DNA of 64,000 bases from the NCBI GenBank assembly GCA_025617745.1, contig CM046868.1, forward strand, positions 16,186,615 through 16,250,614, read 5' to 3'. The translations under genes were made by a program, and so were the position numbers. Below the pieces are notes generated by a model that was not told the origin of the DNA, searched no databases, and was given only the letters and a program-made list of their open reading frames with translations. Each line of letters opens with the position of its first letter. The stretch's first letter is position 1. This document shows positions 1 to 64,000 of the stretch, piece after piece. The DNA is from Heliocidaris erythrogramma. Taxonomy: Eukaryota > Echinodermata > Echinoidea > Camarodonta > Echinometridae.

Positions 1-2664
1 TATGTGGGGATTGTGTTGGGAATAGTGCATTGAACAATTTTTCAAATTTAGTACTCCGCTCTTCCTATAATTTGTGTGCCAGTGTCGGTGAAAGGAAAAT
101 TAAATCCTCACAAAAACTCAATATTTCAGGATAATCCGGTCATCTCCAGTCGTTTTAATGTCGCGTCATTTAATCCATGATTTCTAATATTCGATGTAAA
201 GTACTTCACTAATGCGCGCATTCGCGCACATTTTCGCATTTTTGCAGTTGAAAATAGGTATGAAATTACATAAGTTTCTGTTCGCTCGTTCAACTCATTA
301 AACATTCGACAATTGATGAGAAATCATTGAAAGGGACAGCGCACAGTTGCTGAGATACCATTTTCTGATGTAGGAGTTGAAACCCTGATAATTCATGCGT
401 TCTTTTACCTATCCACCTGGTTAACAGTTGCGGAGTAGCACATAACTTTTTGGCGCCGCCGAGCATCGGATCAAATGAGAGCAGCTTGTTTCCACTCCTT
501 CTATTTACAGCTCCCTGATCAGAGCATGTCTTTATTCTTGAGTTTGGAAAGTGAAGGATGCAGAAATAGCTTGAATTGATCACAACATCTCATTTTTGTA
601 TGTTTAATTCACTTGGTGGAATGGTAAGGATGAAAGCCTTTCAGAATACTGACGGTTCAGTCGCATGACAACATTTGCCCTCCTAATTATTACATGACCA
701 TCAACTTTCAATAGACCTGTTTACTAATGTATTTCAATTTTTGCACGTTTCTCTCCAGAACCCCTAGTTACCAACTATTTAGTGCACCTGCTTTCCACAA
801 TGGCATCTCTATGGATTGAATACATTTTGCAGATATGTTAATTGTTGCCATGTCGGGCAAACTTCTGGCAAGCTTTTAATTCGTCTAGAGAAACCTTTGT
901 TTAAGAAGTATGCATAAAATTAGCAAACAGGTCTATTATTTTACATTAATATAAACTGCTCTTCACAATTTTCCCAAATCAAATGTTTCTAAAGGGTTGG
1001 GTGTTCTATATCATTTTGTAATGTATTCATTTACAGGTATTTTGATATATGAAAACAGGCAAGTCAAAGGTATTTGGTCATAAGGGTCATTCTCTATCTC
1101 ATACATTACCAAGAATAGAGAAATATTTAAGAAACATCAACACTGTAAGAAATTATTTTCCTTGTTACTTGATCTTATCCAAGCTTTAGAACAGCTATTA
1201 ACCCATTGACTACTGAATAATCTCATTCTCACATGCTGAATACAGGAGACAGCAGGTTCCTGTGGGCAATGGGTTAACTTGATAGAATCATCAGGAATAG
1301 AGGGTTCTCATAACAATAAAAACATGAGCATCACTATGAAAAGCATTGTTGTCATGGTCTATTGCACAGGTATTTACTGTTATGTCCACCAGCATGGCTG
1401 CTTCTAAGAACCCTCTTGACAATGTGGGTAATACGACAAAATAATAATAATACATGACATTTATATAGCGCTAATTACAAAAGCCTCTAAGCGCTTAAAA
1501 TACCTGGAACTTGCCCAAATTATAATTATACAAACAAGATTATTCATAAATTTCACCCATAAGTAAAAACAATTATGAAATTTACCTAAAACAGCATGTA
1601 GAAAATCAAGTCTATCTTTCCTCACAAGACTAAAGATGGTTATGACACTAAGTGGCACCAGGATAGCAGTGCTCTGTGGTAAGAGAAAGATTCTATTTCA
1701 GTTCTTTATCTTTCATTTTCAACAGCATGGAAGGCTTCTGTCAAGTAAAATGTGTAATAACAACAATTACTTGTAAACTTCAATACAATTGACATAATAA
1801 AACTTTGTGTTATGATTATAGAATTATCGCTTTGCCTTTAACATTACAGTTCTCTAGTATTCTATAAAATGGCATAGCACATGAATAAGATGCCTTGAAG
1901 AAATAGACCTTTTAACATTCACATGTAAATGTCCATTAAAAGTTGAATTTTAATTCCATAGCAGCTTTCTTAGAAATTTACTGTTACTTTGTTAAGTCAA
2001 CTTCTAAATTCTAACTGAACAGTGATTTTGTGTACATTCATATGTCTTCCATATTTAAATCTTATCCTGGTATTAAAGTGGCCAGTAATCAGAAAGCTAT
2101 TGAGAAAGAAATTGAGGCCCCTCAATAAAGAATAAAAGATACAACCGGATTATCTTCATTTCAATTGCTGACACTAAAATTCATCTTCAACCTTTGACCC
2201 CACAAAGAAATACTCAAAAAAGATGTTACACTAGATGACAAAGACTTACAAATAGCATCCTAGTTGTTACAGTACTGCGCAGAGAGTGAGGGTTCTTGTA
2301 TAGCCACATCTCTTCTGGTTGTATCACTCTTTGAAATGGGTCCAGGTCCTCAGTGATTCTGGTCCATCAAAAAAAAAAAGAGAGAAAAGAAAAGTAAATC
2401 ATATTGCATATCATGTCATTCTTAGGCAAGAAAAAAGTAGCTGCTGATCGCTTTTGGTGGTATTCAAGACTATAGGATAAACTGGTTCTTGCTAAGATAT
2501 CATTTATTATAGCGAACATTTTTTTTTGGCTATATTAACTAATAATCTTCAAAGTGGCAAAAATCCTACCTAGGATATCGAAAAAACAGTGAGCATAACA
2601 GAGGTACTGAATTTCTATACAGTGGAGGTATAAAGCCTTAAGAGCAACAAGCTGTACCGTCAAC
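1..2664. other. AT-rich non-coding stretch, no gene recognised
   Basis: I read both strands and found no ORF that looks like a protein domain and no exon pair with matching splice phases. A sequence at about 1450-1500, with a TTTATATAGCGCT core following an ATA run, resembles a short dispersed repeat. This could be intron, UTR or intergenic DNA of a gene outside the window. Confidence 0.4.
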
Positions 2665-2762
2665 TGCTCGTGGTCTAGTGGTAAAGAAATCTGCATGGTC
2701 GAAGTATCCTTATTCTACACCGCATGTACAATGTTGCTGGTTCGAATCCCGCTCTTCTTGAC
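2665..2762 (+). repeat. tRNA-like sequence, probable SINE head
   Basis: A pol III A-box-like TGGTCTAGTGGT lies near 2671 and a B-box-like GGTTCGAATCCCG at about 2739-2751. The distance between them is longer than in a plain tRNA and the acceptor arms do not pair convincingly, so this is more likely a tRNA-derived SINE or pseudogene than a functional tRNA. No anticodon call is made. Confidence 0.45.
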
Positions 2763-4660
2763 TGATATTTTTTTCTGTTATGAATTAACAATATCGTTTA
2801 TTCCGTTGAAAATGATCAGAATTTCAATAATAAAAACACAAGAAACTTGACTAAATATTCACTTGGTCAGGAGGATTTATTGGTGGCTGGGCATAATAAC
2901 GAATTTGGCCTTTTTTTTAAATTGCCGTTTGTTTGTTATGAACAGATTTTATAATCAATTGGTAATAATGGACCAGCTTCTCATCTCAAATACCATTATA
3001 AGTCTATCTTGACCATGTTGGCACAAGGTCTCCTATTTTCTACTATCTGCTTTACGAAGCGGTCTTAGGCTTAGCTACATCCATGACAACTTCTGAGACT
3101 GAGACAAGGGTGCAAAAAGGGCTACGTACGTTGCCTCCAAACCTGTGATGTGGAGCGCCATCAAGTAATTTTTTAGGAAGATTATGGCGAATGGAAACAA
3201 ATCATGCTGCTTACAATCTATCTTTCCACATTTGCACTCATTCATAAGTCATTGATTTTGAAAAACTGGCCAGACATACCCAAGGCAATGGAAATCAATG
3301 TCTCTTAACTTTTATTTTTCATTTCCCTTCTTAAATTATTGAATTAATTGATTCATGTTAAAAATTTCCAGTGGAAACACGTTAAACATGCACCACTATT
3401 TCATTCATCATAATATCATTATCATGTTAAAAAAATAAAACTTAGGCCTATATAAAGTTATAAGTGAAAAGTTGTATACAAAAATTGTCAGAAGTTAAGA
3501 TGAAAGGAATCTTTAGTTAGGCCCTAACATTAATTTAGTTAAACATGCTAAAAACATGAAATAAACTCCAAGGAAATATTAGTTCAGAACACACAGAATG
3601 ACAGATCATCAAATTAGAAGAATTTCATTACATTTACATTACAATTTACATGCTTTAAAAGTTTAAGAGTTTAAGAGTTTAAGGCTTAGGCCTAGTAAGT
3701 GACAATTAATGTCAATTGTGATTTACTTACTTAGTTGGAACTCAAACTCAAACAAACTCTCAAACTCAAACTTCAAAGTTCAAAGAGTCTCAAACTTCAA
3801 AGTCAAGAGTCGAACTTTGTCAAACTTCAATTTCAAAGTCACAATTTATTTGACAATAATTATTTAAAAAAAGACTTACAGGAAGGCAATCAAGAGGAAC
3901 ATCCTCACGAATACTTCTAAAAACATGTTGGCAGCATTAGTATTGATGTTACATGGACAAGACAACATGATTGTAATTTGTTCAGGCTGTCAAAAGTGTC
4001 AGTGTCAGTCCCTTTCAGCCTTTGTCGTGTCTGTATGTCGTGTCTGTCATAGGCGCTAGGCCTACTGTCAATGCAATGCCAATGCAATGCAATGTTTTCC
4101 ACGTGTACACAGTCAAGTCAGTTACCCAAGTCAGTGCGTACCGGCATATATGATCAAGGCTAGTTGCTTTGTACGGTACACAATTACACACAGCTGACTT
4201 GTGTATTAAGTTTCAGCAAAGGAAAATAAAATACAAGTTATAACTATGTGCCTATTTTTGCCAATAATAGATACATGATACTTAGTATCATGTTTTTATT
4301 AAATTTTTATTAATTTTTATTAAATTTTATTAAATAAAAAAATTATAATCAATTCTTTAATTTAAAGAAGATATGTCTTCTTCTTCTTCCAGTCTGGTAC
4401 AGACCGCCGCTGGCGTATTATCGTACCTTGTGCTTGTCGAGTGCAAGTGCCGAGTGTACAGTGCAAGTAAAAATTGCTCTACAATCAAACTATGTATTTC
4501 ATTATAAATATCATATATCAATGACTATAAAAAAAACTACTAATTAAATTACGGTTTTTTTTTAATTTAAATAGGCTAAATACATACATGTACAGGCGGT
4601 TTTTATCTGTGATTTGGGCATAGATTTACATAGAGATACCTCTATGGATATGGATTTAGG
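2763..4660. other. non-coding stretch with short local repeats
   Basis: No gene recognised. Positions 3735-3850 hold a degenerate tandem of CAAACTCAAA / CAAACTTCAAAG words. Around 4080 there is a short GCAATGCCAATGCAATG repeat. The remainder is AT-rich unique-looking sequence up to the target duplication of the element that follows. Confidence 0.4.
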
Positions 4661-4669
4661 CGTCCGTGG

Positions 4670-4699
4670 GGTTGAGGCTATGTTGGCGTGATTTGGGCA
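4670..4699 (+). repeat. left terminal inverted repeat of the 5.8-kb element
   Basis: Thirty bases starting GGTTGAGGCTATG, ending TTTGGGCA. It is the reverse complement of 10472-10501 with one mismatch (position 21). It is directly preceded by the 9-bp duplication CGTCCGTGG. Confidence 0.88.
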
Positions 4700-5900
4700 C
4701 CCTCATTATTATTCATGAGCTCGGATTCCGCGCGCGCGCTCTCTTCCATAGAGATTGTACATGATGCATCGAGGTGCGTGAGAATACCTACCACAGCCAA
4801 TCCGCAGGTCCCCTAAAAGTGCGCTATTTTATTTCCAATTCTGCCTGACTATGAATACATAATGAGCAAGAACAGCCAGGAACATCTCATTTGCAAACTA
4901 TTGAATAGCCTACTTATCATTCACCAGTTGTCATGAGTTATACATCAAATAAAAGAAGATGGATCAGAGATTTGTGACCTGCTTTTATTGTGTTCAAAAT
5001 AAAAGACGAAATTGGTATAAAATGGTGTTCCTTTTATGACCAAAAATGGAAATTAAATGAAATATAAATCTGGCCAAATCTACCATAGTTTTATTGTGAG
5101 CCAGGGCAAATTTGACATGAGCGTAAAGGGCATTTTCTGTACTTTCCAAAGATTGAAATAACATTAATGTGCACTTCATGACAGGGTCAGGATCCAGCAA
5201 TATGTAACCGATGTACACACTTTGTCTTTAAAAAAGTCAATTCCAGCATTCTGATTGGTTACCACCACGCAAGATGTTTTCTCACAGCCAGGCAACAGCT
5301 ATGCGCATGTTTGCGCAAGGATGAAGCAACAGGTTGCGCAATGTTTCATTCAACGCGCACTTGGTTACGGATGGCTCGCTTGCCAATCACAGGGCTAAGA
5401 TTCTATGGTCTTGACCATGGTCTTGACAACGGATGATCTGCGGCTGAATATTGCTGGATCCTGACTCTGTCATAAATTTATGGATGATTTGAATGTAACG
5501 ATGAAAAAGATGAGATTCCAGCGCTTCCATACATATGTGTCTTGATGGCGGCTCATATACTTTTTATATGTCTTTTAACAACTTGAAATCTTGTGAAAAA
5601 AAGGCTTTTGTATGACTATTTCATCAGTTATTTTAAACATTTTCTGTTTAAAATTCTGACTAAAACAAAATATCCCTGTCTTGGTAAACTATTCATTTAT
5701 TTTTGCAGAAAGTCTAATGAGCACAGCATTAATATTTATTGAAGAGCATAACTTTAAAGATGACCATGCGATACAGCCGGCTGGGTGCAGGGAGAAAGTC
5801 CATTTCGGGCACTGGAAATAAAATGCGCGTTTTTTGCTCATTTGCATACGACCTGCGGTCTGACTGACCAGGACTTCGAATATTGGTTAGACAGTTAGTT

Positions 5901-8900
5901 TGGCGCGATTCCAGGATTATTGGCGTAATTTTGGCATTTCTTTGTTTTTACAATTGAAATCACTTAAAAGAATGGAAATAAAGGTGTCATATTGTGAGAT
6001 TCAATGTACAAAATGATATCCAACCCTTAAAATATCAATAAATGTAAACAGATAGAACTTTTCCGACTTTTCATTTTCTTCTTGTTTCATATTTGACAAA
6101 GTACATTAAGACTGGCGGGATTCCAGCATTATTGGCGTAATTTTGGCATTTCTTTGTTTTTACAATTGAAATCACCTAAAAGAATGGAAATAAAGGTGTC
6201 ATATTGTGAGATTCAATGTACAAAATGATATCCAACCCATAAGATATCGATAAATGTTTTTAAAAAAATAAAATCCGACTTTTCATTTTCTTCTTGTTTC
6301 ATATTTGACAAAGTACAGTAAGACTGGCGCGATTCCAGCATTATTGGCGTAATTTTGGCATTTCTTTGTTTTTACAATTGAAATCACCTAAAAGAATGGA
6401 TATAAAGGTGTCATATTGTGAGATTCAATGTACAAAATGATATCCAACCCATGAGATATCAATAAATGTAAACAGATAGAACTTTTCCGACTTTTCATTT
6501 TCTTCTTGTTTCATATTTGACAAAGTACATTAAGACTGGCGGGATTCCAGCATTATTGGCGTAATTTTGGCATTTCTTTGTTTTTACAATTGAAATCACC
6601 TAAAAGAATGGAAATAAAGGTGTCATATTGTGAGATTCAATGTACAAAATGATATCCAACCCATAAGATATCGATAAATGTTTTTAAAAAAATAAAATCC
6701 GACTTTTCATTTTCTTCTTGTTTCATATTTGACAAAGTACAGTAAGACTGGCGGGATTCCAGCATTATTGGCGTAATTTTGGCATTTCTTTGTTTTTACA
6801 ATTGAAATCACCTAAAAGAATGGAAATAAAGGTGTCATATTGTGAGATTCAATGTACAAAATGATATCCAACCCATAAGATATCGATAAATGTTTTTAAA
6901 AAAATAAAATCCGACTTTTCATTTTCTTCTTGTTTCATATTTGACAAAGTACAGTAAGACTGGCGCGATTCCAGCATTATTGGCGTAATTTTGGCATTTC
7001 TTTGTTTTTACAATTGAAATCACCTAAAAGAATGGATATAAAGGTGTCATATTGTGAGATTCAATGTACAAAATGATATCCAACCCATGAGATATCAATA
7101 AATGTAAACAGATAGAACTTTTCCGACTTTTCATTTTCTTCTTGTTTCATATTTGACAAAGTACAGTAAGACTGGCGTGATTCCAGCATTATTGGCGTAA
7201 TTTTGGCATTTCTTTGTTTTTACAATTGAAATCACCTAAAAGAATGGAAATAAAGGTGTCATATTGTGTTATTTAATGTACAAAATGATATCCAACCCAT
7301 AAGATATCGATAAATGTTTTTAAAAAAAAAAATTCCGACTTTTCATTTTCTTCTTGTTTCATATTTGACAAAGTACAGTGAGACTGGCGCGATTCCAGCA
7401 TTATTGGCGTAATTTTGGCATTTCTTTGTTTTTACAATTGGAATCACCTAAAAGAATGGAAATAAAGGTGTCATATTGTGAGATTTAATGTACAAAATGA
7501 TATCCAACCCATAAGATATCAATAAATGTAAACGAATAGAACTTTTCCGACTTTTCATTTTGTTATTGTTTCATATTTGACAAAGTACAGTAAGACTGGC
7601 GGGATTCCAGCATTATTGGCGTAATTTTGGCATTTCTTTGTTTTTACAATTGAAATCACCTAAAAGAATGGAAATAAAGGTGTCATATTGTGAGATTTAA
7701 TGTACAAAATGATATCCAACCCATAAGATATCAATAAATGTAAACGAATAGAACTTTTCCGACTTTTCATTTTGTTATTGTTTCATATTTGACAAAGTAC
7801 AGTAAGACTGGCGGGATTCCAGCATTATTGGCGTAATTTGGGCATTTCTTTGTTTTTACAATTGAAATCACCTAAAAGAATGGAAATAAAGGTGTCATAT
7901 TGTGAGATTTAATGTACAAAATGATATCCAACCCATAAGATATCGATAAATGTTTTTTAAAAAAAAATTCCGACTTTTCATTTTCTTCTTGTTTCATATT
8001 TGACAAAGTACAGTGAGACTGGCGCGATTCCAGGATTATTGGCGTAATTTTGGCATTTCTTTGTTTTTACAATTGAAATCACTTAAAAGAATGGAAATAA
8101 AGGTGTCATATTGTGAGATTCAATGTACAAAATGATATCCAACCCTTAAAATATCAATAAATGTAAACAGATAGAACTTTTCCGACTTTTCATTTTCTTC
8201 TTGTTTCATATTTGACAAAGTACAGTAAGACTGGCGGGATTCCAGCATTATTGGCGTAATTTTGGCATTTCTTTGTTTTTACAATTGAAATCACCTAAAA
8301 GAATGGAAATAAAGGTGTCATATTGTGAGATTCAATGTACAAAATGATATCCAACCCATAAGATATCGATAAATGTTTTTAAAAAAATAAAATCCGACTT
8401 TTCATTTTCTTCTTGTTTCATATTTGACAAAGTACAGTAAGACTGGCGCGATTCCAGCGTTATTGGCGTAATTTTGGCATTTCTTTGTTTTTACAATTGA
8501 AATCACCTAAAAGAATGGATATAAAGGTGTCATATTGTGAGATTCAATGTACAAAATGATATCCAACCCATGTGATATCAATAAATGTAAACAGATAGAA
8601 CTTTTCCGACTTTTCATTTTCTTCTTGTTTCATATTTGACAAAGTACAGTAAGACTGGCGTGATTCCAGCATTACTTGGCGTAATTTTGGCATTTCTTTG
8701 TTTTTACAATTGAAATCACCTAAAAGAATGGAAATAAAGGTGTCATATTGTGTTATTTAATGTACAAAATGATATCCAACCCATAAGATATCGATAAATG
8801 TTTTAAAAAAAAAAAATTCCGACTTTTCATTTTCTTCTTGTTTCATATTTGACAAAGTACAGTGAGACTGGCGCGATTCCAGCATTATTGGCGTAATTTT

Positions 8901-10390
8901 GGCATTTCTTTGTTTTTACAATTGGAATCACCTAAAAGAATGGAAATAAAGGTGTCATATTGTGAGATTTAATGTACAAAATGATATCCAACCCATAAGA
9001 TATCAATAAATGTAAACGAATAGAACTTTTCCGACTTTTCATTTTGTTATTGTTTCATATTTGACAAAGTACAGTAAGACTGGCGGGATTCCAGCATTAT
9101 TGGCGTAATTTTGGCATTTCTTTGTTTTTACAATTGAAATCACCTAAAAGAATGGAAATAAAGGTGTCATATTGTGAGATTTAATGTACAAAATGATATC
9201 CAACCCATAAGATATCAATAAATGTAAACGAATAGAACTTTTCCGACTTTTCATTTTGTTATTGTTTCATATTTGACAAAGTACAGTAAGACTGGCGGGA
9301 TTCCAGCATTATTGGCGTAATTTTGGCATTTCTTTGTTTTTACAATTGAAATCACCTAAAAGAATGGAAATAAAGGTGTCATATTGTGAGATTTAATGTA
9401 CAAAATGATATCCAACCCATAAGATATCGATAAATGTTTTTTAAAAAAAAATTCCGACTTTTCATTTTCTTCTTGTTTCATATTTGACAAAGTACAGTGA
9501 GACTGGCGCGATTCCAGCATTATTGGCGTAATTTTGGCATTTCTTTGTTTTTACAATTGGAATCACCTAAAAGAATGGAAATAAAGGTGTCATATTGTGA
9601 GATTTAATGTACAAAATGATATCCAACCCATAAGATATCAATAAATGTAAACGAATAGAACTTTTCCGACTTTTCATTTTGTTATTGTTTCATATTTGAC
9701 AAAGTACAGTAAGACTGGCGGGATTCCAGCATTATTGGCGTAATTTTGGCATTTCTTTGTTTTTACAATTGAAATCACCTAAAAGAATGGAAATAAAGGT
9801 GTCATATTGTGAGATTCAATGTACAAAATGATATCCAACCCATAAGATATCGATAAATGTTTTTAAAAAAATAAAATCCGACTTTTCATTTTCTTCTTGT
9901 TTCATATTTGACAAAGTACAGTAAGACTGGCGCGATTCCAGCATTATTGGCGTAATTTTGGCATTTCTTTGTTTTTACAATTGAAATCACCTAAAAGAAT
10001 GGAAATAAAGGTGTCATATTGTGAGATTCAATGTACAAAATGATATCCAACCCATAAGATATCGATAAATGTTTAAAAAAAAATAAAATCCGACCTTTCA
10101 TTTTCTTCTTGTTTCATATTTGACAAAGTACATTAAGACTGGCGGGATTCCAGCATTATTGGCGTAATTTTGGCATTTCTTTGTTTTTACAATTGAAATC
10201 ACCTAAAAGAATGGAAATAAAGGTGTCATATTGTGAGATTCAATGTACAAAATGATATCCAACCCATAAGATATCGATAAATGTTTAAAAAAAAATAAAA
10301 TCCGACTTTTCATTTTCTTCTTGTTTCATATTTGACAAAGTACAATGAGACTGGCGCGATTCCAGCATTATTGGCGTAATTTGGCATTTG
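5901..10390 (+). repeat. 212-bp tandem satellite, 21 full copies plus a partial
   Basis: Monomers start (at TGGCGNGATTCCAG) at 5901, 6113, 6325, 6537, 6749, 6961, 7173, 7385, 7597, 7809, 8020, 8232, 8444, 8656, 8869, 9081, 9293, 9504, 9716, 9928 and 10140, with a partial copy from 10352. Spacing is 211-213 bases. Copies differ at diagnostic sites: the base after TGGCG (C, G or T), GGAAATAAAG versus GGATATAAAG, and an A-rich versus AACAGATAGAAC segment. The composition is AT-rich with no ORF across monomers. A seven-monomer block is duplicated within the array. The array lies wholly between the inverted ends of the host element. Confidence 0.95.
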
Positions 10391-10471
10391 AGATCGAGAT
10401 CAGAGCGAGCGCGATTAAATTAGCGCGGCGCGCCCGTACTTATGAATATTCATAATTGCTCGTTCAATAGC

Positions 10472-10501
10472 TGCCCAAATGACGCCAACATAGCCTCAAC
10501 C
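10472..10501 (-). repeat. right terminal inverted repeat of the 5.8-kb element
   Basis: Mirror of 4670-4699, ending GCCTCAACC on the plus strand and followed directly by the second copy of the target duplication at 10502-10510. Confidence 0.88.
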
Positions 10502-10510
10502 CGTCCGTGG

Positions 10511-10763
10511 GCGGGGCTTTTTTAATTTTCTCATTTCAGGAAACTAGATTTGTATATTTACAAATTTGCAGATTTTGTTTTTAAAAAGCATGTAATTCAG
10601 TTGTATTATTATTGAGATAATGCTTTAATTTGTTTTCTAAAGAATATTTTAAGTTAATTGAATGTTTTGGATTTATACTTTATATAAAAATTCTTTAGAT
10701 ATAAAGATTGTAATGCTGAAATCAAGGACAGTATATTTTGGGCTCCTCTGATCTCAGATATGA
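10511..10763. other. spacer between two large TIR elements
   Basis: About 250 bases of AT-rich sequence without ORF or repeat signature. It separates the end of the satellite-bearing element from the next inverted-repeat element. Confidence 0.5.
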
Positions 10764-10860
10764 GGTAGAGACTATTTGAGCACCAAGTCGACCATTAATT
10801 CAAAACGTACGCGTAACGCACTAAATGAATATTCATGACCTAGTCCAGGCGACAGTAATC

Positions 10861-11369
10861 GCGAATTGGTGCTTATTATAGTGACTTGTTGCTCAGGTAA
10901 CGTGTGCTAAACCTTACGATGATTGTAGGAGTGATTATCTGTAAAATTTTGTTTAAAATTAACTTTATTTACGTCTCAATATTGTCTTAAACATCTAATT
11001 ATATAGACACTGACTTTGATTTGCATTGATTATAATCCTGATGACTGTTTTCAAACAAAATAGCGCATTGGTGCTCATTATAGTGACTTGGTGCTCATGA
11101 AACGTGTGCTAAACCCTACGAGGATTATAGGAGTGATTATCTGTAAAATTTTGTTTAAAATGAACTTTATTTACGTCTCAATATTGTCTTAAACATCTAA
11201 TTATCTAGACAATGACTTTGATTTGCATTGATTATAATCCTGATGACTGTTTTCAAACAAAATAGCGCATTGGTGCTCATTATAGTGACTTGGTGCTCAT
11301 GAAACGTGTTCTATCCCTATACGAGGATTGTAGAAATCATTATCTTGATTTTTTTGTTTCAAAATGAAC
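10861..11369 (+). repeat. left-arm ~202-bp tandem repeat, about 2.5 copies
   Basis: Copies begin at 10861, 11063 and 11265 with GCGMATTGGTGCT and share AACGTGTGCTAAACC and TTTACGTCTCAATATTG. The third copy is cut short at about 11369, where a poly-G MITE begins. Confidence 0.88.
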
Positions 11370-11414
11370 TAGTGGCGAGATTTATTTTCGCCAGACCTCA
11401 AAAATTCGCTCAGT

Positions 11415-11458
<44 letters not shown>

Positions 11459-11629
11459 GTTAATGGGGGCCCAGTTTCCCTCAGTAATTCTCTGACAAAC
11501 AAAACAAAAAATAAGGCTTTTCGTTCTAAAAGGAGGGGGCACGATCGAAAAAAGGGGCAGTTGGGCACAATGCATACTTTTCTTCCAAAGGGGGAGGGGG
11601 CACGGGCCCTCCCAGTAAATCCGCCACTG
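11370..11629. mobile_element. poly-G-bearing MITE with TGGCGGAT-type ends
   Basis: The left end TAGTGGCGAGATTTA and the right end TAAATCCGCCACTG are near-inverted. The interior holds a run of about 40 G and a sequence shared with about 46704-46955 (CAGTGAATAC/ATGCATAC..TTTTCTT and GGCACGGGCC words). It is inserted into a 202-bp monomer at AAAATGAACT. A clear target duplication was not found. The long proline/glycine ORFs here are homopolymer artefacts. Confidence 0.55.
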
Positions 11630-14546
11630 CTGCAATCAACCTCAGTTTTAGAAAAATGTCAACAAACAGAACAGTGACCTTAGAGGCCATAACTTTTTAT
11701 CTCATAATCCTAATTCAACTAAACTTGGATGTTCTGTTCAGAATGATATTCTCCATGATTTAAACTAACAAAAATATATTTCTATCAATTTTCGTTGCCA
11801 TATCCGTTATTCATGTAAATGTAGTTTTTAATAATTTTTTTAAAACAAATGTATTTTTATATCATTCCGTGTAAATATGAGTTAGATATAATAACCAGGC
11901 AGTTATGGTATTGTTTGTCAATCTAATACACCCAGATAAGATCAGGAGTGATTATTAATATTTCTTTTTATCTCCATTTGTTTAGTCGATTTCTCTCTAA
12001 TTGTGCCTAGAGATTTCTTTATTCTTGCAAACTGGAACAACCAATATTAGATTACTCATGTTGAACTTGAAAAAATGCTAATAATGAAATTATTTCTTTG
12101 TATATAATGACGCATTATACTTTAGTGGTATTTAACAAATTTATAAATTATACAATCTACCATTTTGATAATGTGATTTCTTTTTAAATCCAAAGTCGTA
12201 ACCTTAGTAGCTTCACACTTCACACTTTTAGGCTCAGTAATGAAACTGAAATGTGAAATATTCTATAACAAATTAGGCATTGCGCAGACTTTGTACTTTA
12301 GAATGCATGTCTTGCTGGTTATATTTTGTAGAGTAGTTTTTAGATATCACCGATTATATATTGCGATCTTTCAACAACAGAAATCTCTATCTTGATAACA
12401 GTATTTTATTTTATTTCATTTTCAGGAAAACAATATAACAATAACAGAGAATACAAAGTACAATAACAGAAGAAGGGAATCACAAAATAATATAGTAATA
12501 GTTCTGACCAATTAAAGTAATATCGTTTTTATGATGCTTGTCGAGACAATGGAATATTCAAGTAGAATTAATTACATTTACATGAGAAGAACATACACCT
12601 GTTATTGATATCAAATTTATTGAGTTGACAAAGAAGTATAAATACTTAATATAATATGTAAATATTAATTTATTGCCTGTGTTGTGTTTGTTACTTTTTA
12701 AAATTTATATGAAGATCATGCAGCCTATCATACAGAGGCGGCGCTCCCGGGGGGGGGGGGGGGGGGGGGCAGGGGACACAGTACCCCCACTTTTTCAAGT
12801 AACAAAAAAGTGCCCCTTTTCTTTTTTTAAAATCTAGAACCATGCTAAGACATAAACAATAATGTGTCGAAAATGATACTCGATATTGCATTAATCAGAA
12901 TGTAGCGGTATACTATTGTCTCAGCTCAGCTCAAAGTGGCATTTTCCGCATTTTGTTCACCCTTTGTAGGTGCCCTTTCCCCCTAAAGTGCCCCTTTTTG
13001 TTGGTGTGCCCACACCCACTTTGAAAGACGCTCCGCCGCCTCTGCTATCACCCACACTGGGAGTTACTGAAGTTCTGGATTCTGATCTTTACCTCCTATT
13101 TTGCTTTTTTTAATGTGTATATTGCGATATGATTTACATTGCATACAAGAATTATCATTTGATAAACATTTAAGAGTGCATATGGACGTCTATTGATGAC
13201 GTCTATATTGTTTACAAGTAATATAATTTGATAGTGCTGAACTCACTTTGCTTTTCAGATAAAATCTTAATTACATTCAAATGATTGCTAAAGTTTTGCA
13301 ACCATGGGCCTATTTCTATCTGTCAACCTCAAAACACATATAAATCTGACAAGATGATTTTGTGGTTTACAACGTGGAAAATATTATCCAGTGGATCCAA
13401 ACTTCTACATATCCATAATGATAATTATAGTGTCCAAAGCATATTATGCTAAGGCAGGCTACTAAAATAAGGCATTTTTAACACGTTAATTTTGTCATTT
13501 AGTATGCATGAATGTGTAAAATTATTTGACTATATAAATTCATTATGCAATACATAACATCATATTCTCTTTGTGTTCAGGCATTCAGTACTGGTATTTT
13601 TCGTATAGTCTTACCTCTTCTTTGCAAGTATTTTTTTTCTTCAATAGAATTAAATTAAATTTATTCCACATTCGATAAAAATGACTATGACAGAATACAA
13701 TTGGAAATATACCGAAATATTAATAGTAATAGAAATATGAAAAATTCAACAACAATGATAAGTACATATACCCCCCCCCCCCCACTGAGCGACTTTTCGA
13801 GAGCAAAATTTGACACACCTGCATTTGTGTGCCCCCTTATATCCTTAAATCCTAGATCAAATAAACAGAAAATATCTAAATGTGGAGGGACAAAGGCCAA
13901 GGGTCTAATATCAAAGGTTTGTCCCCAAACATATATAATATATAAGATATATTATTTAAGAGAATTACGGACAATTTACACAACACAACTTTTTATAAAC
14001 AAAGTTTTTAATAAACAAAGTGAAATTCGATGCTTTGGTGATGACAAGTTTGCTACAGCCAGTATAACCTATTTTAGGTCTGTGTAAATTATACATTACA
14101 TAAGAAATAATCATTATTTTACACTGTCTTGTAGAAATAATTATCTCAGCATGATTCATTCAACTTAAATTAAAAATTGGTTGCTCCAGTTGGAAAGAAT
14201 GAAGGTATCACGAAGCACCAAGAACAATAATAACGCCTAATGTCATTTGGGTGTATTAGATTTACAAACAATGATATAATTCCTTTGTTATTATATCTAA
14301 GTCATGCACATTAACTCTGAATCTCAGACTTTCAAAGTAATATCTATTTGAAAACTTACAAAAATGAAATGGAAAATGAACATTGAATAATAGTTGTCAA
14401 AGCAACTAAAAGTAACTTAAATATATCAATATTGTTCTAAAACATGTGGAATATCTTTCGGAACAGTATCCAAGTTTCATTGAATTGGGATTATGATGAA
14501 AAAAGTTACAGCATAGGTAAATCTTTGTGCGCTCAATGTTCACAAG
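11630..14546. other. central part of the foldback element, no gene
   Basis: AT-rich sequence without recognisable coding capacity. It holds the inverted pair 11880-11945 / 14240-14305 and a nested MITE at 12733-13044. A C-run lies near 13770-13784. No transposase motif was seen in the short ORFs. Confidence 0.5.
12733..13044. mobile_element. nested hAT-like MITE with a G-run
   Basis: The ends CAGAGGCGGCG and CGCCGCCTCTG are inverted. Flanking octamers CTATCATA (12725-12732) and CTATCACC (13045-13052) agree at six of eight positions, as expected for an aged 8-bp hAT target duplication. The interior contains a run of about 20 G and repeated 'GTGCCCCTTT' words. Confidence 0.6.
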
Positions 14547-14836
14547 GTTCTAGGACACCTACCCCCTGGACAACCACCACGGATAACCACCCCCGGATAA
14601 CCACCCCTAGGATAACCACCCTCTGGGAAAACTACCCCCTAGGACAACCACCCCATAGGGCAACCACCCTCTAGGACGACTACCCCCTGGACAATGACCC
14701 TCTAGGTTGATCCCCCCACTAACTACCCCATAGGGCAACTACCCTCGCGGACAACCACCCCCAGACAACTACCCCTAGGACAACCACCCTCTAGGACAAC
14801 TCACTACCCCCGGACAACCACCCTCTATAGGAAAAG
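14547..14836 (+). repeat. degenerate minisatellite, GGACAACCACCCCC-type
   Basis: Around 18-20 imperfect units of 14-17 bases built on (T)AGGACAACCACCCTC. The strand is strongly C-rich. It lies within the foldback element. No protein is implied. Confidence 0.75.
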
Positions 14837-15039
14837 TATCCCAAATATGACTTAACATCACGTTGAACATTATTGTGCTAGTTTGCTACGCTCGCTCGAC
14901 AAAATAGAATTAATATGGCTTTTAGCATAATTTCTAGAGGGTGGTTATCCTAGGGGGACCCCTCTTTGATACCCTACTATAAAGATTATGCACGCGTTTA
15001 TTTAGCTACAAGGCACGATATCGTGCTATAACACATATT

Positions 15040-16530
15040 ATGAAATTATAAGCACACGTTTCTTGAACTCAAACTCCAAGGCTCTATCAGGCACCGATGC
15101 ACGAAGTTGTTGAAAAACAGTCATAAGGTTATAATCAATGCAAATCAGTTAGTGTTTGGATGAAGTGATGTTAGAGACAATATTGAGATGTAAATAAGTT
15201 CATATAGAAACACATATTTTCAAGACAATCACTAGCGTATAGGGGGGGGGGGGGGGATAGAATAGACCGCTTCTGTAATGTATACAAATGAGCACCTAGT
15301 GACGAGCTATTTCATTAACATATGGATCTCCCTCCAAACAGTTTCCGCTAATCATTTCCTCGCACGTTTTGCCCCCCCCCCCCCCCCCCGTGACGCCACT
15401 GAAGATAATTAGTCCTATAACCCCTGCATAGGGTTTATAGCACACGTTTCAGTGAGCACCAATTAGGCACTATAATGAGCACCAATGCGCGATTTTGTTT
15501 GAAAACAGTCATCATGATGGTAATCAATGAAAATCAAACTCATTGTCAAGATGAATGGATGTTAAAGACAAATAAAGTTCATTTGAAACAAAATTTTCAA
15601 GATAATCATTTCTACAATCCTCGTATAGGGTTTAGCACACGTTTCCTGAGCACCCGGGGCACCAATGCACTATAATGAGACCCAATGCGCGATTTTGTTT
15701 GAAAACAGTCATCAAGATTGTAATCAATGAAAATCAAACTCAGTTACTCAGTGTCTAGATGAATAGATGTTAAAAAACAATGTTGAGACGTAAATAAAGT
15801 TCATTTGAAACAAAATTCTACAGATATATCATTCTTACAATCCTCGTAGGGTTTAGCACACGTTTCATGAGCACCAAGTCACTATGAGCACCAGTGCGCG
15901 ATTTTGCTTGTAACCATGCAGTCATCCAGACTATAATCAATGGAATCAAAGTCAGTGTCTGGATAAATAGATGTGAAAGACAATATTGAGACGTAAATAA
16001 AGTTCATTTTAAACAAAATTTTACAGATAATCATTCCTCCAATCCTCGTAGGGTTTAGCACACGTTTAATGAGCACCAAGTCACTAATGAGCACCAATGC
16101 GCGATTTTGTTTGAAAACAGTCATCAAGATTATAACCAATGAAAACCAAAGTCAGTGTCTAGATGAATAGATGTTAAAGACAATATTGAGACGTAAATAA
16201 AGTTCATTTGAAACAAAATTTTACAGATAATCATTCTTACAATCCTCGTAGGGTTTAGCACACGTTTCATGAGCACCAAGTCACGAGCACCAATGCGCGA
16301 TTTTGCTTGTAACCAGTCATCCAGACTCTAATCAATGAAATAAAAGTCAGTGTCTGGATAAATAGATGTTAAAGACAATATTGAGACGTAAATAAAGTTC
16401 ATTTGAAACAAAATTCTACAGATATATCATTCTTACAACCCTCGTACGGTATAGCACACGTTTCATGAGCACCAAGTCACTATAATGAGCACCAATGCGC
16501 GATTTTGTTTGAAAACAGTCATCAAGATTG
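15040..16530 (-). repeat. right-arm ~200-bp tandem repeats in reverse orientation
   Basis: Copies are marked by GCGCGATTTTGTTTG at about 15487, 15687, 15896, 16101, 16296 and 16497, with more diverged material upstream interrupted by G/C runs (15242-15256, 15372-15389). They are the reverse complement of the left-arm unit (TTTAGCACACGTTT, ATTGAGACGTAAATAAAG). Confidence 0.85.
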
Positions 16531-16643
16531 CCCACCTTCGATGCCCACTAATAGCCACATGTAATAAGAAGGCGCGCGCGCGCGTGTTGCATGAACCTCA
16601 TGAATAATAATGTGTCCGACTTGGTGCTCAAATAGTCTCTACC

Positions 16644-16885
16644 GAGCTAGATGAGATATGACCGCCATCACCATCTGACTCGACTAGATACCGTACTATC
16701 TCTCTGTGGACTCGACTGAGTCGATGTACATTACTGATGCGAGATCTACAATATAAAGTTAGATTTAGTTTAGTTAAAATAACAGTCTATTTTTCTCGAC
16801 TTGTTTATGTGCTGACTTACAAGAGCTAAGAATCAGCGAGGAAACAGCTTAAGAATAACTAAGATCAACAGGAAAGTTCTTGATA
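16644..16885 (+). promoter_or_regulatory. probable promoter/5'UTR of the F-box gene
   Basis: Only about 240 bases separate the end of the foldback element from the start codon chosen for the F-box gene, and this interval has no repeat signature. Palindromic GACTCGACT/AGTCGA words occur near 16678-16720. No convincing TATA box is seen. The transcription start cannot be placed, and a further upstream 5'UTR exon is possible. Confidence 0.35.
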
Positions 16886-19800
16886 ATGGAAAACCAAGAA
16901 CAAGGTAGGCCTAACGTCCGTGCGCATTGACTCGCCACCGTTGTTAACTCGCCACTCACCTGTCACTTACTGTCAGAACTCGTCCTCTAAAAATGATCTG
17001 CATCGCTTCAGACTTTGTTGTGGCTACATTGAATAGGTCAAAATATATTCTTCTGCCGTTGGAAGTCTCTTGTAAGATCCGGCGCATGAATAAGAGTTGG
17101 GCGCGATCAAAGTTTAACTAGGCTAGCACACACACTCCTGCAATAGCCGGGGCGGTGGATGGAGCTCGGGCGACAAAGACTAGACCTCCCTACTCAACAA
17201 TAGTTGTAGCCCAATTTATTGCGGCAGCCCGAACACGTAGTGTTCGGGCTGCGCTTCGCAGTCCTTTGATCGCATGGATGTCACATAATTACAAGGTCGT
17301 TTGTCAAAATGATAGCCATGAAACATGAAATCAGTTGATTTTAGGCTATTTTAGGTACTTACAATACTTTACGATTGACTGTCGTCTTTCTTTTCAATGA
17401 GGATGATACAAAAAAGGCATATTTATCTCCAAGAGCCTGTAGTAAAAACTTCCGAAGGTCGGCGTTTTGCTTGCAATGCGCATGCGTCAGCAGCTCCAAT
17501 TATATACAGACAAGAAGGGAGGATTATGAATATTCATTAGACGAGCTTGAGCGAGAGCGCTAGATCTATACGCTAGCGATCGGCGGATTACAGTGGGTAT
17601 ATGAATATTCATTATTCCATTGACGAAAACTATGCCGTCATTGTAATAAACATTCATAGGCGCATGCGCAAGTGCCTATTTTCAATTTGGTTTTAACAAC
17701 ATGGCGAATGGGACTGGTTTCGAAAATTGAGAGTAAAAAGTGACATTCATCGATTCTACACATTTTTTAGGAAAAGCTGATTTGCGTAAAGTCTGTTTAG
17801 GTAAGTGGCATCGTATATATGATACTTTAATTAAAAAATAATAATTACATGGCCATTTTTTAAATGGTCATTTGAACATTGGTAGATTGTGAGACCCACC
17901 GAATCGTACTGGTTTCACTCAGGACGCTGCCACTTCGTGGCAGCGTCCCGGGGCTATAGCCCAATATGATGACGGAAGTTGACAAAATTTGCTATCGAGA
18001 TGAAGATTAAAATATACTGATCAAGCTGGTACCATTTTAAAAGAGGGGGTGGTGTGATCTAAAAAAATAGAAGGGGGTGGCGGTTTAACGTAGAACCCTC
18101 TACAAGAAGGTGGCGAGTCTGCGTAGATCTGGCACATGTGTTGTGTGTATGTATGACGTGCCTGTGTGGTGTGCGCATGCGCGCAGTATTGGATTTGTAA
18201 CTACAGGTAGAGATCGATGGGCGCGACTCAACAGCAGCCACCTATTGAGTCGCCATCCCGGAAGTACGTATATAGTGACGTCATTCTCTTTGGAGCACTT
18301 TCATGAATCATGCTTTTGAGATATTTTAGGGGATACATTGATGTTTTCATATTAAATCAAGATTTTGGCAAGAATAAAGTTTAATTTAGCAGTATAGGAA
18401 GTTTAAGGCCGTTGGGTGGCGACTCAATGCGCATGGACGTTAAAGACAATGTTGTGCCATAGGGCATAGGGCATAGGCCTACGGTAGGCCTACCCTTTTT
18501 GTTTAATTAAATTACGGTACGGTAGCGGTAGCGGTACCGTACCGGTATTTCATGCACGCATCTTTTTTTTTCTTTTTTTCCTTTTTTTATTGTTATTTCT
18601 TCAAAAATTAACAGAGTACTAAGACATGTAAGAGCAACAGTATATTATAGATTTAGGCCTAAATATAGCTTCTTAAAACTAGGGCCTACATCTTGTCTGT
18701 GAGTGTGACTGAGTTTGACTGTGGGACTCGAATGCGATCTTGACCTGAGTCAGTGAGTGAGTGAGCTGATTGAACGGGATTGAACGGTACGGGAGAGCTA
18801 ACTTAAGCCCTGTTTTAACAGACCTTGTCCAGACAATGTCGTAACAACATCCTGACAGTGAACCTAGGGTAACATTCCTCAATTAGGCAATAAAAACATG
18901 GGTGAGAGCCCCACGCACTGTCTTAACAGACACACGCTGAAAACTTTCCCTGGCAGGTTTCCATAGTAACGTATACTTGACTTGCCGGTCACGCGCGAGA
19001 TTCAAACCAAATGCGAGAAATGCGATCTAGTGCCTGTACTGAAATAATGTATTCACAATGGTCTATTGTGCATGCGTCTTGTCAGCTTCCAGTATTCGGG
19101 GAGAAAATTACCCCAAGAGCGTCTTAACAGGAGGGTTGTCCGGGCGTTGTCGCGACAACATCGCGGTAATTAGGTAGAGTTACCCTAGGCGGGCTAGGGT
19201 AGAATTTATGGAAAAGTTGTCGCGACAATGTCCGGACAACACCCCTTGTGGACCGTCTTAACAGGCAGGGTAATGAAGCATTGTCTGGACATTGTCTGGA
19301 CAACTCAGTTCCAAAAAGGTCTGTTAAGACAGGGCTTTAGAGTCAGAGAACCCCGGCCGCTTAGCCCCGTGGCAGCGTCCTGAATGAAACCACTAAATTT
19401 GTTACTATTGTGGGTCTCACAATTTACATGGGCAAATGACCATGTAATGATGTATAGTTGTATCATAGGTAGGCCTACATATTTTTAAAATTAGATCTAG
19501 GCCTAAAGTTAAGTAGGCCTATCACAAACATGACAAATGTCACTTTTTTGTCACCCATTTGTCATGATTGTAATCCTCCCTCTCGTCTCTACTCTCTCGC
19601 GAGCGAGAATTCGAACTTACATAAAAACATACTGACGCACATGCGTATTGCAAACTATACACCGGCCTACGAAAGTTTTTAGTACAGGAGCCGGAAAATT
19701 AATAGGCCTTTTTTATATCATCCTCATCGAAAAAAAAGAAGACAGTTAATCGGAAAGTATTGTAAGTACCTAAAGTAGCCTTAAATGAAGTTATGTCATA

Positions 19801-22800
19801 TTTCATGGTATAATTTTGACATACGAGCTTGGATTTAAGAGGCACCCAACCTTTCAAAGGACTGCCGCAGTAAGGCCGTGCCATGCTTATGCCCAGGCTG
19901 TGTTCTTAGTTACATCGCCAGACTAGAATCGTTTGTTTCTTTGGCAGTGACTGCTGATTGCATCCAAAATAAGTTAACATGTACCACTCGTACACTGCCA
20001 TAACTGGCCTAGATGTGCCCCTAGATCCCCCCTTTTTAAAGTAAACACAAGTGGAAAAGTCCATAAACCAAAATGTGGCCCTAGATTTGGTTTTAATGAA
20101 AATGACCAAAAAATTAGAAGTCTACCCAAGGCCAAGGACGGGTGAAAAGGCAAAAGGCATCAGGATTTTGTTTGTTTGTTTGTTTCTCAGAGATTCTTAA
20201 AGTAAATTAGCACCAAATAAAAAATAAATTTGACTGATAACCTTTTTGTTCTTTTTTTTTAGCCTTGAGGGGAATTGTGCCCCCCCTTTCATGGATCTGC
20301 CATTGTACCTGTATATATCTGCATGATAGTATAGCTGTAGTTCCTATGTGTTTGTGAGTAATCTTAAACCTATTTCAAATATTAATGAAGTTATGTCCTG
20401 GATAACAAAAAAAACACCAGGAAATAAGAAAGGAATTTAGAAAATTCAAGGAATATGAAATAGAGTTATTAAGCTCAAACCAAGGCAGCCTAAACTTGAG
20501 GACACCAGACTCAAATTGAGCTCAGAGAATCACAGAAAGAAGAAATGTGCATTTCCAAAGATTCTTTGAAAGTAGAAAAATATTGATGTATTATATAGCT
20601 TGTTATGTTATGGGTTAGGATGTTGATAAGCTACACCACTGTCTGTAGCACATGGAAAAAAAATACATGGATGGGTAAGGAGAAGAAAAAGAGATTAAGG
20701 ATGAAAGAACTGAAGTCATATGAAGAAAAAAAACATGTTTTGTGTGTTCCAAAGATATCAATATAATAGCCCTCTGCTGTCTGGGGTTTGGATTTAAAAC
20801 AGATGCACATTCCAAGAAGATTTTTGTAGAACAGCTGGGCCTCGGATATTCAGATCATCTGTGAAATTGGTTAAGGTTGCTGAGAACCTGAAGGGCTCTA
20901 ACCTAAGTTTTGTTGTTATTTGGAAATGATATTGTAGAAAGGGTAGTTCTGCTCTTTTGATAGTTTGATTTTTGATCTTTTAATTGAAACATAAAAGTAT
21001 ATTAATATGGGTAGGTCTGCCTACTGATATCGTTGTTGTCTTATCTTAATTACCATGAGCAAGTAGGTGTGTTGGTTTATGGTAGAAGTTAGAGCAACAA
21101 GGGCACTTACACTTAAAACTTGAACGGGATACAGTTGAGGGAACAGTGATAGGTAGAGAGAGGTACATGTAGAGAGTGGTAGAGAGAGAGAGAGAGAGAG
21201 AGAGAGTGGTAGATAGAGAGAGGGGGGTGTGTGTACACTATGCACTGTGTACGAAATACTACTCATGCATGCAAATGGCCTGATTTTGCCTTTGGCATGT
21301 TTGAGTAATAGTGAGAAAGAGAGCCAGTGCACGTTTGTTATGATCACTTCTGTAAAAAAACAAAACCAAAAAATATCACATCACTCCTTTACAGTAATTT
21401 GTAAAAGAAACAAAGTAAATTAAAAAAATAGTAGAAATAAGAATGGTAAATCCTTCTGTAGTCCTTTCATGAAAATTTGAATATGATATTACCGTCTGAA
21501 CTTCGTTCATGGGTAAGCATTTAGACAATTCGTGATTTTGCTCATTTTCAAAAGTTTAGTAAGTCCCTGCAAAACTAATTAATTGATGTTTTCTTTGTAT
21601 GTGCTTTCTCCATAGATGAACCGAGAGAACCAACATTAGAAGAGCTTGGGTTACACTCTCACTGTCTAAACTGCATCTCAAAACGCTGCAATGTCTCTGT
21701 TCAACCAGGGGTATCATGTGCACATATCTACTGCCCATTCAAGTGAGTCAATTAACAATGCTATACCTGGGTTAAGAGTGGCAAATGTATATTAATGTCT
21801 TGCCAAACGTTAGACATTAGAAGAGAGGGCATCTCAAAACGCTGCAATGTCTCTGTTCAACCAGGAGTATCATGTGCATTCCATTCAAGTCCATTCAAGT
21901 GAGTCAATGTACTGGATACTTAAACCTGGGTTGAGAGTGGCAAAAGTATGTTAATGTCTTGCCAGACTTTAGACATTAGAAGAGCTTGGTTTACACTCCC
22001 ACTGTTTAAACTGCATCTCAAAATGCTACAATGTCTCAGTTTAACCAAGGGTATCATGTATACATATCTACTGCCCATTCAAGTGAGTCAACAAATGTAC
22101 TGGGTTTTTCACCTGGGTTGAGAGTGGCAAATACATGTCTTGCAGCAATATGAACCTTGCACTATGTGGTCCATAATGAAAATGATAAAGTGTTTATATA
22201 TGAGGATACAATTATTGAATACCTTGCCTAGGATTTAGCTGAACTTCCACTAAAAGTTGTTCAAGCATTCCATGAATTTCTTCCTACCAGGTATTCTTTA
22301 GCTTCACCTGGGTCAAAAGTGGCAAATGTAATCCTGTGCATTTTTGTTTTCATGAATCAAAATCAGAAATGTGGAATTGGTTATGAATGTAAACTTCAAC
22401 TTTTTTGACAGATGTGGTGCCTACTTTCATCAATGCAAGGCTGACGACCACAGCGAGTTGTGCCCAAATGTCAAGACGGAGTGTCTGAACTCTGAGCTCG
22501 GTTGCCAGGCGATGATGAGACGCGCTCTATGCATCCACCATCTCCAACAGTGCCCTGCCCATGTCGTCATGTGTGGCCAGGTATATGGGTCTGTTCACAA
22601 AGTTGGGCACCTTTTGAGGCATTTTTTCTTTAATCCCCTTGTAATTCGATGAAAAAGTGTAGATAGAATTTTCTTACTTGGCCATTCTATCTCTGGTGAA
22701 AATAAAAAGCATCTGAGAATCATAAACATGTTGTTCCACAATGTATTTTGGAAATAATTATGAAAAACCAGCGTGTGGATGTAACCGGACATTGTGTCCG

Positions 22801-25615
22801 TGTTACATCCACAAAGTCTCATTTTGAGACATAACGGCACATCCATAATGCTCTTGATGATAAGTATTTGCCTGGTTACTTTAGGCTCTCTATTTAATTC
22901 AATGCAACAACAACTGCAATGAGAGTATACTGACTTCAAGAGTTATTGATGAAAGTTGCAGATATTCTTTGGTGTCCCGTTCATCCACAATTTGTGACAT
23001 TTGATTGGAAACCGTTACACCCACAACATTCATGATAAACTCAGTGAAGATAGTTATTCTTTTGTTAAAAGTTTTGCCTCATTAAGTCAGCACCATAACA
23101 CATTGTACCCATAAGGATTTAGCTATGTAAGGTATCATGCATGTAGATATGCTGGTAATCTAAAAAAAAGGTGGTTGTGGATGTAACATGGGACACCAGT
23201 ATGTTTTTGTCAATATTTTGAAAAAGCCTCTCAAAACAATTTGTCTTGTGTTCTTCAAAAGCTTCCTGGAGGCACCAAGTACATTCATATAAAACAACTT
23301 AATGGTGTAAGTCATAGTGTTAAAACTACAATGTTTTTACGATAAAATGTCACGTTTTGGTGCCCCAACTTTGTGAATAGACATATAGCTTGGATTTATA
23401 TTTATAACTATGGGCTCACACTGGTCAAAATATACTTGATTTATTAAATACATGAAATTTATTAATAAATGTAAATGCGTGAACAATTGCAAAGTTGATG
23501 CAGGACACTTTTATTGGTTGGGGTAATTATGACATGTACATAGTTTAAGCTTCTACCAATCTTATAAGCTTTCATCCACTGCTGTGGACTTACTCAGGCC
23601 AAATGATTTTTCATACAATTTCTTGCTATCTGCTGGTCATATTACAAGATTTTTCATTTATTGATGAAATATATGGATAAATGTCATATGTCATACTGGA
23701 CACTCTGCACGCAGTCGCCCTAATGCTGCTTTGGGCCATTATCCAGTTAACATTGTCTAATCATCAGTTGGTCTTATGCCAAAGTGCTCTCTTACTCTCA
23801 TCGACTCTAATATCCATATAATCCAATAAAAAATGCTGGCAAGGGCCGCAGGGGTCTTTGTTGCTGGGCCTGATTACGAGACCAAATATGGAGTAGATAT
23901 AATGATTAGGAGCACAAATGGTCATAAGACCAATGATAGTCAGATAATTAGTTACGAAATTAAACTACATGTAGTTATTATACGACATGGACAAAATATG
24001 ATGGAGGATAATAGACTGGGGTAGACAAAATGATATTAAACCAGTGGAATATGGTAGTACACAAACTTGGTATAAGACTAAAATGGATTTGACAAGCTAC
24101 TTGACAAAGTGGCATCAAACCAAATGGCAATAATTATTGGCAATCTCCCTATTTTTGTATCTTCTCATAGTCAATGGCGAGAGACATCTATGAGAATCAC
24201 TTCTGTGATGGCCATGATCATGAGTGTTAGCAGATACTAGGGGGAAGAAAGGAGCAACAGCAATAAAGTGACTTTGTTATATATTGCCAATCTCCTTTGT
24301 ATCTGTTTATAGTCGATGGCGAGAGACGACTATGAGAATCACTTCTGTGAGGGCCATGATCACAAGTGTGAGCCAGTGCTAGGGGAATGGAAGGAGCAAC
24401 GTAGAGCCTTGATAGAAGCTGCAGAAGAGGTAGCTGAGGGGTCAGCGGAGGTCGGGTCAAAGGTCAAAGAGGAGAAAGGAGAAGATGGTGACGCTGGAAA
24501 GAAGGATGAGACAGATGGTTCAGGGAAGAATGATGGTGAGTGATGTATATAATTTTCCAATTAACACAAGAATATAAATATACTTATGTTCAAAGGTGTA
24601 ATATATTCTTCATCATTGACCTGTATCACTTTAGAAATAAAATATCAGAAAAGGGTTTAAATTCTAGCTCATGGTATCATCTGCTAACACTTTACATGGG
24701 GCTGCCATTTTCTTGATGACATGGAGTTGTACATGAACCATTGGAAACCGTTCTGGTGAGGAAAATATTTCAAATCCTCGAGCTATATTGCTTCTCTTCA
24801 TTACAAAAAATTCCCATATATGATGGAAAATACATAACAGATGTATACATATATTCTAAAATTTGAAATTTATAGATTTCTTTTTAAATTATCTGGTTTT
24901 GCTAACTAAAAATCAATTTCTTGGGCTTGCCTGGCAGAGTAGAACATAATTTATACAACGCGCATTCTGACTTTTGAAGTCCATTATCTCAAGGCAGGTG
25001 AATGCATAGTTTGTCACTATTGATGCTCGGGAAAGACATCATCCATAAATTTGAATTAATTCGCTCCGTCGCGTACTTCATAGTATCAAGAATCAAGAAC
25101 ATCTATATATTACGCTAAGGATTTGGGGTCTTTGTTTTGGTTCGAATAGGCGCCTCCCAGCTCTTTCGGTCCCCACCTTTTAGTACCCACGGGCGGGAAT
25201 GGTTCTTAAGAGGGTTGGGAGGCACTTTTTAAGGGCTGACGTGCCGTCCATATTTCATAAATTCATTTCTAAACATTGAATTTCCTGAGGGAGTAATAAT
25301 TCTGCCCATGGAACAGCGCACTGCCGTATGCACGAAAAAGTACCTTCTGTGATGCCCCAACCCATATCCTTTACCTGTGAAGGCGAGAAACCTCAATTGG
25401 TGTAGTGCCAAAGAACAACGTGACGTGTATACTCCAAGGCCATTGCCGCATGTATGGCTTCAATGTATACGACGCAACACACGTGTTATTCGTTCGCACA
25501 GGGCACTTGCACATGTACTATGTTTCACGCATAGAGTTAGATCATTTGTAGCCTCATGGTTACAAACACACAGTTTAATGTGTACTATGTAACTCTATGG
25601 TTTCACGGCGGTCGC

Positions 25616-25646
<31 letters not shown>

Positions 25647-28600
25647 GTCTCATTGAGGCCGGTACATAATCCATGTGAAAACTGATGAAAAGTGTACCTT
25701 TTCAGTAATAGGCCCATTCTGGTTTATGCGTTCAGGTTATCAAAAAAAGAAAAAATCAAGAAAAAGGGTATCAAATTCAGAGACTGATAAGAAGATCCGC
25801 GGAAGGGGGGGGGGATAGTTCGGTAATGTGTTCCAAATTAGGTTAAATTTCTTTTACGGTTACTTTTTGGCTAAAAAGAAGTCTATGATGATGATGTAGG
25901 CCTAAATAGGATGTAAAATAACAAGCAAGATATAAAAGTGCCGTTAATGGTATAAAAATATGGGATAGACAGGTTTCTCTGTTTAGGGTATCAAAATCTG
26001 CCCCTACTTCAATCTGCTTTTTAAAGGAGAATTAAGCCCTGATTACAAATTTACTTATATTGGAAGGTGTAATATATTCCTACTTATTGGCCTAAATCAT
26101 TTTCTAATAAGATATCAGAAAAGGGTATAAATAAAGATATTCCAACACCCGGTATCGTCTCCTACTCATTTACATGGGGGCTGCCATTTTCTTGCTGATT
26201 TGGAGTTGGGGGGGGGGGGGGGGGGGAGAATGTCTCATTGAGGCCGGTACATAATCCATGTGAAAACTGATGAAAAGTGTACCTTTTCAGTAATAGGCCC
26301 ATTCTGGTTTATGCGTTCAGGTTATCAAAAAAAGAAAAAATCAAGAAAAAGGATCAAATTCAGAGACTGATAAGACTTTTCAAGTCCATTATCCGAAAGC
26401 AGGTGAATGCATAGTTTGCCGCCATAGATGCTCAGGGAAGAAGCATCCATAAAATTTGAATTAATTCGCTCCGTCTCATACGTCCAGTATCGAGAAAATA
26501 GATCTCTATTAAGCGAATATCGATTTTCAACAGAAATATATAGGAAATCTTCAGTTTAAAAATAAATTGACATATCTATTCTATATTTTTAATCTCAAAT
26601 GAGTTTTTAATTTTGAAAAAGGCAATTGAGCATTTGGATTAAGAAAATCTTCTTGTACACATAAACAAAATGGCAGCCCCCATGTGCTGCTAGCAGACGA
26701 TACATATTGCTAGCAGATGGTAAATTTTGCTCAGAAAAGATTGATTCGTATCAATCTCGTATATTTTGACGCGAAGCCATATAGTCTAACAAGTAGGAAT
26801 AAATAACACCTTTGAACACTATCGTCTTTATTTTTGAGCGTAATTCTCCTTTAATTCAGCAAGTGATTTACGCGGATAATGTACATCCCGGGGGGGGGGG
26901 GGGGGGGGGGTCTTCGCGATCGAATTGGATCGATTCAGGTGCCTGTAAACTTTTCTGCCTTTTATTTGTGAAAATACGGCTCCAGGAAGTCTGATTTATG
27001 AAAGCATGCCATTACTTTCTAAATTGTACTTTCAACATTTTTTTTTTTTGGGGGGGGGGACTGTTTCTTAGTTAACTTAATTCTTTCTGTGCTACAATTT
27101 CTTTTATGTGGGGGTTGATGTTCGATGAGACAGGGTGAATGGGAGGAACATGTAACTGTTAAATGTAAAAAAAAAAAAAAAAAAGGAAGGCGATTTCTGC
27201 CACTTCATATTTTAGGACTCTTTATTTCAATTTAATTTATTTCTACTTTTTACTTATATCATGGAAGCAAATACTAGGTAAACTTCCTACGGGGGGGGGG
27301 GGGGGGGTCTTCGCGATCGATTTAGATCGATTCAGGTGCCTGTAAACTTTTCTGCCTTTTATTTGTGAAAATACGGCTCCAGGAAGTCTGATTTATGAAA
27401 GCATGCCATTACTTTCTAAATTGTACTTTCAACATTTTTTTTTTGGGGGGGGGGGGGCTGTTTCTTAGTTAACTTAATTCTTTCTGTGCTACAATTTCTT
27501 TTATGTGGGGGTTGATGTTCGATGAGACAGGGTGAATGGGAGGAACATGTAACTGTTAAATGTAAAAAAAAAAAAAAAAAAAGGAAGGGGATTTCTGCCA
27601 CTTCATATTTTAGGACTCTTTATTTCTTTATTTAATTTATTTCTACTTTTTACTTATATCATGGAAGCAAATACTAGGTAAACTTCCTTTTGCGACAGCC
27701 TCCCAAAATAAAAACAATATATGGAGTTAGGGTTGGGTTTAGAGTTTAGAGTTTAACTTTAGGTTTAGGGTTTATGTAACCGCACACTTGGGTGGCTGTC
27801 GCATAAATCATTCCTATTATCAACCACTAAATTGACATGAATTGGGAAAATGATCATCAAACTGTTGGAAACATGTTATTGTATATCGCCTCAAATATAT
27901 TATTCATTCCCTTGTGACAGACTAAACCGATCTGTAGACATCATTCGTGGAGGGGAGGTGTAGCAGATCACGTCACTTAGGAATATCGGTTGCCACGGTG
28001 TAAAGAAGGAGCCCCTCCCCCACAACCAAACTAACCAAAATTTCCTTCGAAAATATTTCCACTATGATATTAGTACGTATAGGATATTAATCCCGTCACA
28101 CCAGCGCGAGGGTAGTAGGGAAAAGTCATTCCGTCGGTCCTCCCAAGACCTATATAAGGGGGCCATAATCCCCCTGAAAAAAAAATGACAAATTTTTTTT
28201 CCCCTTATTTTTGCATCCTTTGCAAGGGACGTACTGCTAATCGGGTCCGATCGCTATTCATAAGGTCCGCTATTCATAGAAAACTGCTATTCATTTAACA
28301 CGCGTTATGAATAGCGGTCCTTATGAACTGATTATGAATAGTGGTCCTTATGAATGGAGGTCCTTATGAATAGCGAGGTAATTTGTCTATGGTTTGCTCG
28401 CTATTCATAAGAACCGCTATTCATACAAAACTGCTATTCATACAAAACTGCTATTCATTTAGTCACGCGTTATGGATAGCGGTCCTTATGAATAAGTGGT
28501 CCTTATGACTAGCGAGGTTGCCCCCCGCTAATTATGCACGTTATGTTTTCATGGACTTAATTTCTCTGAGTATTAAACCACAGAAACATGGCAAGATCAA

Positions 28601-30094
28601 ATGGCTCCCTCTAGGTCCATGCATGGATATTCTACTCAGGCATAATTATATCCGTATCATTTAGTCTTCATCAAGATGAAAATGTATTTTCTTCAGAACT
28701 CATGCAAGCTTTGGATAAATAACACATACTCACACGTAAATACTTCTAGGTAAAAACATAACTTTACCCGACTTTTTTTTTTATTCACTTGATTATTGTG
28801 TCAAATATACGGTACGGTGATTAATCATAAACACAGCTAGCGCCCGTGGATGTCCACGGGCTGCTTCTGCTACTAGATTTATATTTAGTAAAATCGTAAT
28901 TTTCAAAGAAATATAAAACACATTTTCGTTTTTAGAATATATGTAAGTATCTGTTAAATATTTTAAATCTCAAATGGGATTTTGTATCAAGAAGAAAGAC
29001 AATTTGCATTCAGATAAAAAATATCTTTATGTACACATCAAGAAAATGGCAGCCCCCGGGTATCGGTAGCAGACGATTAATCTTGCTGAGAAAGTCTTGA
29101 TTTATACCCATCTCGTATATTTTAATGCAAAACTATGTAGGACATCAAGAAAGAATTGCATCTTTGAATTACATCTTTGAATATAAGCACATTTTTTTTA
29201 GGTTAATTCCCATTTAACTGCCATGGGTGGTTAGAATCCCCCAGATTTTGAAGTTTTCCTTCCTTCATTCATTATGGGTGCATGAAGTTATATATCATGA
29301 AACATTGAAAAAAAATCAAGATTAGAAGTGAAATGTGGCAGTACTATGGTTGAAATCAATCAAAAAAACACAGGATCATAGAATGTGAGAAAATCTTAGA
29401 ACAATATTTTGTTGGCAAATACGTGATAGTATTTGAAGAGATTTTTAAACAAAATTGCCTGTAATACCTATATGAGCATCAAGGAATGATTGATTAAATT
29501 TTGAATTCCAGAGGTCAAAGATCATAGGTCAATTTATCATAGATTGGTGGAAGTACTGTGTCATGGCCAAAGCTAATTGATTTTAATTGAATACAGGTGC
29601 AGACATATTTAAAATGCTGTTGCATTCATGTTTTTTGACATGTTGTATCGATTGAAATTTTTATGTTGCTATCTTTTGTACATCAGAAAGCCTGAAGCCC
29701 CAGGACACTCAGCCCCAAGATCCTCTTCACACCGTGCCTTGGCAGCTGAGGGACCGAGGGATGGAAGGGGAAGGGGAGCAAGACGAGGAAGATGTAGCTC
29801 CTCCCCTCTCCCCTCCTCCCATCTCCCCTTCACCAGACGAGCCCCTGCATATCGGCCTACTGCCTTACAGAATCCTGCAGGAGATTGGGCTCCACCTGGA
29901 CCGGCAGTCGCTCCATGAGCTGGCCCTCACCTCCCACTTCTTCAGGGAGGTGTCTGCATCCCTCCTCCCGAAGAAAGGCCTGGTGGAAACGAGGTGGAAG
30001 AAGGTTGATGACAAGTGGATGGAGGATGGAAAAGTGAGTTGAAGGGATGCCTAGTTGAGTGATGAGTAAACTGAAATAAACATTCATTTCTTGG

Positions 30095-30125
<31 letters not shown>

Positions 30126-31305
30126 TTCAAGTTATTGTTTGCTTTTCCTCACACTGAGGAAGTTGACATTGAATTTACTGTAAGGCCTTATTTCAAGCAG
30201 TCCTGTCTCTCTCTAGTATCAAAGAGGCAAAAGTATTTTCTGTTCTATGAGCTATTGTAATGGACGTTACAGCACTACATAGGCGCTGTGCAAGTTTTAA
30301 TATTTGTCTTTTGAGTACACCCCTCGTATGTGTAGAAATCGATGGTACCCCTCCACCTCCGCGTTATTTCAGCGCGGTAGTTCCTCGCAGGATCCTTCGC
30401 GGAGATGTATGTATTTTGTATGGAGAACGGACAGTTATCGCAATGAATTTTCATAGCGCATGTGGCTTGCGCGTTAGATTGACCGCCTAGGTCATGTCCG
30501 TCCTATACATTGTTGTACATGTAGGTCATGTCAAGGACATGTTTCTGCATGAAATTGTTGTAATGACGTTTTAATTTCACTCTTCGAAACCATCATGCTG
30601 GATAGGTATTTTTCTGTCTTTGGAAATCACTTACGGAACTTTTGATGGAATATGCACACATGTAAGATATCTCTTCACGATTTTTTAGAGTGGTGGAAAC
30701 ATTTCCTTTCTATTTTCGTTTGTGATTGAGCCTCAATTTGCAAGGTGCATTCATAGTTGATAGTCCTGTTCGTAGTCAAACTTTTATAGTAGGGAGACTG
30801 CACGTACCGTAGTACTAGTCTACAAAGATGTACGTGTTTGCAAGAACTACGCTTCATCAGATTCCCTTCCTCTTTTTAAATTCTTAATGACATAAAAGCA
30901 AAGACATCTAGGAATAATCGTCTTCCAATAGTCAATACAATAAAAAGTTTGGCCCTTGTTTTTTCGTTGTATGATTTTTTTTTGGGGGGGGGGGCAAAAT
31001 TTCTTATGCTTGTGATTTTTCCCCATTTTTTTTTTTTTCCAAATGAGTTGTCAAAGTTGGGGTGGGCCTGTACGGCGCTGCAGCCTTTCAGCTGGAAAAT
31101 ACGGTAGATATTAAAAATTGATTTAGAGATTTGGGGTTTAACAAAACAGGACATGTATTTGCTGAATAAGAGAGACTTGTCTCTACCAAAGAATTTATCA
31201 ACCAGTATTTTAGTGTCTCTTTTCCCATTTTCTTCCTGACCTTTACAGATCTGGCGCTATATCCCAGCACATCTCAAACCAGAACCAAAGGAAAGTCAGA
31301 AGTAG
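16886..31305 (+). CDS. FBXO30: F-box protein with TRAF-type zinc finger, FBXO30/FBXO40 family
   Basis: Six coding exons: 16886-16904, 21616-21742, 22412-22580, 24313-24535, 29687-30033 and 31249-31305. All introns are GT..AG and the phases match (1, 2, 0, 1, 0), giving 313 aa. Residues about 19-105 are a Cys/His-rich TRAF-type zinc finger (HCLNC, SKRC, CPFKCGAYFHQC, CLNSELGC, CPAHVVMC), the N-terminal signature of FBXO30/FBXO40. Residues about 115-230 are an acidic Glu/Lys/Pro-rich linker. Residues about 236-276 form an F-box (LLPYRILQEIGLHLD, LALTSHFFREV), followed by KIWRY. Family members use the F-box to bind SKP1 in SCF ubiquitin ligases, with the zinc finger for substrates. This protein is far shorter than vertebrate FBXO30 (over 700 aa): the linker is brief and the conserved region after the F-box is cut to 18 residues. 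Extra exons inside intron 4 or an alternative 3' end could have been missed. Confidence 0.85.
16912..18442. mobile_element. TIR-bounded segment starting 7 bases into FBXO intron 1
   Basis: Positions 16912-16939 and 18415-18442 are inverted repeats matching at 26 of 28 positions (TAACGTCC.TGCGCATTGA). TA at each outer end would suit a Tc1/mariner-like TA duplication. The segment also contains the left arm of the larger inverted repeat at 17220-19900, so the insertions are nested or rearranged. No transposase ORF was found. Confidence 0.6.
17220..19900. repeat. long inverted repeat in FBXO intron 1
   Basis: The left arm (about 17255-17960) and right arm (about 19360-19890) are diverged inverted copies. 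They share GGTACTTACAATACTTT, GAGGATGATA.AAAAAGGC, the GCAGTCCTTTGA end, and the inner segment TTGTGAGACCCAC with GGACGCTGCCAC. A TGAATATTCAT motif occurs at about 17526 and 17603, as in the large elements upstream. A perfect small palindrome, CAGCCCGAACAC with its mirror, sits at about 17227-17252. The spacer of 1.4 kb holds a nested MITE. Confidence 0.75.
18804..19339. mobile_element. nested MITE with AAGCCCTGTYTTAACAGACC ends
   Basis: The left end (18804-18828) and right end (19315-19339) are inverted repeats with small differences. The interior has several palindromic TTGTCSGGACAA / TTGTCGCGACAA blocks (19135-19320), so the unit can fold extensively. Outer TTA/TAA context is compatible with a short TA-type target site. 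No ORF. Confidence 0.65.
19901..21615. other. remainder of FBXO intron 1
   Basis: No exon recognised. It contains a GA microsatellite at 21179-21206 and short A/T runs. The short ORFs here have no domain-like composition. Confidence 0.45.
21179..21206 (+). repeat. (GA)n microsatellite
   Basis: Fourteen uninterrupted GA dinucleotides, with diverged GAGAGTGGTAGA flanks on both sides. Confidence 0.95.
21813..21898 (+). pseudogene. decayed tandem copy of FBXO exon 2 (copy 2)
   Basis: It repeats exon 2 from GACATTAGAAG to the CATTCAA|GTGAGTC donor but has lost about 30 bases that encode the first zinc ligands. It also carries a small CCATTCAAGT duplication at its end. The downstream intron piece with GAGAGTGGCAAA is repeated as well, which shows that the whole exon-intron unit was duplicated. 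Confidence 0.8.
21973..22082 (+). pseudogene. decayed tandem copy of FBXO exon 2 (copy 3)
   Basis: Nearly full-length copy of exon 2 with the donor AAGTGAGTCA retained. In the exon 2 frame the CAA codon after SV has become TAA, and one zinc-ligand neighbourhood is changed (AARCGC to AAATGC), so inclusion would terminate translation. It follows copy 2 directly. Confidence 0.8.
22589..23382. mobile_element. TIR element starting 8 bases into FBXO intron 3
   Basis: The ends 22589-22611 and 23359-23382 are inverted repeats (GTCTRTTCACAAAGTTGG, one base indel in the following G run). The interior contains GTGGATGTAAC palindromes (22774-22820, 23174-23185). Its left end lies eight bases inside the intron 3 donor. 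A clean target duplication could not be defined: GTATATGG and ATATAGCT agree only in part. Confidence 0.65.
23383..24170. other. FBXO intron 3, remaining part
   Basis: No exon recognised. 23820-24130 has GGTCATAAGAC / CAAAATATGA words suggesting another old repeat. Confidence 0.4.
24171..24262 (+). pseudogene. decayed upstream copy of FBXO exon 4, possible poison exon
   Basis: It duplicates the 5' half of exon 4 about 140 bases upstream, including the preceding intron end (GGCAATCTCC..TATAG/CATAG acceptor). In the exon 4 frame it reads SMARDIYENHFCDGHDHEC, then TAG at 24228-24230. No downstream donor is evident. If its acceptor were used, the product would end after the zinc finger. Confidence 0.8.
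25641..26377 (+). repeat. duplicated ~150-bp segment flanking G-runs
   Basis: Positions 25641-25793 and 26226-26377 are almost identical (GTCTCATTGAGGCCGG to CAGAGACTGATAAG), 585 bases apart. Each is immediately preceded by a long G homopolymer. Confidence 0.85.
26911..27688 (+). repeat. ~397-bp tandem duplication
   Basis: Copy one (26911-27290) and copy two (27308-27688) are nearly identical from TCTTCGCGATCGA to CTAGGTAAACTTCC. Both start after a G homopolymer and differ mainly in homopolymer lengths (T, G and A runs). This looks like a recent duplication. Confidence 0.9.
27724..27776 (+). repeat. degenerate TTTAGGG-like short repeat
   Basis: GTTAGGGTTGGGTTTAGAG and related words recur over about 50 bases. 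It resembles interstitial telomere-like sequence but is too degenerate to call one. Confidence 0.4.
28252..28515. repeat. palindromic array of GCTATTCAT / ATGAATAGC words
   Basis: GCTATTCAT (plus) and ATGAATAGC (its complement) alternate many times, usually next to AAGGWCC. A unit of about 140 bases with an internal ACGCGTTATG centre occurs twice (28252-28375 and about 28393-28515), each able to fold into a hairpin. Confidence 0.8.
30095..30126 (+). repeat. (TCA)n microsatellite
   Basis: Ten uninterrupted TCA triplets in FBXO intron 5, about 60 bases after the exon 5 donor. Confidence 0.95.
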
Positions 31306-33939
31306 GCATCTTCACATCTCAAATTTGGTTACCAAACATTTCAGTGGGGGACTAGCCCTGTAATTAGTGAGCGATTGTCGATTGAGTTGACCCCCTTTGA
31401 CCTCGCCAGTTATTGCATTTTCCCACGATTTACGTAAAGTTGTTTACAAATGCAAGCTGAAAAGTAATGTATTAAATACCACTTTTTGTGAACATAAAGT
31501 TCGAAAAATTATTAAATATAGATGTATCTTTCACAACAGTAGAGCACAATCAAAGCTCGACCAATGGAAAATATGAAATTTTAGCGATATTTCTTTGGTT
31601 ACAAACAGAAAATTTTACCTGTTAAACTTCTCCTAAAATTCCTCATTTCGGCTAGATTCGCAAGAAAATCACTGTCATGAATCATTTTATTATACATTTT
31701 TCTACAATCGTATGGTATTTACTTGAGGTGAATTTTCCGCATAGAGTTGTGTCAGAAAAAAAGGATCTTGGTGTCAGATCGCCGAGGCTGACATAACAGA
31801 AAAATATTACAACCTCCTCCCACGCGTTGAAATCTGTGTAGGGCTGAGCTCTGTGTGCGAGTGCTCCATGGGCCATTCACATGCGCAATCCATGAATGAG
31901 CTGACTGCGGCTGACTCATGAATATCGTATGTGCAGATCGTGAATTTGGCATCACATAATTTGCTGCTCTAAATTTCTGCAAGATATCGTGTGAAAAAGA
32001 TGTATCTCTGCAAAGAAAGAAGTCGCATCAGCGAAACTCTGTCTAAATAAGGAATATACATCCCCCAATAAGGAAATGAAGTTTCATGAACATTTATACT
32101 GGGGTAGACTTGTGTCCGGAAAAAATAGACACATAGTTTTTGTGACGTTTTCATTTCAAAATGTTGCTATAACTCGACAAGACAGTCTTCATATTTCAGG
32201 ATTTTTGTCAGAAAATCATTTATAACTACAAATTAGTTCATGTGGGAAGTTTTAGCTCATAAATCGCCAAAATAGAGGCGGAAATTAGAGTTCCTTGTTT
32301 TGCCATTGTGGTGACCGCACGCATACACTAAGCTAGAAGTCTGTTGGTAATTCAAAACAAACCAGGGGTTAATGAGATGCAAATTGTACCGTATCGCTAG
32401 GCCTGATTTGCTCTGGAGACTTTCCAAGAGATATGATATGTGACCTGATTACAGGCCCGTCAGTGTAGGAACAAATATTTATTTGTTGGAAGTCCACATA
32501 TGAAGTTCACATATGAAGAGCAATAACATGAATTGTGATCATTGCTCATATTTCTATTTTTTGAATAAAAATAATGTCAAAGACATTTTTTTTTGACAAA
32601 AATGAATTATATCAAAGTAATTTATTCTACAGAAATTGTACATTTTATTCAGTGTATGATTAAGCAACTCTATTGAGTGCAGAACTTCGGAATACAAGCA
32701 ATACATTATGTCTGTATGGTCAACCTATGTAAAATGTGTACAGATTTTTAGAACAGGCACAGTACTTACAGGGTAGTAAAGTGTAGTACTTCGAAAGATT
32801 TATTTTGCATGGTAAACATGATTACAAATATTTCTAAATCATCTAGTGGGTGTGTAGAACTGTAAATCAAATGGGTTGGTCTTAATATTTATTTAAAGAC
32901 TGTTCCTATTCATTTGTGCCTACTCTACACATATTTTCATTCCTATGAGATGACAAGGAATAGTAATAGAACTTGCATGATTTAATATATTTTTAATTTC
33001 TAAATCATTGATTTAAAAGGTGTATATTTATAGACCATTAGCCTATATCCATTCTTAGTACAGTGTATTTGTGTTTTGGATGACAAATATGTAGTTATGA
33101 TATATCAAAATTTTATGTATATTTTTAGACTTTGAATGCAAGGTGCTATTTATTATTTGATAAAATGTAATGTAATATTCTTACGCTCCATTTATGAAAT
33201 GTATTCAATAGCTTTCAAATGAAGGCATGACCTGGGTTTGTTTATAGGGAATGACAAGATACTGATAGATGCTAAAAAAAAACAGTCCCACAAGTAATTA
33301 TTAATTTTTGATGGATACAAACATGTCCTTAAAAAACCGAACATGTAAATAATACTTCACAAAAAGCAATACTAGATAATTTCTAAATTCTAAGTTTTTG
33401 CTCTTAGCAACAAAGGCTTCTTCATTATTTGTAAAAAAGGACGCAAATATTAGAAAAACATTTTTTTTCATTTCAAATCTTTCATATATATCAAACTTGT
33501 ACATGTAGGAAAGAAATACCAAAATGTGACTTAATGGGCAAGAGGATTTTTGTATTCATTTTATACAAATGATATGCAAATATGACTATAAAAAGAATCT
33601 TATTTTTTTTGTTATTTTCAAAACATTGCGTATGATTTAATAAGATGTTTTGTATTTCATAAGATGTTTTGTGGAACTTTTGCACTTATATACATGTCAC
33701 AGGTAGTACATGTACATGTACGTATCGGGTTTTATAGACAGCTGACCAAATGTGTTTGTACATAGTAGCATTTGCATTTATGGAAGATACATACATGTAT
33801 ACTTGTTTCTCCATATTTTATCTCTTCTTCTCCATAACTATAAGCCAATTGAAAAGAATGACCCTATGATGTTTTCTCAATATTTGCCATTAAGATAATC
33901 AATTTTGTTTGCATCTTAATATCAACAAAATTAATATCT
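31306..33939. other. 3' flank / possible 3'UTR of the F-box gene
   Basis: AT-rich sequence after the stop codon. ATTAAA occurs at about 31471 and 31512 and AATAAA at about 32566, any of which could be a poly(A) signal. No further exon matching the usual conserved C-terminal region of FBXO30 was recognised. Otherwise nothing is seen. Confidence 0.35.
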
Positions 33940-34067
33940 GGGCCCTGTTTCATAAAACTTGTTATCAATAACAACTGCCCAATTTCTATGACAAATTTGC
34001 TCTCTGCCAATCAGATTCAAGGATTTCAGTAGCTTATAACAATAACAAGTTTTATGAAACGGGGCCC
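33940..34067. mobile_element. 128-bp palindromic MITE (GGGCCC..GGGCCC)
   Basis: The ends GGGCCCTGTTTCATAAAACT and its near-mirror ending GAAACGGGGCCC form inverted repeats of about 30 bases, with TTGTTATYAATAAC inside. Half copies or relatives occur near 36120 and 41145. Confidence 0.85.
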
Positions 34068-35010
34068 AGAACATGGATATAAAATAGAGTTTTATATGGG
34101 GGTTTGGGGGTCCCCCCCCTTTGAACCTGAAGCTATATTATACTTTAATTTTATTTTTGAAATCACTTCATTTTTGTACTTCAAGAGAATACATGTACAG
34201 TTGACCTATATTGTCTTCCTTGGTGACTATTATACAAATGTTGACTGCTTTGAGGGGCATGGTGAAAACTATGGCCCGAGGTAAGCTCGCAACTGTGCCC
34301 CGAGACGACAGTCGAGGGGCATAGCACAGTTGCAAGTTCACCGAGGACTGATCTGTACGGAAAGATTTCTCTCCGTATATCGTGCCACGTGTATCTTGGA
34401 CTGGGATGCTACATCAAACTCGGATGCAAGTCGACTTGCCACCGAGTTGTCTCGGCATCCCTTAACTTTAACCATGAGGAGAGAGCGACAAGAACTGCGT
34501 TGTGGCACTATATGCTTCGTAAAGGGGTACTCCAGGCTGAAAATTATGTCATTTGAATAGACAGAGTAAAATTAAAGAAGCAAAACACTGAAAGTTTCAT
34601 CAAAATCCGATTACAAATAAAGATATTGAATTTTAAAGTTTTGCATTTTGCATAAAACAGTTCTATGCATATCGTCATGAATATGTAATGAGTGGGCTGA
34701 TGATGTCACGTCCCCACTTGCCTTTTTCTTATTTCATTATATGAAATCATAATGATTTCATTTTATCATACATGCGTATAACCCGTCTTCCTTGTAACAA
34801 TATAAGTCTCGGCAAAAGTGATGATCTTATACATTAAATCAGCATTCAGTCCAATTTTTACATTCTTGGAGGAGCAATTTCGAATAATTATAATTTTATA
34901 TAATATATTACAAAGGTACAAAGGTACAGATCAGTGGCACGTGGTCATAGCAAAACACGGCAGCCAATCAGCGACCTTCTTATATCCCTTACTTGACAGA
35001 CACAGACAAA
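34068..35010. other. intergenic sequence with a local hairpin
   Basis: No gene. GCAACTGTGCCCCGAG and its mirror near 34285-34336 form an imperfect hairpin. The segment at about 34560-34760, with CATCAAAATCCGATT, looks like a dispersed repeat. Confidence 0.4.
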
Positions 35011-35395
35011 ATGGATTTGGGTGTACCACGAAATAGATTTCGTGTGTACAGAATTGCGCTAAGTAGCGCACGAAATAAATTTCGTTGCAACGAAATGTAT
35101 TTTGTGTACGGAATTGCGTTAGGTACCACACAAAATGGATTTCGTTCAACGAAAGCCATTTCGTATGGTACGAAATGTATTTCGTGTACGGAATTGCGTT
35201 AGGTACCACACAAAATGGATTTCGTTTAACGAAAGCCATTTCGTATGGTACGAAATTCATTTCACGTCAAAAAATTCATTTTGTACAACGGAAAAGTGTA
35301 TTTCGTCACTACGAAATCCATTTCGTTTAGGTCGAAACAAATTTTGTGAACGGAATTGAATTTTGTACAAAACAAAGTGGATTTCGTACGAAAAT
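35011..35395. repeat. array of palindromic CGAAATNNATTTCG motifs
   Basis: At least ten copies or near-copies of CGAAATNNATTTCG or CGTTNAACGAAA words. A direct repeat of roughly 75-80 bases (GTGTACGGAATTGCGTTAGG to TTTCGTATGGTACGAAAT) occurs twice, at about 35100-35180 and 35180-35255. The ORFs that cross it on both strands are products of the repeat. Confidence 0.85.
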
Positions 35396-35751
35396 GGTGT
35401 AAACAAGGACGGACTTTACACTCAGCGCCCCATACAATAAAGATAGAACTGCCTTTAGCATCAAAAAGTTGGGGGAATAGGTCTTCCATATTTAGCAGAT
35501 ACTAAATATTATTTATTATTAATAGAAAAATGTATTAATAGAAAAATGCCTAAAGATTTATTTACAAATTATTTATTATGTTGAGAACATTAATGTAGAA
35601 ATATGTGTATTAAGTGTTTTCTCTTTATATGTATTAATAGAATATGGAATATATTTATAAAGTGTTGGGAATTTCATGTTGGAGATATATTGCGGATTTA
35701 TTTAATTTCTGTCACTCTTTTTCATCTCTCTAAAATTTCTCTCCCTCTCCC

Positions 35752-35771
35752 CTTCTCTCTCTCTCTCTCTA

Positions 35772-35815
<44 letters not shown>
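35752..35815 (+). repeat. (CT)n microsatellite
   Basis: Nearly continuous CT dinucleotides over about 64 bases, with one ATCTCC interruption. Confidence 0.95.
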
Positions 35816-35818
<3 letters not shown>

Positions 35819-36119
35819 CCCCCTCTCTTTCTATTCCTCACCTCTATGTTGAAGGCACATAGTACTCTGAGGGAGGCAGAGGTCAGAGGCAAAGAATTTT
35901 GTAGAGAAAAAAAAAATGAAATGATGAGAGCGAGATAAAGAGAGGAAAAGGAGGAGGGGAGCGAAAGAACACAAGTGTGAAAATGAATATACCGAAACAA
36001 TATGAAAGAGAAATGAAGAAATGATATAAATCATTAATTCCCATAATCTAATGAAGAATTATTGTCGGTATGTTGAGGTATTTCTGTCTCACTCGTTGCC
36101 ATCACACTTGTTGTGATTT

Positions 36120-36278
36120 GGGCCCCGTTGCATAAGACTTACCATTAATGGTAACTCTGCTATCAATGGTAACTACCATGGTAACATCACTCAACAGCCA
36201 ATCAAAATCAAGGTTTCCATGGGAGTTACCATTGATGGCAGAGTTACCGTTAATGGTAAGTTTTATACAACGGGGCCC
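36120..36278. mobile_element. 159-bp palindromic MITE
   Basis: GGGCCCCGTTGCATAAGACT and its mirror at the right end, with nested palindromes of ACCATTAATGGT / ATCAATGGTAAC type. Same general family as 33940-34067. Confidence 0.85.
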
Positions 36279-37928
36279 TGCACCACGAAGCAATGACAAT
36301 CTACAAACTAAACAGATGAAATCACAATGCAAAACGAAAACTACACTTTCAAAATTATTCTCAATATTCACATTGCCAGCAATTTAATATCCAAAATTAA
36401 ATAGCTTCCAGCTAATAAAGATTATTTTCTTCTTCTTTTTAAATACACGCATGCGTGCAGGGCACTGCCCTACAGTATAACAATTCATACATACAAATAA
36501 ATACAACTTTTACAAAGAAATGAACGAAAAAAAATATCTCATAAGAAATTTTCCGATTCTACGTATTTTTGACATATGAAATTTACATTTTAACTTTCAA
36601 ACAGATCAACTCTTAGTCATGAATATTTATTATTTGGAAGCACAATTGTGACAAAGGCAATACGACTTCAATAAATATCCATAGATTATTCAACACAATT
36701 CTTCAAAATTAACGGCATAAATAATACACCATAATATCCTCAATACTTCCCATAGTGAATGTATACGACATAAATTTAATATTCTCAGTATCTATTCACA
36801 TTTTTTTTTACTGGTTATACATGTAACGAATTGATGACAGTTCATTTTTGATAATTTTACTGTTTGAAAAGAGGCCAGCTCAGATTGAATTTATTGACTT
36901 AATATTCTGCTACTTAAAAACCTAACAAAGAAAATCTGAATTGGTCAGTTACAAAACCTGTTTATTTTCCGAACTTGAGATACAAATACCTTCTTGGTGT
37001 TCGTCATAATTCCTTCTTTACTGTCTTTTGTCGTGTTTTAAGAAACCAGGCCAACAGAAAAAAACGTATCACTAAAGTGTCTGTCTCTGACGTATATAAG
37101 GAAATGATCCTGAACGAAATCAGTTGATTTCGTCTACATTTACATAAATTGTACAAAAAGAATTATTTTTCAGAACTTTAATTATTACCTGTATCACTAA
37201 CCGTACCTCTAATCTATTATTTTCTATGAGTCGAGTCTGATTATTAATACATTTATTGCACATTGAAAGTCACCACAGACGCCAATATCTACATCTCCAG
37301 GCCCAGTACTGAAATATGATGTTAGCTGCTAATGATTTTTGTCCGCTAGTCTCTTTGTCCATCCATCTGTCTATATGTATGTATAAGTCTATTTCTTTCT
37401 GTTTACTTTCTCTTGCTTCTCATACTGTATGTACATTACATGTACACTAAAGCATAAAGGTATACCATTCAGACATTTCTTGATTACATTATGGATTGAA
37501 AATCGCTTTAAAATACCTAGTCGAAAATTATGAGAAAACTTGGTGTATCAAAAATAAGAACTCTGACCAGCTCCTTCGTTTTGACTTTTTTTTACGTTCT
37601 TTAGGCAAACTCTCTGTTTCCTTTTTAAATAATGATACATTTTACTCAGGGTTTAATTCGGGACCGATATTTATTCATAGCTCACAAATTAAGTCTTAAA
37701 TAATATCTTTACACCCTAAATACAATATAGCATAACTCCAAACTTGGTTATCTCAAGTTCTTTCCCGTTTTGTCCCAAATTTGTAGAAAAAATTGCAATA
37801 ACTCCCGAGGCAGCATGGAAAGAGTTGCGGTGCAAAAACGATGGGATCCGACCTTTGCTTCGGCTACACTTTGTGCTCTGCATAGGGTTAGAAATAGTGT
37901 TTGGTCAAGGCTTGAATAAGGAATTTGC
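36279..37928. other. intergenic, no gene seen
   Basis: AT-rich, no domain-like ORF and no clear repeat other than short simple sequence. It lies downstream of the TNFR-like gene (minus strand). Confidence 0.45.
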
Positions 37929-37934
37929 TTTATT
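37929..37934 (-). terminator. candidate poly(A) signal of the TNFR-like gene
   Basis: AATAAA on the minus strand, about 68 bases after the TGA stop at 38002-38004. Its position and orientation fit a short 3'UTR. Confidence 0.45.
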
Positions 37935-38001
37935 GACCGAGGAGCAACTTTAGCCGGAGCATGTGTGTAGACTCGGAACCCAACGATGGTCACCTCTGAC
38001 T

Positions 38002-41000
38002 TCATACATGTACATGATCAATATCAGTCATGGAGGCTCTTGATGTTGTCTTCGGCAGCATTCTCTCTTTCTCTTGGTCGTGCTTCCTCCGATGGTATAA
38101 GAACTTGCAGACGAAGATGTTGACGATGAGGATGATGACCACGGCGATGACCAGGGCCCAGCCTACGATCAAGAGGTACTTGTCGTCAGAAAGGAAGAGC
38201 GGTGATTTGCCTGAGGAACCATTTGGAGTATGTTTGTCTGCATAATATATGAAAAGGAATGGTGAAAAAGATGGTTTGGTTTTTATCCAAATTGTTTCAT
38301 CACAGTTTAATAAAGTGTTATCTCATAATTATATGAATGGGTTGATGTATCCTTTGGATAACGACATAATTATATATCCACACCCTGCAATCTTTTGTTT
38401 TCTCTCCTTCTCTCTCGCAATCCACTTCTTCCTGCCTCTACTTTCCGGTGCCAGGTAAAAATGCCAGAGGAAAAAATGCCAGAGGTAAAAATGCCAGAGG
38501 TAAAAATGCCAGAGGTAAAAATGCCAGAGGTAAAAATGCCAGAGGTAAAAATGCCAGAGGTAAAAATGCCAGAGGAAAAAATGCCAGAGGTAAAAATGCC
38601 AGAGGAAAAAATGCCAGAGTTAAACACGCGATGGGTGACGTCAGGAACAAAAAGAAAAGAGGCAAAATATGCCAGCTGCATACTAGGAGAATATAGGTGA
38701 AAAATCAAGATGAAATATAGAGAAGGTCTAGAAGCAGACCTGACATCTGCTGATTTTACTTTTTAGACTACATATATTTGGTTTGACCGCGTTGGACTCT
38801 GGACTCCAGATCGTAGACCCGGCTTTTTTTTAATCGACGTACGACTTCTTTATCCCGAATGGAATTTGGAACAAGAAGGAAGTCTGCAACTGAATTTTAG
38901 GTTTAGAGAAGGGAAAGGAGGTATGCAAAAATGACATCACCCCTTATGTGGGACAGTCCTTTTGTGGGTAAATATGAACCTTTTCGGAATTATGAACATT
39001 TGGATAAACGAACCTTCGGAATAATGCAACAAATGTTCGGAATTTTGAACCCCCAGGCATGGGAAATTAGTGTTTTGGAAATAGGAACCTTCGGAATAAC
39101 GAGATGCCCCCGCATCATGATACTAACTGTATAACTTAACGACACAATACCTGTACCAGTAATAAAATAACTTGCAGGCCACGAGGAACGTCTTGCAAAG
39201 TGGAGGGGCTTAGTGGGGGGGGGGGGGGGGGGGGCTGCGTGTATACCACATTTTTGCACGTTTGCACGTGTTTACTGAAAAAAGTAGAGGCTGCAGCCCC
39301 CAGCCCCCCCCCCCCCCCGCCCGGTTCCGCGGTCCATGACTTGTACCAAATGATCTTGACTAGTTTGCTTTTCGATATCTGTACTTGTACCCCGGATTTG
39401 TACCTACATGCGCCTTTTTTTTTCTTTTTCAGTTCTCCCTTCTTCAGCAAATGTACAGGCCGTCACACAAACATCGAGCGTTACAGCCTCGTCAACATTA
39501 ATACGGGGGGGGGGGGGGGGGGGGCTCATGCACATTAAGTTATAAACAAGATGCAGATATATTCAAACTGAATTAAATGTTAAAAAAAGATTACGTTTGC
39601 ACATCGTGAGACAACTGATTAACTCTCTTCAATTATTCTTCACCACGATGAACCTCTTCCAATCTAAAGATTATAATATTGAAGTGTTTAAAAAAAAAAG
39701 GGTCGTCAACTGAAAGCGAGTGGCAAACAATACATGCATGCTATATCCGGGCCGGGGTGGGGGGGGGGGGGGGGGGGGGTACTAGCATTTTTTACCTCTG
39801 GCATTTTTACCTCTGGCATTTTTACCTCTGGCATTTTTACCTCTGGCATTTTTACCTCTGGCATTTTTTCCTCTGGCATTTTTACCTCTGGCATTTTTAC
39901 CTCTGGCATTTTTTCCTCTGGCATTTTTACCACTGGCATTTTTACCTCTGGCATTTTTACCTCTGGCATTTTTACACCGAACCTATTTTCCTCCCTCCTT
40001 CCTCTATTCTTTTTCCTCTTCCACTTTCTAACTCCCTCCTCCAGATTCCAATCTCATCCTCTCTCCAGTTCTCTCACCCTCTTTCTTTCTCGCCCCCCCT
40101 CTCTCTATTTCTCCTACTATTTCCCAATCATTCCATTTTCCTCTTTACAATACTCTAACCCTTTTCTTCACACCATTCACATCATGATGATCTAAAACAT
40201 GATAAAATAATTATATGTGTTAATGGTAATCCTTACCCGAACTTTGTGATACAGATGGGCTAGTATCCGTCCATTGCCTCTTTGCTGGAAGTTCACTAAC
40301 ATCTACAGGGTCTGGAAAATTAAAGAATGTGAAGCAATTATTATCATACTTATCGAAAAATGCTGTCATATTGAATTATTTCATATCGTATAAAGCTGTA
40401 AAATTAGGTTTTACTACCCTTGATCTTTATCTTTTCATAAATTTGGCATTGGAAACTTAGTGGCCCCAAAGTGCAACCTTTATTTTATGATTTCAGAGGA
40501 AAATACACAAATATCAATATTAGGATTTTCAAAACTATATTTTTCTAAATAAAGGTATCTATCAATCAATTCCTCGGACAGCAATTCGTTTGTTAGAAGC
40601 TACCAAGCCTTGTCCCATATAAACAAGGTCTTAAATAGATTTTTATGATCAATAATTAACGAATATATGCAGTGCTCATTAAATTTTGATACCCCGTGAC
40701 TGTCCAAATGATCCAAGTTATTGGGAATTATGAGGATGGTGTGTTTAATTGGATCTGTTCGCACTGTATAACATTTTTTTTTCTCTGATGTTTATTTTCG
40801 TTTCGTTTTGTTTTGTGTTGTATTGTTTCGTTTGGTGATGACATTTATGGAAAATACAGATAAAGCAAATTACTTGTTGCATCGGCCCGTTTCGTTGTTG
40901 CTTCCTCGAATCGCGGGTCCGGGACACAGGCCTTCCTACCGTTGTCAAAAATATCGGTTGCTTTTATACACGACGTTGTACACTGGGTATCGGCCATTCT

Positions 41001-44000
41001 GGAACAGTTGGACAGTGTGCGGACGCCATCCGGACATTCGCTACAGAAGAGACAGTGATAGAAGCTGTAAAGATAAAGAAAAATCATAAAATAATCAGGG
41101 GTTTGTCCAAAAGATGAAACACAGTTATTTGTATATACAAGCTGAACCCTGTTTCATAAAATCGCTATCAATAAAAAGTGCAAAAGTCTTTTGCAAATTT
41201 TCCCACAGCTTATCAAATGCTATAATCAGTAGTTTTTATTAGTTGTTATATAACTCGTAATTGGAAAATATGTTCTATGAATCAGATCCCTGGAAATTTT
41301 CTTTATTCCACAAGTAATATGAGAGGAAAACATATTTGCAATTTATATTATGTCGTAGTTTTCTTTGCAGTCTTTAACACTCTTGACATGAAGATGTATA
41401 TGAACTTTACATTTTGCCAGTGAGTCTATATTGTCATCGGTTTAATAAGATTGATGAAATTGCCATTGCCTTCAAAAGACTTCTTAGAAATCCAATCTTA
41501 TTTTCCGACTTATCACTCCCAAATTTTCTGTCTGCTGATTTGACAGATCAACCATTATTCAAATGAAGAATACATAATGGTTATTCACCGTAATTTAACT
41601 TCATTACTGATTTTCTTAAACTTTCAAAGCACGAGAACAATATGCCTTTCCGGGAAAGAAATGATGAAATTAATTAAAAGTGCTTTCACACTTGGCAAAG
41701 CTTTTCACACTAAACGCTCAAAACGTGTCGGAGACATCAATAAAACTCATTTTATATATTTTGACAAACAATGTTTGTTCAGGAAAGTGAGTAAAAGCAC
41801 GTTTCAGATCGAGCGGAAAGTGGTTAATAATGGATTAGAGTAAATATACACGCAGGAGAGCTTGCTTGCTTTCGATCGTTCTCATTTTTTCAGCTTTTCA
41901 CAAAATGATATGAGAGGCGGTACAGATGTCGATCCATTTTAGGATAGCTAGAGGGGGCAAACATTTTCAACCGGAAGGCACACACTTAGTAAGATACAAA
42001 TTTTTATTCATTCGAGTGTATTAAACAATCCCAATTACCTACGCGTGGCAGGGATCGCACAAACATAGGAAACACAAAATTATTGGTGAGGTGTCGACGC
42101 GTTTGTGCCACTAATTCTTTTATGATACTTCATCAAACGAATGCTCGAAGCTTGAAGAGTTGGCCAAACACTTGAAGCACTATCATATCACTTTCCTAAC
42201 ACTAACAGATATCAATGACCTGGAAAATAACCAGCTGCAAATGATGTCTTACCCTGATGTGTGTGGGGGGGGGGGGGGGGGGGGGGGGCGGGGGTTCAGA
42301 TCTTATTGGGTCCGGTTTTCCTCCATAATTCTACACCTATTGACAATTAGGAGAATTTATTTCATTTCAGGAAGTTTTTAATGGTGCTAATCATCATGTG
42401 ATACAGTTCATTTACATACTGTTTTGTTACATTTTTCTGTTGGTATACCTCAACTTTTCCTTTCTCTCACAGTTCACCATATGCATCTCTGAACACGTAT
42501 AGAGACTTTGTTTTAAGAGGGCTCATCTCTCATAAATCTTCTAAACATGGAGAAATATCTGTTCGGATCTTTTGCGCTGTTGTTCCTTAGCCTATCTTCT
42601 GGATGTGAGGGTTAGTATGGCATTTCAATTCTCTATTCACTTAACGTTGCTTTAGTTAAAGGAAAGAATTCCAATGATCTTTAGAACTTTCTTTGATTGA
42701 AACTATAGGCCTACCTTTTAAAAAACAATTTTGCCCACTTGTGCTATCTGTTATCACAATAACCGCACTTCATCCCACATAGTTACTATACACTGTGTGG
42801 TACAGCTTAAAACAGTGAGGAAACGTCCTTAGACCACAGTATGTCCACATAAGCAACACTCAAAGTGTTACAATCACCTCTATTATGGTATGTTCTCTTC
42901 TCGTTTGAGAGACGAAATACAAGTATTTCAGCCCCTTTCTTTCTTCAGGTGGCGAGGTCTTTGCCGATCATGCCTGTCCAACGGGATGGGACAGTCACCT
43001 CATCCGATGCTACTGGTACCTTGATAGGAAGAAGGTAACATGGCAGCAAGCCAACGAGAACTGTCAGGACATTGGTGGCTACCTCTACGTTCCAAGTAAC
43101 GACGATGAGGGCATATTCGTGCAGGAAGCTCTTGAGAAGCGAGAATCCTTCGCATCGATCTCAGAGGCAATCTGGATAGGATGTGACGACCAGGAGGTCG
43201 AAGGAACGCACGTTTGCCACGAAGATACAGGTGATACAGGATACAGGAGTGAGTATGTCTCTTTCCTCTTTTTATGAATGCACTATATAGCAATTCATAA
43301 TAATGCGTTTATCATGTTTATGTGTTTTTGTGTGATCAAGCTCTTAAGACAGTATACATAGGCCTCCTTCTCGCCGGCCTTCTTCAAGAGACCGCCATTG
43401 ATGCCTCGTGGATTGACGGATTATTGGGCCTTCGGTCTACGGGGATGTCATGCTTGTCAGATATTACGCCGCGTTTCATAGCACGTCGCGATATCTGACC
43501 CTGCATTCAACTCAAGCCGGAATCGAGAAAAAAATCACATGCCTACGTCTCAGTGATTATCGAGTGAAACAGATCGGCTCCAGACCAGTTAACAGTTAAC
43601 TACGACCCACAAGACTGACTGTCCATGAGCCTGATGGCCCGCAAAACCGACTTTATCGGTCTGTCAGGACTGTCTTTGGAACTATTTTTCTGAGGGTTCA
43701 CGAGAATTGACAACCATACATGAGCTGTCTGTCATCTCAGTTGCCTCTTTGATTCTTATATCATGTTCATCCTAATTTACAGATTGGGCGTACAAAGAAC
43801 CAAGTGACAGTTGGAACTACGTTTGGGGAGAGGACTGCATTTCTGCTTACACCGGTAGACCCAACAACTCAGTGGTGCCACTGTGGAACGACAAGGCCTG
43901 CAACGGCGTAGAGTACCATGCCGTGTGTGAACGTAAGAACATTACTCCATGAGAAGCAAATGTTACAAATCGTGGTATTTCCAAATTGACAAATTCAAGG

Positions 44001-47000
44001 CTCATGATCAAGGGTTGTTTCTGATGACCTACAATGCTTTTATACTTGATGTTGCCCTTGCCTCCGCGACTTTCAAGAAAATGAACCCTGTAGGCCTATA
44101 GTAAATTTAATAGAGTTAAAATTTCATAAATTCCTATTCAGTACAGTACTACCCTGTTGGAAAGAATGAATATGATGTGGCCCCTACCATGCACCAATAA
44201 TGTTACGTTTGGTACGGTGACAGTACGGCAAACTGTAGGCTTAGAGACAACTTTATTTTTAAAAAATTGTACTGTAGGCCTACTGTGTGGTCTTGGAACC
44301 CTTTCACAGTGCTTCTTACTGGGGAAACACAGTGTGGCCAATAACTGAATTTTGAAAACTGTGTTCACAGAGTGTTTAGCCTACTACGTGGGACACTCAG
44401 GTTCTATAGAGGCATTTATTTTACGCAAGCGCAATTTTGATTCTGACGATATAGATCACCCAAAGAATCTCGACTCCTTTACAAATTTTTCTTTCCTTTC
44501 TAGGTCCTGCAACGAATCTTCACACCATTACTCGGATGTTCCAGATGCCTAGCGAAATCTCAGGGGGTACGGCCCGCGTGATCCCAAACTACTGCCTCGT
44601 TGAGCAACCAAATCTCAAACCCAAAGGCTTCACAACTTCCAGCTTGATCAGGTGCGCTGTATCCTGCGCAGACGACTTGGAATGTGAGGCTTTTAATTTT
44701 TTACGCCGTCCTAAGAAGACAGAGGCATCGAATTCTTCAACAACCCTGAAGTTGAAGGGCACTTGTCAGAAGCTGACGTTCTCTACGAAGAATATCAAAA
44801 CAGGTTTTTTCATGACTCCCATAGATGGTTGTAATTATTATGTGCTTGATTGCCGGAAGTGAAACCGTCGACCCCAGATCATCTTGGACAATTATAGTCT
44901 TATAACATAGATCAAAGCAACTAGGTGTGGTGTTTTTTTTTTTTAACCAGCATACTGTAATTGATTTGTCATTCAAACCTTCACCCTGCTTGTGTATATC
45001 GTTTGTTACATAATTTCAATATTTAATATACAGATGTGTTTTTCTTACTCATTCTTAAATAGACCTCTGATTTATCCCAGCGATTGACGCAATATTATGA
45101 TTTAACAAGATCAAAACTACTTTCGAAAAATCAACTGAAGGCAATTTCAATAGCCCTGTCTATCACCTATAGAAATTTACAATCGCCTATTACGTAATCC
45201 GAACCTGATTTTTATGGGCAGTACAATAGGCCTTTGAAATTTCCCTTGAGTTTATTTTTCGAAAGTAGTTTTGATTGTGTTATTTACAAATTTTTGTTGA
45301 TAGTTGAAAACTATTTCATTATTCTCACTCAATCTCTAAATATTTCAAACCAATGATGCATGTTTATAATTGTCATGACTGTTCGGTAATATCTCATATT
45401 TGTGTTCCTCGTTCATGCTACCATGGTAAATTAATGATTCGTGATTCTTGACTCATGCGAGCCGGTGTTCATTGGCTCATATCATGAAGCTGTAGCTTCA
45501 TGCTCATATCGTGCAAATAATGACGAACCCAAACATCAGACGTTTCCCTCGCAACACCTAGGTCATTAAAGGTTGTACAAAGCCGAGAACAAAACTTATC
45601 AAAAGAAAGTTTCAAAGCATACAGGATACACCGGTAGTGACGTATGCACTTATATTGAATAGGATGCCAACTTTTGATCTTAGGCTGTCGACCTTTTTCA
45701 TGACTAATTCCACGCACTAAATTAAAAAAAAGTAGACAGATAACGCGTCCTGTCATTACAGAAGAGAGCCTTGTGGTTGATATTCCTGCTTTTGTTTCTC
45801 CTTTTCTTTCTTTCAACTGGGACACATCTATCATTAAAAAGAGCCGAGGAGGGGCGTGCAAACAAGAAAACTATACAACGCCAAAGAAAATATATTTATA
45901 TATTTATGGTAACTTACATGTTTATAATAATAATTTAGACTCGTTGATTTAGTTATAGGGTAAAACAAGTTCATTTGTAAGCACAGGAAAAGAATAGTAT
46001 ATGTTGCCGATTTTAGAAAGGATCCCATGTTTAAGTGCTAATTTTGACCGTATGATTTTAATGGTAACATTTTATGAAGTCTAGGCACACCTCTTTTGAA
46101 TGCCTATCAATATTATCTCTTTTCATCGATGTTTGCAATTAAAATTCTATAGTCCTTTTCGCTATCACAATCCTCCTTTTATATTCAGCCACGCAAAATA
46201 AGGCCAAGTTACGTGTTGTAAAGATACGTTATTTGTGATTATCAAGGTACATGAACTTCCAAATAAGGCATTCGATAGGCTTAATACAATTGACCCCCAA
46301 ATCGACAGGTGTGGTTCTATTTTCTTTTAGATCATACCGTAATTAATTTGTGCTATACATTCTACATATCCAAACGATCTAGAATATACTTTAGATTCAT
46401 AATAACATTTAGATATTATCATGTAAAGATTCAAACAAATAGCAAAGATATACCTACGTCAATTGACGTCAATGTCGTTGTGTATACACCTATCCAGACA
46501 ATAGAACAAATAGTGGCAGATTTTTCTGGTATAGAATTCTATCAATAAAATATGACCGAATGCACAGCGTTTAAAAACAGTTTTGGGAACAGTCTATCAA
46601 TTCAGACGTTTAATTGCAAGAACAACGTGAAGACGATGTACATTTTTTAAAGATCAAGATGTCAACGAAAACCTGAAATAACAGTGGGGGGGGGGGGGGG
46701 GGAATGGCGAGAATTTTTTCGCCAACCCTCCAATAGTCGCTCAGTGTGTGTGTGTGTGGGGGGGGGGGGGGGCGGGGGTTCAGATCTTATTGGGTCCGGT
46801 TTTCCTCCATAATTCTCTGATAAGCAAACAAAAAAAAAAGGTATCAGTTCTAAAAGGGGGCACAATCCAAAAGTGGGCACAGTGAATACTTTTCTTTCAA
46901 AGGGGGGGGGGGGAGGCACGGGCCGGGATTCCCCCCCCCCCTAAGACCGCCACTGCCCGATAACATTTTTTTATGGTCAAAGTTGTCAGGGGGCAGTCTG

Positions 47001-49061
47001 CCCCCCCCCCCCCCGGCAACGCTAGTGACTACTACTACTACTACTACTACTACAACTACCACTACTACCACTACCACCGTACTACTACTACTACCAGCCT
47101 GATTACTACTACGAGCCTGACTACTACTATTATTACTACCAGCCTGACTACTTCTACTACTACTGCTACTGCCCGAAGCGCTGAAAACCGCCCCTAAAAT
47201 ACATCAATGGGTTGAGAGGGATAATTTAAACTCAAAATCGTAAATAATGTCTGAGTACAAAAGACTACCTCTTACAAGTATTATGTTTGTAAAGCTATTC
47301 ATAGATCATTGTTATCGTCTCTTTACAGGTCTCATGGATCACCTGAGTTTCAAAGTTCATTCATTCATATTTTGTTTCCTTTATCATTAACCTTTTATCT
47401 TCACTATTGTAAATACTCGGTTCTGACGCAAATCGATGTACGTAAATCTGGTCTTTGCAAATATAGTTTCTTTTTAATTGTATTCGCTGTGGCTTCCGTC
47501 CAATTTGATATCAGTTTTGATATCTCAAATCAGGACATCCGAATTTGTAAATGATGATTTAGAACAATTTTAGGGTGTTATAAGCTTCCTGATTGGGCAT
47601 ACTAGAAATTGTAGAATAATTTTCGAAAACACCGAAAGGAGCTATACAGTGATTTTAATTATATCACGCCATATTGGCTCATTTCATATATTCACGAAAT
47701 AGTGATAATTCATTCAACAGTTTGAAAGTTGTAACGTGGCATGAGCAATTGTTCTAGCATTTCCTAATTTCATGGTTCAGATATGTTCTAGAGCTTCACT
47801 CTTAGTCTCTACCATTATGATCTAGAAATTATAATCTTCACATTGCTAAGGCTGTGGCCAAGTGTAGCACCCAATCTGTTTTGCCATGCTGTGATGTATA
47901 ATAGACACACCACACTCTGTGGCCATATAGTGTCACAGTAGGTATAATTATGACCACACTGTGAACATTTCCATAATGTTGGCAATTCAAATAGTTTACA
48001 TGTCAATATAATTTCATTTCTTTGTCACATTGAGATGTCCTCACACTGTGGTTTCCTCTCTAGTAGATCCATACACAGTGTGAATAAAGTGTATCCACAT
48101 TCTTAACACTTTAAAAGTGTTAATTGCAAATAATTTTTCCGCACATCACACTATGTGTGACTACACTATACTGCTATATGGACACTTTCATGCATGATGC
48201 TTGCGATTTTATTTGACTGCACTGTGTTCTCACTGCTAATACATACTGTATCACACTCTTACACACACAGTCACATGATGTAACACAGTGTGGCCACAGA
48301 TAGAACCACAGTGTGTACACATTACAATGTGACCACAGAGAGTATCTGGAATCAATACTTCCATAAAAAAATATAGAGTTGACAATGTAAAAACAAAAAT
48401 ACAACGGTTTTCACACTGTGCTGACACAGTGCTAACATAGAGTTAAAACATAACGAACTATCATGCTGAAAGTGTTCGAATAGTGTAATCGGCTCAATCA
48501 GTAAACAGTTCTCGGTATCTGACCGCCAACGACATCAACTCTTCCTGAGAAACAGAAGAGCTGAGGAACCTATCCATAATATAGAAAATATGTCAATAAC
48601 GATATTATGCTAGATATATGTGATCATATTAACTTTTTATAAGGAAAAGAAACCTAATATACATTGATCAGTACCCTATAAGCCAGGAATAAAAATGAAT
48701 GTAGTATTAGTAGCTCTACTACTCACATATTCTTTATGCCCTTGGGAGTGTGTTTATTCCTGACGTGGTAGTCCCCCGGGCTTTCCAATGGAATCTCATC
48801 TTCCGGTACGATCTCGACTCGTTCTCCGCAACGGCACTCTGGATAGCGTCGATGGGGTTGTCCCAACCGGCAGCTCACCACCGCCTGGAGATACTCGGGT
48901 ACCGGCTCCTTCTCGTGGGCCATTGCCCGTCCTCCTCCTCCCCCGGCAGCGATGTGGTCCCAAAACACCGCGGCGTCGACAAAATTTTCACCGAAGCTCA
49001 AAAGAGCAAAGATTACGACTAACGTTAAAGTAACGTGTGAGAAAATTATTTTGGTATCCAT
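38002..49061 (-). CDS. TNF-receptor-superfamily-like type I membrane protein, no death domain
   Basis: Four minus-strand coding exons: 48727-49061, 40874-41064, 40237-40311 and 38002-38237. The splice sites (GTGAGT, GTAATT, GTAAGG donors) and phases (2, 1, 1) all agree, giving 278 aa. Residues 1-30 are a signal peptide. Cysteines at 64, 76, 78, 116, 119, 122, 132, 140, 144 and 158, with [19 protein letters not shown], match a TNFR cysteine-rich repeat (the CS-R--DT-C core). Residues about 160-218 are a Ser/Thr/Pro-rich stalk. Residues 221-243 form one hydrophobic helix. A 34-residue basic tail ends VHV. Family members bind TNF-like ligands as trimers at the cell surface. There is no death domain and no obvious TRAF-binding motif, so it could be a signalling-poor or decoy-like receptor. 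The exon 1 link rests on phase and domain continuity only. Confidence 0.72.
38451..38620 (+). repeat. 15-bp minisatellite, 11 units (ATGCCAGAGGTAAAA)
   Basis: Eleven units with T/A variation in GGTAAAA versus GGAAAAA. It lies in intron 3 of the TNFR-like gene. All frames stay open because 15 is a multiple of three, so the MPEVK-type ORFs are artefacts. Confidence 0.95.
38621..39783. other. intron segment between the two minisatellites
   Basis: No exon recognised. It contains G/C homopolymers at about 39215-39234, 39305-39318 and 39505-39524 and a short tandem of TTCGGAAT words near 38975-39100. Confidence 0.5.
39784..39975 (-). repeat. 15-bp minisatellite, 12 units, opposite orientation
   Basis: The same 15-base unit as at 38451-38620, but reverse-complemented (TTTTTACCTCTGGCA), 12 units with the same T/A variants. 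It is preceded by a 22-G run. It lies in the same intron of the TNFR-like gene. Confidence 0.95.
42258..42350 (+). repeat. G-run repeat fragment shared with 46741-46815
   Basis: A GTGTG run, about 23 G, then GGGGGTTCAGATCTTATTGG and CCGGTTTTCCTCCATAATTC are repeated almost identically at about 46741-46815. It is part of the poly-G MITE family. Confidence 0.75.
42547..44862 (+). CDS. secreted C-type lectin with C-terminal PAN/apple-like domain
   Basis: Four coding exons: 42547-42610, 42949-43248, 43783-43932 and 44504-44862. All introns are phase 1 with GT..AG ends, giving 290 aa. Residues 1-21 are a signal peptide. Residues about 31-171 are a C-type lectin domain: [15 protein letters not shown] at the start, [15 protein letters not shown], then EPSD in the EPN position and LWNDKACN (the WND calcium/sugar motif) before the final Cys. 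EPSD instead of EPND may alter calcium-dependent mannose binding. The last exon (residues 173-290) has spaced cysteines ([35 protein letters not shown]) and the EAFNF core typical of PAN/apple domains. It likely acts extracellularly in carbohydrate recognition. It sits inside intron 1 of the minus-strand TNFR-like gene. Confidence 0.85.
44863..46685. other. region downstream of the lectin, no gene seen
   Basis: AT-rich. A minus-strand ORF of 130 codons at 45469-45861 has no domain-like features, and TTCATGCTCATATCRTG / TTCATTGGCTCATATCATGA repeats near its end suggest an old repeat. Lectin 3'UTR probably covers the first few hundred bases. Confidence 0.4.
46686..46955. mobile_element. second poly-G-bearing MITE copy
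   Basis: It begins after a G-run with AATGGCGAGAATTTT, ends CCGCCACTG, and shares interior words with 11370-11629 (CCCTC/CTCAGT, ATAATTCTCTGA, AGTTCTAAAAGG, GGCACGGGCC). Three to four G/C homopolymers fall inside. The ends suggest a hAT-like CAGTGGCGG family, but no target duplication was seen. Confidence 0.6.
47026..47170 (+). repeat. (TAC/CTA)n trinucleotide-rich tract
   Basis: Imperfect TAC and CTAC triplets with CAGCCTGA interruptions over about 145 bases. Confidence 0.9.
47830..48440. repeat. region dense in CACAGTGTG / CACACTGTG words
   Basis: More than a dozen near-copies of the self-complementary-like octamers CACACTGTG and CACAGTGTG, in both orientations, are scattered through 600 bases with GGCCA/TGACC neighbours. 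A thinner relative lies near 42785-42860. It has the look of an internally palindromic repeat, and no single TIR pair could be defined. Confidence 0.6.
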
Positions 49062-50525
49062 GATGATACTTGAGAGGATGACAAGTTTCTTCCAAAAAAT
49101 AAAATGTTGTTTATCAACTATTTTCGTTATTACGAAATTTTATTATGATTCAGAGATTTTACGAAGAGGTATAGTGCATGCGATGTTTACTGATTGACTC
49201 ACCGATATCTAAATGAACAGAGTATTGTGAGCATGGTGAGTGGTGCCAATGTTTACCTCATGGAAAACTTTCTGAAGATTCCGTTGACGTCACGGTACTT
49301 AGTTTTGTGCCAGACTGATTCCACACTTAAAAAGAGAATTAAGAGATTCGACGTGGGGATGGGGAGGGGGGAGGGGGGGGGGGGGGCGCGGTTGGTTGTA
49401 GACATCAGAATGAATTCATACACGAAACAAAAACTCGGAATACCTGCATAATTCGATTAAAAAGCAAAGACTGTGTAATGAAGCATAATGTTATCAAAGC
49501 TTTTTTGCAAAGCTTTTTGTCAGTAAAATAAATTTATAGCAGTAGCCAAAAAATGATAATAATAATAAAATCAAAGCAAGGCCCGTATGAATTCCTAGTA
49601 ATTATTTCTGGGTGGTCTTTGGCAGTGCTGATTTTAGAATAACATTCGTGAATCTCTGATTGCCCAAAATGCAGTATATCACATATCACAATGTGAGGAT
49701 TTCATTAATTGTTACCCATTATTTTTAGGGTTTGTCCCTCCATTCAAGACACTATTTCAACACCACATTACATAAATCCCATTACATAAATGTAATAGGC
49801 AAAGAAAATTGTCTCCTCTTTCTGACACAATTAGTGAAACGGTCTTTGAAAGTCACCAAGAATGCCAAGAGTTGGATTGAGGGGTTATAGAAAACCTACT
49901 GGGCGACTTTTCATAAGGCTAGGGCATATCGCCTATGTATTGTGACGAAGTTCTACTATTGTATCAACAATAACCTAAAATGTTATTCAACTGATCTGGA
50001 AGTTACCACTGATATCAAATTGTATACGTTGTTCGGATAATTATGTGGGGCTCACTCGCGTAATCTACACTATCTAAAAAGTTACACTTGTGTTTGTATG
50101 ATCCTATATGCAAGACGTTTGTGAAAAGGGCACATTTTCGCGAAGGGGACCAACGCCTCTTGCCCGAATATCAGTTTTCCCGTTTCTAAATTTTTACTCT
50201 CAATAAATATAGAAGATATTATTTACAAGGGGATGATTAACTTTACATAGGGAATGTAGTCCTGTCAGCGGGATATTTGTCCAAGGGGAATAGGGGACTA
50301 TCCGGACACACAATACATTGAAGACATCGAGTGATGAAGTTTCGCAAAATATAAAATTTAATCATTTCTATAAGGCCCCACTCGCTTCCTCTATTTCCTT
50401 CTTACTTTCCCCTCTTTCTCCCTCTTCCCTCACCCTCTCTCTTCCTCTCTCCCTCTCTCTCTCCCTCTATCACCCTCCACACCCTTATTTCAATTACTCT
50501 CTCTTCCTCTCTCTGTCTCTCTATG

Positions 50526-50563
<38 letters not shown>

Positions 50564-51299
50564 TCTCTATGTATATAAAGGCAATGTGTCCTAGAAAAAA
50601 GGAAACTGGATTTCATGGCATAAATTTTCTATCATAATGAATAATTTCCTTGATCAGATATATATGTATGAAAAGCTCTGTTTCTCTTCTTTCATGTGAT
50701 GCACAACTTTTTATTCATAATTCACACATGATTGAATTAAAACTATGGAAAATGATGATACCAAAATTTCACTTGCACGCACAAATTGCAAATATGAGTC
50801 AGTTTTTAGGGTAGTAGGCGTAATCATATTGAAAAAAGGAAAACATCACATTAAAAAAATCATAATTTTCTTTTCTATATGACAGCTCATGCGTAGAAAA
50901 TCAATAATGTATGCTAGAGAACAAGTGAAATGAAAACATACTTGATTTCTGCCCAAATGAGTGGATAGTTGAGTAAGAAGCCATTCAGCTTTTCAGACCT
51001 ACCTGCTGACAATGGACTTAATGCTTGGGTTAATTTTCACAAATGCTCAGCCATTATAGGTTAAATTTTAGCTACTGCTAGGTAAACAATTATATTTTTC
51101 GACGTTGGTGCGGCGATACAAAGCCTACTCTCCGCCACTTTTGCAATCATCTTCTGTCGCTTGGATCTGTTGAACATTACATTGCCCAAAGGAAATGCAA
51201 ATTAGCTATGCATGCTGGTAAATGGACCAGTATTTCTTAATATCATTAAGGGTGAATAAGAACAGGAGGTTGTTTGTTTATTATTTTTAATTTTCCCTT
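49062..51299. other. upstream flank of the TNFR-like gene and intergenic DNA
   Basis: Promoter elements of the minus-strand gene would fall just above 49061, but no clear TATA box is seen. A G-run lies at 49362-49386 and a (CT)n-rich tract at 50395-50575. No other gene recognised. Confidence 0.4.
50395..50575 (+). repeat. pyrimidine-rich (CT)n / (TCTG)n tract
   Basis: An interrupted CT-rich simple repeat that ends in a purer stretch of CT dinucleotides near 50546-50566. Confidence 0.9.
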
Positions 51300-51632
51300 T
51301 TCCAGCCAGGTTCCTGCTCTTTATATTATTTTTTTCTGGTATACGTTGTTTATTTATTAATTTTTTTTGTAATCTTACATAATATCTATTACATAAATTG
51401 ACAGTCAGTCGTTGTTTATTTTCTACGTACTACCTCTCTAGTTTATTGGAGGAAAATATTTACATAGGTCTATTATATTCCTTAATCTTGTTTGTATGCT
51501 TTGTCTTATGTTTATTATTGTATACTATTATTGTACATGATTTTTTACTTATGTAATACTTATGTAAAAATTCGATTTATTGTATGTTATTAGAACGCAG
51601 AAATAAAAGCAAACAAACAAACAAACAAACAT
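51300..51632 (+). mobile_element. probable 3' end of a LINE-type element with (CAAA)n tail
   Basis: AT-rich sequence ends in AATAAAAGC followed by five CAAA repeats, a common 3' terminus of non-LTR elements. No coding part is visible. Support is limited to the tail. Confidence 0.35.
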
Positions 51633-52254
51633 GTGTACACCAACGCAATTTATATTTTATTACATGATCGGTCATACTGTTGATTTTTGTTATGTTTCAT
51701 TTGAAAGGCAAAGTATCCATAAAGCACAATTACACCAAAAAAAAAAAAGATTATAGGCTTATCTCCCTTTAATCTGAAAATTACACCACCTCTCAGGGCC
51801 TATCACAAAAAGTTCATAAGTAATATATTCTTTGCCTCTTCTCAGTATAAATGTTTTTCTTTTCTTTTCTATCGAGATTGTAAATCTGGCTTCATTCCAA
51901 TTTCTTCATATTTCCCAGTCATTCATAAAACTTTACCAGGGACCTGCTTGTTCTATGCAGGGATCATAGTCTGAACTAAAACTCATCATCGTAATTCAAT
52001 AGTTCGAATGTATTTTATACTGTGTCAATAATTACATCACTTTTTAATGCGGGTGACAGCAAACATGTAACTGGGTAATTCCCTGATGTCATCAGTGGTC
52101 ATTACCGGTACGTGATTATTATAATAATAGTAATAATAATGATCACATTTACCCAGGGTCCCCCATGGTACCCTCTAGTGTTCTTCCTGAGGACTGTGCA
52201 GTCATTAGGCATATAATTACCTCGGCTTTAGCCAATCCACAGTCAAAGGCGCTC

Positions 52255-52405
52255 AAGTCTACCGGTTACCCATTTACTTCACCTGGGTGGAGAGTGGCAA
52301 ATGTAGATTAGTGTCTTGCCAAAGGACAAAAGTACCGTTGCAGGGATTCGAACACCTACCCATGTGCTTCATAGTCTGAAGACAATTCACTAGACCACAA
52401 CACAT
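52255..52405 (-). repeat. tRNA-derived SINE fragment
   Basis: On the minus strand it has A-box-like GTGGTCTAGTGAATTG and B-box-like GGTGTTCGAATCCC, followed by a tail with TTTGGCAAGACACTAATC and TTTGCCACTCTCCACCCAGG. The same tail words recur in FBXO intron 2 (about 21765-21806, 21929-21965, 22107-22143) and at about 58305-58360. Confidence 0.7.
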
Positions 52406-52579
52406 CTAGGGTCACATAGGCCTTCATGAACGGGGCGCGTATTTTTTTTTGTCAGGACTTGCGCCATTTATGTAGGGATCTGATCAAGAGTTTGAAGACT
52501 TTGCGAGAGACTACAAACTTTAAGACTTGTAATTTCCCAAAGTTTCACTCTATTTTTATTTCAGCAAAAGAAAATTTTG

Positions 52580-52690
52580 TCAATACTGAATATCCAATCT
52601 GATCCTGACGAGACTCGAACTCGAACCACCTACATGACAAGCGCATCGTTTATCCAAATGCGCCACATATGCAAATGCAGGTCAGGTTCG
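52580..52690 (-). repeat. second tRNA-like fragment
   Basis: Minus strand shows TGGCGCATTTGGATAAACG and GGTTCGAGTTCGAGTCTCG, resembling A and B boxes of a tRNA-derived SINE. Pairing of the acceptor arm is poor. Confidence 0.5.
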
Positions 52691-52773
52691 CTCGTTTTAT
52701 TGTATCCCTACAATTTGTTTTTCATGCCGACAATTCTTGACGGAATAAACCCGTATTGCCACTTAAATTTGGC

Positions 52774-52965
52774 TAGAGTACCTTTATATAGAAGAGTAGC
52801 GACAACCTGAGATTTGAACGCCATTTTGTGTCCAATATTACGTAACATTTCTATTCAATTCCAATGAGCACCTGGGTGTTCTCAATAGAAAGAATTCGAA
52901 CGCCATTTTGTGTCCAGAAAAGTCAGACGTCCCATGTCGCTACTCTTCTATATAAAGGTACTCTA
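52774..52965. mobile_element. 192-bp hAT-like MITE with perfect 8-bp target duplication
   Basis: Perfect inverted ends TAGAGTACCTTTATATAG extend to 30 bases. AATTTGGC flanks both sides exactly (52766-52773 and 52966-52973). TAGAG-type ends and an 8-bp duplication fit hAT elements. The interior has a diverged repeat of GAACGCCATTTTGTGTCC (two copies). Non-coding. Confidence 0.88.
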
Positions 52966-53778
52966 AATTTGGCGCTCAAATACTGCCCTCTCTCGTCGGT
53001 GGCGCAAGTCCTGCCCCAACTGGGCGTTGTGGCGTGCGCCTGTAATCCAGCTACCAGTGGAAGTTATAAACTGATTCAGCGGACCAAGGTTCGACACTGA
53101 GTCACGTCTTTCGGATGGTGACGTTAAAGGTCGGTCCCAGACGTAAATAATCATATCTGATTGATACACGTCTGTAAAAACACAATTACACATACACACA
53201 CACACCCAAAAAATAAATAGCGAACGGTACTCGTTGGTCCGAACTCATGAAGGTGGTTTTTCAAAGCGTCTCCATGCTTCAAACCATTGAACTGATTAAA
53301 CTATGAAGAAGAAAAAATCGAAATGCCGCCAAAAATTAAATTATGTCACGGTAATTTAGACATGTTTTTAGGTTTAAACCACCTTTATGTTTCTCGGGGA
53401 TTTGGGCCAAGATATCAAGCAGATAGAGAGTATAAAAGAGCTTACGTGAATGTAAAGAAAATAAAACAGGGTAGGCATCATTACAACACTTCGCTTTATT
53501 ACTAAATTGTACATTTATGTGTATGACACGGTTTGCGTGTAGTTCTTTTAATTCTTTCACAAACATATTACAACGTCTTAAATAGAGCATTACCAAAATG
53601 CAATCCAAATAGTCATTTAACAATGGGAGTATGCCTAAAAATTTGTTTTCAAATTAAAATTCCTCCCATGAAGCTTCTTCATTTACTAACTATTGCCCAC
53701 GGCGGACCGTTGAATATTAATGAGTCAGAAAGAAGAGGATCTTGGGTATTTGATTCCAGTTCATCGTGACTTGGCCGT

Positions 53779-53851
53779 GAACCAGAATAGCCTGGCGGTT
53801 AAGTCGCTGCCCGGCAAGCAGTAGATGACAGGTTCGAATCCCGCTGGTTCC
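53779..53851 (+). repeat. tRNA-like sequence (pseudo-tRNA or SINE head)
   Basis: GAACCAG (53779-53785) pairs perfectly with CTGGTTC (53844-53850) as a 7-bp acceptor arm. GGTTCGAATCCC is a good B box. An anticodon arm GCTGC/GCAGT with loop CCGGCAA can form. The D and T arms have mismatches and position 33 is C rather than T, so a functional tRNA (it would read GGC, alanine) is unlikely. Confidence 0.55.
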
Positions 53852-53968
53852 AAATTTTTCTGACTTGTGATTTTCTTTTCTGATCGAGCATACGATCTTT
53901 AACACTGGGAGTATGCCTTAAGAAAAAATTGTTTTCAAATTAGTCATGCAATAGTTGTACTCCCTTAA

Positions 53969-54412
53969 AGACCTCAGCCTGACCCAAAACAACCATATAT
54001 TGACGTAAAGCTTAGTAAACAAAGAATATAATTACCCTGGGTATTCATAAATTTTCGTCTCCGTTTATCCATAAAAAATAAAAAAGATAATTTTTTTGGT
54101 CCGCCCCCTCCCTATTGCGTAACAACAGAGGAAACTGCAGGGGGTCGCTAGACGTGTGACGACATGTCATGTATACAGCTCCGAGTGCGTCTACACGACA
54201 TGTCGTCATCAAATTTTCACCCCCCGCAAAGTAGCGTTCCTCAGAGACGGGGCCCTCGTCAGAAAAACCACCGGGGCTCAACATTCGGGACGCTGTTACT
54301 CATTCCACAGGAAACGGAATCTCATGAAGTTGGTTTCAATTTGTTCAGAAAATATATAGCTTCCCGTGGATGAATAAAGGGTATATTTCAAAATTCGGTC
54401 AGGCTGAGGTCT
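53969..54412. mobile_element. TTAA-flanked MITE with perfect 16-bp TIRs
   Basis: The ends AGACCTCAGCCTGACC (53969-53984) and its exact reverse complement (54397-54412) are flanked on both sides by TTAA (53965-53968, 54413-54416). TTAA duplication is the piggyBac hallmark, though the end sequence is not the usual CCC start. Inside, an inverted GACGACATGTC pair (54158-54205) makes a hairpin. Non-coding. Confidence 0.82.
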
Positions 54413-54908
54413 TTAATGAGCGATGTTCGTACATGATAGCACTTTGATAGTGCAAACTGTATTTAGGGGGAAAAATCACTATTCAACAAATTCGCAATCA
54501 TATTGAACATACGCAAGTTCCTTTCTAGGAGTTCCACTTACTAAGTGATTTAAAACAAAAATAAAAAAATATTGATTCTTGAACATTACTTTGAAAGAGT
54601 CTAATTTGGATGGGTACAACCCTATTCTGAACGACCTCTGAACACTGTATGCGCTTACAAGACATGTACGTCAGATCAAGAAGTAGGGGGGGGGGGGGGG
54701 GGGGACAAACATCCCGAACATTCTTTTCATTTCTAAATATTTGAACAGGGTTGTATAAAGATGTGTGCATACTGTATGTTTATGAGTGGGGTAAATAATT
54801 AAGAAAGCAGTTCACATGGTAATGTGTGACGCATTAAATATTTAGTCACCGATGAGTCGCACGTGGAAAATGATCAGGGACGGAATGGGACTAAAATTCA
54901 TGTGGGGA

Positions 54909-55270
54909 ACTTAAAGGAATACGCCACCAGGCGGCCGTGGGAGGAATGTCAGGATTGCGTAAGCCCCATTCACTCGTACACAAAGTTTGTGCGTCGAACG
55001 CGTCCGTTGGACTACTAGGATTACTTTTCGGACTGCACGAAGCCGACCGAATCTCGCACGAGAGCTCGAGCTCCGCGCGGAGCGTGCATGTTGCGCGGCA
55101 AACAGCCTGTTCGAAGTTTGCTCCCGCGGGGCATCGGCATGATCACGTAACAATCATGCGTGCCCTCTCGCGGCATAAAAACCTTCACAATCTGCGGTTG
55201 AGTGTCCCTTTAAGAGGGACCGGCCCTTTCCCTCAAACTCCCCATGGCAGTCGCCCGCCCCTGTAGACAT
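54909..55270. other. GC-rich, CpG-dense segment
   Basis: It contrasts sharply with the AT-rich surroundings and starts with CTTAAAGGAATACGCCACC. TTAAAGG-type words lie near both edges (about 54911 and 55210), hinting at an old element. ORFs on both strands lack domain features. A CpG-island promoter cannot be excluded, but no gene starts from it here. Confidence 0.4.
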
Positions 55271-55437
55271 GGCAGTTGATCCGTGGTAAATCGACCACTA
55301 GACAAGGTCATTACTGCTAATCTGGTATCGAATGGTTTTGAAGGCCGTGAACCAGTAAAAAGCTATCATATCCCACCTATCCGCAGCGAACATCCATAAT
55401 AATCGTTATTTAATATATATATATATATATCTTATGT

Positions 55438-55626
55438 ACAATGCGAAAGGAAATGAGAGAATAATGGTTGCGTAACTTAAATCAAAGTTCCCCAGAGCTG
55501 TCCTCCCTTTTTTAAATTTTTTGCAAAGGCTGAAAAAATGTCTCCACCTTCAAAAAAGGGAGGACAGCTCTGGGGAACTTTGATTTAAGTTACGCAACCA
55601 TTATTCTCTCATTTCTTTCGCATTGT
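55438..55626. repeat. near-perfect hairpin, 75-base arms
   Basis: The left arm 55438-55513 and right arm 55552-55626 are reverse complements except for one extra G in the left arm. The loop is 38 bases. TA dinucleotide tracts flank it (55411-55430 and about 55681-55736). It could be a MITE inserted into a TA tract or a foldback RNA source. No coding capacity. Confidence 0.92.
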
Positions 55627-56802
55627 ATTTATTTCCACAAGAGTTGCCAAAGTGTTGTATATGTTATTTCCTTACAATGTTATATATATATGTATATATA
55701 TATAAAATATATATAAGTATATATATATATATATATTGATATATTTGAAAATTATTTAGTCTAATGGCTTGACAAGTGTTTCTGTATGGCGCACGCACCT
55801 CTATGTATATGTTCCTCCATGGAAACTTTTTACTCGCAAACATTTTGCCAGGGTATAATTTTTTTTTTTTTTTTTTTTTTTTTTTTGGGGGGGGGGGGGA
55901 TCGCAATATCGGAGCTGTGGGGGACGTGTTGCAATTAAAGATACCGAATAATTAAGAAACAAGGACTGAATCTCGACTTAACAAAATACTCAAAATGGTG
56001 ACAGGGTACAAACATTGAACCACGCTTGTATATACTTGCAGATGCTGGGCTTAATAAACAAAAATAAAAAAGTTGGTAAAATCACCCGTTCGTTTTCTTC
56101 AAAAATAGGCGAGCCCGATTTTAGTGTTCAACCAACCCTATCATATAAGTGCTAGACAAATGGGCATACATCGAAATGAAAATAGATATCAGACATACAC
56201 AATGAAGGTATGTACGTCAGCAAGAATTCCATTCGGAAACTTCTTTTCAAAGTTATGTTTGAACGGAGTGGCATCAAAGCGGTAAAGAACAAAGCATATT
56301 CCAGAACTCTGACGCAGTTTCATGTTCTGTCATTGTGGACTCAAAAGTGTTACATTAGGGGTCATGGTTTTAGAGGACGCGGGATCAGGACATTCAAATG
56401 AAATCAAAATTCATACCTTTAAAAGGATCACTTTTAAAGTTTCACACCATTAAAACGATCATCTGTGATAATTATTAAAACCCGATGAAAAGCTGACATG
56501 GTTTTCAGGACATGAACACCAGTCAAAACCCTGCCAGAAACATACAAACATCAGGGACACAAAAAGAAAATATTCAGTTGAGTCACCCTGGCACCCCTGC
56601 CCCCCCCCCCTCCCCCCCCCCCCCCCCTCGAGTCCTCGTTTCACGCGACCCTGAAAATATGACAAGCAATACAAACACTACACAGAGATAAAGGTACGTA
56701 CGTCAGCAAAAGTTGCATCCTGAAACTTCTTTTCAAAGTTTTATTTGAATGAAATGATTAGAGAAACTAATAATGAAGATAATAGGGAAAAAGTTACTAT
56801 GG

Positions 56803-58165
56803 CAATTCTTACGCAGGTATGTCTTGCCATCAATGAATCGATATTGGTGTCACACTAACCAGAAAACGATAAGGTCCTTGTCGTCGTCGTTGTTGTTGTT
56901 GTTGTTGTAATACATGTAGGCTCCTTTGTGGCGAAAAAACGGACACTTTTGATCATTAAATAGCTCAAAAGTTATAACTCGTATCAGTCTGAGGTTTTCA
57001 TATTATAAAACTGAGGGATATAAGATCTATTTGGAATAAGTTATGTGAAATTTATGTTTTAATCCTTAAAATGACGCTCTGAATATTAAACTAGATTTTC
57101 ACGTTTTGAAAAATCAAAGCCACAAAATCTGTGTGTATCAGTAATTGAATTCAGAACACAACAATACCCTTGTGCGTCGGACCTGCCAACTTTTTGCTAT
57201 TCGTTGTCATTAAAGGGAAACCTTAATGGTAAGTTTCTCTTAAAGAATGATGAAAATCAGAGAAGCAGATTGGTGAAAGTTTGAACGAAATTGGACAACC
57301 AATAAGAAACTTATGAATTTTTGAAAGTTGTAATCACTATACATATGGGAATTTCTAATTGGCCGAATAGGTAATGTCACTGTGATGTAGTTGCGGACAA
57401 CTCCCCCATTCGCTCCAACACACAAAATGACTAAAATATCATTTCTTTCAAAATGTGTTACTCAGCAGGATCTTTTTCTTTCATGGGGACATATAACCAT
57501 ATGCTATCTCCAATATATTTTGTGTACTGCATGCCCCGAGGGTAAAGGCGCTTCGGAGAAAACCGCAAATTAATGATATTTTTGTGTACGACCTCACCAA
57601 ATTGCCAATTTGATTTTCGCATAGATGCAGTGATCTCATTTTTCAAACATCCATAACTTTCTTATTCATTGTCCGATTTCTTTCAAACTTTCACCATCCT
57701 GTTTTTCTTATTTTTCTGCTTTCACACAAATCATGTTATTACCAAGGTTGGATTGCCTTTTAATGATTCATGACTCTTGGTTGAAAGAGCAGCTCTGGAA
57801 TTCGTGCTGCAAGGCACAATGAATTGAGCTCTGAATTAATTACCGATACTCAGAGACCCTTTTAAAAGAGGAAATCTAATTAGATATTCAGGTTATTATT
57901 TTAAGAATACTAATTAAGGAAATATTACAGAAGTTACTCCAAATCGATTTTATATCCTTCAACTTTACAATTTAAAAACTTCAGTCTGATACGAGTTAAC
58001 TTTTGAGCTATCAATGATCAAAAGTGTCAAATATTTTTGTGTGTTTTTTTTACCACCTAGTATGTATTACAACAACAACAACAACGACGACGACAATGAC
58101 ACTGTCGTTACCGGTAAGTATGATACCAATTTCGATTCATCGATGACAAGAAACACCTGCGCCTA
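56803..58165. mobile_element. ~1.36-kb element with ~200-bp diverged TIRs
   Basis: The left arm (about 56803-57005) and right arm (about 57975-58165) are inverted copies. Shared words are CGCAGGTRTKTCTTG, ATCRATGAATCG, GTCGTCGTCGTTGTTG, ACTTTTGATCATT and TAGCTCAAAAGTTA. The interior is non-coding. Exact ends and target duplication are not resolved. Confidence 0.75.
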
Positions 58166-58204
58166 TTCCAGCATGAAATACATGTATATAGCATACCTTA
58201 ACAG

Positions 58205-58385
58205 TCAGGTAGAGGTGTTGTGGTCTTGTGGATAAGTCCCCAGACTGTGAACAAAAGGTACGGAGTGCGAAACTCTAGCGAAGTACTAATGTCTTTTGGC
58301 AATGCATTAATACGTTAATCTGCATTTGCCACACTCGATCCAGATGAGGTAAATGGGTAGGCCGACCTGGCAGGAAATAATTCCA
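58205..58385 (+). repeat. SINE-like fragment
   Basis: GTTGTGGTCTTGTGGATAAG resembles the A-box part of the 52255-52405 SINE. The tail with TCTTTTGGCAATGC and TGCATTTGCCACAC matches its tail, in plus orientation. The B box is degraded. Confidence 0.6.
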
Positions 58386-58757
58386 TGAAATGCTCGAGCG
58401 CTTATATGTTATACTTTTTCTGGGTTTCAGTTTTAGTTTAGTTTTTCTTTTTTATGTTTATTTTGTACTCTAACGCCTAGGCACCCTCGTCCCAAGTTTT
58501 TGTTTTCAGAGGTGTGTCCTCCAACTATGTATGTACCACATGACTGTATTTTCTGTCATATTTTTGTTAAACATACATGTACATTATTTTATTCAGTTAT
58601 TACTTTGTATACTTATATTGAAAAGTTGGAAATAAATGTCAGTAAATTAAAGGGGGAAAATGAAAAGAGTAGCTATGCTAAAGCCAGTGTAATAACTGTG
58701 GAAACGGGGTAATAGTTGTGTCTGATAGACACGTGCGCTAAACAATAACCCACTATT

Positions 58758-59782
58758 ATTAGGTGGTCTGTCCATCGGACAGATCACCTCTTAATTTCGT
58801 CAGAATTTTCATATATATTTACGATACGATATCACAAGATCGGCCATGTTAATTTCCTTCAATTTCATGCCATGTATGGAGTCTATCATGGATATGCCAT
58901 GCGAATCTTTTTGAGGTCATCAGGCCATCATGACGTCATCCAGGCACAATTTTGTGAAATCACATTATCGATCATATCTTCATAACGAGTCATCAAAAGT
59001 AAACCATATTTGACGCACATGAACGTCAGGTCAAGCCTCAACGTGGCATGTAATAAAAATCCGCGCGAACATAATGACGCGCACGTACGCACGCGTCAAA
59101 ATTTAAAAATGCTCAAAATCACCCAAGGACCAAACGAGAGTACGTTTCAGGTCATTTTAAGCATTTCAAAAAATTGCGCGCACACACGACCGTGCGCGCG
59201 TTTTGCGTGCGCACATCACGTGAGAGAAAAATGCCGTTTCTTCGCATGGAATAGCTTTCGGATAGTTTTTCTTGACGATTTCCAACAATTTTCATTCATC
59301 CTCGACGTCTAATAATGGCACACGAGCGCGTCAAACTTTAAAATCCGCACGCGCGTCAATGGGCAATATAATGAAAACAATTTTTAGTTTTCCTGTTATC
59401 TCTTAAATATAGAAAGCAGTGGTTTGTGTACAAGTGGGTGTGGGAAATGTATTAAACCTTGCGGGTGGACTTTGCGTTTCTTTCTCTCTCTCTCAGCCCC
59501 ATGTCAATTTCCTTCAATTTCATATCATCCATGAAGTTGATCATGGACATGCCATGCGAAGCTTTTTCAGGTCATCAGGTTATCATGACGTCATTCAGCC
59601 GTCATCACCATAATTATGATCTCATGATCAAGGAATTCATTTTCAGTACTTTGTTTAACAATTACATCATTACTGCATTAAAGATACTCATGACCATCCC
59701 TATCTTTGTCAATGTCAATATCATGATCATGATCAGCCTCATTATCCTGATGACCATCATAATTAAGGCCAGACCACCTAAT
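58758..59782. mobile_element. ~1.0-kb element with ATTAGGTGGTCTG ends
   Basis: ATTAGGTGGTCTG at the left and CAGACCACCTAAT at the right are perfect 13-base inverted ends. Both subterminal regions contain direct copies of GTYAATTTCCTTCAATTTCAT and CATGACGTCAT (58848-58940 and 59503-59597). The interior is rich in CGCGC words. No transposase and no clear target duplication. Confidence 0.7.
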
Positions 59783-60042
59783 TCGTAAGATCTCATCTAG
59801 TTATTATTATTATTAACATGACACACATAGGTAATAATTAGCTTATTTATAGCTAGGTACTAGCCCTAATTTGACAAAAACAATTTTGCGGAAACGACAT
59901 AAAGATTAAGAATTGATAAGAAGTGATATCTGGAACAATAATTGATTGATATTGATGTTAAACATGCTATTAAAAACAACACAGAAAAGGGAATAATAGA
60001 TCATTAACCATAAATATTTATGCTTATCACTATAGAATTGCT

Positions 60043-60048
60043 TTTATT
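60043..60048 (-). terminator. candidate poly(A) signal
   Basis: AATAAA on the minus strand about 25 bases after the stop codon of the PAN-domain exon at 60074-60435. The very short distance is unusual but possible. Confidence 0.35.
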
Positions 60049-60073
60049 TACTTCTTTGAAAGTTTGAGTCCGG

Positions 60074-60435
60074 TTAGTTTAGCTCATAAAAACTGCAACC
60101 ATCAATTTGCGTCATTGAAAAAGCCTCAGTTATATTCTTCAGGCTATACAGCTTCTGACAAGTTCCCGGTAATCGTGATGACGTTGAAGACGACAGCGAC
60201 GACGGCGGCGATGAACTCGGCACAGTATCATGACGTAAGAAATTGAAAGCTTCACATTCCGTGTCAACTACGCAGGCCGCAGCGCATCGGATCAAGCTAA
60301 TGACCGTAAAGCCTTCGGGTTGAAGATCGGGCAGTTCAACGAGGCAGTGGTCTGGCAGCACGCGGGACGTATCGCCTGAGATATCGCTGGACATCTGGAA
60401 TCTCCGAGTTATGCTGTATAGATTAGTACCAGCCC
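60074..60435 (-). CDS. terminal exon of a paralogous lectin-type gene (PAN/apple-like domain)
   Basis: A minus-strand exon beginning after a TTTTTCAG acceptor, phase 1, encoding 119 residues to a TAA stop. It matches the last exon of the lectin at 44504-44862 along its length: [59 protein letters not shown]. The acceptor phase and position are also the same. A longer Ser/Pro stretch (SSSPPSSLSSS) replaces part of the Lys/Thr linker. The C-terminal LDC cysteine is missing (it ends YELN). The rest of the gene, expected at higher coordinates, was not found before the window end, and a decayed retrotransposon lies in that direction. It could be a real gene whose other exons lie outside, or an orphan pseudo-exon. 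Confidence 0.7.
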
Positions 60436-60939
60436 CTGAAAAATGATAGATGAGGAATCTGAGTAAAGCTTGGATACAGTAGAACCTTCGTTTCTTTAAG
60501 ATCAACTTTTCAACTTAGCAATATAATTTACTTCTTTTGATGATGTATTTCATTAAATTATTACACCGATTATGCTTTTTATTACCTTTATAACGTTTTA
60601 AACTAAATGTAAAAGTCATCATGCAGGGCAATAAATGGAGAAAAAATCAAATCAATAGTGTATATACAATATGTCCCCCCCCCCCCCAAAAAAAAAAATA
60701 CAATCCGACTTTCAGCATCAGTAGCTTTCAAAATTGTGAGTTAATCAGAATGTTTCGAGATTGTGATACTCTAACTAATGATCTGTGTTCATGATAGATG
60801 ACCGGCGAGGGATCGAAGCCAGTGGCGTATCTAGGGATTATGGCGCCCGGGGCAAACAATGAAGTTACCCCCCCCCCCCCCCCCTTCTCGAGTGTCCAAA
60901 CGTTATTGTACAAGCGAGGGAGAACTTTCCACTAATACC
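60436..60939. other. intron/flank with homopolymer-bearing repeat remnants
   Basis: C-runs at about 60675-60687 and 60869-60884. CAGTGGCGTATCTAGGGATT at about 60822-60841 is the start of a poly-C MITE relative of the CAGTGGCGG family. No exon seen. Confidence 0.5.
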
Positions 60940-62703
60940 AGGAGCACTTTGCACTAATCACTACGAAGCTTTCACCTTCTGATAAACCATGGATTACTGA
61001 TAAGATAAAGATCATGATTCGAAATCGTCAACGTGCGTTCCATAATGGTAGTGATACTGGTCATCTTTTGAGTAAGAAAATTGCTCAGGCAATCCGAAAG
61101 CGGAAGAAAACTTACTACTGTTCAAGAATTGAAAACCTGAAGAATTCACAACCAGCTAAGTAGCATCGACAGTTACGCAGTATTGTTGTCATGAATAAAG
61201 CGAAGAACAGCTCTACACTTCCAACTGAGCTAGGTCTTAACCCAAGTCTTCAAGCGGCTAATATCTCGCTACCGCCTTTTGATTGCTCCACTTGTCCTGC
61301 TTATCTTCCAGCTCATCCTCCACCTCGAATACACAGTTGCAAGGTGTATTCACTCTTAAAGAAGCTTGACTCAAAGAAAGCGATACATCCTGATGATCTC
61401 CCCATCAAGCTCATTCGCGAGTTCGCTTTGGAGTTAGGTATTGACCTCCAACGTATATCCTTCTTGCTGGAAATCTTCAGTCGTTACTCCGATTCCGAAG
61501 AAGTATCCTGTAGCTAGCTTTTCGGATCTTAAACCGATCGCAGTCACCCTGATCTTCTCTCGCGTCTTTGAAACAATTCTAGCTGAACGTCTTATGTCTG
61601 ATCTTTCTCCTCATCTTGATTCGGCAATATCCCAGGAAGCTCAACAACGCACTATTTTGTTAGCCTTCTGGATGCTGTTCTCCAAGGTCTCGACAAGCCT
61701 CGTCGATCAGCCACACTGTGCACGATCGATTTCTCGAAGGCTTTTGATCGCGTAAACCACAGTATCGTAATTTGCAAGCTTATCGATTATGGAGTTTGTG
61801 CCTCAACAATACCTATTGTGTGCAGTTTCCTTAGTGGTCGTATCCAAGCTGTCAAAATTGGTGATACCATTTCGAACGTGAGAACCCTGACGTGCGGTGT
61901 ACCTCAAGGGACAAAAATTGGTCCCCTCCTGTTCCTCACCTTGGTCAATTACGCCGTTGATAACTATCGAAATCGATGGAAGTATGTTGACGACATGAGA
62001 GTATTAGATATCCATCATAATACTTCCCTGCTGCAGCCTGTTCTCGACCGACCTGAAGAGTGGTGCCAAGCAAATGATGTCAAGCCGAATCCAACGAAGT
62101 GTTCTTCTATGCAGATTTCCTTTAGGCGCATTCAACCAGCCCCGCAAAACCTACATCTTGACAATAAGGCAATCTCCTACTGCAACTCTCAGAAAATCCT
62201 AGGAGTGATACTTCAGGCCGATCTTAAATGGAATTCCCAAGTGCATGATATGGTATCGCGTGCTGGAAAGCGATTATATATTTTGTGTCGGCTTCGGCGC
62301 CTGGGTGTCCCTTGTGTGGATCTTGTTCTTGTGTACTCGACTTACATTCGACCTCTCCTCGAATACGCCTCTCCTGTCTGGTCGACCTCAATTTCGCAGC
62401 AACAAGCATGTAGTCTGGAGAAGGTTCAAAAGCGAGTCTGCCGAATCATCCTACCAGAGCTCGCTTCCTCGCCTCAATCTTCAAACTCTATCTTCTCGCC
62501 GACTCGTCCTACTAGAAACCTTTTCTCTTAAACTTCACCAATCGCCACGACATCGCGAACCTCTTCCCCCTACTCGCCGCCAGACCTCTTGCCGTGATCT
62601 CAGAAATTCTCATCATTTGAATATGCCTCGTTGTAGAACTGAAAGATATCGTTCTTCAACAATCCCTTCTGTAATTCGCCTTCTTAATGATAGCCGTTTC
62701 TGA
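60940..62703 (+). pseudogene. decayed non-LTR retrotransposon reverse transcriptase
   Basis: The order of RT blocks is intact across three frameshifts and one stop. KPWITDKI..R starts near 60988 (end of the endonuclease-RT linker), with TAG at 61161-61163 where Trp is expected. LLKKLDSKKAIHPDD lies near 61353, VVTPIPK..KPIAVT near 61480, FSKAFDRVNH near 61731, GVPQGTKIGPLLF near 61891, KYVDD near 61981 (catalytic Asp pair) and ILGVILQADLKWN near 62197. The reading shifts near 61480-61517, 61660-61720 and 62450, and the protein ends at 62703. The endonuclease part is absent, so the copy is 5'-truncated. It resembles CR1/L2/Jockey-type elements; the exact clade is not determined. Such elements copy themselves by target-primed reverse transcription, and this copy is inactive. 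Confidence 0.85.
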
Positions 62704-63829
62704 GTGCAATAATGTTCCTATATTGTTATAGTCTTGTTGTTTATTCATTATGATGTCACTATTCTATTTCCTTCCTCTCTTCCTATTCTTCTTTCTATCT
62801 TCTGTTTTCATGTTCAATACTTTCTCTTCTCAATGAATAATTCAAGGCTATGACCACTGTTAGTCCGGTTTCTCTCTTTATACACGTAAGCGGTTCACTG
62901 ATCATTTGTATTCATTCTTTATATTTTTAGAACTTTTTAATGAACGGTTTCATCTGAATTGTTGTATGGTGCAAATACTTGGTCACACATTACACTTTTT
63001 ATTGACTCTCTTTTATTATAATCCATTTCATTAATCTCTGCATTTGCATTTATATTTATTTCCCATGGTTATTCATTCATTTTGATGAGCCTTTTGTGAT
63101 GACTTTAGCTTTCAGAATCTTCTGTTATACCAACGCAGTTTATCTGTTGCAATTATAAATTCCATATCATCTTTCATGACCGAAGGTTAAAGGTAGTTTG
63201 AATTGTGTTCTGCACTTTAAGCCGAATCTTCTTTATATTGCAATTCTTCATTCTTCCCTACAGTTCTTATCCTTTCTGTTACATGATTCTCACAAACCAC
63301 GCATTACTCTGATCTCGGATTTATTCTTTTAAATATACGCTCTTGATTCGCTTTGTGCAGGTCATGCTTTTCCTTTTTTTTACAATCTTTTATACGAAGG
63401 AATTTAAAATTCCTCTTTGGACTGGAATATTCTACGTAAATATCCTTTTATACAACTTTACGCAACTTTTACAGTGTATTTTATGATAATTCCCTTGTCT
63501 TGTTTTAGGTACAATGACCTAAGTTGCATATTGTTAAACTAATGCTTATAACTCACTTGTTGTTCCTGAAACCTTAATTCTTTACTACGATTTTACTCAT
63601 CTTTATGTTACAAGAAACTTCATTATTTAAATTTCATCTATCAAAGGTTTTCCTTGCTATACAATGATGATATTATTTACTATGTCTTTGTTTATTTTTT
63701 TGTTTCTTGATGTTTTTATTATGATGTGATCAGTTTTGTACAAACTTTGTAAAAACAAACATCAGCTTTTTAGCTGCAAGTTTTGTTTTTTATTAAACCA
63801 TTACAATTCAATTCAATTAAATTCAAAGC
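62704..63829 (+). other. possible 3'UTR and tail of the retrotransposon
   Basis: AT-rich sequence without ORF. It ends in ATTAAACC and a short AATTC-type repeat (63805-63829), like the short 3' repeats of CR1/L2-type elements. That the whole 1.1 kb belongs to the element is inference. Confidence 0.35.
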
Positions 63830-64000
63830 GACCGAGCGACCATTTTTTTCAATTTTCAACCCTAAAAAAAGCAATTTCTTGTGCATTTTACCCAGGAAAT
63901 TTTGCAATTGACCACCGCAATTGAGGGGAAAAAAGGGCAAATGTTATACATTGATAAACGGTTTTCTATTCACTCACCTCTAAAATCGGGAGCAAAACTA
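63830..64000. other. window end, nothing recognised
   Basis: Short AT-rich sequence with no gene or repeat signature. Confidence 0.4.

What the first reader, a model, noticed from the sequence alone, without database searches (positions are those of the whole stretch)
5901..16643. In both large elements the tandem monomer contains a piece of the element's own terminal repeat
In the first element each 212-bp monomer carries TTGGCGTAATTTTGGCA against TTGGCGTGATTTGGGCA in the TIR (15/17). In the second, the ~200-bp monomers carry GAGCACCAAGTC, identical to positions 15-26 of its TIR. Two unrelated arrays each sharing TIR sequence suggests that the arrays are multiplied subterminal transposase-binding sites, a possible titration or recruitment device.
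Basis: partly seen in the sequence, partly recalled or inferred. Interest (0 to 1): 0.85.

Follow-up and report, generated by a model that had tools for sequence, protein, structure and literature searches.

The report
Transposon arrays multiplying their end motif
Two related families of small jumping genes in an animal genome are largely built of tandem repeats, each repeat holding two copies of a short sequence found just inside the element's own ends; the repeats probably gather the enzyme that moves the element, and new copies sometimes land right beside old ones.

Summary
Element 1 (window 4670-10501) is one of about 100 copies of a young non-autonomous transposon with 30-bp inverted ends and 9-bp target duplications. 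All 22 copies read carry the motif-bearing 212-bp array. Of 84 left-right end pairs, 81 are at most 7.1 kb long, and 65 of those 81 fit 80+212n. Element 2 (10764-16643) belongs to a second family whose ends are homologous to element 1's, so the elements are kin. Their monomers share no detectable sequence, yet each carries its own family's inner TIR motif. In both the match starts at TIR position 14, omits the outermost 13 bp, and recurs as a doublet 20 bp apart (298/301 and 49/51 cases). Chance is unlikely: 9 and 8 of 4000 shuffles reach the score for family 1, 2 and 2 of 4000 for family 2; cross-family matches are background. Binding is inferred; no transposase partner was found. A new clue favours recruitment: five pairs of family-1 copies lie 2-50 bp apart (0.0006 expected), without kilobase-scale clustering. 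Tetris and Galileo of Drosophila are direct precedents, so this is a new variant of a known kind.

The parts
4661..4669 (.). Left 9-bp target duplication CGTCCGTGG of element 1
   Evidence: 9/9 match with 10502-10510
4670..4699 (+). Left TIR of element 1: 13 outer bases plus inner motif (4683-4699)
   Evidence: 103 exact copies of this 30-mer in the genome
4793..5869 (.). Nested unrelated 1,077-bp repeat, absent from the other 21 copies read
   Evidence: about 99% identical copies elsewhere, 40 scored of 1298 candidates
5901..10389 (+). Array of 212-bp monomers of element 1; each holds a doublet of the inner TIR motif 20 bp apart
10472..10501 (-). Right TIR of element 1
   Evidence: 109 exact copies in the genome
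10502..10510 (.). Right 9-bp target duplication of element 1
10764..10790 (+). Left TIR of element 2 (end type A); inner motif at 10777-10789
10857..11370 (-). Left array of element 2 (~202-bp monomers), motif on the minus strand
15570..16529 (+). Right array of element 2 (~200-bp monomers), inverted relative to the left array; degenerate units upstream from about 15450
16617..16643 (-). Right TIR of element 2 (end type B); inner motif at 16618-16630

Best explanation
Both elements are non-autonomous cut-and-paste DNA transposons of two sister families that make 9-bp target duplications. Their ends have two parts: 13 outermost bases that are similar in both families, then a family-specific inner motif, probably the transposase-binding site. 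In each family a doublet of the inner motif, two copies 20 bp (about two DNA turns) apart, came to lie in a ~200-bp unit that was amplified into arrays. The arrays most likely work as a recruitment platform: they concentrate transposase near the ends, help the ends to pair, and can capture incoming complexes so that new copies land beside residents. Shown: ends, target duplications, shared motif, doublet spacing, lack of homology between the arrays, side-by-side copies. Inferred: binding, transposase type (9-bp duplications suggest Mutator-like), recruitment, selection.
For: TIR-to-monomer match beyond shuffles in both families and only to the own family's TIR. It starts at TIR offset 13 in all four ends compared and leaves out the outer bases. 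Doublet spacing is 20 bp in 298 of 301 family-1 and 49 of 51 family-2 cases. Ends are homologous, monomers not. All 22 family-1 copies read have the array; motif exact in 240 of 242 monomers cut at an anchor outside it. 9-bp duplications: 11 of 22 perfect, 6 with 8/9, 2 with 7/9, 3 without. Five neighbour pairs at 2-50 bp, 0.0006 expected; 7 within 100 kb in all, 1.0 expected. Galileo repeats bind the transposase THAP domain in vitro (PMC3688188, passages).
Against: No transposase was found near listed ends. Monomers are young, and other blocks are nearly as invariant as the motif, so selection on it is not shown. Family 1's match alone is moderate (15/17). The array motif points the same way as the left TIR in family 1 but against the adjacent TIR in family 2, so no single geometry holds. 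Two of 30 family-2 ends read (L050, L051) lack the motif within 1.5 kb. Only one of the five neighbour pairs was read in letters.
Confidence: 0.5

Rival explanations
1. By-product: a TIR fragment was copied inward by faulty gap repair or template switching and then amplified by unequal exchange. The shared motif marks the array's origin and has no present function.
For: Arrays vary freely in length (n about 3 to 33) and reshuffle: monomer divergence is 4.9% within and 5.5% between elements, and 45 of 179 monomers have their nearest relative in their own element. Tetris authors also propose a TIR duplication as origin, though with a function (PMC4079207, section 19).
Against: It does not predict the same 20-bp doublet in two families with non-homologous monomers, nor the exclusion of the outer 13 bp in both, nor side-by-side insertions.
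Confidence: 0.28
2. Titration: the arrays soak up transposase and dampen transposition of the autonomous partner or of the family.
For: Array doublets far outnumber ends: the 81 shorter pairs alone sum to about 1113 units against 162 ends.
Against: Array-bearing copies are the very ones that multiplied recently; a titrating array should burden its carrier. Side-by-side insertions point to attraction.
Confidence: 0.12
3. Target preference only: the transposase favours DNA next to a TIR, or paired copies move together, which explains the side-by-side copies; the arrays play no part in it.
For: The one pair read shows three versions of one 9-bp target (TTTTGCGAC, ATTTGCGAC, TTTTGGGAC) around two copies (L084). 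Gaps of 2-50 bp lie at the ends, not in the arrays.
Against: It leaves the doublet arrays unexplained.
Confidence: 0.07
4. Chance similarity of AT-rich satellites to TIRs.
For: Family 1's 15/17 match alone is moderate: 9 and 8 of 4000 shuffles reach its score.
Against: Two families, cross-family controls at background, same start position, 20-bp doublets.
Confidence: 0.03

Closest known systems
Tetris foldback transposon and its TIR-220 repeats, Drosophila virilis (PMC4079207; section 19 and passages read)
   Same: Non-autonomous; ~220-bp tandem repeats share a 37-bp stretch (~80%) with the terminal domain; authors suggest multiplied transposase sites.
   Different: Repeats lie within both TIRs. 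Here family 1 has one central array in one orientation; two sister families with non-homologous monomers; 20-bp doublets; the outer 13 bp are left out; side-by-side copies.
Galileo, P superfamily, Drosophila (PMC3688188; abstract and passages seen)
   Same: Extra transposase-binding sites inside tandem repeats of long TIRs, shown in vitro by EMSA.
   Different: [quoted passage not shown] here the motif starts 14 bp from the end, target duplications are 9 bp, and no transposase is known.
Muta1 and other mosquito MULEs (PMC5225508; passages seen); Tm1, Mutator/Foldback (PMC3169594; passages seen)
   Same: 8-9 bp or most often 9-bp target duplications; short terminal motif followed by subterminal tandem repeats; non-autonomous derivatives with varying repeat number.
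   Different: Those repeats are 9-15 bp units; here ~200-bp monomers hold two motif copies each.
Tandem-repeat-bearing MITEs and TE-related satellites of bivalves (search listing and starts of abstracts only)
   Same: Mobile elements linked to satellite-like arrays.
   Different: I saw no statement there on monomers carrying the element's own TIR motif; the full texts were not read.

Membership tests
Mutator-like (MULE) superfamily | 8-10 bp, mostly 9-bp, target duplications | tested here: met
   Family 1: 11 of 22 perfect 9-bp, 8 more with 7-8 of 9. Family 2: 2 of 9 pairs perfect, 1 with 7/9.
Mutator-like (MULE) superfamily | MULE transposase in an element with the same ends | tested here: inconclusive
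   31 MULE-domain hits; nearest listed family-1 end is 41 kb away. 100 of 103 left and 100 of 109 right ends were listed; family-2 ends (100 of 175 listed) compared by eye only.
Mutator-like (MULE) superfamily | Long TIRs over 100 bp (typical, not strict) | tested here: not met
   E1 ends match over 30 bp with one difference, then diverge; E2 A and B ends over about 27 bp.
Foldback-type elements | Tandem repeats in inverted orientation at both ends | tested here: met
   Element 2: arms 10881-11290 and 15465-16529 are inverted.
Foldback-type elements (element 1) | Tandem repeats in inverted orientation at both ends | tested here: not met
   Element 1 has one array in one orientation between short TIRs.
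Tetris/Galileo-like repeat arrays with transposase sites | Monomer contains TIR sequence | tested here: met
Tetris/Galileo-like repeat arrays with transposase sites | Transposase binds the repeat | not testable with these tools
   No cognate transposase found; needs a binding assay.

The most novel reading that the evidence does not exclude
The array is a self-landing platform: transposase bound to array doublets captures incoming transposition complexes, so that copies insert within tens of bases of a resident end and build side-by-side clusters. This would be short-range self-targeting driven by a satellite that the element itself carries, arisen in parallel in two sister families with non-homologous monomers.
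Probability: 0.22. Interest if true: 0.78.

Novelty: new variant of a known kind. Interest (0 to 1): 0.6.

Why it matters
Why satellite-sized arrays ride inside small DNA transposons is an open question. Here two sister families with homologous ends but non-homologous arrays give a natural replicate: in both, the same part of the TIR, and only that part, is multiplied, with the same doublet spacing. If the arrays bind transposase, they are selected transposition enhancers and a route from mobile element to satellite DNA. The side-by-side insertions make recruitment directly testable. Tetris and Galileo already established the general idea, so it is not a new kind of system.

Tried and rejected
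Without result: TIR patterns in IMG/VR (one hit, L001, whose surroundings show no TIR structure; none for family 2). The window's reverse transcriptase ORF in phage records. Pfam scan of four window ORFs: one RVT_1 only. MULE and FLYWCH searches for the partner; Merlin-type PF12762 was asked but did not complete. A third family with the same end design: none among the 80 matched strings printed of 159 matches. The two TIR sequences as text in papers: none.

Rejected: the extra 1,077 bp of the window copy as a relic of an autonomous element (it is a separate abundant repeat). A giant 28.8-kb family-2 element at C10: 15 sampled pieces show family-2 array and interior plus coding pieces that look like retrotransposons. 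The 17.6- and 21.3-kb family-1 spans as autonomous copies: of 8 sampled pieces one is family-1 array and one looks like reverse transcriptase; the rest show no clear coding sequence. A lower limit on array length as proof of function: no pair is below n of about 3, but by my own rough estimate (no call) hardly any would be expected.

Limits and dropped rows: 100 of 103 left and 100 of 109 right ends listed; 32 of the 200 stayed unpaired; 100 of 175 family-2 ends. Column statistics use the 179 of 242 monomers that are exactly 212 bp. One of the five neighbour pairs uses a variant left end; without it four remain. The number of copies (104) is my assumption from the end counts. No homology search beyond this genome was possible (no relatives held). 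Statements on prior art rest on searches.
Full report
What was checked. The window lies in a 1.06-Gb, 26-contig genome that the tools hold. Its repeat style suggested an echinoderm to me (recalled, not tested).

Family 1. A pattern covering TIR and array motif has 861 + 782 matches in the genome and none for the reversed control. There are 103 exact left and 109 exact right ends, 100 of each listed. The 200 listed ends form 84 left-right pairs, with 32 ends left over. 81 pairs are 718 to 7085 bp; 65 of the 81 fall within 0.15 unit of size 80+212n, against 24 expected, with median n of 12. Three spans are longer (14.6, 17.6 and 21.3 kb). In the 22 copies read (20 fetched stretches, one holding two copies, plus the window) the ends are nearly identical and every copy has the array with 5 to 28 motif units. 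Target duplications are 9 bp: 11 of 22 perfect, 6 with 8 of 9, 2 with 7 of 9, 3 without. The copies read consist of ends and array (plus the nested repeat in the window), so the family must move in trans. Arrays reshuffle: mean monomer divergence inside an element is 4.9%, between elements 5.5%, and 45 of 179 monomers have their nearest relative in their own element.

Family 2. 175 ends match the 24-base TIR with up to one mismatch, 100 listed. Ends are of two types, A and B; the window copy is A/B with inverted arrays at its two ends. Of 30 ends read, 27 have motif doublets, one (L049) runs into an assembly gap, and two (L050, L051) have none within 1.5 kb. Of nine end pairs read for target duplications, two have perfect 9-bp ones, one has 7 of 9, four sit inside a larger inverted structure, and two have none. 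The window copy has no exact duplication at its ends; AGATATGA occurs just left of it and about 10 bp to its right (by eye).

Relation of the two. E1-left and E2-B ends are homologous (score 54, shuffle maximum 28): ten of the 13 outermost bases agree, and both have ATTATTATTCATGAGCT and a CGCGCG tract further in. E1-right against E2-A is weak (30 against 28). The monomers are not detectably homologous (27-29, shuffle mean 28). So the elements are kin, while the arrays are independent or have diverged beyond recognition.

The shared motif. When the outer 53 bp of each end are scanned against the family's monomer, the best match starts at TIR offset 13 in all four ends. In family 1 it is 15/17, reached by 9 and 8 of 4000 dinucleotide shuffles; in family 2 it is 13/13, reached by 2 and 2 of 4000. 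In 204 natural segments of the window the scores are reached 0, 1, 0 and 0 times, and matches to the other family's TIR are at background. The second-best match in each monomer is a second copy on the same strand. Its spacing is 20 bp in 298 of 301 family-1 cases and 49 of 51 family-2 cases; in the one family-2 monomer used for the shuffle test it happens to be 18 bp. A same-strand doublet as good occurred in 0 of 4000 shuffles in each family, with the caveat that the motif window was chosen after the fact. In family 1 the motif is exact in 240 of 242 monomers cut at an anchor outside it. The longest nearly invariant stretch of the monomer (50 bp) covers most of the doublet; other blocks are nearly as invariant, so selection on the motif is suggested, not shown.

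Side-by-side copies. Sorting the listed family-1 ends shows five cases in which one copy ends and another begins 2, 9, 17, 28 and 50 bp further on. About 0.0006 are expected for 104 copies (my assumed number). The next gap is 77 kb, and within 100 kb there are seven in all (the five included) against 1.0 expected. Orientations are opposite in two cases and equal in three, and partners differ in length, which argues against simple duplication of one insertion. The pair read in letters (L084) shows TTTTGCGAC - copy - ATTTGCGAC - copy - TTTTGGGAC, three versions of one 9-bp target. One of the five cases uses a variant end. I read this as capture of incoming complexes by resident copies; a preference for target DNA beside a TIR, or movement of paired copies, remains possible.

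Partner. Of 31 MULE-domain hits the nearest to a listed family-1 end is 41 kb away; none of 49 FLYWCH hits falls in a listed element (compared by eye). One MULE with a long open frame (L091) has no such ends in the 6 kb read. The long spans sampled contain other insertions, not a visible partner. The superfamily is therefore inferred from the length of the target duplication alone.

Mechanism. Most likely the ends are bipartite, outer bases for cutting and the inner motif for binding, and the inner motif was multiplied as 20-bp doublets that gather transposase. Two helical turns would put two subunits on one face of the DNA (inference). Recruitment is preferred to titration because the array-bearing copies are the ones that multiplied recently and because copies lie beside copies. 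A functionless by-product is a serious rival.

Known precedents. Tetris TIR-220 repeats share 37 bp with the terminal domain, and the authors suggested extra transposase sites (PMC4079207, section 19 read; passages). Galileo repeats hold sites bound by the THAP domain in vitro (PMC3688188, abstract and passages). Mosquito MULEs and Tm1 have subterminal tandem repeats and 8-9 bp or mostly 9-bp duplications (PMC5225508 and PMC3169594, passages). The concept is known. New here, as far as these searches go: the natural replicate in sister families, the exclusion of the outer 13 bp, the fixed 20-bp doublet, the single central array of family 1, and the side-by-side copies.

Noticed in passing
G000 C3:20734845/20734855, C7:23731671/23731674, C8:19119557/19119575, C10:13966577/13966606, C12:38970133/38970184: Family-1 copies lie side by side with gaps of 9, 2, 17, 28 and 50 bp, far beyond chance; only the C3 pair was read in letters (L084).
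   Followed up: partly
L042, L043, L044, L052, L053, L060, L061, L065, L066: Several family-2 copies have the same outward flank (...tcattgacatcgac) and a 21-22-bp minisatellite on each side read, inverted between their two ends; they sit in a larger inverted composite whose outer ends were not found.
   Followed up: partly
window 10502-10763: Elements 1 and 2 are only 262 bp apart here; one other cross-family pair lies at 4.1 kb. Expected within 300 bp is 0.012, but this window was picked for holding both.
   Followed up: partly
window 4793-5869: A 1,077-bp repeat, about 99% identical to many copies elsewhere (40 scored of 1298 candidates), is nested in element 1.
   Followed up: partly
window 11372-11632 and 12731-13044: Two inverted-ended insertions with long G tracts inside element 2, hAT-like in look (recalled, not tested).
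   Followed up: no
window 44455-44862 (+) and 60074-60514 (-): Two open frames that look alike by eye (…SLIRCA…), no Pfam match at the default threshold.
   Followed up: no
window 38453-38624 and 39789-39975: Two arrays of what seems the same 15-bp unit in opposite orientations, about 1.2 kb apart (by eye).
   Followed up: no
window 26894-27688: A 397-bp tandem duplication, 97% matches, with a G tract in the unit.
   Followed up: no
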